Positions 1 to 64,000 of a DNA stretch of 64,000 nucleotides are shown here, one piece after another. The notes under the pieces are model-generated. The model did not search any database. It worked only from the letters and a program-made list of their open reading frames with translations, and was not told where the DNA came from. Position 1 is the stretch's first letter, and each line of letters opens with the position of its first letter. The DNA is from Acidobacteriota bacterium (GTDB taxonomy: Bacteria > Acidobacteriota > Terriglobia > Terriglobales > Acidobacteriaceae), in NCBI GenBank assembly GCA_021790995.1, contig JAJYFA010000003.1:1-64000 (forward strand), given 5' to 3'. Both the position numbers and the translations under genes were made by a program.

Positions 1-57
1 CAGTGACCAAAGTCGCTGGAAAGACGAGTGCGCCGTAGCGGCCGCACCTGCATCCAT

Positions 58-75
58 CCAGCCTGCATTGGCTGG
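58..75. repeat. Short inverted repeat just after the mlaF stop codon
   Basis: A perfect 6-bp inverted repeat (CCAGCC and GGCTGG around a 6-nt loop) begins directly after the mlaF stop on the minus strand. No T-run follows, so it is a weak terminator or mRNA-end structure at best. The 57 bases beyond it to the window edge show no gene I can recognise; a partner mlaD could start beyond the edge. Confidence 0.4.
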
Positions 76-915
76 CTAATCCAGAAATTCGCGCACGAAC
101 GCGTCCTGGGAGTGCACGAGTTCGCGGAGCGAGCCGTCGAAGATCAGCCGGCCCTCGTTGAGCATGAGAAAGGTGGTGTCGCGGTTGGTTTCACCTTCAG
201 GTAGCGGAACCATACGCTCCTGTTCGCTGTCAAAACGATGCGTGCAGATCGTGAAGGCGTCCTGCAGGCGGTGCGTGACGACCAGCGCCGGAGTTGCCCG
301 CACGTCGCGTTGCTTCACGATAAGTTCGATGATGGTGTTGGAGGTGACGGGATCGAGACCGCCAGTGGGAGAGTCGTAGAGAATCAGCTCCGGCTGATGA
401 ATCATGGCGCGGGCAATGGCCACTCGCCGCCTCATGCCGCCGGAGAGGCTTGCGGGATAGAGTGCGAAGGTTTGCTCCAGGCCGACGAAGCGCAGAGCCT
501 CGTGCACGCGGGCGTCGATCTCTTCGTCTGGCGCGCGCTCCTGGATCAACTGGTAGGCGACGTTGTCGCGCACCGTCAGCGAGTCGAAGAGAGCGCCTTC
601 CTGAAAGACCATGCCGGCTCGCGCCCGCAGTGGAAAGAGATCCTCCTCGGGCATGTGCGAGATGTCTTCGCCGAAGAGCTGCACGCTGCCTTCGAGGGGG
701 CGGAGCAGCCCGATGATGAGCTTGAGCAGGACGCTTTTGCCCACGCCGGCCGGGCCCAGCAGAATACGCGTCTCCGTCGGCGCTACCGTAAAGCTTACCT
801 CCTCGAAAACCGGCCGGCCGTCGAAGCCTGCGGCGGCATTGTGCAATGCCACGACGTGGCCGGCATTGGAGGCGGCAATCGTCGGGTTGGCCGTTGCATG
901 GGCGGAGTCATTCAT
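76..915 (-). CDS. mlaF: MlaF-like ABC transporter ATP-binding protein
   Basis: A 279-residue ATPase of the MCE/Mla phospholipid-transport type, expected to power lipid movement between inner and outer membranes with the MlaE permease. The Walker A motif GPAGVGKS lies at about residues 54-61, the signature LSGGMRRR near 157, and the Walker B region reads LILYDSPTGGLDP near 177-189. The residue after the Walker B aspartate (D181) is Ser182, where the catalytic Glu is expected; this is read directly from the DNA. The start is the ATG at 915, which overlaps the mlaE stop by 4 bp (ATGA), so the two are translationally coupled. No substrate-binding MlaD is visible; it may lie beyond the window edge. 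Confidence 0.9.
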   Translation of the reverse strand: MNDSAHATANPTIAASNAGHVVALHNAAAGFDGRPVFEEVSFTVAPTETRILLGPAGVGKSVLLKLIIGLLRPLEGSVQLFGEDISHMPEEDLFPLRARAGMVFQEGALFDSLTVRDNVAYQLIQERAPDEEIDARVHEALRFVGLEQTFALYPASLSGGMRRRVAIARAMIHQPELILYDSPTGGLDPVTSNTIIELIVKQRDVRATPALVVTHRLQDAFTICTHRFDSEQERMVPLPEGETNRDTTFLMLNEGRLIFDGSLRELVHSQDAFVREFLD

Positions 916-1700
916 GAGGGCAGGACAGGAAGAATCGAGAGCAGAACGTGCGTGATCAGAAAGTCGACAAAGATGATGAGCACAGACGAATTGACCACAG
1001 CCGAGATTGTCGAGCGGCCCACGCCCTCTGTGCCGCCCGTCGTCCTCATCCCGTAGAAGCAGCCTACTGAGGCGACGATGTAGCCAAAGAAGATCGGCTT
1101 GACGAGCCCCTGGAGGATGTCGGCCAAGCCTAGATGTTCGTAGGTCATGTGGAAATACTGCGTGCCGTTCTGGTGGTTCAGGAATACGGTGACTGCGGCG
1201 CCGCCGATGATGCCGAACGCGTCGGCCACAATGGTGAGGAAAAGAAGCATGACGATCGTCGCGAAAACGCGCGGCGTCACCAGCTTGCGCATGGGATCGA
1301 CGCCTAGAGCCCGCATGGCGTCGATCTGTTCGGTCACGACCATAGACCCAAGTTCGCTCGCCATCGACGACGCGTTGCGGCCCGAGACCATGATTCCGGT
1401 CAGCACCGCGCCTAGTTCGCGGATCATGGTGAGGCTGACGAACTGGCCCGTGACGGCGGTAGCCCCGAAGGCCGAAAGCGTGGCCGCGGACTGCAGCGCG
1501 AGCACGCCCCCGGTGAAAAATCCCGAAAGGACGACAATGGGCAGCGAACCGACGCCGATAATGTCGGACTGAATCAGGAAATCCGTCCAGTAGATGGGCG
1601 GCCGGAAGAGATTCATGAAGGCGTGCCACGCAAACAGGGAATACTCCTGGAGGGTAAGCACGATTTGCTTGGCGGTACGGTCGATTGTCTGGATCGCCAT
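912..1700 (-). CDS. mlaE: MlaE-like ABC transporter permease
   Basis: A 262-residue integral membrane permease of the MlaE/YrbE family, the membrane partner of MlaF in retrograde phospholipid transport or MCE-type import. Five to six hydrophobic segments are visible, with the family-typical stretches VLSGFFTGGVLALQ, the region around ELGAVLTGIMVSGRNAS, and a conserved acidic/glycine segment SELGSMVVTEQIDAMRALG. The open frame extends further upstream, but the ATG at 1700 gives the usual family length and begins with MAIQTIDRTAK, so I chose it. It is the first gene of a two-gene operon with mlaF and diverges from mrdA across about 210 bp. Confidence 0.9.
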   Translation of the reverse strand: MAIQTIDRTAKQIVLTLQEYSLFAWHAFMNLFRPPIYWTDFLIQSDIIGVGSLPIVVLSGFFTGGVLALQSAATLSAFGATAVTGQFVSLTMIRELGAVLTGIMVSGRNASSMASELGSMVVTEQIDAMRALGVDPMRKLVTPRVFATIVMLLFLTIVADAFGIIGGAAVTVFLNHQNGTQYFHMTYEHLGLADILQGLVKPIFFGYIVASVGCFYGMRTTGGTEGVGRSTISAVVNSSVLIIFVDFLITHVLLSILPVLPS

Positions 1701-1914
1701 CAGAGGCCAGCCTTCCCATGGAGACGATTGCGGCGCTTCCCAGCTCAGAATAGCGCATGGCAGAGACCGCCATGGTGGCTGACTCCGGCAAATTTCCTCT
1801 TCAGCATCTGCAAGGCAATGAAAATGCATTCTGTTTTACGCGATTGTGCCTGTTCTTCACGGGAAGCAAGGCGCAGACGGCATCGGATTTCGCTGTATCC
1901 TGAAAATAGCGCTC

Positions 1915-4038
1915 ATGGTTCCCCTCGGCGGCAATCGCGGTGAAAAACTCTCCACGTTCAAGCTGGCGGTGGTGCAGTACGGCATTTTGTTCATGATGCT
2001 GGGGCTGGCCGCCGGTTTGTGGCGGTTGCAGGTGCTTGACGTGGATAACTACCGGCAGCTCGCCCAGGAGAATCGTATCCGCAAGGAGCCGATTCTGGCC
2101 CCGCGCGGCAAGCTCTTCGACCGCGACAACCGGCTCGTTGTGGACAACTATCCATCGGTCACCTGCTTCCTGGTGCGCGAGCAGAGCCGGCATGTGGATG
2201 CCGATCTGCCGCTGATTGCCAAGGGCCTGGATCTCGATTTCGAACAGTTGCGCGCAACACTCTATCGCTACCGCCATGAACCTGGTTATCAGCCCATCCC
2301 CATCAAACAGGATGTCACCGCCGACGAGCAGGCGTTTATCGCGGCTCATCGCAATGAGCTGCCCGAGCTGGAGACCATCGACGAAGAGCGGCGGCTCTAC
2401 CCGCGCGACGGTTTTGCCTCGCACCTGATCGGCTACGTGGGCGAGGTAAGTGAGGAGGATCTGAATAATCCCCGCTTTGCCTATTACCAGCCGGGCGATG
2501 TGGTGGGCAAGGCCGGCGTGGAAGAGACCTACGACGAGCTGCTGCGCGGGCAGGACGGCAGCCGCGAGGTGGTTGTGGACAGCCACGGACGCGAGGCGGG
2601 CTTTCTGGGCATCGAGCACGCCATTCCGGGGCAGGATCTGCGGCTGACCATCGACAACGACCTGCAGCAGGCTGCCGAGCTGGCCCTGGGCGATCGCGAG
2701 GGAGCAATCGTGGCGATGGACCCGCGCAACGGCGAGATTCTGGCCATGGTCTCGCACCCCAGCTTCGACCCCAACGATTTTGCGGTGAAGATCAACCGCA
2801 CGGAGTGGAACCGGCTGGTCACCGACCCTGAACATCCGCTGATGAACAAGGCCATTCAGGCGCAGCTTGCGCCGGGATCGACCTTCAAGATTCTCATGGC
2901 GGTTGCCGGGCTTCAGGAAGGCATCGCACAGAACATGCACATCGTATGCAGCGGCGGCTGGGGCCCCTACGGCTACTACCACCACTGCGACGAGAAGCAC
3001 GGCGCGGTGGATATTCACAACGCCATTCCTTACTCCTGCGACACGTTCTTTTACATGCTGGGCGACAAGCTGGGCATCGATCGCATTGCGAAATACGCCA
3101 AGGAATTCGGATACGGACAGAAGACGGGAATCGACCTGCCCGGCGAACAGCCTGGACTGATGCCTTCGCAGCAGTGGGTGATCCGCAACTTCCACCACCG
3201 CTGGTACCCCGACGAGACGCTGGACGTCTCGATTGGGCAGGGAGCGGTCGAGGCCACACCGCTCCAACTGGCGCGCATCATCGGCGGCATCGCCTCGGAC
3301 GGGCATCTGGTGCGGCCGCATGTGGTCTTCCCCGACCAGCTTCCCGAGGATTTCCGCAAGTCGCTGCTTGACAGCTTTCCCGGATCGGGCGACGCGTATG
3401 TGCCCATCGATCCCGATACCTGGCAGACCGTTACTGACGGAATGGCCGATGTGACCGAGCCCGGTTTGTATCATACCGCCGGATCGGCGCATCTTGAGGG
3501 CATCGACTTTGCCGGCAAAACCGGAACTGCGCAGCAGATGAGCCACGCGGCGCTGGAAAAGACCAATAAGGGCCGCAGCACCAATCCCAACGTCTGGTTC
3601 GTTGGCGTAACGCCGCGCCGCAATCCAGAGCTGGTGGTGGTGGTTCTGTGGCAGCATGGCGAGTTCAGCTACTACGCTGCGCGCATCGCCGCCAAGGTGG
3701 TCACGGCCTATGTGGACAAGAAGCGCCGCGAGGCGGGCAATCTGCCGCCGCAGAAAGCTGCCGCTCCGGTCGAGGTGGGCGCGATCTGGTCGGCGCCGCC
3801 CGTGCCGGACGCAAAAAGCGCCGAGGCTGGCCAGGGCCAGATTCAGGGCGGGCATTTCTTCGTCGAGAACGGACAGATGATGGCAGCGAAAAAAGCCCCC
3901 GCACAAGCCAGTTACCAGCCGGCGAATCGGCTGGCGCGCTTGCCCGGAGTTCATCCTTCTAGCCGTCCGGACGAGATCTCGGCCGCGCCGCCCGAACGCA
4001 GACCCCGGCTGAAGTCCCAACCGAGGAAGGACCCGTAG
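1915..4038 (+). CDS. mrdA: Penicillin-binding protein 2 (elongasome transpeptidase)
   Basis: A class B PBP that cross-links peptidoglycan during rod elongation together with RodA. With the ATG at 1915 it has 707 residues: one N-terminal transmembrane helix (about 12-35), a dimerisation domain, and a transpeptidase domain with SxxK as S322-T-F-K325, the SxN-type motif S374-C-D376, and KTGT at 535-538. All three catalytic motifs are intact. The protein carries an extra Pro/Ala-rich tail of roughly 80 residues after the catalytic domain, making it longer than the usual 600-650. The stop lies 4 bp before rodA, so the two form an operon. An upstream in-frame start exists but would precede the membrane anchor with a non-conserved segment. 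Confidence 0.95.
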   Translation: MVPLGGNRGEKLSTFKLAVVQYGILFMMLGLAAGLWRLQVLDVDNYRQLAQENRIRKEPILAPRGKLFDRDNRLVVDNYPSVTCFLVREQSRHVDADLPLIAKGLDLDFEQLRATLYRYRHEPGYQPIPIKQDVTADEQAFIAAHRNELPELETIDEERRLYPRDGFASHLIGYVGEVSEEDLNNPRFAYYQPGDVVGKAGVEETYDELLRGQDGSREVVVDSHGREAGFLGIEHAIPGQDLRLTIDNDLQQAAELALGDREGAIVAMDPRNGEILAMVSHPSFDPNDFAVKINRTEWNRLVTDPEHPLMNKAIQAQLAPGSTFKILMAVAGLQEGIAQNMHIVCSGGWGPYGYYHHCDEKHGAVDIHNAIPYSCDTFFYMLGDKLGIDRIAKYAKEFGYGQKTGIDLPGEQPGLMPSQQWVIRNFHHRWYPDETLDVSIGQGAVEATPLQLARIIGGIASDGHLVRPHVVFPDQLPEDFRKSLLDSFPGSGDAYVPIDPDTWQTVTDGMADVTEPGLYHTAGSAHLEGIDFAGKTGTAQQMSHAALEKTNKGRSTNPNVWFVGVTPRRNPELVVVVLWQHGEFSYYAARIAAKVVTAYVDKKRREAGNLPPQKAAAPVEVGAIWSAPPVPDAKSAEAGQGQIQGGHFFVENGQMMAAKKAPAQASYQPANRLARLPGVHPSSRPDEISAAPPERRPRLKSQPRKDP

Positions 4039-4042
4039 CGTC

Positions 4043-5149
4043 ATGCCACTTCGCCGTTTCTTGAGCTTTCGCGACTTCGACTGGTGGCTGCTGCTGCTGG
4101 TGCTGATGCTCTGTACGGTTTCGGTGGTAGAAGTGCATTCAGCCACGCTGCACACCCGGTTTTCGAGCTTTGGTACACGGCAAATCTTCTGGGTCGCGGC
4201 TGGCGTGGTCGGCATGTTTGCCTTCGCCAAGATCGACTATCATCGTGTGATCGACTGGGCCCCGTGGGCCTATGGAGCCGGTCTTCTGGCGCTGGTTGCG
4301 GTGCTGTCGCCACTGGGCCACAAAGCCCTGGGCGGACGCCGCTGGATCAGGCTCGGTCCCGTGCTGGTGCAGCCCTCCGAGTACGTCAAGCTGGTGCTGG
4401 TGCTAATGGTGGCGCGCTATTTTGCCAATCTCGGCGGGCGCAACGTGACGTGGAAGGAGATCTTCAAGGCTTTTGCCCTGGTCGGTCTGCCCATGCTGCT
4501 GGTCTTGAAGCAGCCCGATCTCGGGACGACCCTTACCTACATGCCGATTCTGGTGGCCGGCCTGTTTCTGGGCGGGCTCAACCTGCGTCAGGGACTGATT
4601 CTACTTCTCTGCGGTGCTGTGCTCGCCGGAGGAGTGTGGTCAAGTGGAAGGTTTTTGAAACCCTACCAAAAGGCTCGCCTGACCAGCTTCGTCAATCCCC
4701 AGAACGACCCCCGCGGCGCCGGCTACCAGGTGCTGCAATCGGAGATTGCCGTGGGGTCCGGTGGGATATGGGGCAAAGGATCGGAGAAGGGCACCCAGAC
4801 GCAGGGATACTTCCTGCCCATTCCCTATACGGACTTCATCTTTGCCGCCCTGAGCGAGGAACATGGCTTTATCGGCGCGATTTTTGTGCTGCTGCTATAC
4901 TTCCTAATATTGATGCGTTTGATTCAGAACGCGCAAACAGCCTCCGACCTGCCCGGTTCTCTCATTATCATGGGGATTGTGGCTGTGTTGACCTTCCAGA
5001 TCGCGGTCAACGTTGGCATGGTCATAGGGTTGATGCCCGTCACCGGAATCCCTTTACCTTTATTGAGTTACGGCGGATCTTCGGTGTTGTTTACGTTCCT
5101 GGCGCTGGGCGTGGCGATGAATGTCCGCATGCGCCGGTTCGTCAACTGA
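4043..5149 (+). CDS. rodA: RodA SEDS-family peptidoglycan glycosyltransferase
   Basis: A 368-residue polytopic protein of the SEDS (RodA/FtsW) family that polymerises lipid II into glycan strands for cell elongation as partner of PBP2. About ten hydrophobic helices are visible. Family hallmarks include GGRRWIRLGPVLVQPSEYVKL (about 99-119), the loop LKQPDLGTTLTYMP with the catalytic Asp, and the C-terminal GIPLPLLSYGGSS segment. It starts 4 bp after mrdA and is presumably cotranscribed. The tail ends about 560 bp before the RNase E/G gene, giving the common order mrdA-rodA-rng, though mreBCD is not directly upstream here. Confidence 0.95.
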   Translation: MPLRRFLSFRDFDWWLLLLVLMLCTVSVVEVHSATLHTRFSSFGTRQIFWVAAGVVGMFAFAKIDYHRVIDWAPWAYGAGLLALVAVLSPLGHKALGGRRWIRLGPVLVQPSEYVKLVLVLMVARYFANLGGRNVTWKEIFKAFALVGLPMLLVLKQPDLGTTLTYMPILVAGLFLGGLNLRQGLILLLCGAVLAGGVWSSGRFLKPYQKARLTSFVNPQNDPRGAGYQVLQSEIAVGSGGIWGKGSEKGTQTQGYFLPIPYTDFIFAALSEEHGFIGAIFVLLLYFLILMRLIQNAQTASDLPGSLIIMGIVAVLTFQIAVNVGMVIGLMPVTGIPLPLLSYGGSSVLFTFLALGVAMNVRMRRFVN

Positions 5150-5712
5150 CGCATCTCGATCCGAGAGGGTCCAGGTGTTGTCAGTCGCAGGTATTGTTGT
5201 GTGCGGCCCGCGAGCGATTCAAGATTGCTTCGGGCTGCAAGAGCAGGATTTTTCATGTATTTCGCCGGCTCTGGTCCCATGGATCGCGCCTGGCAGGATT
5301 GGATTTATGAGCACGCAGAGACGGGAAAGCCGCTCCGCTCCAGCGACCGGAATCGGTCGTAACGAGATGCGAGACGGCTCGCGGCTTGCCGAGGGCAAGG
5401 ATCGCGCAATCCGGTCGAAGCAGGCGGGCGCCACGACGAACTTCCCTGCGCACGCTTCCGATCGAACGGCCCGCACGGCATATTCGCCGGCCGTGGCCGC
5501 CCGAATCGCTCTGCATCAGGATGACCGCAACCAGCAACTTGTTCGGCTTTTGTGCCCCGGTTCGCCGCCTATGAGGCTGGCAGCCGCGCATCGGCCGTTC
5601 TTCGATCGCCCAAGCGGTTCTCTGCTCATCGCCTCGCCTGCCATCTTCGCGCGCGTCCATTGAACCTTGCCGCAGGCTCCGGCCGCCTGAGGCTGCCGGA
5701 CGGAAAGGTACG
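5150..5712 (+). other. Long rodA-rng intergenic region / RNase leader
   Basis: A 563-bp gap in front of the RNase E/G gene. I see no convincing full-size gene in any frame; the open frames present are of the shadow type that high GC produces. It contains one short ORF with a good ribosome binding site (see 5255-5362). Long 5' leaders on rne are known in Escherichia coli, where they mediate autoregulation; a similar role here is inference only. Confidence 0.5.
5255..5362 (+). CDS. Candidate small ORF in the RNase E/G leader
   Basis: A 35-codon frame starting with ATG, preceded by AGGA at 6-nt spacing, a good Shine-Dalgarno. The peptide begins MYFAGSGPMDRAWQDW and continues IYEHAETGKPL, with three Trp/Tyr-rich positions and an amphipathic look rather than the Arg/Pro/Ala-rich composition of random frames in this genome. 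It lies between rodA and rng and could be a genuine small protein or an upstream ORF that tunes rng translation. I do not recognise a family. It could equally be chance; comparison with related genomes would decide. Confidence 0.35.
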   Translation: MYFAGSGPMDRAWQDWIYEHAETGKPLRSSDRNRS

Positions 5713-8658
5713 ATGGCAAAGGAAATTTGTATCTCCAGCACGCCGCATGAAACGCGGCTTGCAATTCTGGAAGACGATCAACTCGCGGAAATCTACTACG
5801 AGCGCGAAAACGAGTACACCCTGGCGGGTTCCATTTACAACGGGCGCGTGACGCGGGTATTGCCGGGCATGCAGTCGGCGTTTGTCGATCTTGGCCTTGA
5901 GCGCGATGCGTTCCTCTACGTCACCGACTTCATGGAGCTCGAAGACCAGGAAGAGACCGACGAGCTTGAGAAGGCTGCTGCCACTGGCCACGCGCCGCGC
6001 GAGGTGCGTCACCCGCATGGCGTTCCTGAAAGCAGCGGCCGCGAGGGCTCGCGGCAGGCAGAACGGGCTCAGGGCGAGCGCGGCGGGCGACGTCAGGAAT
6101 TCCGCCATGAACGTGGCACGCCGGAAGAAATCACCACAGAAGCGGTTGCTTCGGAACCCGCAACGATTCCCGCGCCGGCTGAGGCCGGGCAGAAGCAGGA
6201 AGCACAGGGCGGACGCCGCTGGCGTGGACGCCGCCGTCGCCGCGGGCGCGGCCAGGGCGTGGCTCCGGAGGCGGTTGCCGAGGAGGAAACAGGCTTCGCT
6301 GAGCCGGCCGAAACCGTTGAGATCAAGCAGGAAGCCCACCGAGAGCAGGAAATCGCGCCCGAGCCTTATGAGGCGCCGGCAAAGCAGTCTTACAAGGCTG
6401 CTGCGGCTTTTGTGCTGCCAGGTGAATCACTTTCGAAGTACGGCGGCACGCCGTCGCCCGAGACGCAGAATGCGGCTGCGGAGACCGCGGCGCCGACGCG
6501 TCCCTTCTCTACCTCAAAGCCCTCCACGCTGATTGAAGCGCCGATCACATGGGACGGAAGCGGCCTGTTGCCCGGCGAGTCGCTCTCGCGGCATCGCGAG
6601 AGGCTGGCTGAATCCGCGGTTGAGACCGAAGCGCAAAGCGAAGCCTCCACTGCGCCTGAGACGGAGCAGACGGTTGACGAAGAGTTCGAGGAGTATGCGT
6701 CCTCGCCTGAAGAAGCATTGCCAGTGATGGAAGCACCGAAGCAGGCGGACTTCGAGTTCGAAGAAGAGACCGCCGAAGCGGGCGCGATCGGGGAGTTTTC
6801 GCAGACAAGCGAAGTCGAACTCGAAACGGACGAAGACGAAATCGCGGTCGAAGACGAGTTTGAGGAAACAACGGAGTCGGCTCCAACGGAAACCGAAGCT
6901 GTAGCCGAGTCCCCTGCCACCACGCACCAATCGCCGGGGGAAGCCGAGCCGGAAAAGAACGCACAAAACGCCTCTGCCTCGCATCGCGTCGATCCCGCGT
7001 CACCCACTGGCTTCCGGATCTTTGGCTTTGGCAAGAAAAAGAAGGCCGAGGAAGAGGAGGCCGCAAAGCCTGCTGCCGCTCCGGCTTCAACCTATGCGCC
7101 GGGCGTGGGACTTGTGGAAGAGGAAGTCATCGAGGGCGAGGAGATCGATGGCGCGCACCACATGCGTCGTCACAAGCCCGAGGCGCACGACCTGGACGAC
7201 TACGAAGAGGAGACGCTGCCCACGCATATGCGCAACGGCGATTTTGGCGAGATGCTGCAGGAAGCGCACCTCGATCATCGCATCCAGCGCAACTTTGACG
7301 AGCCGAACGGCGAGGAAGAAGAGACGGCCGAGGAAGAGGAGACCGCACCAAGCGCGCGGCCTTCGCGCGGCCGTGATCGCCGCGATCGCGGGCAGCGCGG
7401 GCGCGGACAGCAGCGCCGCGGCCCCTCGCGCCGCTCGGCGCAGACCTCCAATCTGCCCATCATCTCCGACCTCTTGAAGTCTGGCCAGGAGATTCTGGTG
7501 CAGATCGCCAAGGAGCCCATCGCCAAGAAGGGCGCGCGCATCACCAGCCACATCGCCCTGCCGGGCCGCTTCCTGGTCTTCATGCCCACGGTGAGCCATG
7601 TGGGCGTGAGCCGCAAGATCGCCTCCGACGAGGAGCGCCATCGCCTCAAGCGCATTTTGCTGCATGAGCGCGGCGAGGCTTCCGGCGGATTCATCGTGCG
7701 CACCGCGGCCGATGGCGCGTCGGAGGATGAACTCCGCGCCGACCTGCGCTTCCTGTTGAATCTCTGGAACGACATCAAGCAGCGTTCCGAGTCGTCAAAG
7801 TCACCCGCGCTGATTTATCACGATCTCTCGCTGATCGAGCGCATCCTGCGCGACCAGGTGAGCGACAACTTCTCAAATATCTGGGTCGATTCCGAGGCCG
7901 ACTACGAGCGCATCGTGCGCTTCCTCAACCGCTTCTCGCCCTCGCTGGTGCGGCGCGTCAAGCTCTACACCAAGGAGACGCCGCTTTTCGAACACTTCGG
8001 TATCGAGGACGAGATCTCGAAGGCCCTGCGCTCGAAGGTCTGGCTCAAGTCTGGCGGTTCGATCGTCATCAATCAGACCGAGGCGCTGGTCGCTATTGAC
8101 ATCAACACGGGCAAGTATGTCGGCAAGAGCGCGCGGCTTGAGGATACGATCCTGAAGACCAACCTCGATGCCGTGCCGGAGATCGTGCGCCAGATTCGCC
8201 TGCGCGACCTGGGCGGCATTATCGTGATCGACTTCATCGACATGGACGAGCGCAAGAACCGCTACAAGGTCATGGCGGCGCTCGAAGAGGCCCTGAAGAG
8301 CGACCGTGCTCCAACTAAGGTGTTGCAGTTCAACGACTTTGGGCTGGTCGCGATTACGCGCAAGCGCGTCAAGCAGTCGCTGGAGCGCACTTTAAGCGTG
8401 CCCTGCCCGACCTGTCAAGCGACCGGCATGGTCAAGAGTTCAACCACCGTTTGCAATGAGATTTACATCGAGTTGCGCAAGATGCGCAAGCACTTCGAGA
8501 ATCCTGATGTGATGCTGCGCGTGCATCCGGAAACGGTGAAGGTGCTCAAGAGCAATAACGCCCGCTGGCTGAACGAGTTTGAGGATCTGATTGGGCGCAA
8601 TCTGCTGCTCAAGAGCGATCCCACCCTCCATCCCGAGCAGTTCGATATTCAGGGATAG
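5713..8658 (+). CDS. rng: Ribonuclease E/G with a large insertion in the S1 domain
   Basis: A 981-residue endoribonuclease of the RNase E/G family that initiates mRNA decay and matures rRNA. The first half of the S1 domain is at residues 1-80; the sequence then runs through about 500 residues of acidic, Ala/Glu/Pro-rich and Arg-rich low complexity before the S1 fold resumes near residue 580 (NLPIISDLLKSGQEILVQI). The catalytic core is intact: D796 (AIDINTG), D840 (VIDFIDMD) and the zinc-link C898-P-T-C901. The insert has an RG/RR-rich block near 560-578 and two copies of LPGESLS (235-241, 286-292). The start is the ATG at 5713 with AAAGG at 5 nt. The C-terminal scaffold typical of E. coli RNase E is absent; the insert may replace it. 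Confidence 0.93.
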   Translation: MAKEICISSTPHETRLAILEDDQLAEIYYERENEYTLAGSIYNGRVTRVLPGMQSAFVDLGLERDAFLYVTDFMELEDQEETDELEKAAATGHAPREVRHPHGVPESSGREGSRQAERAQGERGGRRQEFRHERGTPEEITTEAVASEPATIPAPAEAGQKQEAQGGRRWRGRRRRRGRGQGVAPEAVAEEETGFAEPAETVEIKQEAHREQEIAPEPYEAPAKQSYKAAAAFVLPGESLSKYGGTPSPETQNAAAETAAPTRPFSTSKPSTLIEAPITWDGSGLLPGESLSRHRERLAESAVETEAQSEASTAPETEQTVDEEFEEYASSPEEALPVMEAPKQADFEFEEETAEAGAIGEFSQTSEVELETDEDEIAVEDEFEETTESAPTETEAVAESPATTHQSPGEAEPEKNAQNASASHRVDPASPTGFRIFGFGKKKKAEEEEAAKPAAAPASTYAPGVGLVEEEVIEGEEIDGAHHMRRHKPEAHDLDDYEEETLPTHMRNGDFGEMLQEAHLDHRIQRNFDEPNGEEEETAEEEETAPSARPSRGRDRRDRGQRGRGQQRRGPSRRSAQTSNLPIISDLLKSGQEILVQIAKEPIAKKGARITSHIALPGRFLVFMPTVSHVGVSRKIASDEERHRLKRILLHERGEASGGFIVRTAADGASEDELRADLRFLLNLWNDIKQRSESSKSPALIYHDLSLIERILRDQVSDNFSNIWVDSEADYERIVRFLNRFSPSLVRRVKLYTKETPLFEHFGIEDEISKALRSKVWLKSGGSIVINQTEALVAIDINTGKYVGKSARLEDTILKTNLDAVPEIVRQIRLRDLGGIIVIDFIDMDERKNRYKVMAALEEALKSDRAPTKVLQFNDFGLVAITRKRVKQSLERTLSVPCPTCQATGMVKSSTTVCNEIYIELRKMRKHFENPDVMLRVHPETVKVLKSNNARWLNEFEDLIGRNLLLKSDPTLHPEQFDIQG

Positions 8659-8682
8659 ATGCGGCGGGTCTGCGAGTCCGCC

Positions 8683-8710
8683 AAAGGCCGGAGCGACCGC
8701 TTCGGCCTTT
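8683..8710 (+). terminator. Hairpin downstream of rng
   Basis: Perfect 8-bp arms AAAGGCCG (8683-8690) and CGGCCTTT (8703-8710), with further pairing possible inside, lie 25 bp after the rng stop. The A and T runs form the base of the stem, as in many bidirectional rho-independent terminators, although the T-run is only three bases. Confidence 0.6.
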
Positions 8711-8812
8711 GAAGTTGCGGCGCCTCACCGGATCACCAGGCGCCGGCATGGCCATTGTGGCTGCTCCAGGAAGATTCCGGGCAACCTTTGGCTGGATTTG
8801 GGTTCTAACTTA

Positions 8813-8841
8813 TTGACTGGGAGAGTGATCTCCCTGATGAT
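8813..8841 (+). promoter_or_regulatory. Promoter with an inverted repeat in its spacer
   Basis: TTGACT (8813-8818), a 17-bp spacer and GATGAT (8836-8841) fit a sigma70-type promoter; transcription would start near 8848, about 22 nt before the ATG at 8870. The spacer contains a perfect inverted repeat GGGAGA-N4-TCTCCC (8819-8834) filling the space between -35 and -10, an ideal operator position. The match to -10 is only partial. Confidence 0.5.
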
Positions 8842-8869
8842 AAGAGAGACTTGTCGTGAGGTAAATGCC

Positions 8870-9742
8870 ATGACATACACGCGTCGGAGGCCACTCATTC
8901 GGTGCGCCAGCGTTTTTGCGGCAGTGGTTTTGTGGGCAGCCGGTGTTGCAATCGGGCAGTCCGCCTCTGCCAACAACTCCAATGCTTCAGAAGGTTATTC
9001 TTCGAGTCAGTCGGGGATGACCGAGCTTGCGAGCCTTTCCCTGCCTGATGCTCCCGCGCCGGCCTTCGGCGCCCGGGGTGGAGCGGCTGCGGGCCAGTAC
9101 GGGAACGGCAAAGGGTATACCAGTGGAAGTAGTGGGCTGTGGCACCGCTTTACCTTTGAAGCCGGCGGAGGCGTCAGCGCCCCGGCTGGCGACAAGGCCG
9201 ATATCACCTGGGGCGGCGGTTTCCTGCTAGGTGGCGGCTTCAACATCACCCAGAACCTGGCCGCCTTCGTCGAGTACCAGTTCCTCGACAACAAGATTCC
9301 CGGAGCTGTCATTGCAGAGACGGGAGCCAACGGTGGCCACTACCATATCTGGTCGTTCACCATCGACCCGGAATACGATTTCTTTCCCAAAGCCAGCAAC
9401 GACTTTTACGCCGTGGGCGGCGGCGGCTTCTACCGCAAGCTGACAGACTTTACGAACCCGACCATAAGCTGCGGGTACTTCTACTACTATTACAGCTGCG
9501 GAACCACCAACCAGGTGGTCGGCCACATCTCCTCGAACCAGGGTGGCTTCAATATCGGCGGTGGCTACCAGCACCGCTTTGGCGGCATGTACGGTCAAAG
9601 CCGTACCCGATTATTTGCCGAGGTTCGTTACTTGGATGTGCTTTCGCCAGGAATCAAGTCCAAGTCGGCCAATGGCCTGGCTCCAGTCAGCATCGACCCA
9701 GACACCAAACTGCTACCGATCACAATCGGCATCCGATGGTGA
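8870..9742 (+). CDS. Secreted outer-membrane beta-barrel protein
   Basis: A 290-residue protein with a Sec signal peptide (Arg-rich N-terminus RRRPLIR, hydrophobic core and AxA-type cleavage after about residue 30). After a Ser/Asn/Gly-rich linker the mature part alternates short amphipathic strands and glycines (FTFEAGGGVSAPAG, FLLGGGFNITQNLAAFVEYQF, FYAVGGGGFYRKL, FNIGGGYQHRFG) and ends ITIGIRW with a terminal aromatic, as in OmpA/OmpW-like 8-stranded barrels. The ATG at 8870 has GAGGT 7 nt upstream and sits behind a recognisable promoter. It is transcribed alone. The cargo or function is unknown; such small barrels are common in Acidobacteriota. Confidence 0.75.
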   Translation: MTYTRRRPLIRCASVFAAVVLWAAGVAIGQSASANNSNASEGYSSSQSGMTELASLSLPDAPAPAFGARGGAAAGQYGNGKGYTSGSSGLWHRFTFEAGGGVSAPAGDKADITWGGGFLLGGGFNITQNLAAFVEYQFLDNKIPGAVIAETGANGGHYHIWSFTIDPEYDFFPKASNDFYAVGGGGFYRKLTDFTNPTISCGYFYYYYSCGTTNQVVGHISSNQGGFNIGGGYQHRFGGMYGQSRTRLFAEVRYLDVLSPGIKSKSANGLAPVSIDPDTKLLPITIGIRW

Positions 9743-9812
9743 CAAGCCAGCGATTGAGTCCGCGAATGCCGACCCTGGGCTTTCGACTGCTTGAAGATCA
9801 ACCTTTTGCGCC

Positions 9813-9844
9813 CATCCTTTCGCCTCTTTGGGGGTGAAGGGATG
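9813..9844. terminator. Imperfect hairpin after the barrel gene
   Basis: A 12-bp stem with two G-U-type mismatches (CATCCTTTCGCC at 9813-9824 against GGTGAAGGGATG at 9833-9844) lies about 70 bp after the stop. There is no clear T-run, so it may be a terminator or only an mRNA-stabilising structure. Confidence 0.4.
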
Positions 9845-10008
9845 GTTGGCGCCTTACACCGTCAACCGGTTCGCATGTTCCGTTTCCAGGCTCCGATTGA
9901 TGGCCCTGCTGTGTGGTGCTCCACCGAAAACGAGCGCCATAGGGTTCTTCCTCTGTGAAAGCAAAGCCGCCATTGCGTCGCTTCATCCCCTGTGAGATTT
10001 CATCTCCA

Positions 10009-11973
10009 ATGCATTGCGCGCCGGCAACTGCGCGCACAGTCCGCACCTTGATTGTGCGCCGTGGGGCATTCCTGTTGCTGGTCTTCGCGGCTCTTCTCGC
10101 GGGGTGCAATGCCCAGTTCCAATTGACGCAGCCGCAGACCAAAAACCCCACTCCCACGCCTCCATCGGGTCCGCCTCCCGGCAGCGGCCAGAGCGGCTCC
10201 GTTACTATTTCGCCGCAATATGTAGCGCTGGCGCCGGGGCAGACCTTTCAATTCAACGCCACCGTTACGGGAAGCGGCCAGACCGAGTGGCTCGTGAACG
10301 GGGTTCAGGGCGGAAGCACGGCCACGGGCACTGTCAGCGCCAGCGGAAATTACACCGCCCCGGCTTCCATCACGCAGAGCGAAAACGTCACTGTCACCGT
10401 GGCGCTCTCCGGCTCGGCGCAGCAGAATTATGCCACGGCAGTGGTGTCCATCATGCAGCCCGCCGTGGTTACCTGTCCCTTTCAACTCGGCAATCCGCTG
10501 GTGGCGCAGTACTCGCTCTACCTGCCTTCTCCGGGCAAGATGAGCGTCGAGTTCGGAACCACCACCAGCTACGGGCTCGAAACCTGGCAGGTCCCCACCC
10601 CTTCGACCAATGGCGGGGACGTGCAGATCTACGTTGCCGGCATGAAGGGATCGACGCTCTATCACATGCGCGCCCAGGTGACGCTCTCGAACGGGGCCAC
10701 CTACACCGACGCCGACCATACCTGCTACACGTCCGTGCCGCCTGTCACTTCACCAATCAGTGTCACTGCAACCAGCGGATCGACGCCTCAATCCGGCATC
10801 GAGATGTGGAATACGCTCGTTCCGCCGACCGACACGCAGGCCTTCGCCACCGATCTGAATGGCAACGTCATCTGGACCTACGCCTATACGCACGGGAACA
10901 ACGATTTTTTGCAGGGCATTCAACTGCTCCCCAACGGCAACATGCTGACGCTGATCTCCTATCTTTCCTCGATGAATCCAGTTACGCTGCCCAGCGGTAC
11001 CTTTAACGAGATCCGCGAGATCGACCTGGCGGGCAACACCGTCCAAAGCCTGACCATGGATCAACTGAACCAGAAGCTGGCCGCGGGGAACTGGCGTGAC
11101 GCCGAGGGTAACCTGATGCAGTTGGGCAGCTTTCACCACGATGTATTGGCGTTGCCCAACGGGCACTTTGTCCTGCTGGCCACGTACATTCGGAACATCA
11201 GTAATCTGACGGGCATCACCGGCACTGTCCCCGTGATCGGCGACGCGCTGGTCGACGTGGACAAGAACCTCAACCCCGACTGGGTGTGGAGCGCCTTCGA
11301 TCATCTCGACGTGAATCGCCATCCGATGAACTTCGGCATCACCAGCAACAACGTGACAGTCTATGACTGGACGCACTCGAACAACATGCTTTATTCCGAT
11401 GACGGCAACCTGCTGCTTTCGATGCGCCACCAGAACTGGATCATCAAGATCAATTTCCTCGATGGCAGGGGATCAGGCGACGTCATGTGGAGACTGGGCT
11501 ATCAAGGAGATTTCAAGCTCGTGGGCGCTACCGATCCCACCGATTGGTTCTACGCGCAGCACGGTATGAACTTCTTCACATCCAACACCAGCGGCGTCTT
11601 CCGCATCGGGATGATGGACAACGGCAACGACAGGACTTTTCCCTCGGGTCAGGTGTACTGCAAGCCATACGCGCCTTCCAGTGCGCAGTGTTACTCCACG
11701 ATGCCGCTGCTTGAAGTGAACGAAAGCACCATGACGGCCACCATGATTCAGCACTACGTGCCGCCAGACACATACTTCAGCTTTTTCGGGGGTAACGGCG
11801 ATCTGCTGGCCAACGGCGACTACGAAGTGGATTTTTGCGCACCGACAAAGGGCGCCATCGTGCAGGAACTTGACCCGCAAAAGCTGCAAGTGCTGTGGCA
11901 GGCCACAACGCCGAAAGCTGACCAGTACCACGCCTATCGCATGCCCAGCCTCTATCCCGGCGTACAGTGGTAG
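10009..11973 (+). CDS. Arylsulfotransferase (ASST)-like lipoprotein
   Basis: A 654-residue exported protein. The N-terminus has a basic region, a hydrophobic core LLLVFAALLAGC and a lipobox (LAGC), so it should be a lipoprotein. After a Pro/Gly-rich linker comes a bacterial Ig-like domain (about 60-150), a fibronectin-like segment (160-250), and an arylsulfotransferase-type beta-propeller from about residue 260 (SGIEMWNTL, FATDLNGNVIWTY, FLQGIQLLPNGNML, SFHHDVLALPNGHFVLL). ASST enzymes move sulfate between phenolic compounds through a histidine intermediate; whether catalysis is retained here I cannot show. I chose the ATG at 10009; a GTG at 9955 would add 18 residues. It stands alone upstream of tRNA-Gln. 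Confidence 0.75.
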   Translation: MHCAPATARTVRTLIVRRGAFLLLVFAALLAGCNAQFQLTQPQTKNPTPTPPSGPPPGSGQSGSVTISPQYVALAPGQTFQFNATVTGSGQTEWLVNGVQGGSTATGTVSASGNYTAPASITQSENVTVTVALSGSAQQNYATAVVSIMQPAVVTCPFQLGNPLVAQYSLYLPSPGKMSVEFGTTTSYGLETWQVPTPSTNGGDVQIYVAGMKGSTLYHMRAQVTLSNGATYTDADHTCYTSVPPVTSPISVTATSGSTPQSGIEMWNTLVPPTDTQAFATDLNGNVIWTYAYTHGNNDFLQGIQLLPNGNMLTLISYLSSMNPVTLPSGTFNEIREIDLAGNTVQSLTMDQLNQKLAAGNWRDAEGNLMQLGSFHHDVLALPNGHFVLLATYIRNISNLTGITGTVPVIGDALVDVDKNLNPDWVWSAFDHLDVNRHPMNFGITSNNVTVYDWTHSNNMLYSDDGNLLLSMRHQNWIIKINFLDGRGSGDVMWRLGYQGDFKLVGATDPTDWFYAQHGMNFFTSNTSGVFRIGMMDNGNDRTFPSGQVYCKPYAPSSAQCYSTMPLLEVNESTMTATMIQHYVPPDTYFSFFGGNGDLLANGDYEVDFCAPTKGAIVQELDPQKLQVLWQATTPKADQYHAYRMPSLYPGVQW

Positions 11974-12175
11974 CAGCGGATTCCGCTCTGATATGAAGGA
12001 AGTTGCGCAGCCTAAGCTCATCTTCTGCAGTTAGCGGCGCAATGCGCGGCGTAACAGCATCGCTCTTTTCTTGGAGGTTCTCTGATAGGGACCGGAATCC
12101 ACCGAATTCCTCAACGAAAAGTTGCGACAGAGGCTTTTTCGGGAGAATGATGAAGCTTAAGTTGCTGATTCTATT
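11974..12175. other. Intergenic region, nothing recognised
   Basis: About 200 bp between the ASST-like gene and the 3' end of the minus-strand tRNA. I see no gene or strong hairpin. Confidence 0.4.
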
Positions 12176-12249
12176 TGGCTGCCCCCCAGGGATTCGAACC
12201 CCGATATGCTGATCCAGAGTCAGCTGTCCTGCCGTTGAACGAGGGGGCA
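12176..12249 (-). tRNA. tRNA-Gln (anticodon CTG)
   Basis: Read on the minus strand, this folds into a full cloverleaf: acceptor TGCCCCC pairs with GGGGGCA, the anticodon stem GCTGA/TCAGC encloses the loop CTCTGGA with anticodon CTG (decodes CAG, Gln), and the T arm CGGGG-TTCGAAT-CCCTG is present. The discriminator is G and the 3' CCA is encoded. The 74-nt span includes the CCA. Confidence 0.95.
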
Positions 12250-12325
12250 ACACACGCGCTCTGACTGCGATGACTTGCAGCCATGTGGGTAGTCCTGGCG
12301 AAAAACCCACCACGCCATCTTCTCC

Positions 12326-12355
12326 ATCTTAAGGGGCGCTCGCGGGCGAGGTCAA
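12326..12355 (-). promoter_or_regulatory. Probable promoter of tRNA-Gln
   Basis: On the minus strand TTGACC (12350-12355) and TAAGAT (12326-12331) are separated by 18 bp. Transcription would begin near 12319, giving a leader of about 70 nt before the mature tRNA. Confidence 0.5.
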
Positions 12356-12429
12356 CGTCGCTGGTTACGATCTTTCGACGGCGCACCCCCAAAGTCGCCA
12401 ATCGATTCCCAAGGCACGAGGACATTCCC

Positions 12430-12459
12430 CTGGAGTGGACGGGGCTGGAGTGGACGGGG
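12430..12459. repeat. Perfect 15-nt tandem duplication
   Basis: CTGGAGTGGACGGGG occurs twice head to tail (12430-12444 and 12445-12459) in the intergenic region upstream of the MscS gene. Confidence 0.8.
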
Positions 12460-12675
12460 CCGGCGGGATTCGTTCTGGTCAGGCAGACTTGACGTGCGCC
12501 CCGCTTTGCATTGGGCCGCCGCCGAAGTGGTTCTCCCGAAAGGCCACAACTCCTGGAAGCGAGATCGCCCCGGCCTGAGAACATTCTGCTGATAAGCTGG
12601 GGATGAGATTCTCGGGAATCGAAGGTTCCATGCCGGAGCCAGGTGCTTCCCGGAATTTGCGCACCGAGTCCTTTC

Positions 12676-14532
12676 ATGACAACATCGCCGAATCCCCCCC
12701 AGCATTCAGGAAATGCACACTCACGAGTCCTCAATCGAGCGAGACTCACGGTTATTGCGGCTCTGGTGACGCTGCTTGCTGTGTGTCTCGCGAGTTTGTG
12801 GGTGACTCGGGGCGCCATGGCTCATCTTCCATTTCTCCTGCAAAATGGAAAGGCCAATAGCCCCGGCGGTAATGCGGCGGTTCTCGTTGATTTGCGTCCA
12901 TGGCAGACGGCGCAGGCATTGGCTCCACTGGCGGTAACTCAGGAGGAGTACGAATACGCCCGCGCGGCCGAACGCCTGGCCGACCATGAGGTCGATCAAG
13001 CATTTGCGACCGCTCTCCGGCAGGCCAACCTGGCAGCCGAGCATCGCACATTTGCCGGCAAGGCTCTTGTGCTGGCGCAGAAGGTCCAGCAACTGCAGCA
13101 GCTTGTTGTTCAGGATCAGGCGGCGGTGCAGCGCCTCACGGATTCCGCCACATCGCAGGGCGCAAAGGGAGATCAAAGCAGGAAGCCTGTTGCCCACAGT
13201 AACGAACTCGCAATCGCCAAGGCGCAACTCGGGCTCGATTCGGATGAACTGGCCGACGCGCAGCGTAATCTTGATCGGGTATCAGGCGACCATCGGGAAG
13301 AAATCCAAGGCGAACTTGCCGCGCACGAACAGTCCATGCGCAAGTATGACAGCGAGGTGAGTCAAGGCGGGGAGATCGCTGTGATCGCGGTAGCCCGGCA
13401 GGGAACGCTGGCGGGCCGCTTGAGGGGTTGGTTCAGCCAGAAGAACCGGTATCAACTGCTTCAGCAGGCTCTCCAGGGAGCCGAAGACGACATACGCGCA
13501 CTGACCGCCCAGTACAACGCTCTTGAGGCGAAGGCCAACGCTGAAACCGGTACAGCAACGAGCCAGACTTCTACGCTTGCCAGCCTGAAAGATCGCAGCG
13601 TGGAACGCGAGATTCTTAGTATTTATGACGACCGCATTGAGACCGAGCAGCAACTGGCCACGGTTTATCAAAAGTGGTCGGCTCAGGTCCTTCTGCAACA
13701 TCGCATCCTTTTCCATTTGATTCTGCAGTCTCTGTCGCTGATTCTCTTCATTCTCGTGTGCATGGTTCTTGGCGATGCCTTGGTGAGGCATCTCACGGCC
13801 ACTTCCGTGCTGGGCCGCAGACAGATGCACACGCTCCGCAGCATCCTCGAGCTAGGCATTCAACTGGTGGGGATTTTGTTGATTCTGTTGGTGGTGTTTG
13901 GCTGGCCACGGCAGATGCCCACCATTCTAGGTCTGGTCACGGCCGGCATCACGATCGTGTTGCAGGATTTCATTCTCGCGTTTTTTGGATGGTTTGTTCT
14001 GATGGGCAAGAATGGGATTCACGTGGGAGATCGCGTTGAAATCAACGGAATCACCGGAGAGGTAGCCGAGATCCGATTGATGAACACGACCCTGCTGGAG
14101 ACCGGAAACCCCGCCGATATGGGGCTTCTGACTGGCCGCCGTATCTCTTTCAACAACAGTTTCGCGATCCGCGGCCAATACTTCAACTTTTCCACGGATG
14201 GCCAGTGGATGTGGGACGAAGTCTCGGTGAGTCTGCCGTCTTCGGCTGATCCCCGCATGATGATCAAGCGCGCGCAGGAGATTGCCACAGAGGAGACGCG
14301 GGAAGGCGCAGCCATCGCCTTGCGGGAGTGGGAACACTCGCGGCATCGCGCGCATCTTGCAGGTCTCAATACAGATCCGGTGGTGAGTCTTAAACCGACG
14401 TCGATGGGATTCGACCTGCACGTGCGCTACGTTACGCGGGCATCGGCGAAATCTGAGGTCCGGCTTGCATTATATCGGCGCGTATCCGACCTGCTGCTGG
14501 AGCCGAAGAATACTCCCCCACAGAGCGCATGA
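12676..14532 (+). CDS. MscS-family mechanosensitive channel with coiled-coil N-terminus
   Basis: A 618-residue membrane protein. An N-terminal hydrophobic helix (about 25-50) is followed by a long, Gln/Ala/Glu-rich, probably coiled-coil periplasmic region (about 80-330). Three or four transmembrane helices follow at about 340-450, then the MscS pore helix and beta domain with the conserved segment FGWFVLMGKNGIHVGDRVEINGITGEV near 450. This is typical of the larger, MscK-like MscS proteins that release solutes under hypo-osmotic stress. I chose the ATG at 12676; an in-frame start 33 bp upstream adds nothing conserved. It is monocistronic. Confidence 0.85.
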   Translation: MTTSPNPPQHSGNAHSRVLNRARLTVIAALVTLLAVCLASLWVTRGAMAHLPFLLQNGKANSPGGNAAVLVDLRPWQTAQALAPLAVTQEEYEYARAAERLADHEVDQAFATALRQANLAAEHRTFAGKALVLAQKVQQLQQLVVQDQAAVQRLTDSATSQGAKGDQSRKPVAHSNELAIAKAQLGLDSDELADAQRNLDRVSGDHREEIQGELAAHEQSMRKYDSEVSQGGEIAVIAVARQGTLAGRLRGWFSQKNRYQLLQQALQGAEDDIRALTAQYNALEAKANAETGTATSQTSTLASLKDRSVEREILSIYDDRIETEQQLATVYQKWSAQVLLQHRILFHLILQSLSLILFILVCMVLGDALVRHLTATSVLGRRQMHTLRSILELGIQLVGILLILLVVFGWPRQMPTILGLVTAGITIVLQDFILAFFGWFVLMGKNGIHVGDRVEINGITGEVAEIRLMNTTLLETGNPADMGLLTGRRISFNNSFAIRGQYFNFSTDGQWMWDEVSVSLPSSADPRMMIKRAQEIATEETREGAAIALREWEHSRHRAHLAGLNTDPVVSLKPTSMGFDLHVRYVTRASAKSEVRLALYRRVSDLLLEPKNTPPQSA

Positions 14533-14702
14533 CCGCCGTCGGCGTGGCGCGCGCGGCAGGGATCAATGGAGCCTGTTCGCATCCTGCAGAACTGCCGCAC
14601 CCTCTTCACGCTTCCGCGCCGAACACGAGAGCCGATGCACCGTCTCAGTTTTCCAGGCGAGCCGGATGGTGTAAAAACATCTAAACGGCGAAAACAACCA
14701 TT

Positions 14703-16241
14703 ATGACTCCAGAAAATCTCTCGCGCCGTGCTTTTATCTCTGGCGCCGCGCTTTCCACTCTTGCCTTGCGCACTGCCGGTGCTGGCACGCTCGCACCCGC
14801 TTTACCCATCACGCTTCGCACGCCTCTTGGGTCGCTCGAAGGCGAGGAATCCGCCGGTGTTCGCGTCTTTCGTGGTGTGCCCTTTGCGGAGCCGCCCGTC
14901 GGTTCGTTGCGCTTCCGCTCACCGGTTGCCGCCAAACCGTGGTCCACTCCGCGCAATGCCACCCGCTTTGCGGCAGCCGCCGTGCAAGCGGGGGCTGCCG
15001 ACGTTCCGCACAGCGAGGATTGCCTCTACCTCAACGTCTGGGCCCCGGCCGCCAAAGGCTCCTATCCGGTTTATGTCTGGATTCACGGCGGCGGCTTCGT
15101 CGGCGGACGTTCCTATGTGCCAATTTTTGACGGAACCCTGCTGGCCGAGGAAGGGATCGTCTGCGTGACGGTTGCCTATCGGTTGGGCGTCTTTGGTTTT
15201 CTCAATCTTGGCCCGCTGCTCGGTTCCAGCTACGCGGGCAGCGCCAACAATGGCCTGCGCGACGTAATGGCCGCGCTCGACTGGGTGCAACAGAACATCG
15301 AAGCCTTCGGCGGCGATCCGTCGCGGGTTACGGTCGGCGGTCAGTCCGCCGGCGCCAAACTCACCGACATCCTGATGGGCGCTCCCTCTGCGCGTCCGCT
15401 CTTTCGGCAGATGGTCTCCGAAAGCGGCGGCGCGGAGCGGGTTTGGACCGCGGAGCAAAGCGCCGCCGTGGCTGAAGGCTACGGGAAACTCTGGCGAGCC
15501 AGTACCGGTGATCCCATCTCCGCACTGGCCACGGCGCCCGCTCAGTCGCTCATTCCGGCGCAGACGCAGCTTATGCAAACGTGGCCGCATCATTTTCCGC
15601 TGCGCTCCGAGATTGACGGCTCTCTGTTGCCGCGCCTGCCGGTTGAAACCATCGCCGCCGGCTCCAGTCGCGGCAAGCGCCTGCTCATTGGCACCAATCG
15701 CGACGAGAGCGCAGCCTTTATCGGCCCGCATCCGGAGCACGATGCGGACGCGGTGGATCTGGGCAACATGCGTCCCTCGCAATTTCTCGATGTCTACGAA
15801 GAGTACAAGAAGATCTATCCGGAGATGACGGTCGAGCAGCGTCGCATTCGCGCGCTTACGGCCGAGGAGTACTGGATACCTTCCGTTCGCGTCGCCGAGT
15901 CGCACGACAATGGTGGTGGCCAAACCTGGATGTACCGGCTCGACTTCCACGAAGGCAGCGGACGCCTGGGCGCCTTCACGCCGCACTCGCTCGAACTGCG
16001 CTTCGTCTGGGAGCATCCTTCGCCCCAGGTGGCCAACGCCGCCGCTGAAGCTGCTCTCGCACGCCAGATGCACGATGCCTGGTGCGCATTCCTGCGCGGC
16101 GAAGCGCCCGCCGCTGCGGGGCTTCCCCGCTGGCCGGCTTACACGCCCGGCGAACGGCGTACGATGATCTTCAACGTCGAGAGCCGCGTGGAAGCCAATC
16201 CTCAGGCCGCCGAACTGCGTCTTTGGCGAGGAGTTCTCTGA
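14703..16241 (+). CDS. Tat-exported type B carboxylesterase
   Basis: A 512-residue alpha/beta-hydrolase of the carboxylesterase type B (COesterase) family, hydrolysing carboxylic esters. The N-terminus SRRAFISGAAL fits a twin-arginine signal. Family motifs are FRGVPFAEPPVG near 55, EDCLYLNVWAP near 105, and the oxyanion segment VWIHGGGF. The triad is visible: S215 in GQSAG, E335 in GTNRDES and H428 in FTPHSLE. Its last 40 bp overlap the 3' end of the convergent antitoxin gene, so the esterase C-terminus (RLWRGVL) and the antitoxin tail are encoded on opposite strands of the same DNA. Confidence 0.9.
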   Translation: MTPENLSRRAFISGAALSTLALRTAGAGTLAPALPITLRTPLGSLEGEESAGVRVFRGVPFAEPPVGSLRFRSPVAAKPWSTPRNATRFAAAAVQAGAADVPHSEDCLYLNVWAPAAKGSYPVYVWIHGGGFVGGRSYVPIFDGTLLAEEGIVCVTVAYRLGVFGFLNLGPLLGSSYAGSANNGLRDVMAALDWVQQNIEAFGGDPSRVTVGGQSAGAKLTDILMGAPSARPLFRQMVSESGGAERVWTAEQSAAVAEGYGKLWRASTGDPISALATAPAQSLIPAQTQLMQTWPHHFPLRSEIDGSLLPRLPVETIAAGSSRGKRLLIGTNRDESAAFIGPHPEHDADAVDLGNMRPSQFLDVYEEYKKIYPEMTVEQRRIRALTAEEYWIPSVRVAESHDNGGGQTWMYRLDFHEGSGRLGAFTPHSLELRFVWEHPSPQVANAAAEAALARQMHDAWCAFLRGEAPAAAGLPRWPAYTPGERRTMIFNVESRVEANPQAAELRLWRGVL

Positions 16242-16624
16242 CCTGCGCCGCGGACCGCGGCGGGCGCGGTCTTCACGGGCTTCTTCGCCGCCTGCTTTCG
16301 CGACTTCTTCTGCTGCGGCACGACAGAAAGGCTCAGGCCCATCGTGTTCAGCACCGCGACCAGCGTCTTGAGCGTTGGATTGCCCTTGGGCGAAAGCGAG
16401 CGGTAGAGCGACTCGCGGCTGATGCCAGCTTTGGCGGCAACGGCGCCGAGCCCGCCGTAGGCTTCGGCGAGAGCGCGCAGCATAATCAAGCTTCCACCGC
16501 GTTCTTCGGGGTTGTCGAGGGATTCCAGAGCCACCCTCAGGTATTCGACGGCGAGTTCGCAGTCAGAACGAAGGAGTGCGACCTCCCACTCGTGGTATGA
16601 GGACCCGGCCTTGTATTGTTTCAT
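16202..16624 (-). CDS. HigA-like (HI1420-type) antitoxin with basic C-terminal tail
   Basis: A 140-residue antitoxin of the 'addiction module antidote' (HI1420/HigA-like) type. The XRE-like helix-turn-helix is at about 60-105 (VAAKAGISRESLYRSLSPKGNP, TLKTLVAVLNTMGLSLSVVP). The ATG at 16624 overlaps the toxin stop by 4 bp (ATGA), giving the toxin-first order typical of this class. After VVPQQ, where family members usually stop, there are about 36 extra Lys/Arg/Ala-rich residues that run into the 3' end of the esterase gene on the other strand. The antitoxin should bind the toxin and repress the operon through the palindrome at 16953-16970. Confidence 0.85.
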   Translation of the reverse strand: MKQYKAGSSYHEWEVALLRSDCELAVEYLRVALESLDNPEERGGSLIMLRALAEAYGGLGAVAAKAGISRESLYRSLSPKGNPTLKTLVAVLNTMGLSLSVVPQQKKSRKQAAKKPVKTAPAAVRGAGQRTPRQRRSSAA

Positions 16625-16944
16625 CCCTGCCTCCGCTTCCAATCGGCCCAAAACTCTTTTGCCCGCTCGATGTCTTTCTGCTGGCTAGCCTTATCGCCGC
16701 CACAAAGCAACACCACGATTACTGAACCGTGACGTCCGACATACGCCCTGTATCCCGCCCCTACATGAATCCGCAGTTCAAAAACGCCTTCGCCGACCGA
16801 TGCCCAGTCTCCGAAGTTGCCAGCCTCGAGTTGGCGCATGCGAGCGAGAATGCGCGTTTGTGCAATCCTGTCGCGCAGCGATCGAAGCCAATCATCGAAT
16901 GGATACTTACCTGAATCCTGGCGGTATCGAACGATCTCAAACAC
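16621..16944 (-). CDS. HigB/RelE-like toxin (HI1419-type addiction module killer)
   Basis: A 107-residue protein of the Gp49/HigB-like RelE superfamily, predicted to be a ribosome-dependent mRNA interferase neutralised by the downstream antitoxin. The family pattern is clear: an N-terminal FDDWLRSLRDR helix, the strand FELRIHVGAGYRAYVGR, then the segment IVVLLCGGDKASQQKDIERAKEFW. The start is a GTG at 16944; no ATG in this frame precedes the conserved region. The start lies about 9 bp from the inverted repeat that probably is the operator, so the transcript has a very short leader. Confidence 0.85.
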   Translation of the reverse strand: MFEIVRYRQDSGKYPFDDWLRSLRDRIAQTRILARMRQLEAGNFGDWASVGEGVFELRIHVGAGYRAYVGRHGSVIVVLLCGGDKASQQKDIERAKEFWADWKRRQG

Positions 16945-16952
16945 GAAAAAAG

Positions 16953-16970
16953 TGTAGCATAAAGGCTACA
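16953..16970 (-). promoter_or_regulatory. Palindromic operator/promoter of the toxin-antitoxin pair
   Basis: Perfect inverted repeat TGTAGC-N6-GCTACA lies 8 bp upstream of the toxin GTG. On the minus strand the centre holds TATGCT, a reasonable -10. The arrangement fits autorepression by the HTH antitoxin. Confidence 0.6.
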
Positions 16971-17000
16971 TTTCCTGCGGACTGGTACACTAATTTTGCA

Positions 17001-17439
17001 ATGGATGCATCTGTAACCGTCTCGATGATTTCAGGCGCAGCGAGCATAACGATCGCTGCGGTGAGCTATTTCTTAGCGAAGAAGAAGGACCGAGAGGCGG
17101 ATTGGAGAAAATACAAGTTCGAGCAGTACAAAGAGTTTCTAATATCATTAAGCAGGATCATTGGTCAGGAGCAAAACACCCGACGACCAACGGCGCTTTG
17201 CTGAAACATGCAACACACTGTACCTGATCGGCACAAGTGGCGTGCTAGAGGCACTCCAAGCGTATCGCGACACAATTTGTCCCTCTCGCGGCCAGTCCGA
17301 CATGGAACATAATCGTAGATTGTCGACGCTGATTTGGGAGATTCGGAAAGATGTCGAAATTCCCGGAACTCCAAATGCGTCCGACTTCTCTGCTCGTCTT
17401 TGGCCCTCTGGTCTGAACTTTCCGATATCAAGCAGTTAG
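17001..17439 (+). pseudogene. Frameshifted small membrane-anchored protein
   Basis: From the ATG at 17001 a frame encodes MDASVTVSMISGAASITI, a single hydrophobic helix, then a charged helix (KKKDREADWRKYKFEQYKEFL) and stops at 17204. A second frame, shifted and open from about 17150 to 17439, continues in the same style (QRRFAETCNTLYLIG, LEALQAYRDTI, LSTLIWEIRKDV). Together they look like one protein of about 145 residues with an N-terminal anchor, broken by a one-base change near 17150-17170. The family has no function known to me. The DNA is visibly more AT-rich than its surroundings and adjoins the toxin-antitoxin pair. A sequencing error is the main alternative. Confidence 0.6.
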
Positions 17440-17456
17440 GATTCTCGGAAACTCCT

Positions 17457-18518
17457 CTAGTTCAGAAACATCGTCCGGTAAAGCGTGTCGCGCTGGACGG
17501 GCTTGAATCCGGCGTCGCGAATGATACGGCGCAGTTCTTCTTCCGTCGTGCAGTTCGACGTGCCCGCTGCCTTCACGACGTTTTCTTCAAGCATCACCGA
17601 ACCCACGTCGTTGCCGCCGAAGTGCAGGCCCAGCTCCAGCACCTTCAATCCCTGCGTGACCCAACTGGCCTGCACGTTCTCGATGTTGTCGAGAAAGAGG
17701 CGCGAGATGGCCAGCACCTTGAGGTATTCAACCGAGGTCGCTTCGTCCCAGCCGCGTCCGCCGAGCGCCGTATGTTTCGGCTGAAAGCTCCAGGGGATGA
17801 AGGCCGTGAATCCGCCGGTCTCTTCCTGCAGGCGGCGCACCACTTCGAAGTGATTGATGCGCTGCTCGAAGCTCTCGCCCACGCCAAACATCATGGTCGC
17901 GGTGGTGCGCATGCCCAATTCATGCGCGGTGCGATGTACGCTTACCCAGTCGCCCGTCGAACACTTCAGGCGCGCGATGCGCTGCCGCACATCGTCATCC
18001 AGAATCTCCGCGCCGCCGCCGGGGATCGAGTCGAGCCCCGCGTCGCGCAGCCGCGCAATGGTTGTGCGCAGGTCGAGCCCTGAGTACTCGGCGATGGCCA
18101 GCACCTCGGAGGCAGACAGGCAGTGCAGCCAGATTCGCGGAAAGCGTTCCTTGATCCCCTTGAACAGCCGCTCGAACCAGTCGATCTTGAGATCGGGATG
18201 GATACCGCCCTGCATCAAGACGCCTGTGCCGCCCATCTCAACCGTCTCGGCAATCTTCGCGTAGATTGTATCGAAGTCGAGGATGTAGCCCTCATCCGAG
18301 CGCGGGTCGGGTTTGCCGGCGCGCGGCAGCGGGCGAAAGAAGGCGCAGAAGGTGCAGTACTCGGTGCAGAAGTTCGTATAGTTGATGTTGCGGTCGATGA
18401 TGTAGGTGACCACGCCCTCGGGGTGCAGGCGACGGCGCACCGCGTCCGCCTCCATTCCCAGACCGATCAGGTCAGAGGAGCGGAAGTAGTCAATGGCTTG
18501 CTCGCGCGAGATCGGCAT
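17457..18518 (-). CDS. mqnC: Cyclic dehypoxanthine futalosine synthase (radical SAM)
   Basis: A 353-residue radical SAM enzyme of the futalosine menaquinone pathway that converts dehypoxanthine futalosine into its cyclic form. The 4Fe-4S ligands are C51-xxx-C55-xx-C58 in the context NFCTEYCTFCAF. Other family segments are GGTGVLMQGGIHPDL and FIPWSFQPKHTAL. Length is normal. It shows that this organism makes menaquinone by the futalosine route; no other mqn gene is nearby, so the pathway is dispersed. The closely related MqnE/CofH proteins are the main alternative, but the sequence pattern and length fit MqnC best. Confidence 0.9.
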   Translation of the reverse strand: MPISREQAIDYFRSSDLIGLGMEADAVRRRLHPEGVVTYIIDRNINYTNFCTEYCTFCAFFRPLPRAGKPDPRSDEGYILDFDTIYAKIAETVEMGGTGVLMQGGIHPDLKIDWFERLFKGIKERFPRIWLHCLSASEVLAIAEYSGLDLRTTIARLRDAGLDSIPGGGAEILDDDVRQRIARLKCSTGDWVSVHRTAHELGMRTTATMMFGVGESFEQRINHFEVVRRLQEETGGFTAFIPWSFQPKHTALGGRGWDEATSVEYLKVLAISRLFLDNIENVQASWVTQGLKVLELGLHFGGNDVGSVMLEENVVKAAGTSNCTTEEELRRIIRDAGFKPVQRDTLYRTMFLN

Positions 18519-18820
18519 AGTTCAATTTTACAGGGAACCGGGAACAGGAGGCTCATCGAGAGCGGAAAAGGAAGATGCCTCGCGTGTGCAACGGCCGTCC
18601 CTGCGTGCGCTCCAGATTCGAGGCGGTAGAGATACCGCTGAACAGGATCAGAAAATCGAGAAACGCCCGCCAGAAGCTTTTGCTTTTATCGGGCGCCATC
18701 GGGGAAGAACCTCACAAGAACGGAGCTTATTGAGCACTCGTGGATGATCTATTCGATGGCCGGAAGAGGCGCGCGGTTGCAGGATTGCCCGCGCTTCCGC
18801 GTTCTCCAGGTTCCAGCTAC
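18519..18820. other. Intergenic region upstream of mqnC
   Basis: About 300 bp. It should hold the mqnC promoter on the minus strand and the end of the galE-asparaginase transcript. It contains a short period-7 repeat next to the mqnC start; I see no gene. Confidence 0.4.
18532..18552. repeat. Short period-7 tandem repeat
   Basis: AGGGAAC, CGGGAAC and AGGAGGC follow each other at 7-nt spacing immediately upstream of mqnC. The array is short, so on its own it would be weak; it resembles the longer arrays at 27154 and 28151. Confidence 0.45.
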
Positions 18821-19324
18821 TCAAATCCAAACGAAGGTCGCCCGGTCTTTATCCTTGCGCGCACGGCTGACGGGAAAGACCTGCCCGTGCATCACAATAT
18901 AGACACCGGGCGCGACCAGACGCGCGGCCAGCAGACTCTCGGTCAGGTTTTGCAGGCCGTCCGATCCCTCGAACCCGAGTGGCGTCATGGCTCCGGTCAG
19001 CACAATGGGAACCTTGAGTCCGGGAAACGATGCCTCAAGAAAACGGCCCGTCTCGACCATTGTGTCGGTTCCGTGCGAGATCACGATGGGCGCGCCCTCG
19101 GGCAGTAGCTCCGCCACGCGATCCCGCACCTGGGCGCGGTCCGTGTCCGTCATCTCCAGGCTGTCTTTGTTCATCAGGTGTTCGGCGTGGATTTCTGCGT
19201 CGGGCAGCCGCAGTATGTTGAGATAGCGGTCCAGCTTGGCGGCGCGATTTTCCACCACGCCGCGCTGTTCGGAGTAGACCTTTTCGATGGTCCCCCCCGT
19301 CGATAGCAGATAAAAGCGTTGCAT
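18821..19324 (-). CDS. Half-size asparaginase-domain protein
   Basis: A 167-residue protein matching only the N-terminal catalytic domain of L-asparaginase. Both active-site threonine loops are present: S8-T9-G-G-T12 (STGGTIE) and H84-G-T-D-T88 (HGTDTMVETG), plus PIVLTGAMTP. Full-length enzymes have about 330 residues; the C-terminal domain that completes the tetramer is missing and the frame ends naturally, so this is a short-form family rather than a truncation visible here. It may hydrolyse asparagine or another amide. It lies 27 bp downstream of galE on the same strand and may be cotranscribed. Confidence 0.75.
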   Translation of the reverse strand: MQRFYLLSTGGTIEKVYSEQRGVVENRAAKLDRYLNILRLPDAEIHAEHLMNKDSLEMTDTDRAQVRDRVAELLPEGAPIVISHGTDTMVETGRFLEASFPGLKVPIVLTGAMTPLGFEGSDGLQNLTESLLAARLVAPGVYIVMHGQVFPVSRARKDKDRATFVWI

Positions 19325-19351
19325 CTCTGTTTCCTGAAAGACTACGTGATT

Positions 19352-20365
19352 CTACGCGCGATAGCGCTTCTGGTGCCAGATCCACGCGGTACGAATGATC
19401 TCGTCGAGGTTCGTGTATCTGGGCTTCCATCCCAGCTCGCCCATGGCCTTGGCGGAGCTGGCCACCAGCACGGCCGGGTCGCCAGGCCGGCGAGGATGAA
19501 TCTCGGCCGGAACAGGGTGGCCGGTGACACGCCGAACCGACTCGATAACCTCCCGCACGCTGAACCCCTTGCCGTTACCAAGGTTGTATATGAGCGGAGC
19601 TTTCTTTCCCGCTCCGGCGGCCAGGGCTTCCAGCGCCAGCAGGTGAGCGTCGGCCAGATCCGCGACATGGATGTAGTCGCGAATGCAGGTACCGTCCGGC
19701 GTCGGATAGTCGTCTCCGTACATGCGAATCGAGGCGCGCCGGCCCAGGGCCACGTCGAGAATCAGCGGGATCAGGTGCGTTTCCGGCTCATGCGACTCGC
19801 CGCGCACAACACCCTCGGCGCCCTCGGCCGCGCCTGCCACGTTGAAGTAGCGCAGCGAGGCGTACTCAAACCCATGAATGCGATGGAGCCAGGTGAGCAT
19901 CTGCTCCACAAGCAGCTTGGACTGGCCGTAGGCATTGGTCGGCGCAAGGCGTGCATCTTCTTGAATCGGAACGACCTCCGGCTCACCGTATACAGCCGCG
20001 GTTGAGGAGAAAACCAGGCGCCGCGGGCCGCAGGCGAGCATCGCCTCCAGCAGCGAAAGTGTTGAGGCAGTGTTGTTGCGGAAGTAGATTTCCGGCTTCT
20101 GCATGGATTCGCCGGCTTCGATGAGTGCGGCAAAATGAAGGACAGCATCAAACGGCTCATGGGCTTCACGCGCGGCGGTAAAAATCCGCTCCAGGTAGGC
20201 GCGGTCGCTCAGTTCCCCCTGGACGAGTTCCACGCCCGGCGGCAGCAGCTCGCGGCGGCCATGGCTCAGGTTGTCGTATGCAAGAGCTTGATGTCCTTTC
20301 TCTTTCAACAGTCCCGTAACGGTACTACCGATATACCCTGCACCGCCGGTAACCAAGATCTTCAT
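19352..20365 (-). CDS. galE: UDP-glucose 4-epimerase
   Basis: A 337-residue short-chain dehydrogenase/reductase that interconverts UDP-glucose and UDP-galactose for exopolysaccharide, lipopolysaccharide or galactose metabolism. The NAD-binding GGAGYIGS motif is at residues 7-14, the catalytic region is FSSTAAVYG (119-127) with Y146-xxx-K150 (AYGQSK), and the UDP-sugar-binding RYFNVAGA follows. Length is typical. It is the first gene of a probable two-gene unit with the asparaginase-domain protein. About 700 bp separate it from the divergent TonB gene. Confidence 0.93.
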   Translation of the reverse strand: MKILVTGGAGYIGSTVTGLLKEKGHQALAYDNLSHGRRELLPPGVELVQGELSDRAYLERIFTAAREAHEPFDAVLHFAALIEAGESMQKPEIYFRNNTASTLSLLEAMLACGPRRLVFSSTAAVYGEPEVVPIQEDARLAPTNAYGQSKLLVEQMLTWLHRIHGFEYASLRYFNVAGAAEGAEGVVRGESHEPETHLIPLILDVALGRRASIRMYGDDYPTPDGTCIRDYIHVADLADAHLLALEALAAGAGKKAPLIYNLGNGKGFSVREVIESVRRVTGHPVPAEIHPRRPGDPAVLVASSAKAMGELGWKPRYTNLDEIIRTAWIWHQKRYRA

Positions 20366-20731
20366 AAAAAGGCTGTCCTTTCCGCGACAGTTTGGGTTAC
20401 TTTGAGTCTATAGGAACAGTGCCTGGCCGGCGGAGAGAGCTGGCCGGTGGCCGCTGCCGATACCCCACGCGAAAGCAAGCTCATGGGTCATGGAGCGCTT
20501 CGCGGCTGAGGGGCCGGGATTTCCGATGCAGCTCTTCGAAGTCTTCGCATTCGTATGAGGCAAAGGCTTGATTTTTTGGCAGTTGCTTTGGCAATCGAGT
20601 GGAGGAACTGAATGGCCGCAGGCTGGCCAATGGGGCGTTTCGGAAATGGGTTTGGCAGGGCGAAGGCGCACCGCGAGAGTTTCTCGTGTGACTATGGGAT
20701 GCCTTTGTGCACTGGTTCCATAACTAGTTAC

Positions 20732-20760
20732 TCTACAAGGACTTGGGGCGAACGTATAAT
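20732..20760 (+). promoter_or_regulatory. Sigma70-type promoter upstream of the TonB-like gene
   Basis: TCTACA (20732-20737), a 17-bp spacer and a consensus TATAAT (20755-20760). Transcription would start near 20767, leaving a leader of roughly 300 nt before the ATG at 21065. Confidence 0.6.
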
Positions 20761-20800
20761 TTGTACTTTCCCCCCTTCCGTTCGGAATCTTGTCTCCCGA

Positions 20801-20826
20801 GGGGTCGACGGGCCGGATTCGACCCC
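20801..20826 (+). other. Stable hairpin in the TonB-like gene leader
   Basis: Perfect 8-bp arms GGGGTCGA and TCGACCCC enclose a 10-nt loop, about 35 nt after the predicted transcription start. No U-run follows, so it is not a standard terminator; it may be a regulatory or stabilising structure. Confidence 0.45.
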
Positions 20827-21064
20827 TTTGATTCGGAGAATGCGGAAGATGCAGGAAGGTCAGGAAAGAGGGATTGTAAGAACGAATCGGTGTTCTTGCG
20901 TCTTACCTTTTAGTGGGAGCGATCTCAGGAGGGCAAGACAGTCATACGCAATGCTCAAAGAGCGCATGACGAATCCATCTGGGATATTCGCCGTTGTTCT
21001 TGCCGTAGTTTGTCAGGAAAGGTTCTTTGCGCCGCTCGTGGCGGCCGGTTGTGAGGATTGAAAC

Positions 21065-22105
21065 ATGTCAACGAGATATTCCCCAGGACAGACGAACTTT
21101 GGCCTCCTGCCCGAGCCGGAGGGGAGGTTGTCTTCCTTTGTCATCAGTTCGACGGTCAATATGGCAATTCTTGTCACTCTCGTCGCCACTGGAATGATGG
21201 CCAAGCACGTGATCCAGCAGCACTTTGAGATGACGGAGTTGATTGCCCCCAGCACGCCTCCTCCTCCGGAGCACATCAAGCAGCCGCCGCCACCGCGGTT
21301 GCCTCCACCGCCCGAGCAGCCAAAACTGGAGCTTCAGCCCCGCCAGATAGATCTGCCCAAACCGAAGCCGGCACCGAAGCCCATCCAGATGGAAGCCAAG
21401 CTGAATGTCCCGGCGATGCAGGCCAAGCCGCAGCAGATTACGCTGGCGCCGCAGCCGAAAGCCGCGTTTACTGCCGCCATGCCGGCACAGAACGACCGGG
21501 TCAAGGCCAGAGTGGGAGAGGTGCATCTGGGCGAGACCTTCGGGGTGACGCCTAATCCCAATGCGGCCCGCCCGGCGACGGTTGCGGCCATTGGCAATCC
21601 GTACGGCGGCATGAGAGGTCCGGCCGTTGCTCCGTATGGCAAGGTGGGATCGGCAGGCATCGGCAACGGAACCAGGGTTGGTTCCAACTCCGGCGTGGTT
21701 GGCCGGGTTGCGTCGGCGGGCATTCCGGGCGAAGCCGGCAGGACGAATGCAGGTTCGAATTACGGAAGAGTTGCTTCGGCCGGGATTCCTGCGGCCACCC
21801 AGGTTGCGGCCGCTCCCCGGCAGGTTTCGGCGCCGGTCTCAACCGATCTTGTGGTGCTTTCCAAACCGCCCGTACGGTACACGGCGGAGGCGAGGCAACT
21901 GAAGATTCAGGGCGACGTGATTCTGCGCGTTACGTTCATGGCTTCGGGCCAGGTGGTGGTTGACGGAGTGGTGCACGGGCTGGGTCACGGGCTCGATGAA
22001 GAGGCGCGCCGCGTGGCGCAGCAGATCCGTTTCCGTCCGGCGACACGTGACGGCCGTCCGGTCAGTGTCACGACGACTATTACGATAACCTTTCAATTGG
22101 CGTAG
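21065..22105 (+). CDS. TonB-like energy-transducing protein
   Basis: A 346-residue inner-membrane-anchored protein: cytoplasmic N-terminus, one transmembrane helix (about 24-46, SSTVNMAILVTLVATGMMA), a Pro/Lys-rich periplasmic spacer (STPPPPEHIKQPPPPRLPPP), a Gly/Ala/Ser linker, and a C-terminal TonB domain (KPPVRYTAEARQLKIQGDVIL, then VDGVVHGLGHGLDEEARRVAQQIRFRPAT). The linker carries three imperfect copies of G[KR]V[GA]SAGI[GP]. TonB domains transfer proton-motive energy to outer-membrane receptors. No ExbB/ExbD or receptor is adjacent. The ATG at 21065 has a GAGG-type site about 10 nt upstream. Confidence 0.85.
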   Translation: MSTRYSPGQTNFGLLPEPEGRLSSFVISSTVNMAILVTLVATGMMAKHVIQQHFEMTELIAPSTPPPPEHIKQPPPPRLPPPPEQPKLELQPRQIDLPKPKPAPKPIQMEAKLNVPAMQAKPQQITLAPQPKAAFTAAMPAQNDRVKARVGEVHLGETFGVTPNPNAARPATVAAIGNPYGGMRGPAVAPYGKVGSAGIGNGTRVGSNSGVVGRVASAGIPGEAGRTNAGSNYGRVASAGIPAATQVAAAPRQVSAPVSTDLVVLSKPPVRYTAEARQLKIQGDVILRVTFMASGQVVVDGVVHGLGHGLDEEARRVAQQIRFRPATRDGRPVSVTTTITITFQLA

Positions 22106-22207
22106 CATCGAGATTGTCGATTATAAGTGGCCTTGGCTCAGCCGTGGCGCGCCGAAAGGTGTGATTGCGGAGACAAAAGCCAGCAAGTATTTCACCAGGA
22201 GTCGCAC

Positions 22208-24049
22208 ATGAAGTTTCGGAAGATCCTCTTTGCCCTGCTGATCTTCAGCCTCAGCGCCGGCTTGGCATATGCAAAGAAGCAGCCTAAGTATGAGCAAGCC
22301 CGCCAGCTTACCCCAGAGCAGGCATCGCTGGTCCGGAGGGCTATCGCCCAGGAAAAGATCCTGATCAAGAACATCCAGCAGCGCACGCCGCTTGTGGAGA
22401 CCTACATTCAGGACACCCGGCCGGACACGAAGCTCTACGAGATCCCCGTCGCGGACCACTACATGCTCAGCCGCGTCGACTTCGGCAAGACCTTCTTCGA
22501 CAAGGTTTATACGCCGAAGCAGGTGGCAAGGCACGGCTTCTTCAAAGGCTCGATGGATGCCATTACTGGGTTGACCAAGGCGCTGCATCTCGATACGCAG
22601 TTCACCTACTCCGACACCGGGTTTATGGAGATGATGTTCGTCGACCCCACCGGCTTTGACCAGCAGCACTACGTCTTCAGCTTCGTCCGGCGCGAGTTTC
22701 TCGGCTCGGTGCGCACCTGGGTCTTCGATGTGCATCCCCGGCCGGAAATCAAGGGGATGGGCCGCTTCTACGGGCGCATCTGGATTGAGGACCAGGGCGG
22801 CAACGTGGTGCGCTTCAACGGCACCTACACCGGCCCCACGGATCCGGACTCCTCCAAGCATTATTTCCACTTCGACAGTTGGCGCATGAATCTGCAGCCC
22901 GGCATCTGGCTGCCCGTGGCCGTTTACGTGGAGGAGACACAGCGCACCGAGACCGACAAGAGCGTGGGTCTGAAGGCGCAGACTCACTTCTGGGGCTACT
23001 CGCTCAAGCTGCCCACGCGCGACAGCGAAAGCGTGAGCGTTACTGTGGACAACGCCGTGGACAAGAGCGACGACTCGCAGGATGTGAGTCCGCTGCAGGC
23101 CTCGCGCATGTGGATTACGCAGGCTGAGAACAACGTCATCGACCGCCTGGTCGAGGCCGGCCTCGTTGCGCCGTTTACTCCCGGCGGCTATGAGGACAAA
23201 GTCCTCGGTCAGATCGTCATCAACCTGGTGGTGCCGAACAACCTGGCCTTCACCGATCAGATCCATTGCCGCATCCTGCTCACCGACACACTGGAAGCCA
23301 CCACAGTGGGCAACACCATCCTCATCAGCAAGGGGCTGATCGACACGCTGCCCAACGAAGAATCGATCGCCTCGGTGATCGCCATGGAACTGGCGCACAT
23401 CGCCATGGGCCATCACATTGACACCCGCTACGCCTTTAACGATCGCCTGATGTTCCCGGACACGGCCACCTTCCAGCGCATCGACATGAACCATTCGGAC
23501 CTGGACAACACGACGGCTGCCAAGCGGGCGATGCAGTATCTCGGGAACTCCATGTACAAAGACAGGCTGGCCACCGCCGGCCTCTACTACAAGCAGCTTT
23601 CCGCGCGCGCCAAGGAGCTGAAGGCGCTTAATTCGCCCCGGCTGGGCGATTCGCTGCTCCAGTCCGACGGCACGCCGTGGCTGGCCGATCTGATGCACCA
23701 GGCGCCCGCAATCAACTGGGACGATTTGGGGCAGACGGCGGCCCTGCCGCTGGGCAGCTGGCTCAAGACCGATCCATGGGACGATACGGTGCACATGCTC
23801 AACGCGCGGCGTTACGCACCTATGAACGCCCGCGAAAAGATGCCGTTTGAGGTTACGCCGATCTTCTTCAAGCTGCAGCGCTACGAGGTGGCGGCCGTAA
23901 CTCCGCCAGCCGCAGCTCCGGCCAGCGGTGTTCAGCCGGCTGCGGCGCCTGACAATGCTCCGCCGGCACAGCCACCGGCGCAACCGCAGAACGGTCCTGC
24001 TCCGCAAGCCAATCTGCACCAGGGGGCTGCCGAAAATCCGCAGTCATAA
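22208..24049 (+). CDS. Degenerate M48-like metallopeptidase (MELAH in place of HELAH)
   Basis: A 613-residue exported protein with a clear signal peptide (KFRKILFALLIFSLSAGLAYA). The N-terminal half is a family-specific domain of unknown role. The C-terminal half matches M48 Zn-peptidases in the segment around GNTILISKGLIDTLPNEESIA and then AMELAHIAMGHHIDTRYAFND. In active enzymes the motif is HExxH; here residue 393 is Met, so one zinc-binding His is gone while E394 and H397 remain. A Pro/Ala-rich tail follows. The ATG at 22208 has AGGAG 6 nt upstream. It lies about 100 bp after the TonB-like gene. It may be a pseudoenzyme or use another ligand. Confidence 0.75.
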   Translation: MKFRKILFALLIFSLSAGLAYAKKQPKYEQARQLTPEQASLVRRAIAQEKILIKNIQQRTPLVETYIQDTRPDTKLYEIPVADHYMLSRVDFGKTFFDKVYTPKQVARHGFFKGSMDAITGLTKALHLDTQFTYSDTGFMEMMFVDPTGFDQQHYVFSFVRREFLGSVRTWVFDVHPRPEIKGMGRFYGRIWIEDQGGNVVRFNGTYTGPTDPDSSKHYFHFDSWRMNLQPGIWLPVAVYVEETQRTETDKSVGLKAQTHFWGYSLKLPTRDSESVSVTVDNAVDKSDDSQDVSPLQASRMWITQAENNVIDRLVEAGLVAPFTPGGYEDKVLGQIVINLVVPNNLAFTDQIHCRILLTDTLEATTVGNTILISKGLIDTLPNEESIASVIAMELAHIAMGHHIDTRYAFNDRLMFPDTATFQRIDMNHSDLDNTTAAKRAMQYLGNSMYKDRLATAGLYYKQLSARAKELKALNSPRLGDSLLQSDGTPWLADLMHQAPAINWDDLGQTAALPLGSWLKTDPWDDTVHMLNARRYAPMNAREKMPFEVTPIFFKLQRYEVAAVTPPAAAPASGVQPAAAPDNAPPAQPPAQPQNGPAPQANLHQGAAENPQS

Positions 24050-24179
24050 TACAATTTCTTCGAGTACAGGCGCGGCGCGTTTCACCTGTTATGCGCGCTT
24101 CGCCCGGCCCCGAGCGTGAGTCCGGTTGGCTCTTGAGCGCCATTCGAAAACTCACAGGAAGTGGATTTTTCTTGTGTTC

Positions 24180-24731
24180 ATGAGACGTTCGATCCTCGCA
24201 TGTTTCTTGATTGCGCTCTTGCCGGCGGCAATCGTCTCCTCTCACGCCCAAACTGCGCCTTCGGCCTCGTCGCGCTCGTTTAATGTTTTTGCCGGAGGGC
24301 TATTTTCGGCCTTTCAGCCCGACTACATGAACACGGGATCTGCACAGACGAGCCCCAATCGCCTTTATGGCTTCGGAGCCTACGCGGATGCGCACTTCAG
24401 CCGCTGGGTGCAGATCGAAGCCGAAGCTCGCTGGCTGCACTTCAACCAGTTTGCCAGTGTCGATCAGAACACCTACTCGATCGGCCCGCGCGTTCCCGTG
24501 CTGACCTTCCACAAATTTGAGCCCTACGGCAAGTTTCTGGTTGGCTTCGGCAACGGCTCTTTTCTCACGTCGAACGCACTGGTGCTTACCTTCGGCGGCG
24601 GCGTGGACTACCGGTTGAGCCGGAAGTTCACGCTCCGCGCCTTCGACTTCGAGTACCAGCGGTGGAGTGTAGTACCCTCTACGATCTGGCCCTATGGCGT
24701 CAGTGCCGGCTTGAGCTACAAGGTGTTCTAG
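24180..24731 (+). CDS. Small outer-membrane beta-barrel protein
   Basis: A 183-residue protein with a signal peptide (RRSILACFLIALLPAAIVSSHAQ). The mature part starts SFNVFAGGLFSAFQPDY and alternates amphipathic strands (LYGFGAYADAHFSRWVQIEAEARW, FEPYGKFLVGFGNGSF, LVLTFGGGVDYRLSRKFTLR), ending with a strand GVSAGLSYKVF. This fits an OmpW/OprF-like 8-stranded barrel. The start at 24180 places the basic residues at the extreme N-terminus as expected for a signal peptide. Function unknown; it follows the M48-like gene by 130 bp on the same strand. Confidence 0.7.
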   Translation: MRRSILACFLIALLPAAIVSSHAQTAPSASSRSFNVFAGGLFSAFQPDYMNTGSAQTSPNRLYGFGAYADAHFSRWVQIEAEARWLHFNQFASVDQNTYSIGPRVPVLTFHKFEPYGKFLVGFGNGSFLTSNALVLTFGGGVDYRLSRKFTLRAFDFEYQRWSVVPSTIWPYGVSAGLSYKVF

Positions 24732-24908
24732 CCGCATGAAGACGGACCAGACAGGAGAGTAACGCCGGTCTCCTGGCCCACGCTTTGTGTATCAGCGTTG
24801 AACCTGGATCGAGCGAACTCTGCAAACCCCGCCCGCTCCGATGACGCGCCGTCCCGCGCTCACCTCCCCGCGTGCGATACTCACCATAACGCTCATTTCC
24901 AAACTCCA

Positions 24909-25619
24909 ATGATCTGGTCTCTGCTTTTTCTCGGCAACATGATCGTTCTGGGCATCCCTTCGGCCCTGCTTTTCATCCCCTGGTGCTGGCTCACGGGCAA
25001 CGTGCTGCCGCTCTACAAAGCCACGCGCTTCATGCTTTCGTCGAGCTGCCGCATCGCTGGCGTGCGCTTCCGGCCCGAGGGCCTCGACCGCATCCCGCGC
25101 GACCGCGCCTGCATCTTCATGTCGAACCACGTCTCCAATCTCGATCCGCCGGCGCTCGTCTCGCTGATTCCCGGCCGCACCTCGGCATTTATGAAGCGCG
25201 CGCTCATGAATCTGCCTGTTCTCGGCGCCGGCTTCCGTCAGGGCGAATTCATTGCTGTCGACCGCACCGGCAGCCGCGCCGACGCGCAGCGCAGCGTCGC
25301 CGATGCGCAACGCGTGCTCGCGAAAGGCGTTCACATCACTACGTTTGTCGAAGGCACGCGCTCGCCCGACGGCCGCATGTTGCCCTTCAAGAAAGGTCCG
25401 TTTTTCCTCGCCATGGCCTCCGGCGCTCCCTGCATCCCGGTTTCGATTTACGGTACCGAGGCGATTCTGGGTAAAGGCAGCAAGCGCATCCATCCCGGCG
25501 ACGCGCATGTCATCTTCCACGATCCCGTCGCCCCGGCCAACTACGCAACGCGCGAAGATCTGATGCAGGCCGTTCGCGCCGCCATTGCCAGCGGACTGCC
25601 GGAGTGGATGCGCAGTTAG
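24909..25619 (+). CDS. Lysophospholipid acyltransferase (PlsC type), copy 1
   Basis: A 236-residue 1-acylglycerol-3-phosphate acyltransferase-like protein that should add the second acyl chain in phospholipid synthesis or remodel lysolipids. An N-terminal membrane helix is followed by block I NHVSNLD (HX4D catalytic pair), block II (GEFIAVDR) and block III FVEGTRS, then the C-terminal CIPVSIYG segment. The frame is open further upstream, but the ATG at 24909 gives exactly the same length as the adjacent paralog at 25665 and starts at its first membrane helix, so I chose it. It is the first of a tandem pair. Confidence 0.88.
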   Translation: MIWSLLFLGNMIVLGIPSALLFIPWCWLTGNVLPLYKATRFMLSSSCRIAGVRFRPEGLDRIPRDRACIFMSNHVSNLDPPALVSLIPGRTSAFMKRALMNLPVLGAGFRQGEFIAVDRTGSRADAQRSVADAQRVLAKGVHITTFVEGTRSPDGRMLPFKKGPFFLAMASGAPCIPVSIYGTEAILGKGSKRIHPGDAHVIFHDPVAPANYATREDLMQAVRAAIASGLPEWMRS

Positions 25620-25664
25620 CCGCGTCAATGCCATACTCACCATGAACACTCGCACACACGCCGC

Positions 25665-26375
25665 ATGATCGTATCGCTTCTCGTTTTCGTCGTTATCGTA
25701 GCCCTCGCCCTGCCCGCGGCGCTGGTGCTGATTCCTTTCACGCTTTTGAGCGGTAACGTCAAGCCGCTCTATGCAACAGGCATCTGGATCGCCCGCGTTG
25801 GCATCCGCGCGGGTGGCATCCGCGTGCGTGTCGAAGGCCGCGAGAATGTGCCTGCCGGCCGCGCGTGCATCTTCATGGCCAACCACGTCTCAAACCTCGA
25901 CGCGCCCGCGCTCATCTCGAACCTCCCTGGCCGCACCTCGGTCTTTCTCAAACGTTCGCTCATGAAGCTGCCCATCCTGGGCTACGCGTTCAAGCTCGGC
26001 GAGTTCATCCCCGTCGACCGCGACGGCGACGCGGAAAGCGCGCGGCTCGCCGTCGCCGACGGCCTGCGCGTTCTCTCTGACGGTTTGCACATCACCACGT
26101 TTGTCGAGGGCAGGCGCTCGTCCGACGCGCGTCTACTGGCCTTCAAGAAAGGTCCGTTTTATCTCGCCAAAGACTCGGGTGCGCCCTGCATTCCCATCTC
26201 CATTTACGGAACGGAGCAGATTCTTCCGCGGGGAAGCTCGCGCATCCAGCCCGGCACGGCGCACGTCGTCTTCCATCCGCCGCTCGATCCGGCTAACTAC
26301 TCCACGCGCGAGGAGCTATCGGCGGCCGTCCGCGGCGCCATCGCCAGCGGCCTGCCGGAGTGGATGCGGGGATGA
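25665..26375 (+). CDS. Lysophospholipid acyltransferase (PlsC type), copy 2 with EGRR
   Basis: A 236-residue paralog of the preceding gene, starting 45 bp after it; both end with the same ASGLPEWMR pattern, so they arose by tandem duplication. Block I NHVSNLD is intact. Block III, EGTRS in copy 1, reads EGRRS here (DNA GAGGGCAGGCGC), a change in a motif that normally contacts the glycerol phosphate. This suggests altered acceptor specificity or reduced activity. The gene is convergent with the SPOR protein gene and only 8 bp separate their stop codons. Confidence 0.85.
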   Translation: MIVSLLVFVVIVALALPAALVLIPFTLLSGNVKPLYATGIWIARVGIRAGGIRVRVEGRENVPAGRACIFMANHVSNLDAPALISNLPGRTSVFLKRSLMKLPILGYAFKLGEFIPVDRDGDAESARLAVADGLRVLSDGLHITTFVEGRRSSDARLLAFKKGPFYLAKDSGAPCIPISIYGTEQILPRGSSRIQPGTAHVVFHPPLDPANYSTREELSAAVRGAIASGLPEWMRG

Positions 26376-26383
26376 GGCTGGAG

Positions 26384-27112
26384 TTACGGCTGAACCTCGG
26401 CGTTGTACCCATCGCCGAGCAGCCTGTTGCGCCAGCGGATGGCCTCGTCCTGGCTTGCGAAGGGCCCAATGCGCACGTGGATCAGCCCATCTACGGGATC
26501 GCGCGCGGCCGTCACCGAGTAGCCGTGCTGGCGCAGCGCCGTGGACAACACGTTGGCGTCGGCGGGATTCGACACAGCGGCAATCTGCACCCGCCACTGC
26601 GCCTGAGAGGGCAAAGCCGCATGAACGCTGGGCGTTGCCCCAGCCCGTGCAGTCGGCGCCGGGTAGCCCGCACCCGGCAGCGCGGGCCGCACCTGCTCTG
26701 AGCTGGCCGCGGACGCAGTTCCCGGAGCTGCGCCGCCCGGAGCATTCGCGACCGGCCCCGTCTGCGCTCCTGCCGGATTCGTGGTCGCGCCATTGCCGGG
26801 CGTAATCGGTGAGGGCGCTGTCCCGGCATCGCCCGGAAGCAGCGGCGGCGCGGGTGCTGTCTCTGCTGCCGAGGGCTTGGGAATCGCAGCGCTGCCCTGC
26901 AATGGCTCCTCATCGGGAGCCGCAGTCGGCGCTTTGGTCGCCACAGTGCGCGCCGTGCCGCGATGTCCCATCGCGTAACCTAAGCCAAAGCAGAACCCGC
27001 AAAGTAACACCAGTCCAAAGAAGAGTCCAAACAGCGCTCCGGTTCCGAGCGTCAGCTCGGTATCGCGCCGCGGCCGCTGAGTTGCTCGTTCATCGTCGAA
27101 GTATCCGCGCAT
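26384..27112 (-). CDS. SPOR-domain membrane protein
   Basis: A 242-residue protein with a short cytoplasmic part (RGYFDDERATQRPRR), one transmembrane helix at about 23-47 (FGLFFGLVLLCGFCFGLGYAM), a long Ala/Pro/Gly-rich periplasmic linker, and a C-terminal SPOR domain (VQIAAVSNPADANVLSTALRQHGYSV, VRIGPFASQDEAIRWRNRL). SPOR domains bind septal peptidoglycan lacking stem peptides, so it may act in division or wall remodelling. I chose the ATG at 27112. It follows the slipin gene by 75 bp and may be cotranscribed. Confidence 0.85.
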   Translation of the reverse strand: MRGYFDDERATQRPRRDTELTLGTGALFGLFFGLVLLCGFCFGLGYAMGHRGTARTVATKAPTAAPDEEPLQGSAAIPKPSAAETAPAPPLLPGDAGTAPSPITPGNGATTNPAGAQTGPVANAPGGAAPGTASAASSEQVRPALPGAGYPAPTARAGATPSVHAALPSQAQWRVQIAAVSNPADANVLSTALRQHGYSVTAARDPVDGLIHVRIGPFASQDEAIRWRNRLLGDGYNAEVQP

Positions 27113-27153
27113 AGAAAACTTGCAGCCCGCATCAGGCAGCAAAAGGCCACAGT

Positions 27154-27195
27154 TACAAGCTACAAGCTCCGAGCTGCCGGCTACAAGCTATTGGC
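27154..27195. repeat. Degenerate heptamer tandem array (STRR-like)
   Basis: Six 7-nt units in register: TACAAGC, TACAAGC, TCCGAGC, TGCCGGC, TACAAGC, TATTGGC. T at position 1 and GC at positions 6-7 are invariant. The array overlaps the slipin stop codon and extends into the 75-bp gap before the SPOR gene. It resembles the short tandemly repeated repetitive (STRR) sequences described in cyanobacteria. Confidence 0.75.
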
Positions 27196-27979
27196 TGCTC
27201 GTCTCCGTCTTGACCGCGCCCGACAGCTTGTTCAACAGCGTCATCATCTCCAGCGGCAGTGGGAAGACAATCGTGGTGTTCTTTTCCACGCCGATATCGG
27301 CCAGGGTCTGGAGATAGCGCAACTGCAAGGTCATGGGCTGGGTGGCCATCAGCGCCGCAGCGTCAACGAGCTTTTGCGCGGCAATAAACTCGCCTTCGGC
27401 GTGGATGATCTTCGACCGTTTTTCCCGCTCCGCCTCGGCCTGCTTGGCCATGGCGCGCAGCATCGACTCCGGCAGGTCGACCTGCTTGACTTCGACCGAG
27501 ACGACTTTGACGCCAAATGGCTCCGTGCGCTGGTCGATGATGGTTTGAATCCGCAGATTGAGCTTGTCGCGATGGCTTAACAACTCATCCAACTCCACCT
27601 CGCCCAGCACCGAGCGCAGAGTGGTCTGCGCCAGTTGCGAGGTCTGGTATACGTAGTTCGACACCTTGATCGCGGCCGCGTTCGGGTCCACCACGTAGAG
27701 CGTCACCACCGCGTTCACTTTGAGGGTGACGTTGTCACGAGTGATGATGTCCTGGGGCGGCACCTCCAGCACCTCCTGGCGCAGCGAGATGCGCACAATC
27801 TGGTCGATAGGCCGGAACACCAGAATGATGCCGGGGCCCTTGGCGACAGGCAGGGCCCGGCCTAGCCGGAAGATAACGCCGCGCTCGTACTCGCGGAGGA
27901 TCTTGATCGAGTTCAGCAGGTAGAGAACGACGATCGCAATGATAACCAGCATGGGTAGTGAAAGATCACCAATCGGCAT
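27188..27979 (-). CDS. Slipin (stomatin/SPFH-domain protein)
   Basis: A 263-residue SPFH/Band 7 protein with an N-terminal membrane helix ([18 protein letters not shown]), the stomatin core ([51 protein letters not shown]), and a C-terminal coiled-coil region ([23 protein letters not shown]). Slipins oligomerise in microdomains and pair with NfeD proteins, whose gene is just upstream. The ATG at 27979 has AAGGA 8 nt upstream; earlier starts would add a basic, non-conserved extension. The last codons lie in a heptamer repeat array. Confidence 0.9.
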
Positions 27980-28130
27980 GGGACGTTCCTTTCCACTCAG
28001 CAGGGATTGTACTCCAATGCGGCGCGAACTCATGAAAAGACCGGAAATGAGGTCTTTCGCTGTCTGCGGTGGGTTCGATGGCGGGTAGGCCTTTCATGAA
28101 CACAAAGAAACAGGCAGGATCGCACCATGC

Positions 28131-29513
28131 TCACCCCTGCACGGACCGGCTGATCTCTGATCCCTGACCCGTGATCCCTGTTTCCTGCGGCTCCACCCTG
28201 AGCAGCATCTCGTCATGACCAACCACGCGCAGCGTCGCGCCTGCGGCCACGGGCGCACTGGTCTCCGCGCGCCAGATCTCGCCCTCCACCAGCACGTGTC
28301 CCTGCGGAGCGAGAGCTTCCATCGCCGTTGCCGTTGCGCCCACCATGGCATCGGCGCCGGTTCGCACCTTGCGCCTGCGCGCCCGCACGGCCAGCCGCAC
28401 CAGAAACCATGTGATCCCGCCAAAGGCCACGCTCACGCTCAGCGCGACCCAGGGACTCACGCGCAACTGCGGAATGGGCGCGGCCACCAGCGTCAGGGTG
28501 CCGAAGGTCAGGCACACGATTCCCGCGATAGCCAGCGCGCCGTGTCCTCCCACCTTGGCCTCGAGAATCAGCAGCACCATCGCACCCACCAGCAGCATCA
28601 CCGCGGTGTAGCGAATCGGCAGCAGATTTAGCGCAAAGATCGCCAGCAGCACCATCAACGTGCCCAGCGCGCCCGGCACAATCGTTCCCGGGGAATTGAA
28701 TTCGAGATAGATCAGCAGGGCCCCACCCACCAGGAACAGCAGCGCGATGTTGGGATCGACGAGCCAGCCCAGCAGCTCATCGCGCAGCGTAGGCTTGATC
28801 AGCACGATGCGGGCGCCGGCCACGTGCAGTGTCGTGGTTGATCCGTCCATACGCGTCACCGTGCGTCCATCGATCGCCCTCAGCAACTCGGCATCGCTGT
28901 TGGCAATCAGATCGATCAGGTGCTCATCGAGCGCCTCCTCGGCCGTGTAGGAGTGCGACGACTTCTCGGCTGCCTGTGCCGCATCCGCATTCCGCCCGCG
29001 CTTGGTCACGTAGGAGCGCATGAAGGCTTCCGCGTCGTTTTCCACCTTCTGCATCTCGATGTCGCCGGGCTTGCCCATCTCGAAGACCACGTGCGCCGCG
29101 CCAGCCTCAGTGCCCGGAGCCATGGCCGCCACATCGGCCGACTCAAGAATGAAAAAACCCGCCGAGCCCGCGCGCGCTCCCGGCGGCGCCACGTAGACAA
29201 TCACCGGCACGCGCGAGCGCAGAATGGCGCCGACCATCTCGCGCATCGAGTCCAGCAGGCCGCCGGGCGTATTCATCTCGATCAGCAGTGCCTGCGCTCC
29301 ATCGGAGCTGGCGCGCGCCAGGGCCCTCGTCAGCTCGTCGGCGCTAACCGGCTGAATGGTGTCGTCCAAAACCAGCTTGTCGACAACTGGCTGCTGTGCC
29401 GGCGTGGATTGAGCGGCACGCGCCTGCGCGCAAATGCCCACTCCCAGCACCGTCCACAATCCCGCCGCAATCAGCCCGGCGCTCGTCCAATTCCTTTGCA
29501 TCGCCTGTCTCAT
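28131..29513 (-). CDS. nfeD: NfeD long form (ClpP-class serine protease plus OB domain)
   Basis: A 460-residue membrane protease of the NfeD1b type. A signal/TM segment is followed by a ClpP-like periplasmic domain with Ser117 in the context RAGSAGFFI and the MAPGTEAGAA loop, then four to five transmembrane helices (about 250-375) and a C-terminal OB-fold (LVEGEIWRAETSAPVAAGATLRVV). Related archaeal proteases cut stomatin C-termini; the catalytic Lys cannot be assigned with certainty. The ATG at 29513 has GAGG 7 nt upstream. The slipin gene follows 151 bp downstream, the classical pairing. The last 15-20 codons are encoded by a period-7 repeat. Confidence 0.9.
   Translation of the reverse strand: MRQAMQRNWTSAGLIAAGLWTVLGVGICAQARAAQSTPAQQPVVDKLVLDDTIQPVSADELTRALARASSDGAQALLIEMNTPGGLLDSMREMVGAILRSRVPVIVYVAPPGARAGSAGFFILESADVAAMAPGTEAGAAHVVFEMGKPGDIEMQKVENDAEAFMRSYVTKRGRNADAAQAAEKSSHSYTAEEALDEHLIDLIANSDAELLRAIDGRTVTRMDGSTTTLHVAGARIVLIKPTLRDELLGWLVDPNIALLFLVGGALLIYLEFNSPGTIVPGALGTLMVLLAIFALNLLPIRYTAVMLLVGAMVLLILEAKVGGHGALAIAGIVCLTFGTLTLVAAPIPQLRVSPWVALSVSVAFGGITWFLVRLAVRARRRKVRTGADAMVGATATAMEALAPQGHVLVEGEIWRAETSAPVAAGATLRVVGHDEMLLRVEPQETGITGQGSEISRSVQG
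28151..28192. repeat. Heptamer tandem array inside the nfeD 3' end
   Basis: Six units in register: TGATCTC, TGATCCC, TGACCCG, TGATCCC, TGTTTCC, TGCGGCT. TG at positions 1-2 is invariant and TGATCCC is the consensus. The array encodes the C-terminal residues of NfeD (around QETGITGQGSEISRS). It has the same period as the array at 27154 but a different unit. Confidence 0.75.
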
Positions 29514-29530
29514 GGCTCGCCTCTTTCCCG

Positions 29531-29578
29531 GCTGACCTGCTGACTTGCCAACTCGCTGTCGATCCAGACCCGCTCACT
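29531..29578. repeat. Degenerate period-8 repeat between the TPR gene and nfeD
   Basis: Units GCTGACCT, GCTGACTT, GCCAACTC and GCTGTCGA follow in register, then decay. The array fills most of the 76-bp gap between the TPR gene end and the nfeD start. Confidence 0.5.
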
Positions 29579-29589
29579 CCGCAGCCCTT

Positions 29590-31305
29590 TTACTTCTGTC
29601 CCATCTTCGCCTGAATCTGCTTGAGAACTTCCTGCGCAGTCCGGTTCGCCGGATCGAGCTTCAGGGCGTCTTCGGCTTCGGCGCTGGCCGCAGTCAGATT
29701 TTCGGCCGTCAGATCCAGCTGCGCCAGCACAAGGTACGCATTGGCCGTCGGCCCCAGTTTTAACGACGCTTCAGCCTCCTTGCGGGCTTGCGCGCTGTCG
29801 CCGCTCGACGCGCGCACCTCTGCCAGTCCGGCGCGTGCTTCGGCGCTTCGCTCATCCGCGCGCACTGCCTCGTGATACAGCCTTTCAGCCTCAAGCAGGA
29901 GACCGCGATCGAGGAATCCCTTCGCCTGTGCGCACAGCGCCTGTGCCCGCTGTGGCGGATCGAGCGCCGCGAGACGCTGGGCGTTCATCTCATCCATCAT
30001 CGCGGCTGCCTGCTTAAACGCCGCCGCGTCGAAGGTTCGCACAATCCGTTCAAGCGGATCGCCGCTGGCCTCAGCGTCGGCTACGGCAACGGTCGCGCCA
30101 GATCCCGATTTTGCGCCTTGGGAAGCGGATTGGTTGGCTGCGCGGCCGCCTGTTTTTGTCTTCCATGCCGCCAGCAGCGCCTGCGCCTCGCTGTCGGTAG
30201 GCCGCAGCTTCAGGCACTGCGCCATCTCGGCTGTAGCTCCCTGCGTGTTTCCGTGCCGCTTCAGGCTCACCGCCAGGTTGAAGTGGTAATCAGCCTCATT
30301 TGGATCGGCAGCGGCCGCCTGAATAAACAGGGACGTGCCGTCCTTTCCCTGCCGGCTCACAGCCACGCCCTCGTTGTTCACCACCTCGGCCAGCGGCAAT
30401 ACCCGTGCCACGTCTGTAAACGCCTGCTGGGCCTGTGCGTAATCGCCCGAGAACAGCAGCGAAAGGCCCCGATAGAATCCGGCCTCCAGGCCGTCGGCCC
30501 CGTTGCGATCCACCCTGGCAAAGGCCGCTGCCGCCTCTTCGTACTGCTGCTGGTTGTAGTCCTCGCGGCCCAGCGCCATCCACGCCGAACCGAATCCGGG
30601 GCTCAACTTCACAGCCTGTTGCAGGTGGCGCAGGCGCTCGGCCTGGTCCGGCTCTGTGACGCCGCGAATGTACTGCTCAAACGCATCCACCCGGATCTGC
30701 CTGCCCGCGGCCACAAACGTCGCCTCGGCCACGCCGAACGTGGGATCGAGCTGCCGCGTCAGCTTCCACGCCAAGGCGCTGAAGATGCCCATCATGTCGC
30801 GCATCTCGCCCTGCGCAGTCACGGCCGGCAACATGCGCAGGTTCGGCACGTCCACCAGCGAAGCCGTGGCGGTCAGATTCGTTCCATCCACCGTGTAGCT
30901 GCCCACGACAATCGAGTCTGCGTCAAGCGTCTGCGCCAGTTTGATCGAGCTGGCCCTCGAAGGCTGAAAGCCCTGCGGCAACCCCAGATGATCCAGCGCG
31001 TACATGCGGTCGGCGCGGCTCGTCGGCTCAAATCCAGCCGAAGCGAAGCGCATGGTCAAAATCTCCGCCGCTGCCTCGCGCATCCAATCGAGGCTCGGCT
31101 GCCCCGTACGGTTGTCGAAGGGCAGCACCAGCAACACGCGCTCCCGGCCGGCGTCCTGGATCACGGAAGACCGCGCAGCGTTGCCCGCGGCATCCGCCTG
31201 TCCACGCGCAGCGTCTCCCAAAAACAGGAGGCAAGCCACCACCAGCGCGCCCTTCACAGCCATTCGGCCTGCCGCGCGCCATCGCATTTGCAATGCTTGA
31301 TTCAC
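29590..31305 (-). CDS. Exported TPR protein with FlgO/TolB-like N-terminal domain
   Basis: A 571-residue exported protein: signal peptide (GALVVACLLFLGDAARGQ), then an FlgO/TolB-N-like domain (RVLLVLPFDNRTGQPSLDWM, LAQTLDADSIVVGSYTVDG, TATASLVDVPNLR) followed by at least seven TPR-like helix pairs (about 230-560). Such proteins act as periplasmic scaffolds. The frame starts with GTG at 31305; a consensus TATAAT on the minus strand (31314-31319) lies so close that the mRNA may be nearly leaderless or translation may begin at the ATG at 31287. It precedes nfeD by 76 bp on the same strand. Exact role unknown. Confidence 0.75.
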   Translation of the reverse strand: MNQALQMRWRAAGRMAVKGALVVACLLFLGDAARGQADAAGNAARSSVIQDAGRERVLLVLPFDNRTGQPSLDWMREAAAEILTMRFASAGFEPTSRADRMYALDHLGLPQGFQPSRASSIKLAQTLDADSIVVGSYTVDGTNLTATASLVDVPNLRMLPAVTAQGEMRDMMGIFSALAWKLTRQLDPTFGVAEATFVAAGRQIRVDAFEQYIRGVTEPDQAERLRHLQQAVKLSPGFGSAWMALGREDYNQQQYEEAAAAFARVDRNGADGLEAGFYRGLSLLFSGDYAQAQQAFTDVARVLPLAEVVNNEGVAVSRQGKDGTSLFIQAAAADPNEADYHFNLAVSLKRHGNTQGATAEMAQCLKLRPTDSEAQALLAAWKTKTGGRAANQSASQGAKSGSGATVAVADAEASGDPLERIVRTFDAAAFKQAAAMMDEMNAQRLAALDPPQRAQALCAQAKGFLDRGLLLEAERLYHEAVRADERSAEARAGLAEVRASSGDSAQARKEAEASLKLGPTANAYLVLAQLDLTAENLTAASAEAEDALKLDPANRTAQEVLKQIQAKMGQK

Positions 31306-31313
31306 AAGAGAAA

Positions 31314-31319
31314 ATTATA
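31314..31319 (-). promoter_or_regulatory. Consensus -10 element for the TPR gene
   Basis: TATAAT on the minus strand, 8 bp upstream of the GTG at 31305. No good -35 is visible at 16-18 bp. The spacing implies an almost leaderless transcript. Confidence 0.4.
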
Positions 31320-31497
31320 GGCGGAATGGCGTTTCCCGGTGCGCCATCCCGGGCAGCAACGCCTGCGCAGCCTCCAGAAGACCATTGGAGACGTTCGATT
31401 TCGCCGGTATCATCGCAGCAGGGCTTCGCGATCCAACTCTCCTGTTCGTGCTCTCATGAGCCGCACGGCGCTGCGGAAAGCCGGCCACGCAGTCACC

Positions 31498-32694
31498 ATG
31501 GAAGCTCACGTCCAAACCGTCACCATGCTGTTGCTGGTAGCCGCCGTGGTGGCTCTGCTGACCCGGCGTCTCCGGCTGCCTTACAGCGTTGGCCTGGTGG
31601 CGGCAGGTATCGTTCTGGCGGCCATTCCAGCCGCGCCCAAGGTCGTCCTCACAAAGGATTTGCTCTTCTATGCGCTGCTGCCTCCGCTGCTTTTCGAGGC
31701 GGCGTTCCATATTCCCTGGGAGGAGATGCGCCGGAACTCTTCCCTTATCGCCGTTCTGGCAACGCTGGGCGTCATGTTGTCTGCCGGCCTCACTGCCGCC
31801 GGAATGCACTATCTCGTGCACTGGCAGTGGATCACCGCGCTCGTCTTCGGTGTGCTCATCGCGGCCACCGATCCGGTGTCGGTCATCGCCACTTTCAAAG
31901 AAGCCGGGACGCGCGGCCGATTGCGCCTGCTCATTGAATCGGAGAGTCTTCTCAACGACGGCACGGCAGCGGTCGCGTTCGGCGTTGTGGTCGCTATTGC
32001 CTCCGGCCAGCGGTTCGACGCTGCGCAGATCGCCGTTCGCCTTCTTACAACCGTTGGCGGCGGAATTCTTTGCGGAGGAATCGTCGCCACTCTGGCGCTT
32101 TTGCTCGCCGGACGGACCACGGACCACTTGGTGGAAACCGCCATGACGACCATCGCCGCCTACGGATCGTTTCTTCTCGCTGGCCATTTCGGATTTTCCG
32201 GCGTTCTGGCCACCATCACGGCGGGTCTACTTATTCGCAATTCCCGGTGGGCCAATACGATCTCGCCCCGCGGCAAAGAAGCTATCCTGACCTTTTGGGA
32301 GTACGCCGCATTTCTTGCAAACTCTTTTGTCTTTCTACTGATCGGGATGCACGAAGCCAGCCAGAATCTCCTGGCTGTGTGGCTGCCCGCGGTCGTGGCC
32401 ATCGCGCTTGTGACGCTGGCCCGCGCAGCCGCCATTTATCCCTGCTGCCTGCTCTTCGTCCGCTCGTCACTTCGCGTCAGCGCCAAGCATCAGCACATCT
32501 TGTTTTGGGGCGGGTTGCGCGGCGCATTGGCCCTTGCGCTCGCCCTGAGTCTTTCCGCCGATGTTCCCCTGTACGAAAGTGTGATCGGCGTCAGCTTTGC
32601 GGTTGTTGCCTTCTCGATCTTTGTGCAGGGCCTTACCATCTCGCCGCTTCTTCGCAGAATGGGAGAGATTCCAGGCGCGCGCCGTGAAAAGTGA
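31498..32694 (+). CDS. CPA1-family Na+/H+ antiporter
   Basis: A 398-residue cation:proton antiporter of the CPA1 (NhaP/YjcE-like) family with about 12 transmembrane helices. Hallmarks are the ion-binding stretch ATDPVSVIATFKEAG near 120 and the ESESLLNDGTA segment near 145, both intact, and GLRGALALALALS towards the end. It exports Na+ or K+ in exchange for protons. I chose the ATG at 31498 (MEAHVQTVTMLLLV), which puts the first helix at the N-terminus; an ATG at 31456 would add 14 residues. It is convergent with murJ, 14 bp apart. Confidence 0.85.
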   Translation: MEAHVQTVTMLLLVAAVVALLTRRLRLPYSVGLVAAGIVLAAIPAAPKVVLTKDLLFYALLPPLLFEAAFHIPWEEMRRNSSLIAVLATLGVMLSAGLTAAGMHYLVHWQWITALVFGVLIAATDPVSVIATFKEAGTRGRLRLLIESESLLNDGTAAVAFGVVVAIASGQRFDAAQIAVRLLTTVGGGILCGGIVATLALLLAGRTTDHLVETAMTTIAAYGSFLLAGHFGFSGVLATITAGLLIRNSRWANTISPRGKEAILTFWEYAAFLANSFVFLLIGMHEASQNLLAVWLPAVVAIALVTLARAAAIYPCCLLFVRSSLRVSAKHQHILFWGGLRGALALALALSLSADVPLYESVIGVSFAVVAFSIFVQGLTISPLLRRMGEIPGARREK

Positions 32695-32708
32695 ACGCGG
32701 AACGGCCT

Positions 32709-34400
32709 TCAACCGAGCCCCAGCCGGTTCATGGCAACGCGCGGCAGGGCCGAGCCGGATTTTTCCAGTGTCCACTTTGCTGCAAGAGCCCACACGGCGA
32801 CACCGGCGAGGAGGATGATTGCGTCCGTCCAATAGCGCGCGTGACGAAGCGCGGCCACAGCCGGCAGATGGTGCGCGAAAGCCGGGAGCCCCCATGCGAT
32901 CAGGCTCGCGGCGCCGCCTCCGGCGCAACCGGCCAGCAGGCAGCGGCCCATCTCGGCAAAATCGAGGCTGGCGAGCGAGACCATGTGCCGCTGGTGCAAC
33001 AACAGGCCAAGAGTCGCAGCCTGGAGAACGATGCCCAAGTCGGAGGCAATCGCCAATCCTGCAGCGCCCCAAGCGCTGTAACCGAGTCCGTACAGCGGAA
33101 AGGCGATTACGAGGATCACGGTGCTGGCCAGCATGGGAAGCCAGGTAATGCCCGCGGCATAGAACGCGCGGGCATAGATGGCCTGTGCAGACCACGCGAA
33201 AAGAGAGATCGTGTACAGGGCAAAGAACAATGCCGTCAAATCGACGTCGCCGGGCGCGAAATGGCCACCACCGAAGACCAGATCGACGATAGCGTGCGAG
33301 AGCGCAATCATGAGCGAAGAGCCAAGCAGACCCAATGCAATGACGCGCGAGACCGAGTTGGCGACTCCGGTGGCGAACTCGTAGCGTTTTTCCGCCGCCC
33401 ATAGCTGCGCGAAGAAGGGCATGGAGGCAACTCCGGCAGCAAGAGCCAACATCGACATGGGTGCGGAAAAGAGCTGCTTGGCGTTCGCCAGCCGCGTGAT
33501 ATCGCCGGTGCCGCGCGACGCATAAAAGCCGGCAAAATATTGATCGAGAAAAGGCAGGGTGAAGCCAAACATGAGCGGGAGTGTCATGTAGAGCCACATG
33601 CGGATGCCCGGATGACGAAGATCGATGCTCCAGCGATAGCGGATGCCCGCGTGCGCGGCTCCCCATGCGTTGATGACGAAAGAACCGAGGAAGAACCCTG
33701 CGGTAGCGCCGATGGCTAACGCGGAAATGCCAAGCCGGCGGTGAAGCATTACGCCGAACAGAATGATCGACAGGTTATAAAGGATCGGTGTCGCAGCCTG
33801 GTAGGCAAACTGCTTGCGAACCAGCAAAGGAGCTCCGAGCACGCTGCCGGCAAAGAGAAAAATCTGCGCGGGAAGCAAAATGCGCGTCATGTGAGCGCTA
33901 AGAGCAACCTGACTCGGCGGAAAACCGGGATTGGTCCAGCGAATGAAGGGCGCGGCAAGAAACATCAGAGCGATCGACGCGACCGCAAGCACGATGACCA
34001 TCAGGTTGAAAACAATGAAGAGTACCCGCTCGCCTTCGTCTTCTTCGCCGCGTTCGCGGTAGCGGTTGAGGATGGTAACGAAGGTGATGCTGACTGCGCC
34101 CCCGACGAGGAAATTATTCATCAGGTCGGGCAGGCGAAACGCAGCCATGTAGGCGTCGGTGTGCGGGCCTGCGCCGAAGATCCAGGCGATATATTTGCCG
34201 CGAGCCAGACCTACGAGGGCCGATGCAACGGAGGATGCCGCGAGCAGGACCGATGCGGAAAATGCGGAGTGAGCGTGCGTGGGACGAAGCGCGCTCAAAA
34301 GGCGCGCCCAAAGGGAGCGCGCGCGAGGCGACGGTTGTGTTTCCACCCCATCGGCAAGAACCTGTCGCTGGGGGGCAGGATTTGGAGACGAACTTGCCAC
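32709..34400 (-). CDS. murJ: Lipid II flippase MurJ (MVF family)
   Basis: A 563-residue polytopic protein of the MurJ/MviN family, which flips lipid II across the inner membrane for wall synthesis. Fourteen or so helices are visible; characteristic segments are ASALVGLARGKYIAWIFGAGPHTDAYMAAFRLPDLMNN near the N-terminus, RILLPAQIFLFAGSVLGAPLLVRKQFAYQAATPILYN, and FYAAGITWLPM. The frame stays open far upstream, but homology begins shortly after the GTG at 34400 (MASSSPNP), which lies 69 bp from the divergent prolyl oligopeptidase start; I therefore chose that GTG. A second GTG at 34346 is possible. Confidence 0.88.
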   Translation of the reverse strand: MASSSPNPAPQRQVLADGVETQPSPRARSLWARLLSALRPTHAHSAFSASVLLAASSVASALVGLARGKYIAWIFGAGPHTDAYMAAFRLPDLMNNFLVGGAVSITFVTILNRYRERGEEDEGERVLFIVFNLMVIVLAVASIALMFLAAPFIRWTNPGFPPSQVALSAHMTRILLPAQIFLFAGSVLGAPLLVRKQFAYQAATPILYNLSIILFGVMLHRRLGISALAIGATAGFFLGSFVINAWGAAHAGIRYRWSIDLRHPGIRMWLYMTLPLMFGFTLPFLDQYFAGFYASRGTGDITRLANAKQLFSAPMSMLALAAGVASMPFFAQLWAAEKRYEFATGVANSVSRVIALGLLGSSLMIALSHAIVDLVFGGGHFAPGDVDLTALFFALYTISLFAWSAQAIYARAFYAAGITWLPMLASTVILVIAFPLYGLGYSAWGAAGLAIASDLGIVLQAATLGLLLHQRHMVSLASLDFAEMGRCLLAGCAGGGAASLIAWGLPAFAHHLPAVAALRHARYWTDAIILLAGVAVWALAAKWTLEKSGSALPRVAMNRLGLG

Positions 34401-34469
34401 TGCTGTCGATTCTATAAGGACGCCTGCGGCGCGCGATAACCGATCTTTGCCGGCGCGTATGCTGTTGCC

Positions 34470-36608
<2,139 letters not shown>

Positions 36609-36877
36609 TCGCTGACCACCGTGTATGCCGTCGTGCGTACCCGGCGGAGGTTGTCCGAGCGTAACCTCACGGATTGGATATTTTCCCCGATAAGAGAGAC
36701 AAGGAATCCGCAGCCTCGCATGGAGCAAAGGCCGCCGCGATCTTGCTGCGCGAGAGCAACGGATGACGAACGCTGACCATACAAAGCGTTCGCATTGCTC
36801 ACCGTGAAGTGCAAGCGGAGCGTGAATCTCGAATCCATCGGGCGGCCGGATGGAATTTCATGGGCCTGGAGAAGACA
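36609..36877. other. Intergenic region upstream of the EAL gene
   Basis: About 270 bp between the oligopeptidase stop and the EAL gene start. I see no gene and no convincing promoter with both elements. Confidence 0.35.
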
Positions 36878-38263
36878 ATGGCACAAGTTCAACTCGCGAT
36901 CGGCAACACGGGGCCACAGGAAGAGGCCGCGAGACTTGAGGCTTTAACCGCAACCGGAATTCTCGACACACCGCCCGAGACATGCTTTGACACCATCACC
37001 AGCATGGCGGCCGAGTATTTCAAAGCCGACACGGTCTTGCTGGGCTTCGCCGACGAGAGCCGGGTCTGGATCAAGTCGTACTGGGGCGAGCCGGTGCGGG
37101 AGCTGCCGCGAAAGAACTCGGTCTTTGAGCGCGTACTGGCCGAGGACGGCCCAGTGGTGGTCCCGAACATCAACGACGATCCCGAATGGCGGGTGCGTCG
37201 CCTGCCTCTGCGGCGGCTCGATGCGCTGTCTTTCGCCAGCGCCCCGGTGCGGTCCTCGGACGGCAGGATCCTGGGCGCGCTGACCGTTTTTTCGTGCCAG
37301 CCGCGCCGGCCCATGGCTGTCACCGAGCTGCGCATGTTGGAGAGCCTGGCCGACATTGCCGCCAGCCAACTGGAGCTTCGCAAACTCCGCAAGGCGCTCA
37401 ACAGACACCGCCAGCGGCAAGAGCGCCGCGCACAGCCGGGGACAGAAATCTGGCCGCGCAAAACGGACCTGCACCGGGCGCTCGAAAAAAGACAATTCGT
37501 CCTCTACTACCAGCCGGAGGTCGAACTGGCGACCCGCCGCATCGCCGGCCTGGAGGCGCTGATTCGCTGGCAGCATCCAGATCGCGGACTGGTTCCGCCC
37601 ATGGATTTCATCCCCGTCGCCGAGGAGACGGGACTGATTCTTCCCATCGGCGATTGGGGCTTGTCGGAGGCCTGCCACCAGATCCGGCAGTGGCGTGCCG
37701 AGGATCCTGAGCGCGCCGCGCCGCGCGTTTGCGTCAACCTGTCGGCACGGCAGTTCGCCCGCGAGGGACTTGCCGATCACGTGGAGGCGCTGCTGCGCCG
37801 TACTGGAGTCTCAAGCCAGCAACTCGGCCTCGAAATGACCGAATCGAGCCTGATTCCCGATCCCGACACGGCGATGGAGGTGCTGGGCAGCCTGCGCCGG
37901 CTGGGCGTTTCGCTGCTGATGGACGACTTCGGCACGGGGTACAGCTCCTTGAATCATCTGCACTCGCTGCCCTTTGACGTGCTCAAGATCGATCGCTCGT
38001 TTATCACGCGCATGACCGAGGGCGAACAACCACTCCAGATTGTGCGCACCATCGTGGAGCTGGCGCGTGTCATGGGCATGGACGTGGTCGCGGAAGGAAT
38101 CGAAACCCGCGAGCAGTATGCTCTGCTCCGGCAGCTTGGCTGCCGCTTCGGCCAGGGATACCTCTTTTCGCGGCCCGTATCGGCAACAACGATCAGCACA
38201 ATGCTGCGTCTTCCGGGACGAATCCTGCCCGATCCGGCAGATCCACAAGCCCCGGCAAATTAG
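36878..38263 (+). CDS. GAF-EAL cyclic-di-GMP phosphodiesterase
   Basis: A 461-residue soluble signalling protein. A GAF domain (about 15-165; [23 protein letters not shown] and [17 protein letters not shown]) is joined by a short Arg-rich linker to an EAL domain (about 200-445). The catalytic set looks complete: EALIRW with E226, [34 protein letters not shown] and GQGYLF. It should hydrolyse c-di-GMP to pGpG, with the GAF domain as sensor. No GGDEF domain is present. I chose the ATG at 36878, which has GGAG 6 nt upstream. It ends 6 bp before the convergent sedolisin gene. Confidence 0.9.
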
Positions 38264-38269
38264 CGGACG

Positions 38270-41200
38270 CTATTGCACGGCCACAGTGATCGCGGCATTG
38301 TGCACGATGCCGTTGGCCGTGCCGGTGACGACAATGCTGTACGTGCCGATCGGAGTCCCATTTGCGGGTGGCGAGCTTGTGCTCTTAAGGCTTCCGCCGC
38401 AGCCGGCCAGGAAAAGCGTGGAGAACAGCGGCAGAAGAAACACAATTGCCATCCAGCGCCGTTTGCCCAGGGGGATGGCGAACCAGAAACAAAAGGCCAG
38501 AGTTGCTCCCGTAGCGAGCAAGCCTGGCTGGCGCCGGCCACGCGCGGAACCGAGGCTGGCGGCAACGCCGGGGCGCGTGGCTGCGATCATAACTGTCGCC
38601 GTGGCTGTGCCGTTGAGCGATGTGGATATTGGATTCACGCTGCACGAGAACAGGCTCGATGAAGGCGTGCATGTGAGGCTGAGCGTGCCGCTGAAGTTGT
38701 TGACGGCGGCAAGATTCAGGCCTACGGTTTCCGAACTGCCCGACTTCACCGTCACCACCGATGCCTGCGGGGCGAGGGTAAAGTTGCCGAGGCCGGTCTG
38801 GTCGGCCGTGACGGTCACTGTGTTGCTCGTGGACGGACCATAGTTCTTGTCGCCATAGAAGATTGCGGTGATCTGGTTGGCGCCGCTGTTTTGCAACTCG
38901 GCCGAGTCGATGTTGAAAGCAGTTGTACTTGTCGCGCCTGTTTTCGCGGCGGTGGGGTAGCTATAGGCAAGAAAACTTCCGTTGTCGTAGAAATCGACTT
39001 CGCCGGTGGGCGCGGTGCCCGAGCTTCCCGAGCCGGTGACAGTGGCAGTCATCAGAGCCTTCTGCGCTCCCAAGATGCTGGTGGGCGAGATCGTCAGTGT
39101 CGTTGTCGATGCGGGCAAAGGGGTATAGCTTTGGACATTGACGTAGGCAATGTAAAAAAGTCCGTAGGCTTGCCAGTTGGCGTCGCCGCTGTAAGTGAAT
39201 TGCGGCATGTAATCCCCGGTTGCCAGGTTGGTAAACGTGACCGTTGCTGAGGAGTATTGGCTATGGATTCCGCTCGGCGATTGAAGAGTGGCTGTAATTG
39301 CGTAGGGCGGGTTGGTGCACGGACTGCCGCCAACATTGAAATTGCTATTCAGGCAGACGGTCACCGTGCCTGTGGGAGCCGCGCCGAATGGGGCCAGACT
39401 GCTCGACGAGGACATGCCATACAACGGGCCTACGGTGACCGTCGCTGTCAGGCTGCCGCCGGGACTCAATATCCAGCGGGCACCTGCCGCGGGTGCCAGG
39501 ATGGACATGTTCACTGATGGATAGCCTTTGCTGACGGTGAAAGTCACTGGCGTTGAGGATGAAGCCTTGAAGCTGGGGTCGCCGGAGTAGCTGGCGCTTG
39601 CGGTATGCGTGCCGACGGACAGGAGCGGCGGTATCCAGCTTGCGACTCCCACGCTGTTGAGCGCAACAGCTGCGGTCGCGGAATCGAGAGCAAACACGGC
39701 AGTGCCGGTGGCTATGCCGTTCTGGGTGACGGTAGGTCCGACGCTGACGCCGGTGGGTTCGATATTGAGCTGAAAGGGCTCGTTGTACGGCACCGAGCCG
39801 CCGGCCGCGATTGTCTTGGAATAGTTATTCATCCAGAAGTTGATATTCGACGGCTCAGGCGTAACGGTGAGCGACACCGGCTGCGAGGTGCTGGCGGCGA
39901 AGGTTCCGTCGCCGCTGTAGCTGCCGGTGAGTTGATACTCGCCGCCGGGCAGATAAAAGCCGGTCGCGCCTGTGCCATTCGTCAGCGGAATGACGGTTTG
40001 CGACGGGCCCGCTGGATAAGCGCCATTCGCCAGCACGGTGACATTGCCGGTCGGCGTTCCGGACCCCGAAGCCGCCGCCACGGATGCAGTGATCGATGCC
40101 TGCGTGCCGTGGACAATGCTGCTGCTGGGGAATTGCAGCGTGGTTGTTGTGGGCGTGAAGGAGATCGCGTTCCAGTTGTTCACCAGAACATTCGCGTCCA
40201 CCGAGCCGAGGCCCGTGGCCATGTCGTATCCGGGGCCGGCCGGGTAGAGCTTGGTGCCGTAGTAACCATTCCACTGCAGGGCGCAGTTCGGATCGGTCGC
40301 GCCCGATGGGTTGCCGCAAGGATAGTAGTAATTACCGCCGAGCGTGATGTCGTGAAAAGCTGCCGGCTTTTGCCTGGCCAGCGGATAAAGCACGAAGTCT
40401 GCCTGACCCTGGCGGCCATACTTTTGATTGATGAGCGCCATGATGCCGGCCATGGCCGGGGCCGATGCAGATGTGCCGCCGACCAGAGTCACCTCGGCGC
40501 TTGCGCCAGATCCCAGAGCGCAGTCGCCCGCGTAGGCGCAGATGGCGTAGGCGCTCAGGTTGGCGCCGTTCGACGCGAACAGTGAAACGTCGGGAATATC
40601 GCGCACGGCATCGGCTGGCACGCCTGCCCCGGCTTGCCACGAGGGTTTGGGATAGCCTGCGACACAGTTGCTCTGGGAATCCTCTGTGGCGCAGTTGCTT
40701 GCCCCGCCTCCGCCCCCTGCAGATTCACCGCGCGCGATGCTGTCGGGAATCAAATTGAAGCCCAAGGGATCGTTCCAGGCCTGCTCGGTCAGCGGAGCCT
40801 TCAACGATCCCAGTTGGGCATCGTTCGCCGAATTCCAGAGCGTACTGGCGCTGGCGCCACCGGAAGCATAATCGGAGTAGTAAAAGTCCGTGCCGCCCAC
40901 CGCGATGTTCCATGCAGTAGAGCTGAGTCCATTCACGGCCGGGTACTGTGAGACGCACGCGGAACCGCTATCTCCTGACGATACGAGAACCGTCTGTCCC
41001 TGGGCGGCGGCCTGCGCCCACAGCGACTCCCAAAACTGGTTGCCCGCCGTGCCTAGGCCGGACTCGCAACTGCCAAAACTCACGCTCAGCACTGAAGCCT
41101 GGTTATCGTCCACCGCGCGAACCGCAGCCAGCGCGAGGGGATCGATCAGATCGCCGGCGCTGGCGATGTACAGGTCTACCGTTGCCTTGGGTGCCACCGC

Positions 41201-42199
41201 GCCGCTTACCTCAACGTCGAGGTAGGCCTCGACATCGACGCCTTGCAGATCGCCTGGATCGTTGCCGTCGATCACCACCCGCGGCGTGGTTCCGTTCAGG
41301 CCAAAGAGTTGCTGAAAGTTCCGGACCAGACTCAGGTCGACGTTGGATTCGTTGATAATGGCGATCGTCTGTCCTGTCCCGTCGATTCCGGCTTGATAGA
41401 GAGGCGCAAGGTCGTACTGCGTGGCGAGGTCTTCGGGAGCGACGGTGAACTCGTAGGGGCTCGATGTGCCGTATTGGTTGGGCGCCGTCCACAGCGGCGC
41501 TTTGGGCCTGGGCCCGCGCGCAATCTGCCCCTGTCCAACGACCTGCAGTTGGGGCTGGGCGCGAAAGTCGTTCATCGGCGAGACGCCCCTGACGAGAGCT
41601 GCCAGCGCCAGAGGAATCCTGACCTCGGTCGCGTTGGCATAGTGCGTCTGGCCATCGACAAGGTACCGGTGAATCCGGGTGTGGAACGCTGCGCGCAAGC
41701 CTCCGGCGGTCCCTGAAAACTCGATGAATTGCCGGCCCTTCGATGCACCCATCACCTGCAATCCGTGCGCCGCAAGCCACTCCGAAGCGGCCTTGAGGTC
41801 CGTATCGGCGGGACCAAACTGCTGGCCGAACTGCGGCGGCGAAAGCCATTTGTGAAAGCTCGGCGAGCCTGGCGTGTGAACGTCCTGAAGAAACTGCTGG
41901 AGCGCGGCTTTCCGCTCGGGCGGGCGATTGAGCAGAAGAAGCATTCGTCCGGTCGCATAGGAGTCGCTCACCGGGCCAAGGTCGTTCGCCGGGCGCGCAA
42001 GCGGATGCACGCTTCCGTGCAGCGTAACCAGCCTGCTTTCGTCGATCGGGCCTGCAAGAAGAGACCTCGGCCCGACCTGCGATGCCGCGGGACTTGAGAT
42101 GACTGCGATGAGTAAAACGAAGAGGGCTTGCTTGATCACGCTCGTACCGCACGGCACTTTTCGGTCTGGCTTCCGAAAATGTGCCTCAAACCAGCCCAC
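38270..42199 (-). CDS. Secreted pro-kumamolisin (sedolisin, S53) with Ig-like repeats
   Basis: A 1309-residue exported acid protease. Order: signal peptide (about 21-41), pro-kumamolisin activation domain (about 60-215, with SFHKWLSPPQFGQQFGP), S53 catalytic domain (about 255-660), and several Ig-like Big3 repeats (about 680-1200). The S53 set is present: E324 and D328 (EAYLD), D410 (VSSGDSGS) and S577 (GGTSASAP); YDMATGLGSVD marks the Ca site. The tail is unusual: two hydrophobic segments (about 1227-1265), an AGC triplet at 1265-1267, then a short Ig-like strand. The GTG at 42199 has AAGGAAG 5 nt upstream and a TATAAT at 42229, which fix the start. Confidence 0.92.
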   Translation of the reverse strand: MGWFEAHFRKPDRKVPCGTSVIKQALFVLLIAVISSPAASQVGPRSLLAGPIDESRLVTLHGSVHPLARPANDLGPVSDSYATGRMLLLLNRPPERKAALQQFLQDVHTPGSPSFHKWLSPPQFGQQFGPADTDLKAASEWLAAHGLQVMGASKGRQFIEFSGTAGGLRAAFHTRIHRYLVDGQTHYANATEVRIPLALAALVRGVSPMNDFRAQPQLQVVGQGQIARGPRPKAPLWTAPNQYGTSSPYEFTVAPEDLATQYDLAPLYQAGIDGTGQTIAIINESNVDLSLVRNFQQLFGLNGTTPRVVIDGNDPGDLQGVDVEAYLDVEVSGAVAPKATVDLYIASAGDLIDPLALAAVRAVDDNQASVLSVSFGSCESGLGTAGNQFWESLWAQAAAQGQTVLVSSGDSGSACVSQYPAVNGLSSTAWNIAVGGTDFYYSDYASGGASASTLWNSANDAQLGSLKAPLTEQAWNDPLGFNLIPDSIARGESAGGGGGASNCATEDSQSNCVAGYPKPSWQAGAGVPADAVRDIPDVSLFASNGANLSAYAICAYAGDCALGSGASAEVTLVGGTSASAPAMAGIMALINQKYGRQGQADFVLYPLARQKPAAFHDITLGGNYYYPCGNPSGATDPNCALQWNGYYGTKLYPAGPGYDMATGLGSVDANVLVNNWNAISFTPTTTTLQFPSSSIVHGTQASITASVAAASGSGTPTGNVTVLANGAYPAGPSQTVIPLTNGTGATGFYLPGGEYQLTGSYSGDGTFAASTSQPVSLTVTPEPSNINFWMNNYSKTIAAGGSVPYNEPFQLNIEPTGVSVGPTVTQNGIATGTAVFALDSATAAVALNSVGVASWIPPLLSVGTHTASASYSGDPSFKASSSTPVTFTVSKGYPSVNMSILAPAAGARWILSPGGSLTATVTVGPLYGMSSSSSLAPFGAAPTGTVTVCLNSNFNVGGSPCTNPPYAITATLQSPSGIHSQYSSATVTFTNLATGDYMPQFTYSGDANWQAYGLFYIAYVNVQSYTPLPASTTTLTISPTSILGAQKALMTATVTGSGSSGTAPTGEVDFYDNGSFLAYSYPTAAKTGATSTTAFNIDSAELQNSGANQITAIFYGDKNYGPSTSNTVTVTADQTGLGNFTLAPQASVVTVKSGSSETVGLNLAAVNNFSGTLSLTCTPSSSLFSCSVNPISTSLNGTATATVMIAATRPGVAASLGSARGRRQPGLLATGATLAFCFWFAIPLGKRRWMAIVFLLPLFSTLFLAGCGGSLKSTSSPPANGTPIGTYSIVVTGTANGIVHNAAITVAVQ

Positions 42200-42228
42200 G
42201 GGGACTTCCTTGCGATGAGATAGAGAAA

Positions 42229-42234
42229 ATTATA
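42229..42234 (-). promoter_or_regulatory. Consensus -10 element of the sedolisin gene
   Basis: TATAAT on the minus strand about 30 bp upstream of the GTG start, giving a leader of about 23 nt that contains the AAGGAAG ribosome site. The -35 region (CTGTCC at 17 bp) is a poor match. Confidence 0.5.
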
Positions 42235-42493
42235 CCGTCCATTGCGAACCGGGACAGTTGCCTGGCGATGTTCATCCGCGGCGATCGCATGAGCGCGCAG
42301 AGAGAGGATAAATGAGCGCGAATGTTGAAAAGATACGAATGGCTTTGTGTCGATAACCGACGCAACGGTACTCTGGCCGCGAGAACTTGAGGCTCGGTAA
42401 TGCGGAGCACGAAAACCTTCCCCAGCGCCCGAAAGCATTACGTCCGGGACGGCACATCATTGCGACGATTGTGTGCCATTCTTCTGAATGCGG
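42235..42493. other. Intergenic region between the sedolisin and CE15 genes
   Basis: About 260 bp upstream of the sedolisin promoter and downstream of the CE15 esterase gene. I see no gene or clear terminator. Confidence 0.35.
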
Positions 42494-43876
42494 CTAAGTC
42501 TCTAGGGCCGCGTGGCCGCCGGCTTTGAGCCAGACATCGAAAAAATCCAGATACTTTCCCCAGTCATAGTCCAGCACATCGTGCCCGCCGGGACGTATCT
42601 GGTAGCTGACTCGTCCTGCGATGGACCTGCCTACAGGCGGCATGGTGGTCGTGCTCAGGCCATCGAATCCCAGAAATCTGTACACCCGCGATGCCAGCAC
42701 GCCCGACGTGAATTCGCCTTCGGGGTCGGAGAGTGTGTCCCCCGCCGCGCTGCCGATGTACAGCGGGCGCGGCGCAATGCAGGAAAGAATCAGGTGCTGA
42801 TCGAAGGGCAGTTCGCGATCCATTCCGTCGTATGCCTTGAAATTGGCGCAGAACCAATATGGGAAATGCGTGTTCAGCCGGTGAATATCCTCGCCCACAT
42901 CGCGGCGGAACAACTTGGCGCCGCCAGCGCCCGACTCGTGACTGATGATGGCGGCGAAGCGCGGATCACTGGCTCCTGCCCACACCGCGGCCTTGCCCAG
43001 GCGCGACCATCCGAACACTGCCACGCGGCTCGCGTTCACTGCCCGGTCGGTCTCCAGATAATCGAGCGCGCGGCTGAGCGACCACGCCCATGCGCCGATG
43101 GCGGCAAAGTTGTCGCCGCGGCTTTGCAACTCCGGATAGGCGTTGCGCAGGCTGGGAACGCGGCCATCGGCGACATCGGGATCAATGTCGCCGCGATACA
43201 TGGTCGCAAACCCATAGCCGCGCGCAAGGATATTCTCCACTGGCCAGCGCCGCGCGTCGATCCCGCGGCAGCGTTCGGTGGCGCGATGATCGACCACGCA
43301 CGAGAGATCGATAAAAGGATTGCGCCCCGACTCGACCCACCGCTCGCTCAATCGAATTCCAGGATCGGAGCAAACCGTCTGGTTGCCCCAGAAGTTCAAC
43401 CCCAGAATCACAGGCGCCCGGCGCACGTGCCGCGGCACATACAGCAAAAGATCGGCCGACGGCCCATCGCTGCTGCCCTTGAACAAGAGCTTCACCTGCC
43501 TGCGCAGCGCGAGACCGCCGAATGCATCGCCGTCTCGCTCCATCACCTCAAAACGCAGGCCACGAGCAGACGGCGCAACTCCGTACATCTGAGCGGTGGC
43601 CGTCGCAAGTATCTCTAAGCGCCGCCGCCGCCAATCGTGAGGATTGCGCACGCGATCGCCGTTGCGAAAGATGAGCGGATCGGGCAAGGTCGGCGAGGGA
43701 GGCAGCGGCGCTGCCGGCCCGTTTGCATGTTGAAGAACGGCCGCGGCTGAAACTGCAACCGGCGCAATCGATTCTGCCGCTGCAAACATGCCGATGGCTC
43801 TCAGTGCAGTACGCCGATCCACGCTGGATTTCCGCAAGTGATTCGCACGTGTGAACGACTGGCCGGAAGCAGACAT
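42494..43876 (-). CDS. Tat-exported glucuronoyl esterase-like hydrolase (CE15)
   Basis: A 460-residue alpha/beta-hydrolase of the CE15 type, which cleaves ester bonds between lignin and glucuronoxylan. The N-terminus VDRRTALRAIG is a twin-arginine signal. The nucleophile S291 is in the family motif GWSRLGK, followed by E314 in SHESGAGG and a late His in RPGGHDVLDYDW. NFWGNQTV near 161 forms the oxyanion region. I chose the ATG at 43876, which puts the twin arginines near residue 20; a start at 43909 is possible. It faces away from the JAMM gene (142 bp). The presence of such an enzyme fits a plant-matter-degrading soil bacterium. Confidence 0.85.
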   Translation of the reverse strand: MSASGQSFTRANHLRKSSVDRRTALRAIGMFAAAESIAPVAVSAAAVLQHANGPAAPLPPSPTLPDPLIFRNGDRVRNPHDWRRRRLEILATATAQMYGVAPSARGLRFEVMERDGDAFGGLALRRQVKLLFKGSSDGPSADLLLYVPRHVRRAPVILGLNFWGNQTVCSDPGIRLSERWVESGRNPFIDLSCVVDHRATERCRGIDARRWPVENILARGYGFATMYRGDIDPDVADGRVPSLRNAYPELQSRGDNFAAIGAWAWSLSRALDYLETDRAVNASRVAVFGWSRLGKAAVWAGASDPRFAAIISHESGAGGAKLFRRDVGEDIHRLNTHFPYWFCANFKAYDGMDRELPFDQHLILSCIAPRPLYIGSAAGDTLSDPEGEFTSGVLASRVYRFLGFDGLSTTTMPPVGRSIAGRVSYQIRPGGHDVLDYDWGKYLDFFDVWLKAGGHAALET

Positions 43877-44018
43877 TTCCCGATCATCATAAATCCTGCT
43901 ACTGACCATGGCGTCCAAAGTGCAGAACGCGTCGATGACCGCGCACTCACGGCCGCACGCCATGCAAACAAAATCCCGAGAGCTTAATCTGTTGTTGCGA
44001 CCTCTCCTGCGAGGAAGT

Positions 44019-44486
44019 ATGAGCGTTTTGCAATTGACCAGAGCCGTCTATGATGCGATCCGCGCCCACGGTGAGGAGACCTATCCGCGCGAGTGCTGTG
44101 GCGCGCTGCTGGGGACGCCGGCCGCCGACGGCTGGCGGATCGAGGCATCCGTCAAGGCGCGCAACACGCGAACTGACTCGGCGCGCAACCGCTACAGCAT
44201 TGCTCCGGCGGAACTGGTGAAGATTGAACGCGAGGCCCGCGGACGGGGCCTGAGCATCGGCGGCTTCTATCACTCGCATCCGGATCATCCGGCCGAGTGG
44301 TCGCAGGCAGATCTTGCTGAAGCGCATTGGATCGGTTGTTCCTATGTCATCGTTGCGGTGGCGCTCGGCAAGGCCGCGGCAATCCACTCGTTTCTGCTGG
44401 CGGGTAATGCCGAGGAAGATAAACGATTTGTCGCGGAGCGGATTGAGATCCTTGAGTCGCAGGAGACTCAGTTTGAATCAAAATAA
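44019..44486 (+). CDS. JAMM/MPN-domain metallopeptidase (Mec-like)
   Basis: A 155-residue stand-alone JAB1/MPN/Mov34 metalloprotease (M67). The zinc site is complete: E25 in PRECCG and H85-S-H87-P followed by S95-xx-D98. Bacterial homologues such as Mec of mycobacteria remove a C-terminal residue, for example cysteine, from ubiquitin-like sulfur-carrier proteins. The ATG at 44019 has GAGGA a few bases upstream. The next gene, 176 bp downstream on the same strand, is an E1-rhodanese fusion, which supports a sulfur-carrier role. No ubiquitin-like partner is adjacent. Confidence 0.88.
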   Translation: MSVLQLTRAVYDAIRAHGEETYPRECCGALLGTPAADGWRIEASVKARNTRTDSARNRYSIAPAELVKIEREARGRGLSIGGFYHSHPDHPAEWSQADLAEAHWIGCSYVIVAVALGKAAAIHSFLLAGNAEEDKRFVAERIEILESQETQFESK

Positions 44487-44662
44487 TGGGTGCAAAGTTC
44501 CTGAATTCCGTTGAAAATATAAACAGGTTCTTCAACGGGCTCCCGCACGAAACGCGCCAAAGCTTCTCTGGAAGTCCAAAATCATTTTGATGCGAGCTCC
44601 ACGATAGACCCCTGGCTGAACTTCAATTGCCAATCGAAATCGCGCAAGTTACAACTGCAACC

Positions 44663-45820
44663 ATGGAACTGCCCGAACTGAGCCAAGACGAGCTTCTGCG
44701 CTACTCGCGCCACCTGATCCTGCCCGAGGTGGGCGAGGAGGGTCAGCGCAGGCTGAAAGCGGCGCGCGTCCTGTGCGTGGGCGCCGGTGGGCTGGGCTCT
44801 CCCCTCGCGCTTTACCTCGCGGCTGCGGGAGTCGGCACACTAGGCCTGGTGGACTTCGACGTGGTCGACGCGAGCAACCTGCAGCGGCAGATCCTTCACT
44901 CGACAAACGACATCGGGCGCAGGAAGCTGGACTCGGCGGCGGAAAAACTTCAGGCGCTCAACCCGGATCTCAACCTCGTCAAACACGACACGAAACTTTC
45001 GAGCGCGAACGCCCTCGACATCCTGAAGGACTACGACATCGTGGCCGACGGCACGGATAACTTTCCCACGCGCTATCTGGTCAACGACGCATGTGTGCTC
45101 CTTGGCAAGCCGAATGTGTACGGATCGATCTTTCGCTTCGAGGGCCAGGCCAGCGTCTTTGCCGCGAGGGACGGGCCGTGCTACCGCTGCGTGTATCCGG
45201 AGCCGCCGCCGCCAAAGCTTGTGCCGAGTTGCGCCGAGGGCGGTGTGCTGGGCGTCTTGCCTGGCCTCGTCGGAGTCATTCAGGCTACGGAGACCGTCAA
45301 GCTGATTCTGGGCAAAGGAACAACGTTGGCCGGGCGGCTGCTGCTCGTTGACGCGCTCAACATGCGCTTCCGCGAAGTCAGGCTGCGCAAGAATCCCGAT
45401 TGCCAGATCTGCGGCGCCCATCCCGCTTTCACCCAGTTGATCGACTACCAGCAATTCTGCGGCATTGCGCCGTCAATACAAGAGGAAATCAGAATCATGA
45501 ATGGAGTTCCCCAACTTACGGCGGCGGAGGTAAAGCGCCGCATGGATGCAGGCGAAGACCTGTTCATTCTGGATGTGCGCGAGCCGTTCGAGTATCAAAT
45601 CGCCAACATCGGCGGAACGCTGATTCCGCTCGGACAGATTCCCCATCGGCTCCACGAGATCGATCGCGAGCGCGAGATCGTGGTGTATTGCAAATTCGGC
45701 GCGCGCAGCCAGCGCGCCGCCGAGTTCCTCCGGCAATCGGGCTATTCAAAGGTCTCGAACCTAGCAGGGGGCATTATGGCGTGGTCCAATGAGGTGGATC
45801 CTTCATTGCCCAGGTATTGA
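44663..45820 (+). CDS. moeZ: MoeB/ThiF-type E1 adenylyltransferase with rhodanese domain (MoeZ-like)
   Basis: A 385-residue two-domain protein. The N-terminal E1-like domain has GAGGLGSP (40-47) for ATP binding, zinc ligands C173/C176 and C247/C250, and a candidate active-site Cys190 (PSCAEGG). The C-terminal rhodanese domain carries its catalytic C343 (VVYCKFGARS). Such MoeZ proteins adenylate the C-terminal Gly of ubiquitin-like carriers (MoaD, ThiS, CysO) and convert it to thiocarboxylate using rhodanese persulfide. I chose the ATG at 44663; a TTG at 44627 would add 12 residues. With the JAMM gene it forms a probable sulfur-carrier unit; cysE and cysK lie about 10 kb away. Confidence 0.9.
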   Translation: MELPELSQDELLRYSRHLILPEVGEEGQRRLKAARVLCVGAGGLGSPLALYLAAAGVGTLGLVDFDVVDASNLQRQILHSTNDIGRRKLDSAAEKLQALNPDLNLVKHDTKLSSANALDILKDYDIVADGTDNFPTRYLVNDACVLLGKPNVYGSIFRFEGQASVFAARDGPCYRCVYPEPPPPKLVPSCAEGGVLGVLPGLVGVIQATETVKLILGKGTTLAGRLLLVDALNMRFREVRLRKNPDCQICGAHPAFTQLIDYQQFCGIAPSIQEEIRIMNGVPQLTAAEVKRRMDAGEDLFILDVREPFEYQIANIGGTLIPLGQIPHRLHEIDREREIVVYCKFGARSQRAAEFLRQSGYSKVSNLAGGIMAWSNEVDPSLPRY

Positions 45821-45856
45821 ACCAGCATCAACGATCGATCCACCCCGAAAACCATA

Positions 45857-45889
45857 CCGGGACGCGCACATCCTTTTGTGCGCTCCGGG
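45857..45889. terminator. Bidirectional hairpin between moeZ and the histidine kinase gene
   Basis: GCGCACA and TGTGCGC enclose TCCTTT, and the stem extends outward with one bulge to CCGGGA/TCCGGG (about 12 pairs). It lies in the 74-bp gap between two convergent genes, the expected place for a shared terminator. Confidence 0.65.
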
Positions 45890-45894
45890 ATCTC

Positions 45895-47373
45895 TCACGC
45901 GGCAGTGCCAATCTGATGCGCGATCGGGTCCGCCTGGCCGGCAAAGTCCCCGGCAGTGAGCGGGAGTGTAATCACGATGCGCGCGCCACCGTCTTCGCGG
46001 TTTGCCGCCTTCGCCGCTCCTCCGTGAGCGCGCGCAACAGCGTCGACGAACGCCAGGCCAAGACCGTGCCCATCAGAGTTGCGTCCTTTGACCCGCCGCT
46101 CGAATACATTCTGAAGGACCGACGGATCGAATCCCGGTCCGTTATCTTCCAGGGTCAGTGAAGCGTGATCGTCTTCCTGCCGCACTGAGATCGTCACTTG
46201 GCAGGCATGAGGCAGGTGCTTCAACTCATTGTCGAGAAGGTTGGCAATCATGCGGTGCAGGAGCGCCGCATCGGCAAGGACCTTGACTTCGCCTTCGCAC
46301 CTGAGCCCGATGGTGATCCCTTTCTCCGACATCGATGGCTCGTACAGATCGATCATCGTCTTCAGCAATTCGTTCAGTGCGATTTCGCTTCGCGAGATGC
46401 GAAGAGCGTCGGCGCGCGCTTCGGCTACATCGAGCGATTTGTTGAGGAAGTCTGTCAGGCGATCCAGTTCCTCAATGGCGGCAACGATTGGATCGGCATG
46501 TTCCTCGTCTGCCATATAGCGGAGCGACATCTCGAGTTTTCCGCGAATTGCCGTGAGGGGGCTGCGCAGATCGTGGGCCAGTGAGTCAGTGATTGTGTGC
46601 AACTGGTGCATCGAACTCTCGATGCGATCGAGCATGACATTGAGGGTGAATGCAAGCTGGCCGACCTCGTCGTTACGCCGCGTGGTTGGCACGCGCGCGG
46701 TCAGGTCGGAATGCCCGATGCGCGAGGCGGCCTCCGTAATCTCCCGAACGTGACCCAGCATGCGCCGCGTGGTAAAGAACACAATGCCGAATCCAAGCAA
46801 AACCAGCAACAGCCACAGCAGAAAGAAGCGCAGGCGCAGTCGATTCAGGACGCGCAACTCATCTTTTTCCGACAAGCCCAGATAGACATGACTGCCATCC
46901 TCGAGAGCAATCGAGACAACGCGAAAGGGAACAGCGATGCCGCCGACATGCAGATCGGTTGGCAGGTCAGGAAGAATCCTGGTTTTTTGAATCGCACGGA
47001 GATAAGGCTCTCCATCTCCCGCACCAACCCACAAAGTGAGAGAACCGTCGCTTCCTGCCTGCAGAAAAAACACCGAATTGCTGGGCACCTTCTCTGTGGC
47101 TCGCCTGTTCGATACCTCGCGCTCGGCCAGCTCCGCTACCTCGCTCACGACGCGGTCGTAAAGCGCGCCCTTCGGCGTCCGTTCGGCTACATCGCCAAGC
47201 GTTTCCACCTCGCCGGACAGCCAGACGTCACTGCGCCGTTGAATGTCGCTGGCAACAAAACGATGAAGAAAGACGAATACCAGAAGAGTGCCAAAGGCAA
47301 ATGCGACAGTCGCCCAGCAGGAGATGCGCCACGCGGCGCTGTGGATCCGCGGCTTAACGGTCTCTGAGGACAT
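45895..47373 (-). CDS. Sensor histidine kinase (HAMP-HisKA-HATPase)
   Basis: A 492-residue membrane kinase: TM1 (about 18-38), a periplasmic sensor loop of about 140 residues, TM2 (about 182-202), HAMP (about 203-255), HisKA with H267 in SLAHDLRSP, and a HATPase domain with NLLDNELKH, DNGPGFD and GHGLGLAFV. It resembles CusS/QseC-type kinases. The ATG at 47373 overlaps the regulator stop by 20 bp, so they are co-translated. The pair sits divergently upstream of the isoprenoid/cytochrome operon and may control it. The signal sensed is unknown. Confidence 0.92.
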   Translation of the reverse strand: MSSETVKPRIHSAAWRISCWATVAFAFGTLLVFVFLHRFVASDIQRRSDVWLSGEVETLGDVAERTPKGALYDRVVSEVAELAEREVSNRRATEKVPSNSVFFLQAGSDGSLTLWVGAGDGEPYLRAIQKTRILPDLPTDLHVGGIAVPFRVVSIALEDGSHVYLGLSEKDELRVLNRLRLRFFLLWLLLVLLGFGIVFFTTRRMLGHVREITEAASRIGHSDLTARVPTTRRNDEVGQLAFTLNVMLDRIESSMHQLHTITDSLAHDLRSPLTAIRGKLEMSLRYMADEEHADPIVAAIEELDRLTDFLNKSLDVAEARADALRISRSEIALNELLKTMIDLYEPSMSEKGITIGLRCEGEVKVLADAALLHRMIANLLDNELKHLPHACQVTISVRQEDDHASLTLEDNGPGFDPSVLQNVFERRVKGRNSDGHGLGLAFVDAVARAHGGAAKAANREDGGARIVITLPLTAGDFAGQADPIAHQIGTAA

Positions 47374-48031
47374 AGCCCACACCTCGCATCGTCCGAATCA
47401 GCGGTTGCTGGCCCGCGCCGTCCACCTTTCCGCGCAGCCGGTAAATGTGGACATCGACTACATTCGTGTCCGTCTGAATGCGAATGCCCCACACCTGATC
47501 GAGAATCATCGAGCGGGTCACCACCCGCCCCGCATTCCTGCACAGGTACTCAAGAAGTACAAACTCCTGCTGCGTCAGTTGCAGCGTCCGGCCTGCGCGT
47601 GTGGCCTCGCGGCGCAGCAGATCCAGCTCAAGATCGAGCACGCGCAACTTTGTTGCCTCGGCTGGCGACGGACTGTTGCGCTTGAACAGATTGCGCAGAC
47701 GGGCGAGCAGCTCCGCGAGCGCGAAGGGCTTGGTCAGGTAATCGTCACCGCCTTGCTCCAGGCCGCGAACCCGGTCGTCCACAGACCGGCGCGCAGACAA
47801 GATCAGAACCGGTGCTCGAACACCCCGCTGACGAAGTTTGAGAATAAGGTCGATTCCGTCCATATCGGGCAAACCCAGATCGACAACCAGGATGTCAAAC
47901 GCGCCGTCGACAGCTAGCTGCTGCGCCGTCTTTCCATCGGCGGCAATCCCTACTTCGTATCCTGCCTCTTCCAGTGAGCGCCGCAGGAAGCTTTGAATAT
48001 CGATCTCATCTTCAACAAGCAGAAGCCGCAT
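47354..48031 (-). CDS. OmpR/PhoB-family response regulator
   Basis: A 225-residue regulator with an N-terminal receiver (acidic pocket E7-D8, phospho-acceptor D51 in VVDLGLPD, conserved K in YLTKPF) and a C-terminal winged helix (RTLQLTQQEFVLLEYLCRNAG, then TRSMILDQVWG and NVVDVHIYRLRGKVD). This type binds direct repeats as a tandem dimer; two TGTCAT boxes 22 bp apart lie about 100 bp upstream of its start. It is the first gene of a unit with the histidine kinase and diverges from the 48466-55444 operon. Confidence 0.93.
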   Translation of the reverse strand: MRLLLVEDEIDIQSFLRRSLEEAGYEVGIAADGKTAQQLAVDGAFDILVVDLGLPDMDGIDLILKLRQRGVRAPVLILSARRSVDDRVRGLEQGGDDYLTKPFALAELLARLRNLFKRNSPSPAEATKLRVLDLELDLLRREATRAGRTLQLTQQEFVLLEYLCRNAGRVVTRSMILDQVWGIRIQTDTNVVDVHIYRLRGKVDGAGQQPLIRTMRGVGYVLRDR

Positions 48032-48465
48032 GAGGGGATCTTAGAGCATTTGCTCGGTCATTTGATAGGGTGTCTGGCCGCTGAGGACAGGAGCAGCCGC
48101 GTGCCGAGATTGCAAAAATGAACACATTGTCATTTTGGCGTTCGCGATCTGTCATTTCGTTCGCGTAGGCTGATTGCAAGGACCAGCGCGCATTCCAATC
48201 GCCAATATCGCCCTTTGATAAGAAGAAATATTACTTTGGCGGCGTTGATGCGATTCATTTCCAGTTCCCTGTCCAGGCAAACCCTGGGCCGCGCAACGAA
48301 AATGAATGAGACTTCATCAAAAGATCATGACTTGCCTGCTTTCCATCAGGACTGTACACACGTCTTATGAGTAACTCGAAGAGGCCGTCGAGTTCCACTT
48401 GTTCACAATAGCCAATTTCCCGGTGCCAAGACGCCGTCATTCAACCCAGGACGTCGAGGGTGACA
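48032..48465. other. Divergent control region of the two-component system and the isoprenoid/cytochrome operon
   Basis: About 430 bp without a convincing gene. It must hold the promoters of both divergent units and contains the TGTCAT direct repeats at 48128-48165. I cannot identify a complete sigma70 promoter with confidence on either strand. Confidence 0.5.
48128..48165. promoter_or_regulatory. Direct repeats TGTCAT spaced 22 bp (OmpR/PhoB-type box)
   Basis: TGTCATTTTGGCGTTCGCG (48128-48146) and TGTCATTTCGTTCGCG (48150-48165) share TGTCATTT plus CGTTCGCG. The half-sites begin 22 bp apart, two helical turns. TGTCA[T/C] is the half-site of the E. coli Pho box, where the spacing is 11 bp. Confidence 0.5.
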
Positions 48466-49407
48466 GTGCCATCGCAGCAAGTTATGAATCCATCTCATGC
48501 AAGCTTTTTTGGGGAAGCATTGCGTTCTTCGTTCCCGCTATCGCAGGGTCTCGATCCGAGCTTTGAACGTGCTCTGCGCTTTGTTCTTGGCAACCCCGGA
48601 AGCCTCATCCGCCCACAACTCGTCTTTGCCATGGCGACGGCCTATGGTCTCGGCGCCGAGCGCGCCGAACAGCTCGCCGTGGCGCTTGAGTACTTTCACA
48701 CCGCGTCTCTCTTGTTCGACGATCTGCCCTGCATGGACGATGCGCTGGAGCGCCGCGGCGCAGCCTGCGCGCATCTGATCTTCGGTGAAGAGGGCGCTAT
48801 CCTTACCGCTCTCGCGCTCATCAATCGCGCCTACGCGCTCACCTGGCGCGCTGTGGCGGGCTGCCCTCCAGCGGCGCAGCCGAAGATTCTCGCCTTCGTC
48901 GAGCACTGCCTCGGCGCCGATGGCCTGTTGAACGGCCAGAGTCTCGATCTGCACTATGCGACCTTGCCCCATACCAGAGAAACCACCGAAAGAATTGCCC
49001 GCGGCAAGACGGTTTCGCTGATCCGCCTCACACTGGCGCTGCCCGCCATGCTTGGGAATGCTTCCGCCCGCGAACTTCAGCTCATCGACAGAATCGCAGT
49101 CTACTGGGGTCTCGGCTACCAGATCCTCGACGATCTCAAGGATGTGCTTCAGGATGCGGGGCAATCGGGCAAGACGCCGGCCCGTGACGCCACGCTGGGC
49201 CGGCCCAACCTCGCAACCGCCATCGGAATCGACGCGGCGGTTGAGCGTCTCACGCGCTTCATCGCGCTCGGCGGAAAATCGCTGTGCTGCCTGCTTGCCA
49301 TGCGGCCTGGCCTGGAGTTGCTTGCCCGGCTCGGTGAGCAACTGCAGGAAGAGCTCGACCGCGTCACACGGAGCGTCAGTGCGCAGGTGGAGGAGGTTCC
49401 GGCTTGA
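48466..49407 (+). CDS. Polyprenyl synthase with altered IPP-binding loop
   Basis: A 313-residue trans-prenyl diphosphate synthase-fold protein. The first Asp-rich motif DDLPCMDD begins at D85 and is followed by the conserved RRG; the second, DDLKD, is at 222-226. The residue five before the first motif is Ala, not Tyr/Phe, which in this family favours C20 or longer products. However, the usual GGKRxRP loop that binds isopentenyl diphosphate reads PGSLIRP (44-50): Lys and the first Arg are missing. The start is uncertain: GTG 48466 has GAGGG 5 nt upstream, GTG 48460 and ATG 48484 are alternatives. It opens a seven-gene operon and overlaps the next gene by 4 bp. Confidence 0.85.
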   Translation: MPSQQVMNPSHASFFGEALRSSFPLSQGLDPSFERALRFVLGNPGSLIRPQLVFAMATAYGLGAERAEQLAVALEYFHTASLLFDDLPCMDDALERRGAACAHLIFGEEGAILTALALINRAYALTWRAVAGCPPAAQPKILAFVEHCLGADGLLNGQSLDLHYATLPHTRETTERIARGKTVSLIRLTLALPAMLGNASARELQLIDRIAVYWGLGYQILDDLKDVLQDAGQSGKTPARDATLGRPNLATAIGIDAAVERLTRFIALGGKSLCCLLAMRPGLELLARLGEQLQEELDRVTRSVSAQVEEVPA

Positions 49408-50516
49408 TCTTCCTGAAGCTGATTGTGACCAATCTCCGCCGGCATCGCATCCGCTCTCTCATCAGCGTCACCGGAGTCGCCTTCAGCGTGGCGGCAATGT
49501 TGACGGTGGTTTCGATTCTGCAAGGCGCGATCGGAATGTTCTCGAACATACTTTCCAACGATAGCCAGATCATCGTCTTTGAACGCGATGTCTCCGATCT
49601 CTTCTTCAGCAGCGTTCCTGCCAGTGCTGCTGCGGAAATCTCCAACTTGCCGATGGTGGCGCACGCCAATGCCGTTCTCTTCGGTGTGGTGGCAAGCGCC
49701 GGACACCCCATCATTACTTGCTTTGGCGTCGAGCCAACCGATGCCCGCATCCAAAAGGCAACCTGGATCGCAGGCGATCGGAGCGATTTTGCGCGGAATC
49801 CAGACGACGTGGTGCTGGGCGCGCGCGCGGCGGAGTTTCTATCCGCTTCTGTCGGCAGCCGCGTGCAACTGGGCCACTCCACCTTTCGCGTGATGGGCGT
49901 TGTAAAGACCACCAACGGCTTTGAAGACGGCGGAGTTTTTATGCCCCTCGCCGCTGCGCAAACCTTCTTTCACAAGGAGGGAACGTCGTCCGTGGTCACG
50001 GTGAAGCTGCGTAACCGGGATGAGGCCGCGGCCTTCAATCGGATGGTGCAGGCAAAGTATCCCGACCTGATTGCGCTGAATGATTCGGAGTTCAGCCGCA
50101 CCTATTCGCAGTTCAGAATTCTCAAGGCCACGGCCTGGGCGGTGGGCGGATGCGGCCTTCTGCTCGGCGGACTCGGTGTCGCCAACACCATGATTATGTC
50201 GGTCTTCACGCGGATTCGCGAGATCGCGATCCTGCGCGTCAACGGATTCTCCCACGCGCAGATCGGCGCAGTGATCTTTGGTGAAGCCGCCTGGGTTACG
50301 GCTCTTGGCGCCGCGGCCGGCCTGCTTGCAGGGGTCTGCATTCTTTACGCGCTGAAGTCGATTCCTGCCCTTGACGGCTACATTGACCCGTCGATTCACC
50401 CGCTGCTCATGCTGGTGGTGCTTGTGCTCACGCTGCTGACCGGTGTGGGCGGCGCGCTCTATCCGGCCATCTATGCCATGCGGGTTCGCGCGGTGGAGGC
50501 GCTGCGTTTCGAATGA
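49404..50516 (+). CDS. MacB/FtsX-family ABC transporter permease
   Basis: A 370-residue permease with the MacB/LolC layout: TM1 (about 20-42), a large periplasmic domain (about 45-235), then three helices (about 245-365) with the FtsX-type segment GGLGVANTMIMSVFTRIREIAILRVNG. These transporters do not move substrate through the membrane but drive periplasmic machines (mechanotransmission), for example lipoprotein or lipid extraction. The start is the TTG at 49404, with GGAGG 8 nt upstream; its TTGA overlaps the TGA of the preceding gene. The stop overlaps the ATPase start by 4 bp. Confidence 0.88.
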   Translation: MIFLKLIVTNLRRHRIRSLISVTGVAFSVAAMLTVVSILQGAIGMFSNILSNDSQIIVFERDVSDLFFSSVPASAAAEISNLPMVAHANAVLFGVVASAGHPIITCFGVEPTDARIQKATWIAGDRSDFARNPDDVVLGARAAEFLSASVGSRVQLGHSTFRVMGVVKTTNGFEDGGVFMPLAAAQTFFHKEGTSSVVTVKLRNRDEAAAFNRMVQAKYPDLIALNDSEFSRTYSQFRILKATAWAVGGCGLLLGGLGVANTMIMSVFTRIREIAILRVNGFSHAQIGAVIFGEAAWVTALGAAAGLLAGVCILYALKSIPALDGYIDPSIHPLLMLVVLVLTLLTGVGGALYPAIYAMRVRAVEALRFE

Positions 50517-51220
50517 CTCCTGTTTTGCACGCAGAGGAAAGCCGCAGCATGGTTGTGCGCACGGCAGATCTTTGGAAGAGCTACGACGACGGCGCAGTCA
50601 CGGTCCTCAAGGGCATCGATTTCGCTTGCTTCGAGGGCCACTCTGTCGCGCTTTGCGGTCCCTCGGGATGCGGAAAGAGCACGCTGCTGCACCTGATCGC
50701 CGGATTGGACACGCCCGACCGCGGCAGCGTATGGGTCAACGGCATCGAGGTCGATCGCCATCGCGATCTGCTGAGCCTGCTTCGCCACGAGATCGGCATT
50801 GTTTTTCAACTCCACAATCTCATTCCCGATCTGACTCTTGAGGAAAACTGCCTGATTCCAGCCGTCGCTGCCGGAGTCAATCAGCGCGTGGCAAAGGATC
50901 GCCTGAGGGAGCTTGCGGAGCGTACCGGACTGAGCCATCGGCGCAACCATCGCGTGCAGAAACTCTCGGGCGGCGAACGGCAACGCACCGCGCTCTGCCG
51001 TGCCCTCATGAACCGGCCGAAGATTCTGCTGGCCGACGAGCCAACCGGCTCGCTCGATGAGACCACCGGCGGCATGGTCTTTGATCTTCTTCTCGAACTC
51101 GTCGCCGGCGAAGGCGTAACGCTGCTGATGGCCACGCACGACCGGATTCTCGCCAGCCGCTGCGACCGGATGATGGAGATGCGCGCTGGAAAAATCCATG
51201 AGCCTGTTCTTGCGCACTGA
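50513..51220 (+). CDS. LolD/MacB-type ABC transporter ATP-binding protein
   Basis: A 235-residue ATPase: Walker A GPSGCGKST near residues 49-57, Q-loop FQLHNL, signature LSGGERQR, Walker B LLADEPTGSLDE with an intact catalytic Glu, and the switch His in ATHD. Sequence style is that of LolD/MacB/FtsE exporters, matching the FtsX-like permease encoded just upstream (4-bp ATGA overlap). It overlaps the following oxidase-like gene by 23 bp, so the operon is translationally coupled here too. Substrate unknown; genomic context suggests an isoprenoid or lipid. Confidence 0.9.
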   Translation: MTPVLHAEESRSMVVRTADLWKSYDDGAVTVLKGIDFACFEGHSVALCGPSGCGKSTLLHLIAGLDTPDRGSVWVNGIEVDRHRDLLSLLRHEIGIVFQLHNLIPDLTLEENCLIPAVAAGVNQRVAKDRLRELAERTGLSHRRNHRVQKLSGGERQRTALCRALMNRPKILLADEPTGSLDETTGGMVFDLLLELVAGEGVTLLMATHDRILASRCDRMMEMRAGKIHEPVLAH

Positions 51221-52535
51221 AGATTTATTGCCGGAAGGCGAAGCCGTGCCTGTGGCTCAAGCAGCCTGGCACGGGCTGTTCTGGCTTGTTGTCGCCAACG
51301 CCGTGGGCATGATGCTCGCGGCGCTGCTGCTCTTTCCGGCGGGCAACCGCATCCTGGGCGAGTGGACTTACGGCCGCTGGATGATGGTCCACTTGAATCT
51401 GGAGTTGTACGGCTGGACCTCCATGCCCCTGCTTGGGTTTCTCTTCAAGGTGTATGGCGCGGACCGCGGTGCGACTGTGCAGTGGTGCCGTGCGGTTCTC
51501 TGGGTCTGGTCGGCGGCGCTTGGCGCAGGCGCGCTCTCCTGGCTCTCGGGCTACTCCAGCGGCAAGCTCTTCCTTGACTGGAGCGGTTCCATGCGGATCT
51601 TCTTTCCCGGCGCGCTCTTTGTGCTGTGGCTGTTCCTGCTGATCGCTTTTGTCGCCAATCGCAATCGCAAAAAGAAAGCCAGCCTCTGGGCCACGGCGGC
51701 CAGGATCTGCGGGCTTGTGGTGCTGCTCGCCGTTCCCTTTACCATCTACATGGCATCGAGCCCCACCATCTATCCCGCGGTCAATCCCGACTCCGGTGGT
51801 CCAACCGGAGCCAGCCAGTTGGAGTCCTCGCTTGCGATTGTCGTGATCCTGCTCGTGCTGCCCTTCGGTATTGCGCGCCGCAAAGCCGGGCGTTCCCGAG
51901 CCATGGCGTTCTCCTGGATCGTTCTGCTGGCAGAATCCGTACTGTGCGCCGCGCTTGGCCGCGCCGACGTCAGCCATCACCGGCCCAGTCAGTATTTGAG
52001 CCTGGGTAGCCTTCTCGTGTGGATGCCGTTGATCCCCGCTTACTACTCCGCATTCGCGTGGCACGCCAACACGCGCCGCTGGCGATTGGCGTTTCTCTGG
52101 TGGTGGGCAGCGCTGGTCGTTACCGGCTGGATTCTTTTTCTGCCCGGCATCCTCGACCACTTCAAATTCACTGACGGACTCGTGGGCCATTCCTTCGTCG
52201 CCATGGCTGGATTCACCTCCAGCTATCTCATCTTTGTTGTCGTGCAACTGCTCGGCGAGGGTGGCTGGATCTTCAATCGCGCGCGATCCTTTTTCTTTTG
52301 GCATTTCGGTGTCATCGCCTATGTTGTGCTGATGACGGCCGCTGGATGGTTCGAAGGCTCCGATCCTGCTTTCACGATCATTCCCGGCGCGCTTCGCAAT
52401 CTTCTTTACGCGCTGCGGCTGTTTGCGGGGGCACTCATGTTTCTGGCTTCTCTGGACTGGCTTGCTGACGCCACAGAACTGCTGCGCCAACCGGCCGAGG
52501 CTCCGGCCGCCATTCCTCTGGAGAAGACAGCATGA
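51198..52535 (+). CDS. Haem-copper oxidase subunit I-like 12-TM protein with incomplete ligand set
   Basis: A 445-residue membrane protein with about 12 helices and a faint but consistent match to CcoN-type haem-copper oxidase subunit I. H65 in helix 2 (MMVHLNLELYGW) fits the low-spin haem ligand, H260-H261 (DVSHHRPSQYLSLGS) fit the CuB pair, and H331 (FTDGLVGHSFVAMAG) fits the high-spin haem ligand. The second His of the usual HxH in helix 10 is Phe333, and no His appears in helix 6, where the third CuB ligand belongs. It may bind haem without reducing oxygen. The gene overlaps both neighbours (23 bp and 4 bp). The subunit II/III functions may be supplied by the cytochrome gene two positions downstream. 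Confidence 0.7.
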   Translation: MSLFLRTEDLLPEGEAVPVAQAAWHGLFWLVVANAVGMMLAALLLFPAGNRILGEWTYGRWMMVHLNLELYGWTSMPLLGFLFKVYGADRGATVQWCRAVLWVWSAALGAGALSWLSGYSSGKLFLDWSGSMRIFFPGALFVLWLFLLIAFVANRNRKKKASLWATAARICGLVVLLAVPFTIYMASSPTIYPAVNPDSGGPTGASQLESSLAIVVILLVLPFGIARRKAGRSRAMAFSWIVLLAESVLCAALGRADVSHHRPSQYLSLGSLLVWMPLIPAYYSAFAWHANTRRWRLAFLWWWAALVVTGWILFLPGILDHFKFTDGLVGHSFVAMAGFTSSYLIFVVVQLLGEGGWIFNRARSFFFWHFGVIAYVVLMTAAGWFEGSDPAFTIIPGALRNLLYALRLFAGALMFLASLDWLADATELLRQPAEAPAAIPLEKTA

Positions 52536-52942
52536 ACCGTTCCGTACTTCTTGGCTATCAACTGTTGACCGGCATCTCCGACGCCACAACCGGCGCCCTG
52601 CTCATGGTTGTGCCCGCGCTTACGCTGCAGTTGCTGCACCTGCGCGCGCTTTCGAGTCAGTTGGTTTATCTCTCGTTCGTCGGCGCCTTTGTTCTGCCGG
52701 TTGGAATCGCCCATCTCTACGGCGCGCTTGCGGTCTACCGCGGAAACTGCAGAAGAGATTTGGAGATTGTCTGGCTTCTGACCGCCTTCATCCGTTCGAG
52801 CGTTGCCGTCTTCGTCATTTTGCAAGTGCTCACAGGCGATCTTGCGGCCGGGTGGCTTGTTGTTGGCGTCTTCGATGGAACGTGCGCTCTCCTTCAGGCA
52901 ATTGGCCTGAGCAAAGGTTGGTCGATCCATGCCGCGCGATAA
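52532..52942 (+). CDS. Small four-helix membrane protein
   Basis: A 136-residue protein with four predicted helices (about 10-33, 44-66, 75-100, 103-125). I do not recognise the family. Its start overlaps the stop of the oxidase-like gene (ATGA) and its end overlaps the next gene by 14 bp, so it is fixed in the operon and likely works with the membrane-bound oxidase-like or cytochrome components, perhaps as a small assembly or structural subunit. Confidence 0.75.
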   Translation: MNRSVLLGYQLLTGISDATTGALLMVVPALTLQLLHLRALSSQLVYLSFVGAFVLPVGIAHLYGALAVYRGNCRRDLEIVWLLTAFIRSSVAVFVILQVLTGDLAAGWLVVGVFDGTCALLQAIGLSKGWSIHAAR

Positions 52943-54839
52943 GATCCGAAGCTCCGGCTGGCAAGGCGCGGCGCTGGTCGCGATTGTCTATGTCGACTTC
53001 CTCATCTTTGCGCAATTTGCGTTCCTCAAGCGGCTGGCGGCGCTGGGCGTCGCAGATACGCGCCTGAAGGTGGTGATGGGCGCCATGGCGGCCGGCGGAG
53101 TTCTCTTGAGCCTGCTCGCTCCGCGCGTTGGCCGCTGGTCCTCTTCGCGCCTGCGCCTGCGCGTGGGCCTCGCGGCATCGGCCGCGGCGGCATTTTTCTC
53201 GCTCGCTTCGCTCAGTTTCGCCGCTGCCTTAGCCGTTTCCTTTCTGATCGGCGCCGGTCTGGGCTTGCTCACCGTCACGCTCGTTACGCACCTCAAGGAA
53301 TGGACCGGCCGGTGGAATCCGTTCTTCGCCGCCGGCGCGGGAACCGGCGTCGGCTATCTGGTCTGCAACATTCCGCTGCTCTTTGACGCATCGCCTGCAG
53401 CGCAGTCGCTCACGGGGGGAGCCTTTTGCCTCGCCGGCATTCTCGTCACGCTCTTTCCGGAGCGGGCACTCGCTGGTCAGGGCCGCAGCCACGCCGAATC
53501 GAGGTACACGCTTGCTCATGCGCTGCCCGCCTTCACGGCGCTGGTGTGGCTGGACTCGGCCGCGTTCTTCATCGTACAAAATACGCCGGCGCTCAAGTCC
53601 GCGACCTGGCAGGGATCCACGCACCTTTGGTCGAACGGCCTGCTGCATCTGGCCGCCGCTCTCCTCAGCGCCTGGCTCTTGCGCCGCAGTGGACTTCTGC
53701 CGGTGCTGGCCGCCGCGTTCTTCGCGCTTGGCGCGGCCTGCCTGCTGTTGCTCGATCCCAGCCGCGCGCTGCTGGCCTCGATTCTCTATCCCATCGGCGT
53801 CTCGCTCTACTCCGTCGCGCTTGTGGCGTATCCTTCTCTGCTCGCCGCCGCAAAATCCCATGCCGAACGCGGCCGCATCGCGGGATGGATTTACGCGGTC
53901 GCAGGCTGGGCAGGTTCGGCAATGGGCATCGGCATGGCTCAGCATCTCAAGCACATTCCCGCCGCCTTCGTCGCGGCCGCCGGCCTGGTCATCCTGATTC
54001 CGCAAATCTCGTCGCTGCTTCGCCGCCGCGCACGCGAAGTCGCGCTTACCGCGCTGGTTGCTCTGGCTGCGTTTTTCCTGAATCGAATCTCCGCCGCGAG
54101 CCACCCGCCGCAGCCGCTCGCGCAGGTGGAGCGCGGCCGCCAGGTCTACATCTCAGAGGGCTGCATCAACTGTCATTCGCAATACATCCGCCCCCACACT
54201 GCGGACGTTCCGATGTGGGGGCCGGCTGCAACCATCGAGGCGGTTCGCCGCGAGCAGCCCCCGCTGATCGGCAATCGCCGCCAGGGACCGGATCTCTCAG
54301 AGGTTGGCGCGCGCCGCTCGGCGCTGTGGCTCAAGGCGCACTTCTTCGATCCGCCCGAGATGAATGCAGGCTCGATCATGCCCTCATACGGCTTCCTCTT
54401 CCGCGACCACCGCGGCGACGATCTTGTTGCCTATCTCAGAAGCCTCGGCGCTGCCGACGTGATGAAGCGCGCGGACGCCGAGGAGTTCTGGCAGCCGGAA
54501 AAGAGCGCGATCGCTCATGCCGATGCCCGCGAAGGCGAGCGTCTCTTCCAGGGCCATTGCACCACCTGCCACGATGCCCGGGGCCGCACGCGCCTCACCT
54601 GGCAGTCAGATTTCAAACGGCTTCCCACAGACCTTGCTCACGGACCCTACGTCTATCTTCTGCTGCCACAGCCGCAAGACCAGCTCGTCGTCACAGTGGC
54701 GCGGGTCGCCAAATTCGGCATTCCCGGAACCGACATGCCAGGCCACGAATATCTCACGGACCGGCAGGTTGCATCCATCGCTCTCTGGCTGTCGCAAATC
54801 ATCAAACAGCCAGGCTCGAAAACAGGTTTACAACTTTAA
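52929..54839 (+). CDS. MFS-like transporter fused to CcoO-type and second cytochrome c domains
   Basis: A 636-residue fusion. Residues 1-390 form about 11-12 helices with an MFS-like rhythm (VGRWSSSRLRLRVGLAAS, AERGRIAGWIYAVAGWAGSAMG). Residues 395-520 are a monohaem domain with C412-I-N-C415-H416 in the context ISEGCINCHSQYIRP, strongly reminiscent of the CcoO (FixO) subunit of cbb3 oxidase. Residues 525-630 hold a second haem site, C544-T-T-C547-H548, with a candidate Met ligand in GTDMPGHEYL. The cytochrome domains would lie in the periplasm. This fusion is unfamiliar to me. It overlaps the upstream gene by 14 bp; the YceI gene follows after 26 bp. Confidence 0.82.
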   Translation: MPRDKIRSSGWQGAALVAIVYVDFLIFAQFAFLKRLAALGVADTRLKVVMGAMAAGGVLLSLLAPRVGRWSSSRLRLRVGLAASAAAAFFSLASLSFAAALAVSFLIGAGLGLLTVTLVTHLKEWTGRWNPFFAAGAGTGVGYLVCNIPLLFDASPAAQSLTGGAFCLAGILVTLFPERALAGQGRSHAESRYTLAHALPAFTALVWLDSAAFFIVQNTPALKSATWQGSTHLWSNGLLHLAAALLSAWLLRRSGLLPVLAAAFFALGAACLLLLDPSRALLASILYPIGVSLYSVALVAYPSLLAAAKSHAERGRIAGWIYAVAGWAGSAMGIGMAQHLKHIPAAFVAAAGLVILIPQISSLLRRRAREVALTALVALAAFFLNRISAASHPPQPLAQVERGRQVYISEGCINCHSQYIRPHTADVPMWGPAATIEAVRREQPPLIGNRRQGPDLSEVGARRSALWLKAHFFDPPEMNAGSIMPSYGFLFRDHRGDDLVAYLRSLGAADVMKRADAEEFWQPEKSAIAHADAREGERLFQGHCTTCHDARGRTRLTWQSDFKRLPTDLAHGPYVYLLLPQPQDQLVVTVARVAKFGIPGTDMPGHEYLTDRQVASIALWLSQIIKQPGSKTGLQL

Positions 54840-54865
54840 TTCACTCATCCTTCAGGAGAAGAACC

Positions 54866-55444
54866 ATGAAACTGTCCGCAAAATCCCTCTTCCTCGTGCT
54901 TTTGCTCTCGCTGGCGCAGGCCGGATTTGCTCAGCGCCAGACCTTCACCGTCAATTCAGGTGCGAGCCAGGTCGCTTTTACTCTTGCCGCCACGGGTCAC
55001 AGCGTGCAGGGAACTTTCCGCGTGCAAAGCGGAACGATCAATTTCGATCCCAGCGCGCAAACCATCTCAGGCTCGATCGTAGTCGCGGCTGCAAGCGGCA
55101 ACAGCGGCGATTCGGGCCGCGACAAAAAGATGAACCACCAGGTGCTCAACACCGGCAAGTTCTCCGAGATTACCTTCGCGCCTAGCAGTTACACCGGCAA
55201 GCTCGCGTCCACGGGCGATTCAACCATCCAGGTCTCCGGCATCTTCACCTTGCTTGGCGTGCAGCACGATCTCACGCTTCCCATGCAGATTCACATCGAC
55301 AAAGGAACGCTGACGGCCAAAGGACAATTCACAGTACCGTACGTCAAATGGGGCCTCAAGGATCCCAGCTTCTTTGTGCTCAAAGTAGCCAAGGATGTCG
55401 ATATCAACCTCAATTTGACCGGCACGGTCGCTGCGGCCAGCTAA
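54866..55444 (+). CDS. Periplasmic YceI-family (isoprenoid-binding lipocalin-like) protein
   Basis: A 192-residue exported protein: signal peptide (KLSAKSLFLVLLLSLAQAGFA) then a YceI domain (FTVNSGASQVAFTLAATGHSVQGTF, then DKKMNHQVLNTGKFSEITF, VSGIFTLLGVQHDLTLPM). YceI proteins are lipocalin-like barrels, one of which was crystallised with a bound polyisoprenoid, and cytochrome b561-linked members exist. As last gene of the operon it is a plausible carrier for the product of the polyprenyl synthase. The ATG at 54866 has AGGAG 8 nt upstream. The stop is 34 bp from the convergent cysE stop. Confidence 0.9.
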   Translation: MKLSAKSLFLVLLLSLAQAGFAQRQTFTVNSGASQVAFTLAATGHSVQGTFRVQSGTINFDPSAQTISGSIVVAAASGNSGDSGRDKKMNHQVLNTGKFSEITFAPSSYTGKLASTGDSTIQVSGIFTLLGVQHDLTLPMQIHIDKGTLTAKGQFTVPYVKWGLKDPSFFVLKVAKDVDINLNLTGTVAAAS

Positions 55445-55478
55445 GCAGGCAACCTGCCCCGTGCCCGGTTTGCGGCGC

Positions 55479-56213
55479 TCAGATCCCCTCGCCCATCGAG
55501 ACGTAGACGCGCAGCCGGTCAAGCTCCACGCGATAGGCGGCGCGCTCGAGTTCCTCATGGGCGAAGGGCTTGGTGCGGTCCTCATGCGCGCCGAGGCGGT
55601 CTTCTAGTTCGTCCACGCGCGCCGAGAGCGCGATGAGGGCGTCTGAGAGCGGATCCTTGATCTCGTGCGGATCGGTGATGAGCACGCGCTCGCCGTTGCG
55701 ATAAACGATGTGCGCGGGCACGCCCACCACGGTCGAGTTCGGCGGAACGTCGGTCAGAACCACCGACCCCGCGCCTACGCGTGAGTTCTCGCCTACCGTC
55801 ACATTGCCCAGGATGTTGGCGTTGTTGCCGATGAAGACGTTGTCGCAGATCGTGGGGTGGCGCTTGCCGTGCTGCTTGCCGGTGCCGCCCAGGGTCACGC
55901 CCTGGTACATGGTCACGTCGCTGCCCACAATCGCGGTTTCGCCAATCACCACGCCGGTAGCGTGATCGATGAAGAGCCGCCGCCCGAGCAGCGCGCCGGG
56001 ATGAATGTCGACTCCGGTAAAGAGACGCGCCACCTGCGAGAGAACGCGGGCGAGCAGGCGCAGCTTGCGCCGCCAGAGCCCATGCGAGATGCGGTGAATC
56101 CACACCGCCCACAGGCCCGGATAGCAGAGCAGAACCTCAATGCCTGTGCGCGCAGCCGGATCGCGCTCCATCACTGAGCGGATATCGTCGCGAATTCGTG
56201 CAAACAGGGACAT
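55479..56213 (-). CDS. cysE: Serine O-acetyltransferase
   Basis: A 244-residue left-handed beta-helix acetyltransferase that makes O-acetylserine, the substrate of CysK. After an N-terminal helical part, the hexapeptide-repeat domain runs from about residue 65 to 175 ([55 protein letters not shown]). The catalytic His lies in IDHATG. A tail of some 60 charged residues after the beta-helix ([17 protein letters not shown]) is longer than in E. coli CysE and may form a coiled coil. It is downstream of cysK on the same strand with a 106-bp gap that contains a long inverted repeat. Confidence 0.92.
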
Positions 56214-56227
56214 AAAGCTAGGGACTA

Positions 56228-56314
56228 AGGGACTCGGGACTAAGAGACCAAGACGAAATTCGGAGAGACAGCCGCAATTCGTAGGCTCTCTTAGTTCCTT
56301 AGTGCCGAGTCCCT
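56228..56314. repeat. Long imperfect inverted repeat between cysK and cysE
   Basis: AGGGACTCGGGACTAAG (56228-56244) and CTTAGTGCCGAGTCCCT (56298-56314) are complementary at 16 of 17 positions, with a 53-nt loop. Each arm is itself built of GGGACT-like units 7-8 nt apart (56221, 56229, 56236 on the left), so this is a pair of facing short tandem arrays. It fills the cysK-cysE gap and could act as a terminator or processing site. Confidence 0.75.
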
Positions 56315-56319
56315 GCTTT

Positions 56320-57300
56320 TTACGCCGTCACCGCAATCGGCTCGGCTTGTAACGCCAGCGCCTTCTGGCGCAGCGGTTCAAAGAGCACACTCGACAGGTA
56401 ACGCTCGCCGAAGTCGGGCAGCACGACCACTATCAGCTTACCTTTATTCTCAGGCCGCGCGGCCACCTTCAGCGCCGCCGCAGCCGCGGCGCCAGAGCTG
56501 ATGCCGACAAAGAGGCCTTCTTCTCTGGCCAGCCGCCGCGCCATCTCGATGGACTCGTCGTTCGTCACCTGGACAATTTCATCGATGTTCTTGGTGTCGA
56601 GAATGCTCGGCACAAAACCTGCGCCGAGGCCCTGGATCTTGTGCGGGCCGGGCTTGCCGCCGGAGAGCACCGCGCTGTCGGTCGGCTCAACAGCGATAGC
56701 CTTGAACGCCGGCTTCTTCGATTTAATGAAATTCGATGCCCCTGTGATGGTGCCGCCCGTGCCCACGCCGGAGATGAGAATGTCGACCGCGCCGTCGGTG
56801 TCGTCCCAGATCTCGGGGCCGGTGGTGTGCAAGTGGATGGCCGGGTTCGCCGGGTTGTCGAATTGCTGCAGAATGTAGCCATCCGCAGTATTCGCGAGAA
56901 TCTCGTGGGCCTTCGCGATCGCGCCCTTCATGCCGCCGGGGCCCGGCGTGAGCACGATCTCGGCGCCATAGGCGAGCAGCGTCACTCGCCGCTCCAGGCT
57001 CATCGTCTCCGGCATGGTGAGGATGAGTTTGTAGCCCTTCACCGCGGCCACAAACGCCAGCGCAATGCCGGTGTTGCCGCTGGTAGGCTCGATGAGCGTG
57101 GTTTTCCCCGGCGTGATCTTGCCTCGTCTTTCGGCGTCCTCGATCATGGCAAAGCCAATGCGGTCTTTCACGCTCGATGCGGGGTTCTGGCTTTCCAGCT
57201 TGACGACGACAGTAGCCGGCAGTCCGGCTGCCACACGATTCAACCGCACCAGGGGAGTGCGGCCGATCAATTCAGTAACATTCGCGGCAATGCGCGCCAT
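56320..57300 (-). CDS. cysK: Cysteine synthase A (O-acetylserine sulfhydrylase)
   Basis: A 326-residue PLP enzyme making cysteine from O-acetylserine and sulfide. The PLP lysine is K45 in SSVKDRIG, the substrate loop is TSGNTG near residue 70, and the phosphate loop is [10 protein letters not shown] near 175; [12 protein letters not shown] follows. The ATG at 57300 is preceded by AAGGAGA at 6-nt spacing, which fixes the start over an in-frame site 24 bp upstream. It forms a probable cysK-cysE unit. CysK may also bind the CysE C-terminus in the cysteine synthase complex: the CysE tail here ends in Gly-Ile (GEGI), matching the C-terminal Ile rule for that interaction. Confidence 0.95.
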
Positions 57301-57716
57301 GACGATCTCCTTTTCCGGGGCCAATGCCCGGACTTCTCGTGTGTTGGAAATTTGGGGATAGGTGCAGCTTGTCTGGCGAGAAATCGAGCGCGCTCAAAGG
57401 CGCAGTTCAGCATCGGAGCGGCACCAGGGCGGTGTTAGCGACATCGATGCATATTTATAAGGTAGACCGTTGACGCAGGGATGGCAAGAGGAACATCGCG
57501 AAAAACAATCGCGCGGGCAAGCCTGCAACTCAAGGTAAACATGCTCCTAAGGCCTCGAAATCACCCGTTTCCCGTCGGGTGAATCGCTTCCCGCCAGGCC
57601 ACAAACGCTCTTGGCGAAGGGATCTGTCGCCGTATTTCCTGCCAGCGGAATGACTTTTGTCACAGCCAACCATGGTGGCGAGATTAAATCCTGTTCCTTC
57701 AGGAAAGCGAGGAGCC
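57301..57716. other. Divergent intergenic region cysK / ilvB
   Basis: About 415 bp containing the control signals of both genes. A perfect hairpin (57561-57582) lies about 135 bp upstream of ilvB; I see no leader peptide rich in branched-chain codons and no gene. Confidence 0.4.
57561..57582 (+). other. Hairpin in the ilvB leader region
   Basis: TCACCCG and CGGGTGA form a perfect 7-bp stem around an 8-nt loop. No T-run follows, so it is not a standard terminator; a role in an mRNA leader is possible. Confidence 0.4.
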
Positions 57717-59456
57717 ATGCACAAAGCCACAGGACAGGAAAGCTTCGTTCCACAGACAAAAGCCCGACTCACGGGGGCAGAGATCGTATGGGCCACGTTA
57801 GCGGGCGAAGGCGTCACCGACGTCTTTGGCTATCCAGGCGGGGCAATTCTTCCTGTCTATGACGCATTGCGCCGGTTTCCCATCCGGCACGTCCTCGTTC
57901 GCCACGAACAAGGCGCCGCACACATGGCCGATGGCTACGCGCGCGCGTCGGGCAAGGTCGGCGTGGCCATCGCCACCAGCGGACCCGGTGCCACCAACCT
58001 GTTGACCGGCATCGCCACGGCCATGCTCGACTCGGTTCCCATTCTCTGCATCACCGGGCAGGTGTCGAGCCACGTTCTTGGCAACGACGCCTTTCAGGAA
58101 GTCGACATTACCGGCGTCACCCTGCCCGTCACCAAGCATAATTTTCTCGTTGATCGAGCTGAAGACATTGCTCCCGCGCTGCGCCGCGCCTTGCAGATCG
58201 CCCGCTCCGGGCGCCCTGGCCCGGTGCTGGTTGACATTACGCGCGATGCACAGCAGGCAAGCGCAGTCTTTGACTTTGCCGCCACGGAACCCGCTCCCTA
58301 TCGCAACCACCCCATGATTCAACTGAAGGAGAGCCAACTTCAGCACGCAGCCGAAATGATCCGGTCGGCAGAGCGTCCGCTCATCCTGGCTGGCCACGGG
58401 ATCATCGCTTCCGGCGCTATGGAGCATGTGCGTACCCTCGCCGAGCGCGCGCAGATTCCTGTGGCGCTTACGCTCCTTGGCCTGAGCGCATTTCCTGCAT
58501 CGCATCCCCTCAATCTCGGCATGATGGGCATGCACGGGGAATCGTGGGTCAACCGCGCTATCCAGCAGGCCGACCTGCTTATTGCCTGCGGCATGCGCTT
58601 CAGCGATCGCGTGATCGGCACCTCCACAACCTATGCGCGCAATGCCCGCAAGATCCAGATCGATATCGACCCCGCCGAGATCAGCAAGAACGTCAAGGCC
58701 GACCTCGCGCTGACCGGCGACCTGCGTGCGGTTCTGGAGCAGCTTCTGCCGCTCGTTGCCAGCCGCCAGGACACTGGCTGGCTGAACAAAATCCAGGCCG
58801 TGCGCGGCGAAAACGCCGTTCGTGACATTCAGAACTTGCCCGACAACGGCCACCTTTACGCCGCGCATGTGATGCACGATCTGTGGCGCATCACCGTGGG
58901 CGATTGCATCGTTGCGACCGACGTGGGCCAGCATCAGATGTGGGAGGCGCAGTACTTCAAGCACGAGCGCCCGCGCAGTCTGCTGACCTCCGGCGGTCTC
59001 GGAACCATGGGCTTTGGTCTTCCCGCAGCCATCGGCGCCAAGGTCGCTCACCCGGATAAAGAAGTCTGGGCGATCGCCGGCGACGGCGGCTTCCAGATGA
59101 CGGCATCGGAGCTCGCCACCATTGCGCAGGAGGGCCTCAAGATCAACATCGCCATCATCAACAACGGCTATCTCGGCATGGTGCGCCAGTGGCAGGAGTT
59201 TTTCTACGACCGCAACTACGAGGCCACTCCGTTGGTCAGTCCTGACTTTGTGAAGCTGGCCGGCGCTCATGGCATCGCAGGACGCACCGTACGTTCACGC
59301 GGCGCAGTGCGGCCCGCGGTCGAGGAAGCGCGCAAGCATTCAGGCGCGTTTCTGCTGAATTTCATGGTCGAGCGGGAAGACGCTGTCTACCCCATGATTC
59401 CCGCAGGCAACTCTCTGGACGAGATGATCCGTCGCCCCGGTTTCAATGAGAATTGA
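57717..59456 (+). CDS. ilvB: Acetolactate synthase large (catalytic) subunit
   Basis: A 579-residue ThDP-dependent enzyme that condenses pyruvate to acetolactate or acetohydroxybutyrate for valine, leucine and isoleucine synthesis. The N-terminal part has FGYPGGAILPVYDAL and RHEQGAAHMADGYAR with the catalytic Glu, the middle FAD domain follows, and the ThDP motif GDGGFQMTASEL is near 460. The ATG at 57717 has GAGGAG just upstream; earlier in-frame starts add a non-conserved stretch. No ilvN regulatory subunit lies nearby: the next gene is an unrelated minus-strand gene. A hairpin follows 6 bp after the stop. Confidence 0.92.
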   Translation: MHKATGQESFVPQTKARLTGAEIVWATLAGEGVTDVFGYPGGAILPVYDALRRFPIRHVLVRHEQGAAHMADGYARASGKVGVAIATSGPGATNLLTGIATAMLDSVPILCITGQVSSHVLGNDAFQEVDITGVTLPVTKHNFLVDRAEDIAPALRRALQIARSGRPGPVLVDITRDAQQASAVFDFAATEPAPYRNHPMIQLKESQLQHAAEMIRSAERPLILAGHGIIASGAMEHVRTLAERAQIPVALTLLGLSAFPASHPLNLGMMGMHGESWVNRAIQQADLLIACGMRFSDRVIGTSTTYARNARKIQIDIDPAEISKNVKADLALTGDLRAVLEQLLPLVASRQDTGWLNKIQAVRGENAVRDIQNLPDNGHLYAAHVMHDLWRITVGDCIVATDVGQHQMWEAQYFKHERPRSLLTSGGLGTMGFGLPAAIGAKVAHPDKEVWAIAGDGGFQMTASELATIAQEGLKINIAIINNGYLGMVRQWQEFFYDRNYEATPLVSPDFVKLAGAHGIAGRTVRSRGAVRPAVEEARKHSGAFLLNFMVEREDAVYPMIPAGNSLDEMIRRPGFNEN

Positions 59457-59462
59457 GGGGAT

Positions 59463-59497
59463 CTCACACGCTCGCGATTCACCACCGAGCGCGTGAG
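59463..59497 (+). terminator. Hairpin terminator after ilvB
   Basis: CTCACACGCTCG and CGAGCGCGTGAG pair at 11 of 12 positions around an 11-nt loop, starting 7 bp after the ilvB stop. No strong T-run follows. It also serves the convergent small gene. Confidence 0.6.
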
Positions 59498-59561
59498 TGA
59501 CCTGGCGAAACAATCCGCACCAACTGTGCGGTCCAGCGGATCCAGCCTGTGGAATGCTCAT

Positions 59562-59906
59562 TTACCGCAGGTTTTCCGCCAGTTTGCCCTCTTCTTCCTC
59601 GCCCCAGGGAACTTGCATGCTGCCCCATTTCTCCAGATAGACTCCGCTGACCACAAGTCCAACCAGAAACACGCCCACCGAACTGAACTCCCAAATGCTG
59701 AGCACGCGGTCTTCGTGCGCTGTCTGGTAGACTGTCACGCCGTGAATGCTGCGGGGTACAACGCGGAGCGCATCAGGCTCCGGCAGACGGGGCATGACTT
59801 CCAAATAGTGGGTGGAAATTGCCGCAGAAGTAATCAGGCCCGCCAGACCGACGAGCAGGAACAGCAGGGCGAAGAATTTTAGAGTCGCTAACCGCGCAGC
59901 CTTCAT
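59562..59906 (-). CDS. Hypothetical two-helix membrane protein
   Basis: A 114-residue protein with an N-terminal helix (about 9-31, LKFFALLFLLVGLAGLITSAAI), a periplasmic loop (about 32-70) and a second helix (about 73-91, FSSVGVFLVGLVVSGVYL), ending in an acidic tail (WGEEEEGKLAENL). The family is unknown to me. Codon use and the clear membrane topology support it as a real gene, and it fills a space between two plus-strand genes. It lies upstream of mnmE on the opposite strand. Confidence 0.6.
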   Translation of the reverse strand: MKAARLATLKFFALLFLLVGLAGLITSAAISTHYLEVMPRLPEPDALRVVPRSIHGVTVYQTAHEDRVLSIWEFSSVGVFLVGLVVSGVYLEKWGSMQVPWGEEEEGKLAENLR

Positions 59907-60133
59907 CGTATTCGCCTCAGGCCGTTGCGCTTCCCGGAATCGAGCCCCCGATCACTGCCGAGAGGCACGTCGATGAATTAACTGTAGTGCAGTTTGTCCG
60001 GGAAACGCCACTATCACAAAAGTACCTACACCTCTGGTTACCCCTTCCGGAAACCGCAGCTACCCAGCGCGGCGCCAGGCTGCATCTCCTTCCCATCTTC
60101 CCGCGGCCCCGCGCTCTACACTGAGTGCAACCC

Positions 60134-61609
60134 ATGTCTGCCCAAGACACAGTTACGGAAACCATCGCCGCCATCTCCACACCGCCGGGGCGCGGCGGCA
60201 TCGGCATTGTGCGGCTCAGCGGGCCGCTGGCTGCGTCCATTGCCAGGCAGCTTGTCCGGCTGCGGCATCCACTGGAGCACGCGCGCGCGCGTCTGGCCGA
60301 CGTGCTCGATGCGGACAGCGGCGAAGCGGCGCGCATCGATGAAGCCCTCGTCACATTCTTCCGCGCTCCAAACTCGTACACCGCCGAAGACTTGGTTGAA
60401 ATCGCCGCGCACGGTTCGCCTGTCGTTCTTGATCTGCTGCTGCGCCGCGCGCTCGCGCTGGGTGCGCGCCTTGCCGAGCCTGGCGAATTTACCGAGCGCG
60501 CCTTTCTCTCCGGCCGGCTCGACCTCACGCAGGCCGAAGCGGTCCGCGACCTCATCGACGCGCAAACCCTCACCCAGGCGCGCCAGGCAGCCAGTCAGAT
60601 GGGCGGCGCGCTCAGCCGCCGTGCCGCGCCCGTAAAGCAGGAACTGATCGACCTCGTGGCCCTGATCGAGGCTGGCATCGACTTTGGCGAGGACGATGTC
60701 GAAGTGACCCCGCAGCAGGAGATTGCGCGCCGCATTGCCGGGCTTACACCGCCGCTCGCCGCGCTCGAAGCCTCCTTTGCCCGCGGCCGCGTTGTGCACG
60801 ACGGCCTCACCCTCGCCATCGTCGGCCGGCCCAACGCGGGCAAGAGCTCGCTCTTCAACCGCCTCGTCGAGCGCGACCGCGCCATCGTCACCGCTACGCC
60901 CGGCACGACACGCGATCTGGTCACCGAGCGCATCTCCATCGGTGGCATTCCTATCGAAATGGTCGATACCGCGGGCCTGCGCGAGGGGCGCGAAGAAGCC
61001 GAACAGCTCGGCATCGCTCGCAGCCGCGAGGCACTTGCCGATGCCGCGCTGGTTCTCGTTGTGCTCGACGCGACGCAGCCGCTCAACGACGAGGAGCACC
61101 GTCTGCTGGCCGCGGTCGAGGGCCGACCGGCCATCGTCGCCATCAACAAATCAGATCTCGTGAAATCGCAACGTCCAGACTCGTCGCCTCCGCTCACCGG
61201 CGAAGGCGCTGCGGGCTCCCCATCCTTGGCCGCGTCCTTTGCGGATAAGGGCGAGAATGAATCATGCCCGTTACCCCACAGTGAAATTGAAAATGCTCTC
61301 ACCGCGCTGCCAACCTCGGCGCTCACCGGCGAAGGCATTCCCGCGCTGCGCGAAAAAATTCTCGCTCTCGCCACCGGCGGCGCCGCAGCCGAGCCCGGCA
61401 TGTTGACGAACCTGCGCCAGCACCAGGCCATCGCCACTGCGCTCACCGCACTGGACGATGCAGCCAGAGCCAACGAAAGCGGCATCCCCCACGAGATGAT
61501 CCTGCTCGATCTCTATCGCGCCCTCTTGGCCCTGGACTCGCTCACCGGCCAGACCACTCCCGACGTCATTCTCAATGTAATTTTTTCAAGTTTCTGCATC
61601 GGAAAATAA
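60134..61609 (+). CDS. mnmE: tRNA modification GTPase MnmE
   Basis: A 491-residue GTPase that, with MnmG, installs the (carboxymethyl)aminomethyl group on wobble U34 of certain tRNAs. The N-terminal tetrahydrofolate-binding domain starts ETIAAISTPPGRGGIGIVRLSG; the G domain has G1 GRPNAGKS, G3 DTAGLRE and G4 NKSD; the C-terminus ends with the conserved FCIGK including its essential Cys. An insert of about 30 residues after NKSD (Ser/Pro/Glu-rich) lengthens the G domain. The ATG at 60134 is preferred to a GTG 9 bp upstream. The partner mnmG is only 1.4 kb away on the opposite strand. Confidence 0.95.
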   Translation: MSAQDTVTETIAAISTPPGRGGIGIVRLSGPLAASIARQLVRLRHPLEHARARLADVLDADSGEAARIDEALVTFFRAPNSYTAEDLVEIAAHGSPVVLDLLLRRALALGARLAEPGEFTERAFLSGRLDLTQAEAVRDLIDAQTLTQARQAASQMGGALSRRAAPVKQELIDLVALIEAGIDFGEDDVEVTPQQEIARRIAGLTPPLAALEASFARGRVVHDGLTLAIVGRPNAGKSSLFNRLVERDRAIVTATPGTTRDLVTERISIGGIPIEMVDTAGLREGREEAEQLGIARSREALADAALVLVVLDATQPLNDEEHRLLAAVEGRPAIVAINKSDLVKSQRPDSSPPLTGEGAAGSPSLAASFADKGENESCPLPHSEIENALTALPTSALTGEGIPALREKILALATGGAAAEPGMLTNLRQHQAIATALTALDDAARANESGIPHEMILLDLYRALLALDSLTGQTTPDVILNVIFSSFCIGK

Positions 61610-61770
61610 TTGCGCTTCCGAGCCTGAGCTGAGGCTCCAGGTGTGCGTGTCTCTGTCGTCCGGCGTCAGACTTATCCTCCCAGGCGCGGCATCGCGGCAT
61701 GAAGAACCGCGCTTGATCTTGGACGAATTGTGGACTCACTGCGCGGAAAACAGGCGGCAAAAACGCCGAT

Positions 61771-62958
61771 CTAAATCCTCACCAGCTCCTGCTGCAAGCG
61801 GCCTGTCACCCACGCCTTTCCCGGTGCGGTGAGCATATTCACCTCGCTGCGCACGCCGAACTCCGGCAGGTAAATGCCCGGTTCGACCGAGAAGCACGTG
61901 TGCGGCAGAATGTGGCGCACATCGTGGGTCTCCAGGTTGTCCAGGTGCGCGCCCGATCCGTGCAGCTCCTGCTCGATGTTGTGCCCCGTGCGATGCGTAA
62001 AGTACTCTCCGAAGCCCGCTGCGCGAATCACGCCGCGCGCCGCATCGTCAGCTTCGAAGCCGCAGATGGGGCGGCTCGCCGCAAACGCCGATTCCACGGC
62101 GGCGATGGCCGCATCGCGCGCCTTGCGCACCGTCTCAAAGACGAGCTGTTCTTTCTCGCTCGGTTCGCGGCCGACAACGCCCGTCCACGTGATGTCGTAA
62201 AAGATCGTTCCCGGTTGATCGAGCCGTCCCCAGATGTCGATCAGCAGGAAGTCGCCCTCGCGGATGGGTGAGGAGTTCGCGGCCGTCGGCTCGTAGTGCG
62301 AGTCGGAGGTGTTGGCGTTCACGCTCACGTCAGGACCGTTCTCCCAAACCAGGCCCTCGCGGCGCATGGCCTCGCTTAACCAGGTCACGATGTCGAACTC
62401 GGAAAGTCCGCCCGCGCGGCCAGCGCCAGCCGGCGGCCGCAACCGCCGCCCGATCTCCTTCCATGCCTCGGCGACGATCGCATCGATGGCGCGCTGCGCA
62501 GTCTGGTGGCTTGCCACCTGCGCCTCATTCAGCACGGCCTGGAACTGGCTCACAAGATCGGCCGAGGACGCAACCTCCTTGCCGATCGAGCGCAGAAACT
62601 CCACGGTTCCCGCATCGACCATCGAGACGTACATGATGTCGTTGTTCGGCGAGTATTGCATCGCGACGCGACGCGCACCGGCGAGCATCGCCTCGATGCC
62701 TCCGCGCAATTCCTGCCAGCTTGAATAGACCGCCTTCGCGCCAGGCAGCGTATCCAGCCGCCCCTGCTCCACGCGATGCGCGAGCTTGCGCGGCTCGCCC
62801 GCAGCGGGAACAAAGTAGTACCAGCGCCGTGTGACGTGGGCGTGAGGGTCCAGCCCAAGAATGCGCGCCGCAATGGGATCGCGGTGATGGTGATCGTAAA
62901 ATAGCCAGCCGTCCAGGGATGCATCCCGCAGAGCCGCTTGAATCGCATCGAGGTTCAT
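61771..62958 (-). CDS. M24-family metallopeptidase (Xaa-Pro peptidase-like)
   Basis: A 395-residue protein of the pita-bread (M24) fold. The N-terminal domain (about 1-150) is of the creatinase/aminopeptidase P type. The metal ligands in the catalytic domain are all visible: Asp in FLLIDIWG, Asp in FYDITWTG, His in FTHRTGHNIEQELHG, Glu in FSVEPGIYL and Glu in GVRSEVNM. It should remove N-terminal residues before proline or cut dipeptides. I chose the ATG at 62958; the frame upstream of it is not conserved and runs through the gap to mnmG. It follows mnmG by 100 bp and is convergent with mnmE. Confidence 0.9.
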   Translation of the reverse strand: MNLDAIQAALRDASLDGWLFYDHHHRDPIAARILGLDPHAHVTRRWYYFVPAAGEPRKLAHRVEQGRLDTLPGAKAVYSSWQELRGGIEAMLAGARRVAMQYSPNNDIMYVSMVDAGTVEFLRSIGKEVASSADLVSQFQAVLNEAQVASHQTAQRAIDAIVAEAWKEIGRRLRPPAGAGRAGGLSEFDIVTWLSEAMRREGLVWENGPDVSVNANTSDSHYEPTAANSSPIREGDFLLIDIWGRLDQPGTIFYDITWTGVVGREPSEKEQLVFETVRKARDAAIAAVESAFAASRPICGFEADDAARGVIRAAGFGEYFTHRTGHNIEQELHGSGAHLDNLETHDVRHILPHTCFSVEPGIYLPEFGVRSEVNMLTAPGKAWVTGRLQQELVRI

Positions 62959-63058
62959 ACGGGTAATGATAACGGGACCTGCAGGGTTGGCGGAGCCGAT
63001 AGCGTGCGCTGGCGCATACGCTGCACGTTCGCAGGTTTGTTCTGCTGGCGCTCCGTGG

Positions 63059-64000
63059 TCACGCGCTGGCGCGGCGGCGAGTTTCCTGCTGCCGACCCTG
63101 AATTCGGATCGACACATGCACCAGGCTCAGCGCCGCCGGCGTGACGCCGGGAATGCGGCTGGCCTGGCCGAGCGTCAGCGGGCGCACACGCTCCAGCTTC
63201 TCGCGCATCTCGCGCGACAATCCGCTGATTGCGCCGTATTCGAGCCACTCGGGAATCGCCACCGACTCGGCTGCTTTCATTCGCTCAATCGACTTTCTCT
63301 GCTGCGCAAGGTAGCCTTCGAACTTGATCTCCGTCTCCACGGCCCGCGCCTCGTTGCGCATCTCGCTGCGTTCGATGGCCGCGCTCCGCGCCGCGGCATT
63401 CCGCGCGGGGTCGGCGACAAACTCGCACAGCAGCGGATCGCGTGCGAGGTCTTCGCCGAGCGCCCCGAGCAGCGGCTCGATCCCGACCTCGGGGCGCTTG
63501 AGCAGTTGCGACCAGGTCAGTCCCGCAACCGCCGGCAGGTCGCCGAATCCGGCCCGCTCCAGTTTTTCCGCACCCACCTTGCCGGTTGCCAGCAGCCGCG
63601 CCAGCGCCGCCATGCGCGACTGCTTCTGTTCGTACTCAGCCCAGACCTCGTCGTTGATGAGGCCCAGCCGTCGCCCGTACGGCGTCAGTCTCCGGTCGGC
63701 GTTGTCGATGCGCAGGTGCAGCCGAAACTCCGCGCGCGACGTAAACATGCGGTAGGGCTCGTTGGTGCCCTTTGAAATCAGATCGTCGATCAGAATGCCC
63801 GTGTAGCCCTCGGTGCGGTCGAGCGTAAACGGCGCCTCGCCCTTCAGCCACAGCGCCGCGTTGATGCCCGCCATGATCCCCTGGCACGCAGCTTCCTCGT
63901 AGCCGCTCGTGCCGTTGATCTGCCCGGCGAGATAGAGACCCGTGAACGCCTTCACGCGCAGCGCGCGATCGAGCTCCGTCGGATCCACCGAATCGTACTC
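63059..64000 (-). CDS. mnmG: tRNA modification enzyme MnmG (GidA), C-terminal part
   Basis: The visible 313 residues are the C-terminal half of MnmG, the FAD enzyme that works with MnmE on U34 of tRNAs; the 5' part lies beyond the window edge, where the frame is still open. Recognisable stretches are [28 protein letters not shown], the segment [21 protein letters not shown], and the C-terminal [11 protein letters not shown] and [30 protein letters not shown]. The end at 63059 matches the usual C-terminus with a short Arg-rich tail. The mnmE gene is 1.4 kb away. Confidence 0.93.

Follow-up and report, generated by a model that had tools for sequence, protein, structure and literature searches.

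The window analysed here, i.e. the whole stretch of 64,000 nucleotides, encodes an exported two-domain protein of a soil bacterium (hereafter P0001), in which a LolA/RseB-like domain is followed by a BepA-like M48 domain with a dismantled metal centre. As judged from its sequence, P0001 is very probably catalytically inactive. Its metal site has been lost lineage-wide, yet the gene is strongly conserved beside a TonB gene; binding or guiding envelope proteins, not cutting them, is therefore its most likely role. On balance, we slightly favour P0001 being a periplasmic, non-proteolytic binder of envelope clients (i.e. a chaperone or carrier) that works with TonB. The features concerned are listed in Table 1.

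Table 1. Features of the P0001 locus, with positions in the window
Feature	Position	Strand	Basis
TonB-family protein (TonB_C), conserved upstream partner	21065..22105	+	Pfam TonB_C, 52.4 bits
P0001, probable LolA-M48 pseudoprotease, coding sequence (613 aa)	22208..24049	+	matched in 56/60 relatives, mostly full orthologs
Signal peptide MKFRKILFALLIFSLSAGLAYA, SPase I type, without lipobox Cys	22208..22273	+	sequence reading; helix 4-20 in model
LolA/RseB-like domain, residues ~36-262	22313..22993	+	Foldseek to LolA superfamily (3buu); hhalign
BepA-like M48 domain with probably dead metal site, residues 291-560 as modelled	23078..23887	+	AF2, Foldseek
Retained strand pair (predicted edge strand and its neighbour), residues 363-374, EATTVGNTILIS	23294..23329	+	model; clade alignment; BepA (PMC8423444)
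MELAH (393-397) replacing HExxH; M393, first zinc ligand lost	23384..23398	+	sequence; hhalign; clade alignment
H429, clade-invariant (99/99), lineage-specific gain	23492..23494	+	clade alignment
N434, third zinc ligand lost (Glu of ExxAD; BepA E201)	23507..23509	+	hhalign; clade alignment
R478, plug His lost (BepA H246)	23639..23641	+	hhalign; clade alignment
Outer-membrane beta-barrel protein (OMP_b-brl), downstream neighbour	24180..24731	+	Pfam; locus survey

Membership of P0001 in the M48 family is supported by Pfam, hhalign and Foldseek. The Peptidase_M48 match covers a 41-residue core only (residues 368-408; 24.6 bits against a cut-off of 20.3). The whole protein was modelled by AlphaFold2 with a pLDDT of 70 and its Foldseek matches are the LolA superfamily and BepA, while the M48 part modelled alone reaches 88.7. 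The latter model matches both 3C37, the top fold match (E 3.6e-5), and BepA (6ait) with a Foldseek probability of 1.00 at modest TM-scores (0.4-0.5). The M48 fold is thus predicted to be kept. The N-terminal domain matches 3buu (Foldseek probability 1.00), with a low TM-score because the query has two domains. The genome also encodes a standalone LolA_like protein, to which this domain aligns with an hhalign probability of 97.5%; Pfam LolA_like detects only one of 35 LolA-M48 family members (E 0.027). Pfam scans revealed no TPR domain, and the C-terminus is Pro/Ala-rich and modelled with low confidence. Nothing matched in a family-profile search against PDB sequences, a single-sequence search with P0001 gave marginal selecase (MJ1213) matches only, the NCBIfam scan returned M48 models below threshold only and PADLOC gave no match. 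Weak Pfam matches to DarP, eCIS_core and SprT-like models were judged to reflect chance or the common HExxH.

We aligned the metal site by hhalign with a family profile, using as reference a canonical M48 protein that the same genome encodes and whose HExxH reads HEMSH. M393 (codon ATG, 23384-23386) corresponds to the first His of HExxH, N434 and A438 to the Glu and the Asp of ExxAD, respectively, and R478 to the plug His of HP. Zinc in BepA is held by H136, H140, E201 and H246 (PMC7950410); three of these four ligands are gone in P0001 and H397 alone is left, while the general base E394 is kept in most members. The HExxH motif, the Glu of ExxAD and the plug His of HPx4R (PMC7950410), which mark catalytic M48 proteins, are all absent. 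A preliminary description of this DNA had reported an exported protein carrying IAMELAHIAMGHHIDTRYAFND, with a Met in place of the first His and no other damage, and had proposed a possible pseudoprotease acting as chaperone or substrate binder. The frame, the motif and the signal peptide are present as described and the pseudoprotease proposal is well supported, but the damage extends to N434, A438 and R478, and a single lost ligand in an otherwise whole site is ruled out. With three ligands missing, an M393H change by itself is not expected to restore zinc binding.

The same state extends across the surrounding Acidobacteriaceae clade. P0001 was searched against 60 relatives (E <= 0.001), where the weakest of the 56 matches reach a related LolA-like protein only. 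His is missing at position 393 from all 81 Acidobacteriaceae sequences compared, namely that of the window and those of 80 named loci (Terracidiphilus gabretensis, Occallatibacter savannae and Acidicapsa dinghuensis among them); 74 of these have Glu and seven have Gln at position 394. In 99 distinct clade sequences, position 393 is Met (57), Phe (23), Leu (14) or another residue (V/I/Y/P) but never His, as compared with His in 52/52 relatives selected for an intact tetrad. The question raised earlier, whether orthologs carry His or Met, is answered in favour of a pseudoprotease, and loss of the first His in this clade is far beyond chance. Position 434 is Asn in 88 sequences and Asp in 11, and position 478 is Lys, Arg or others but never His. 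At position 394, Glu occurs in 79 and Gln in 20 sequences on several branches, a pattern of stepwise decay. The strand pair at residues 363-374 is conserved across active and inactive forms. For 25 ortholog pairs, dN/dS is 0.016-0.187 over residues 36-560, while the M48 part taken separately gives 0-0.142. The gene is thus under strong purifying selection and is not decaying, and constraint on its M48 part is about equal to that on its LolA part.

Some of the remaining residues are nearly invariant. H397 and H429 occur in all 99 clade sequences (the latter position being Arg in 42 of the 52 active relatives), H402 (23411-23413, + strand) occurs in 98, and position 433 is Asp or Glu. Together with the retention of E394, this could mean that the metal site was rebuilt, with H397, H429 and H402 (perhaps also D405 or D433) binding a metal in a redesigned peptidase or in a structural or sensing site. 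We regard this main alternative as unlikely: replacement of the catalytic Glu by Gln in 20 of 99 sequences and a hydrophobic, variable residue at position 393 do not fit a catalytic site that still works.

The inactive state is best read as a loss from an active ancestor, because HExxH..ExxAD..H is kept by relatives in the rest of the class and, beyond it, in further classes of the phylum. In the class survey, the full HExxH..E tetrad is present in 52 of 190 distinct sequences, 43 of which also keep the plug His (without the Pro), and the six relatives drawn from the phylum's other classes are all intact. When the motif columns were left out of tree building, the inactive Acidobacteriaceae clade (37 rows) formed a single branch (SH-aLRT 100), with L182, an intact Acidobacteriaceae protein, next to it. 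The minimum number of changes on this tree is 17 for the whole-tetrad state and 13 for the first His alone; since the tree was made by a quick method, its root was not inferred and some of its branches are long, about a dozen or more losses is the safe reading. Of 34 other M48 genes from the class and the window's genome, taken for control, 30 have the full HExxH..ExxAD signature, although their selection by Pfam score biases this set towards intact sites.

Independently degenerate sites occur on other LolA-M48 branches, often with several paralogs per genome: QELAE (L214, L180 and L231), QELAD/QQLAQ (L178, L210 and L234), HGLAA/RGLAA (L067, L068, L051 and L052) and HELAR (L042 and L043). One genome with three copies has a divergent extra paralog (L054, G008:C30; 49% identity) with LELAH and no TonB neighbour. 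In the same genome as P0001, a 936-residue frame (L005, G000:C238) gives a weak M48 match (47 bits) and shows no HExxH-type motif by simple pattern; it is possibly a second pseudo-M48.

Loss of the metal site on many branches would also be expected if catalysis were dispensable. Given the LolA fold of the N-terminal domain (Foldseek, hhalign), the LolA-like domain could be the working part, i.e. a TonB-tied lipoprotein or lipid carrier, with the M48 part serving as a rigid scaffold or dimerisation module. This is improbable in our view, as the M48 part is equally constrained and keeps its edge strand and cleft helix.

We also compared gene neighbourhoods. Of the 167 loci with sufficient flanking sequence, 157 have a TonB_C gene immediately upstream, active and inactive members alike, and in other classes TonB adjoins the LolA-M48 gene in five of six loci and lies downstream in the sixth. 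Because the TonB linkage is common to active members, the pathway predates the loss. Contact between P0001 and TonB is plausible from this gene adjacency, which is not the same as physical interaction. On the downstream side, an OMP_b-brl gene is the neighbour in 90 of the 97 inactive-clade loci versus 0 of 61 others, and this link may derive from one ancestral arrangement. Elsewhere in the window, a 167-residue protein (18821-19324, - strand) consists of an N-terminal asparaginase domain (PF00710) alone, and related sequences with 81-90% identity occupy the same place in several relatives. A tandem pair of mutually similar acyltransferase-like (PlsC type) genes lies at 24798-26375 (+ strand), and an SPFH/Band 7 gene adjoins an NfeD gene at 27188-29513 (- strand), a common membrane pair.

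Regulating active cousins is an established role of pseudopeptidases (PMC11266112), and among the M48 proteins encoded by the genome of P0001 at least four carry the full HExxH..ExxAD..HP signature. P0001 could accordingly be a regulatory decoy that captures the substrates of, or binds, these active proteases, which we consider distinctly improbable: no active LolA-M48 paralog was found in this genome, and the pathway shared with active members is older than the loss. Although the assembly is a 263-contig draft, a sequencing error, a pseudogene or an isolated mutation (the last having been named at the outset as fatal to the pseudoprotease reading, should close relatives carry His) can practically be dismissed, as the same state is found in 99 distinct sequences including isolates, the frame is open and dN/dS is well below 1.

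We retain the reading of P0001 as a non-proteolytic envelope binder. A role as chaperone or substrate binder is plausible by analogy with BepA and from the LolA-like domain and the TonB/OMP neighbourhood. P0001 would most likely (i) hold or guide outer-membrane proteins or lipidated chains in the periplasm; (ii) bind these substrates via the LolA-like domain together with the edge strand and cleft that its M48 fold has kept; and (iii) act jointly with the TonB protein encoded immediately upstream. The downstream beta-barrel may be one of its clients. More speculatively, LolA-M48 and TonB could form an envelope machine of Acidobacteriota whose proteolytic activity was turned off independently on many occasions, the cleft having been rebuilt in the Acidobacteriaceae form (H397, H402, H429 and K/R478), which would serve a dedicated outer-membrane barrel as an energised chaperone or carrier; we consider this possible but rather unlikely.

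How proteolysis and chaperone work are kept apart in M48 proteins is a question raised by BepA. The LolA-M48 family has repeatedly dispensed with the metal site while keeping its fold, its TonB partner and the predicted edge strand. Such repeated natural removal, with active sister lineages at hand, offers a direct test of M48 domains as non-proteolytic substrate binders. The family also suggests that a TonB-linked envelope factor, so far undescribed, is present throughout Acidobacteriota.

Among known systems, the closest parallel is BepA/YfgC (PDB 6AIT and 6SAR), both an M48 protease and a chaperone for LptD/BAM. P0001 shares with BepA the M48 fold, export and an edge strand beside the active-site helix, but has lost the equivalents of H136, E201 and H246; BepA has a C-terminal TPR domain, whereas P0001 has an N-terminal LolA-like domain and a TonB neighbour. 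The BepA edge strand adjoins the active site and is required for proteolysis and chaperone-like activity alike (PMC8423444), and residues 363-374 are, from their position, its probable counterpart. The protease-dead variant BepA(E137Q) fulfils the role of BepA only in part and can have a dominant-negative effect (PMC8423444, PMC7950410). Loss of proteolysis therefore does not by itself leave an M48 protein working as a chaperone. The best fold match of the M48 domain, 3C37 (Geobacter Q74D82, titled Zn-dependent peptidase), was solved as a single-domain chain, in contrast to two-domain P0001. The LolA/LolB/RseB/LprG fold (PDB 3BUU, 3M4W and 3MH9; Pfam LolA_like) matches residues ~36-262, but in P0001 it is fused to M48. 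The component folds, and pseudopeptidases as such, are already known. In the literature searched, with most subscription journals outside its scope, we found no description of a bacterial M48 pseudoprotease or TonB-M48 pair, nor of a LolA-M48 fusion with a TonB partner and recurrent lineage-wide metal-site loss; M48 goes unmentioned in the pseudometallopeptidase review (PMC11266112). Like the known pseudometallopeptidases (PMC11266112), P0001 combines ligand loss with a retained fold and sequence conservation; in contrast to them, the loss here occurs in bacteria, spans a whole lineage and recurs within a single family.
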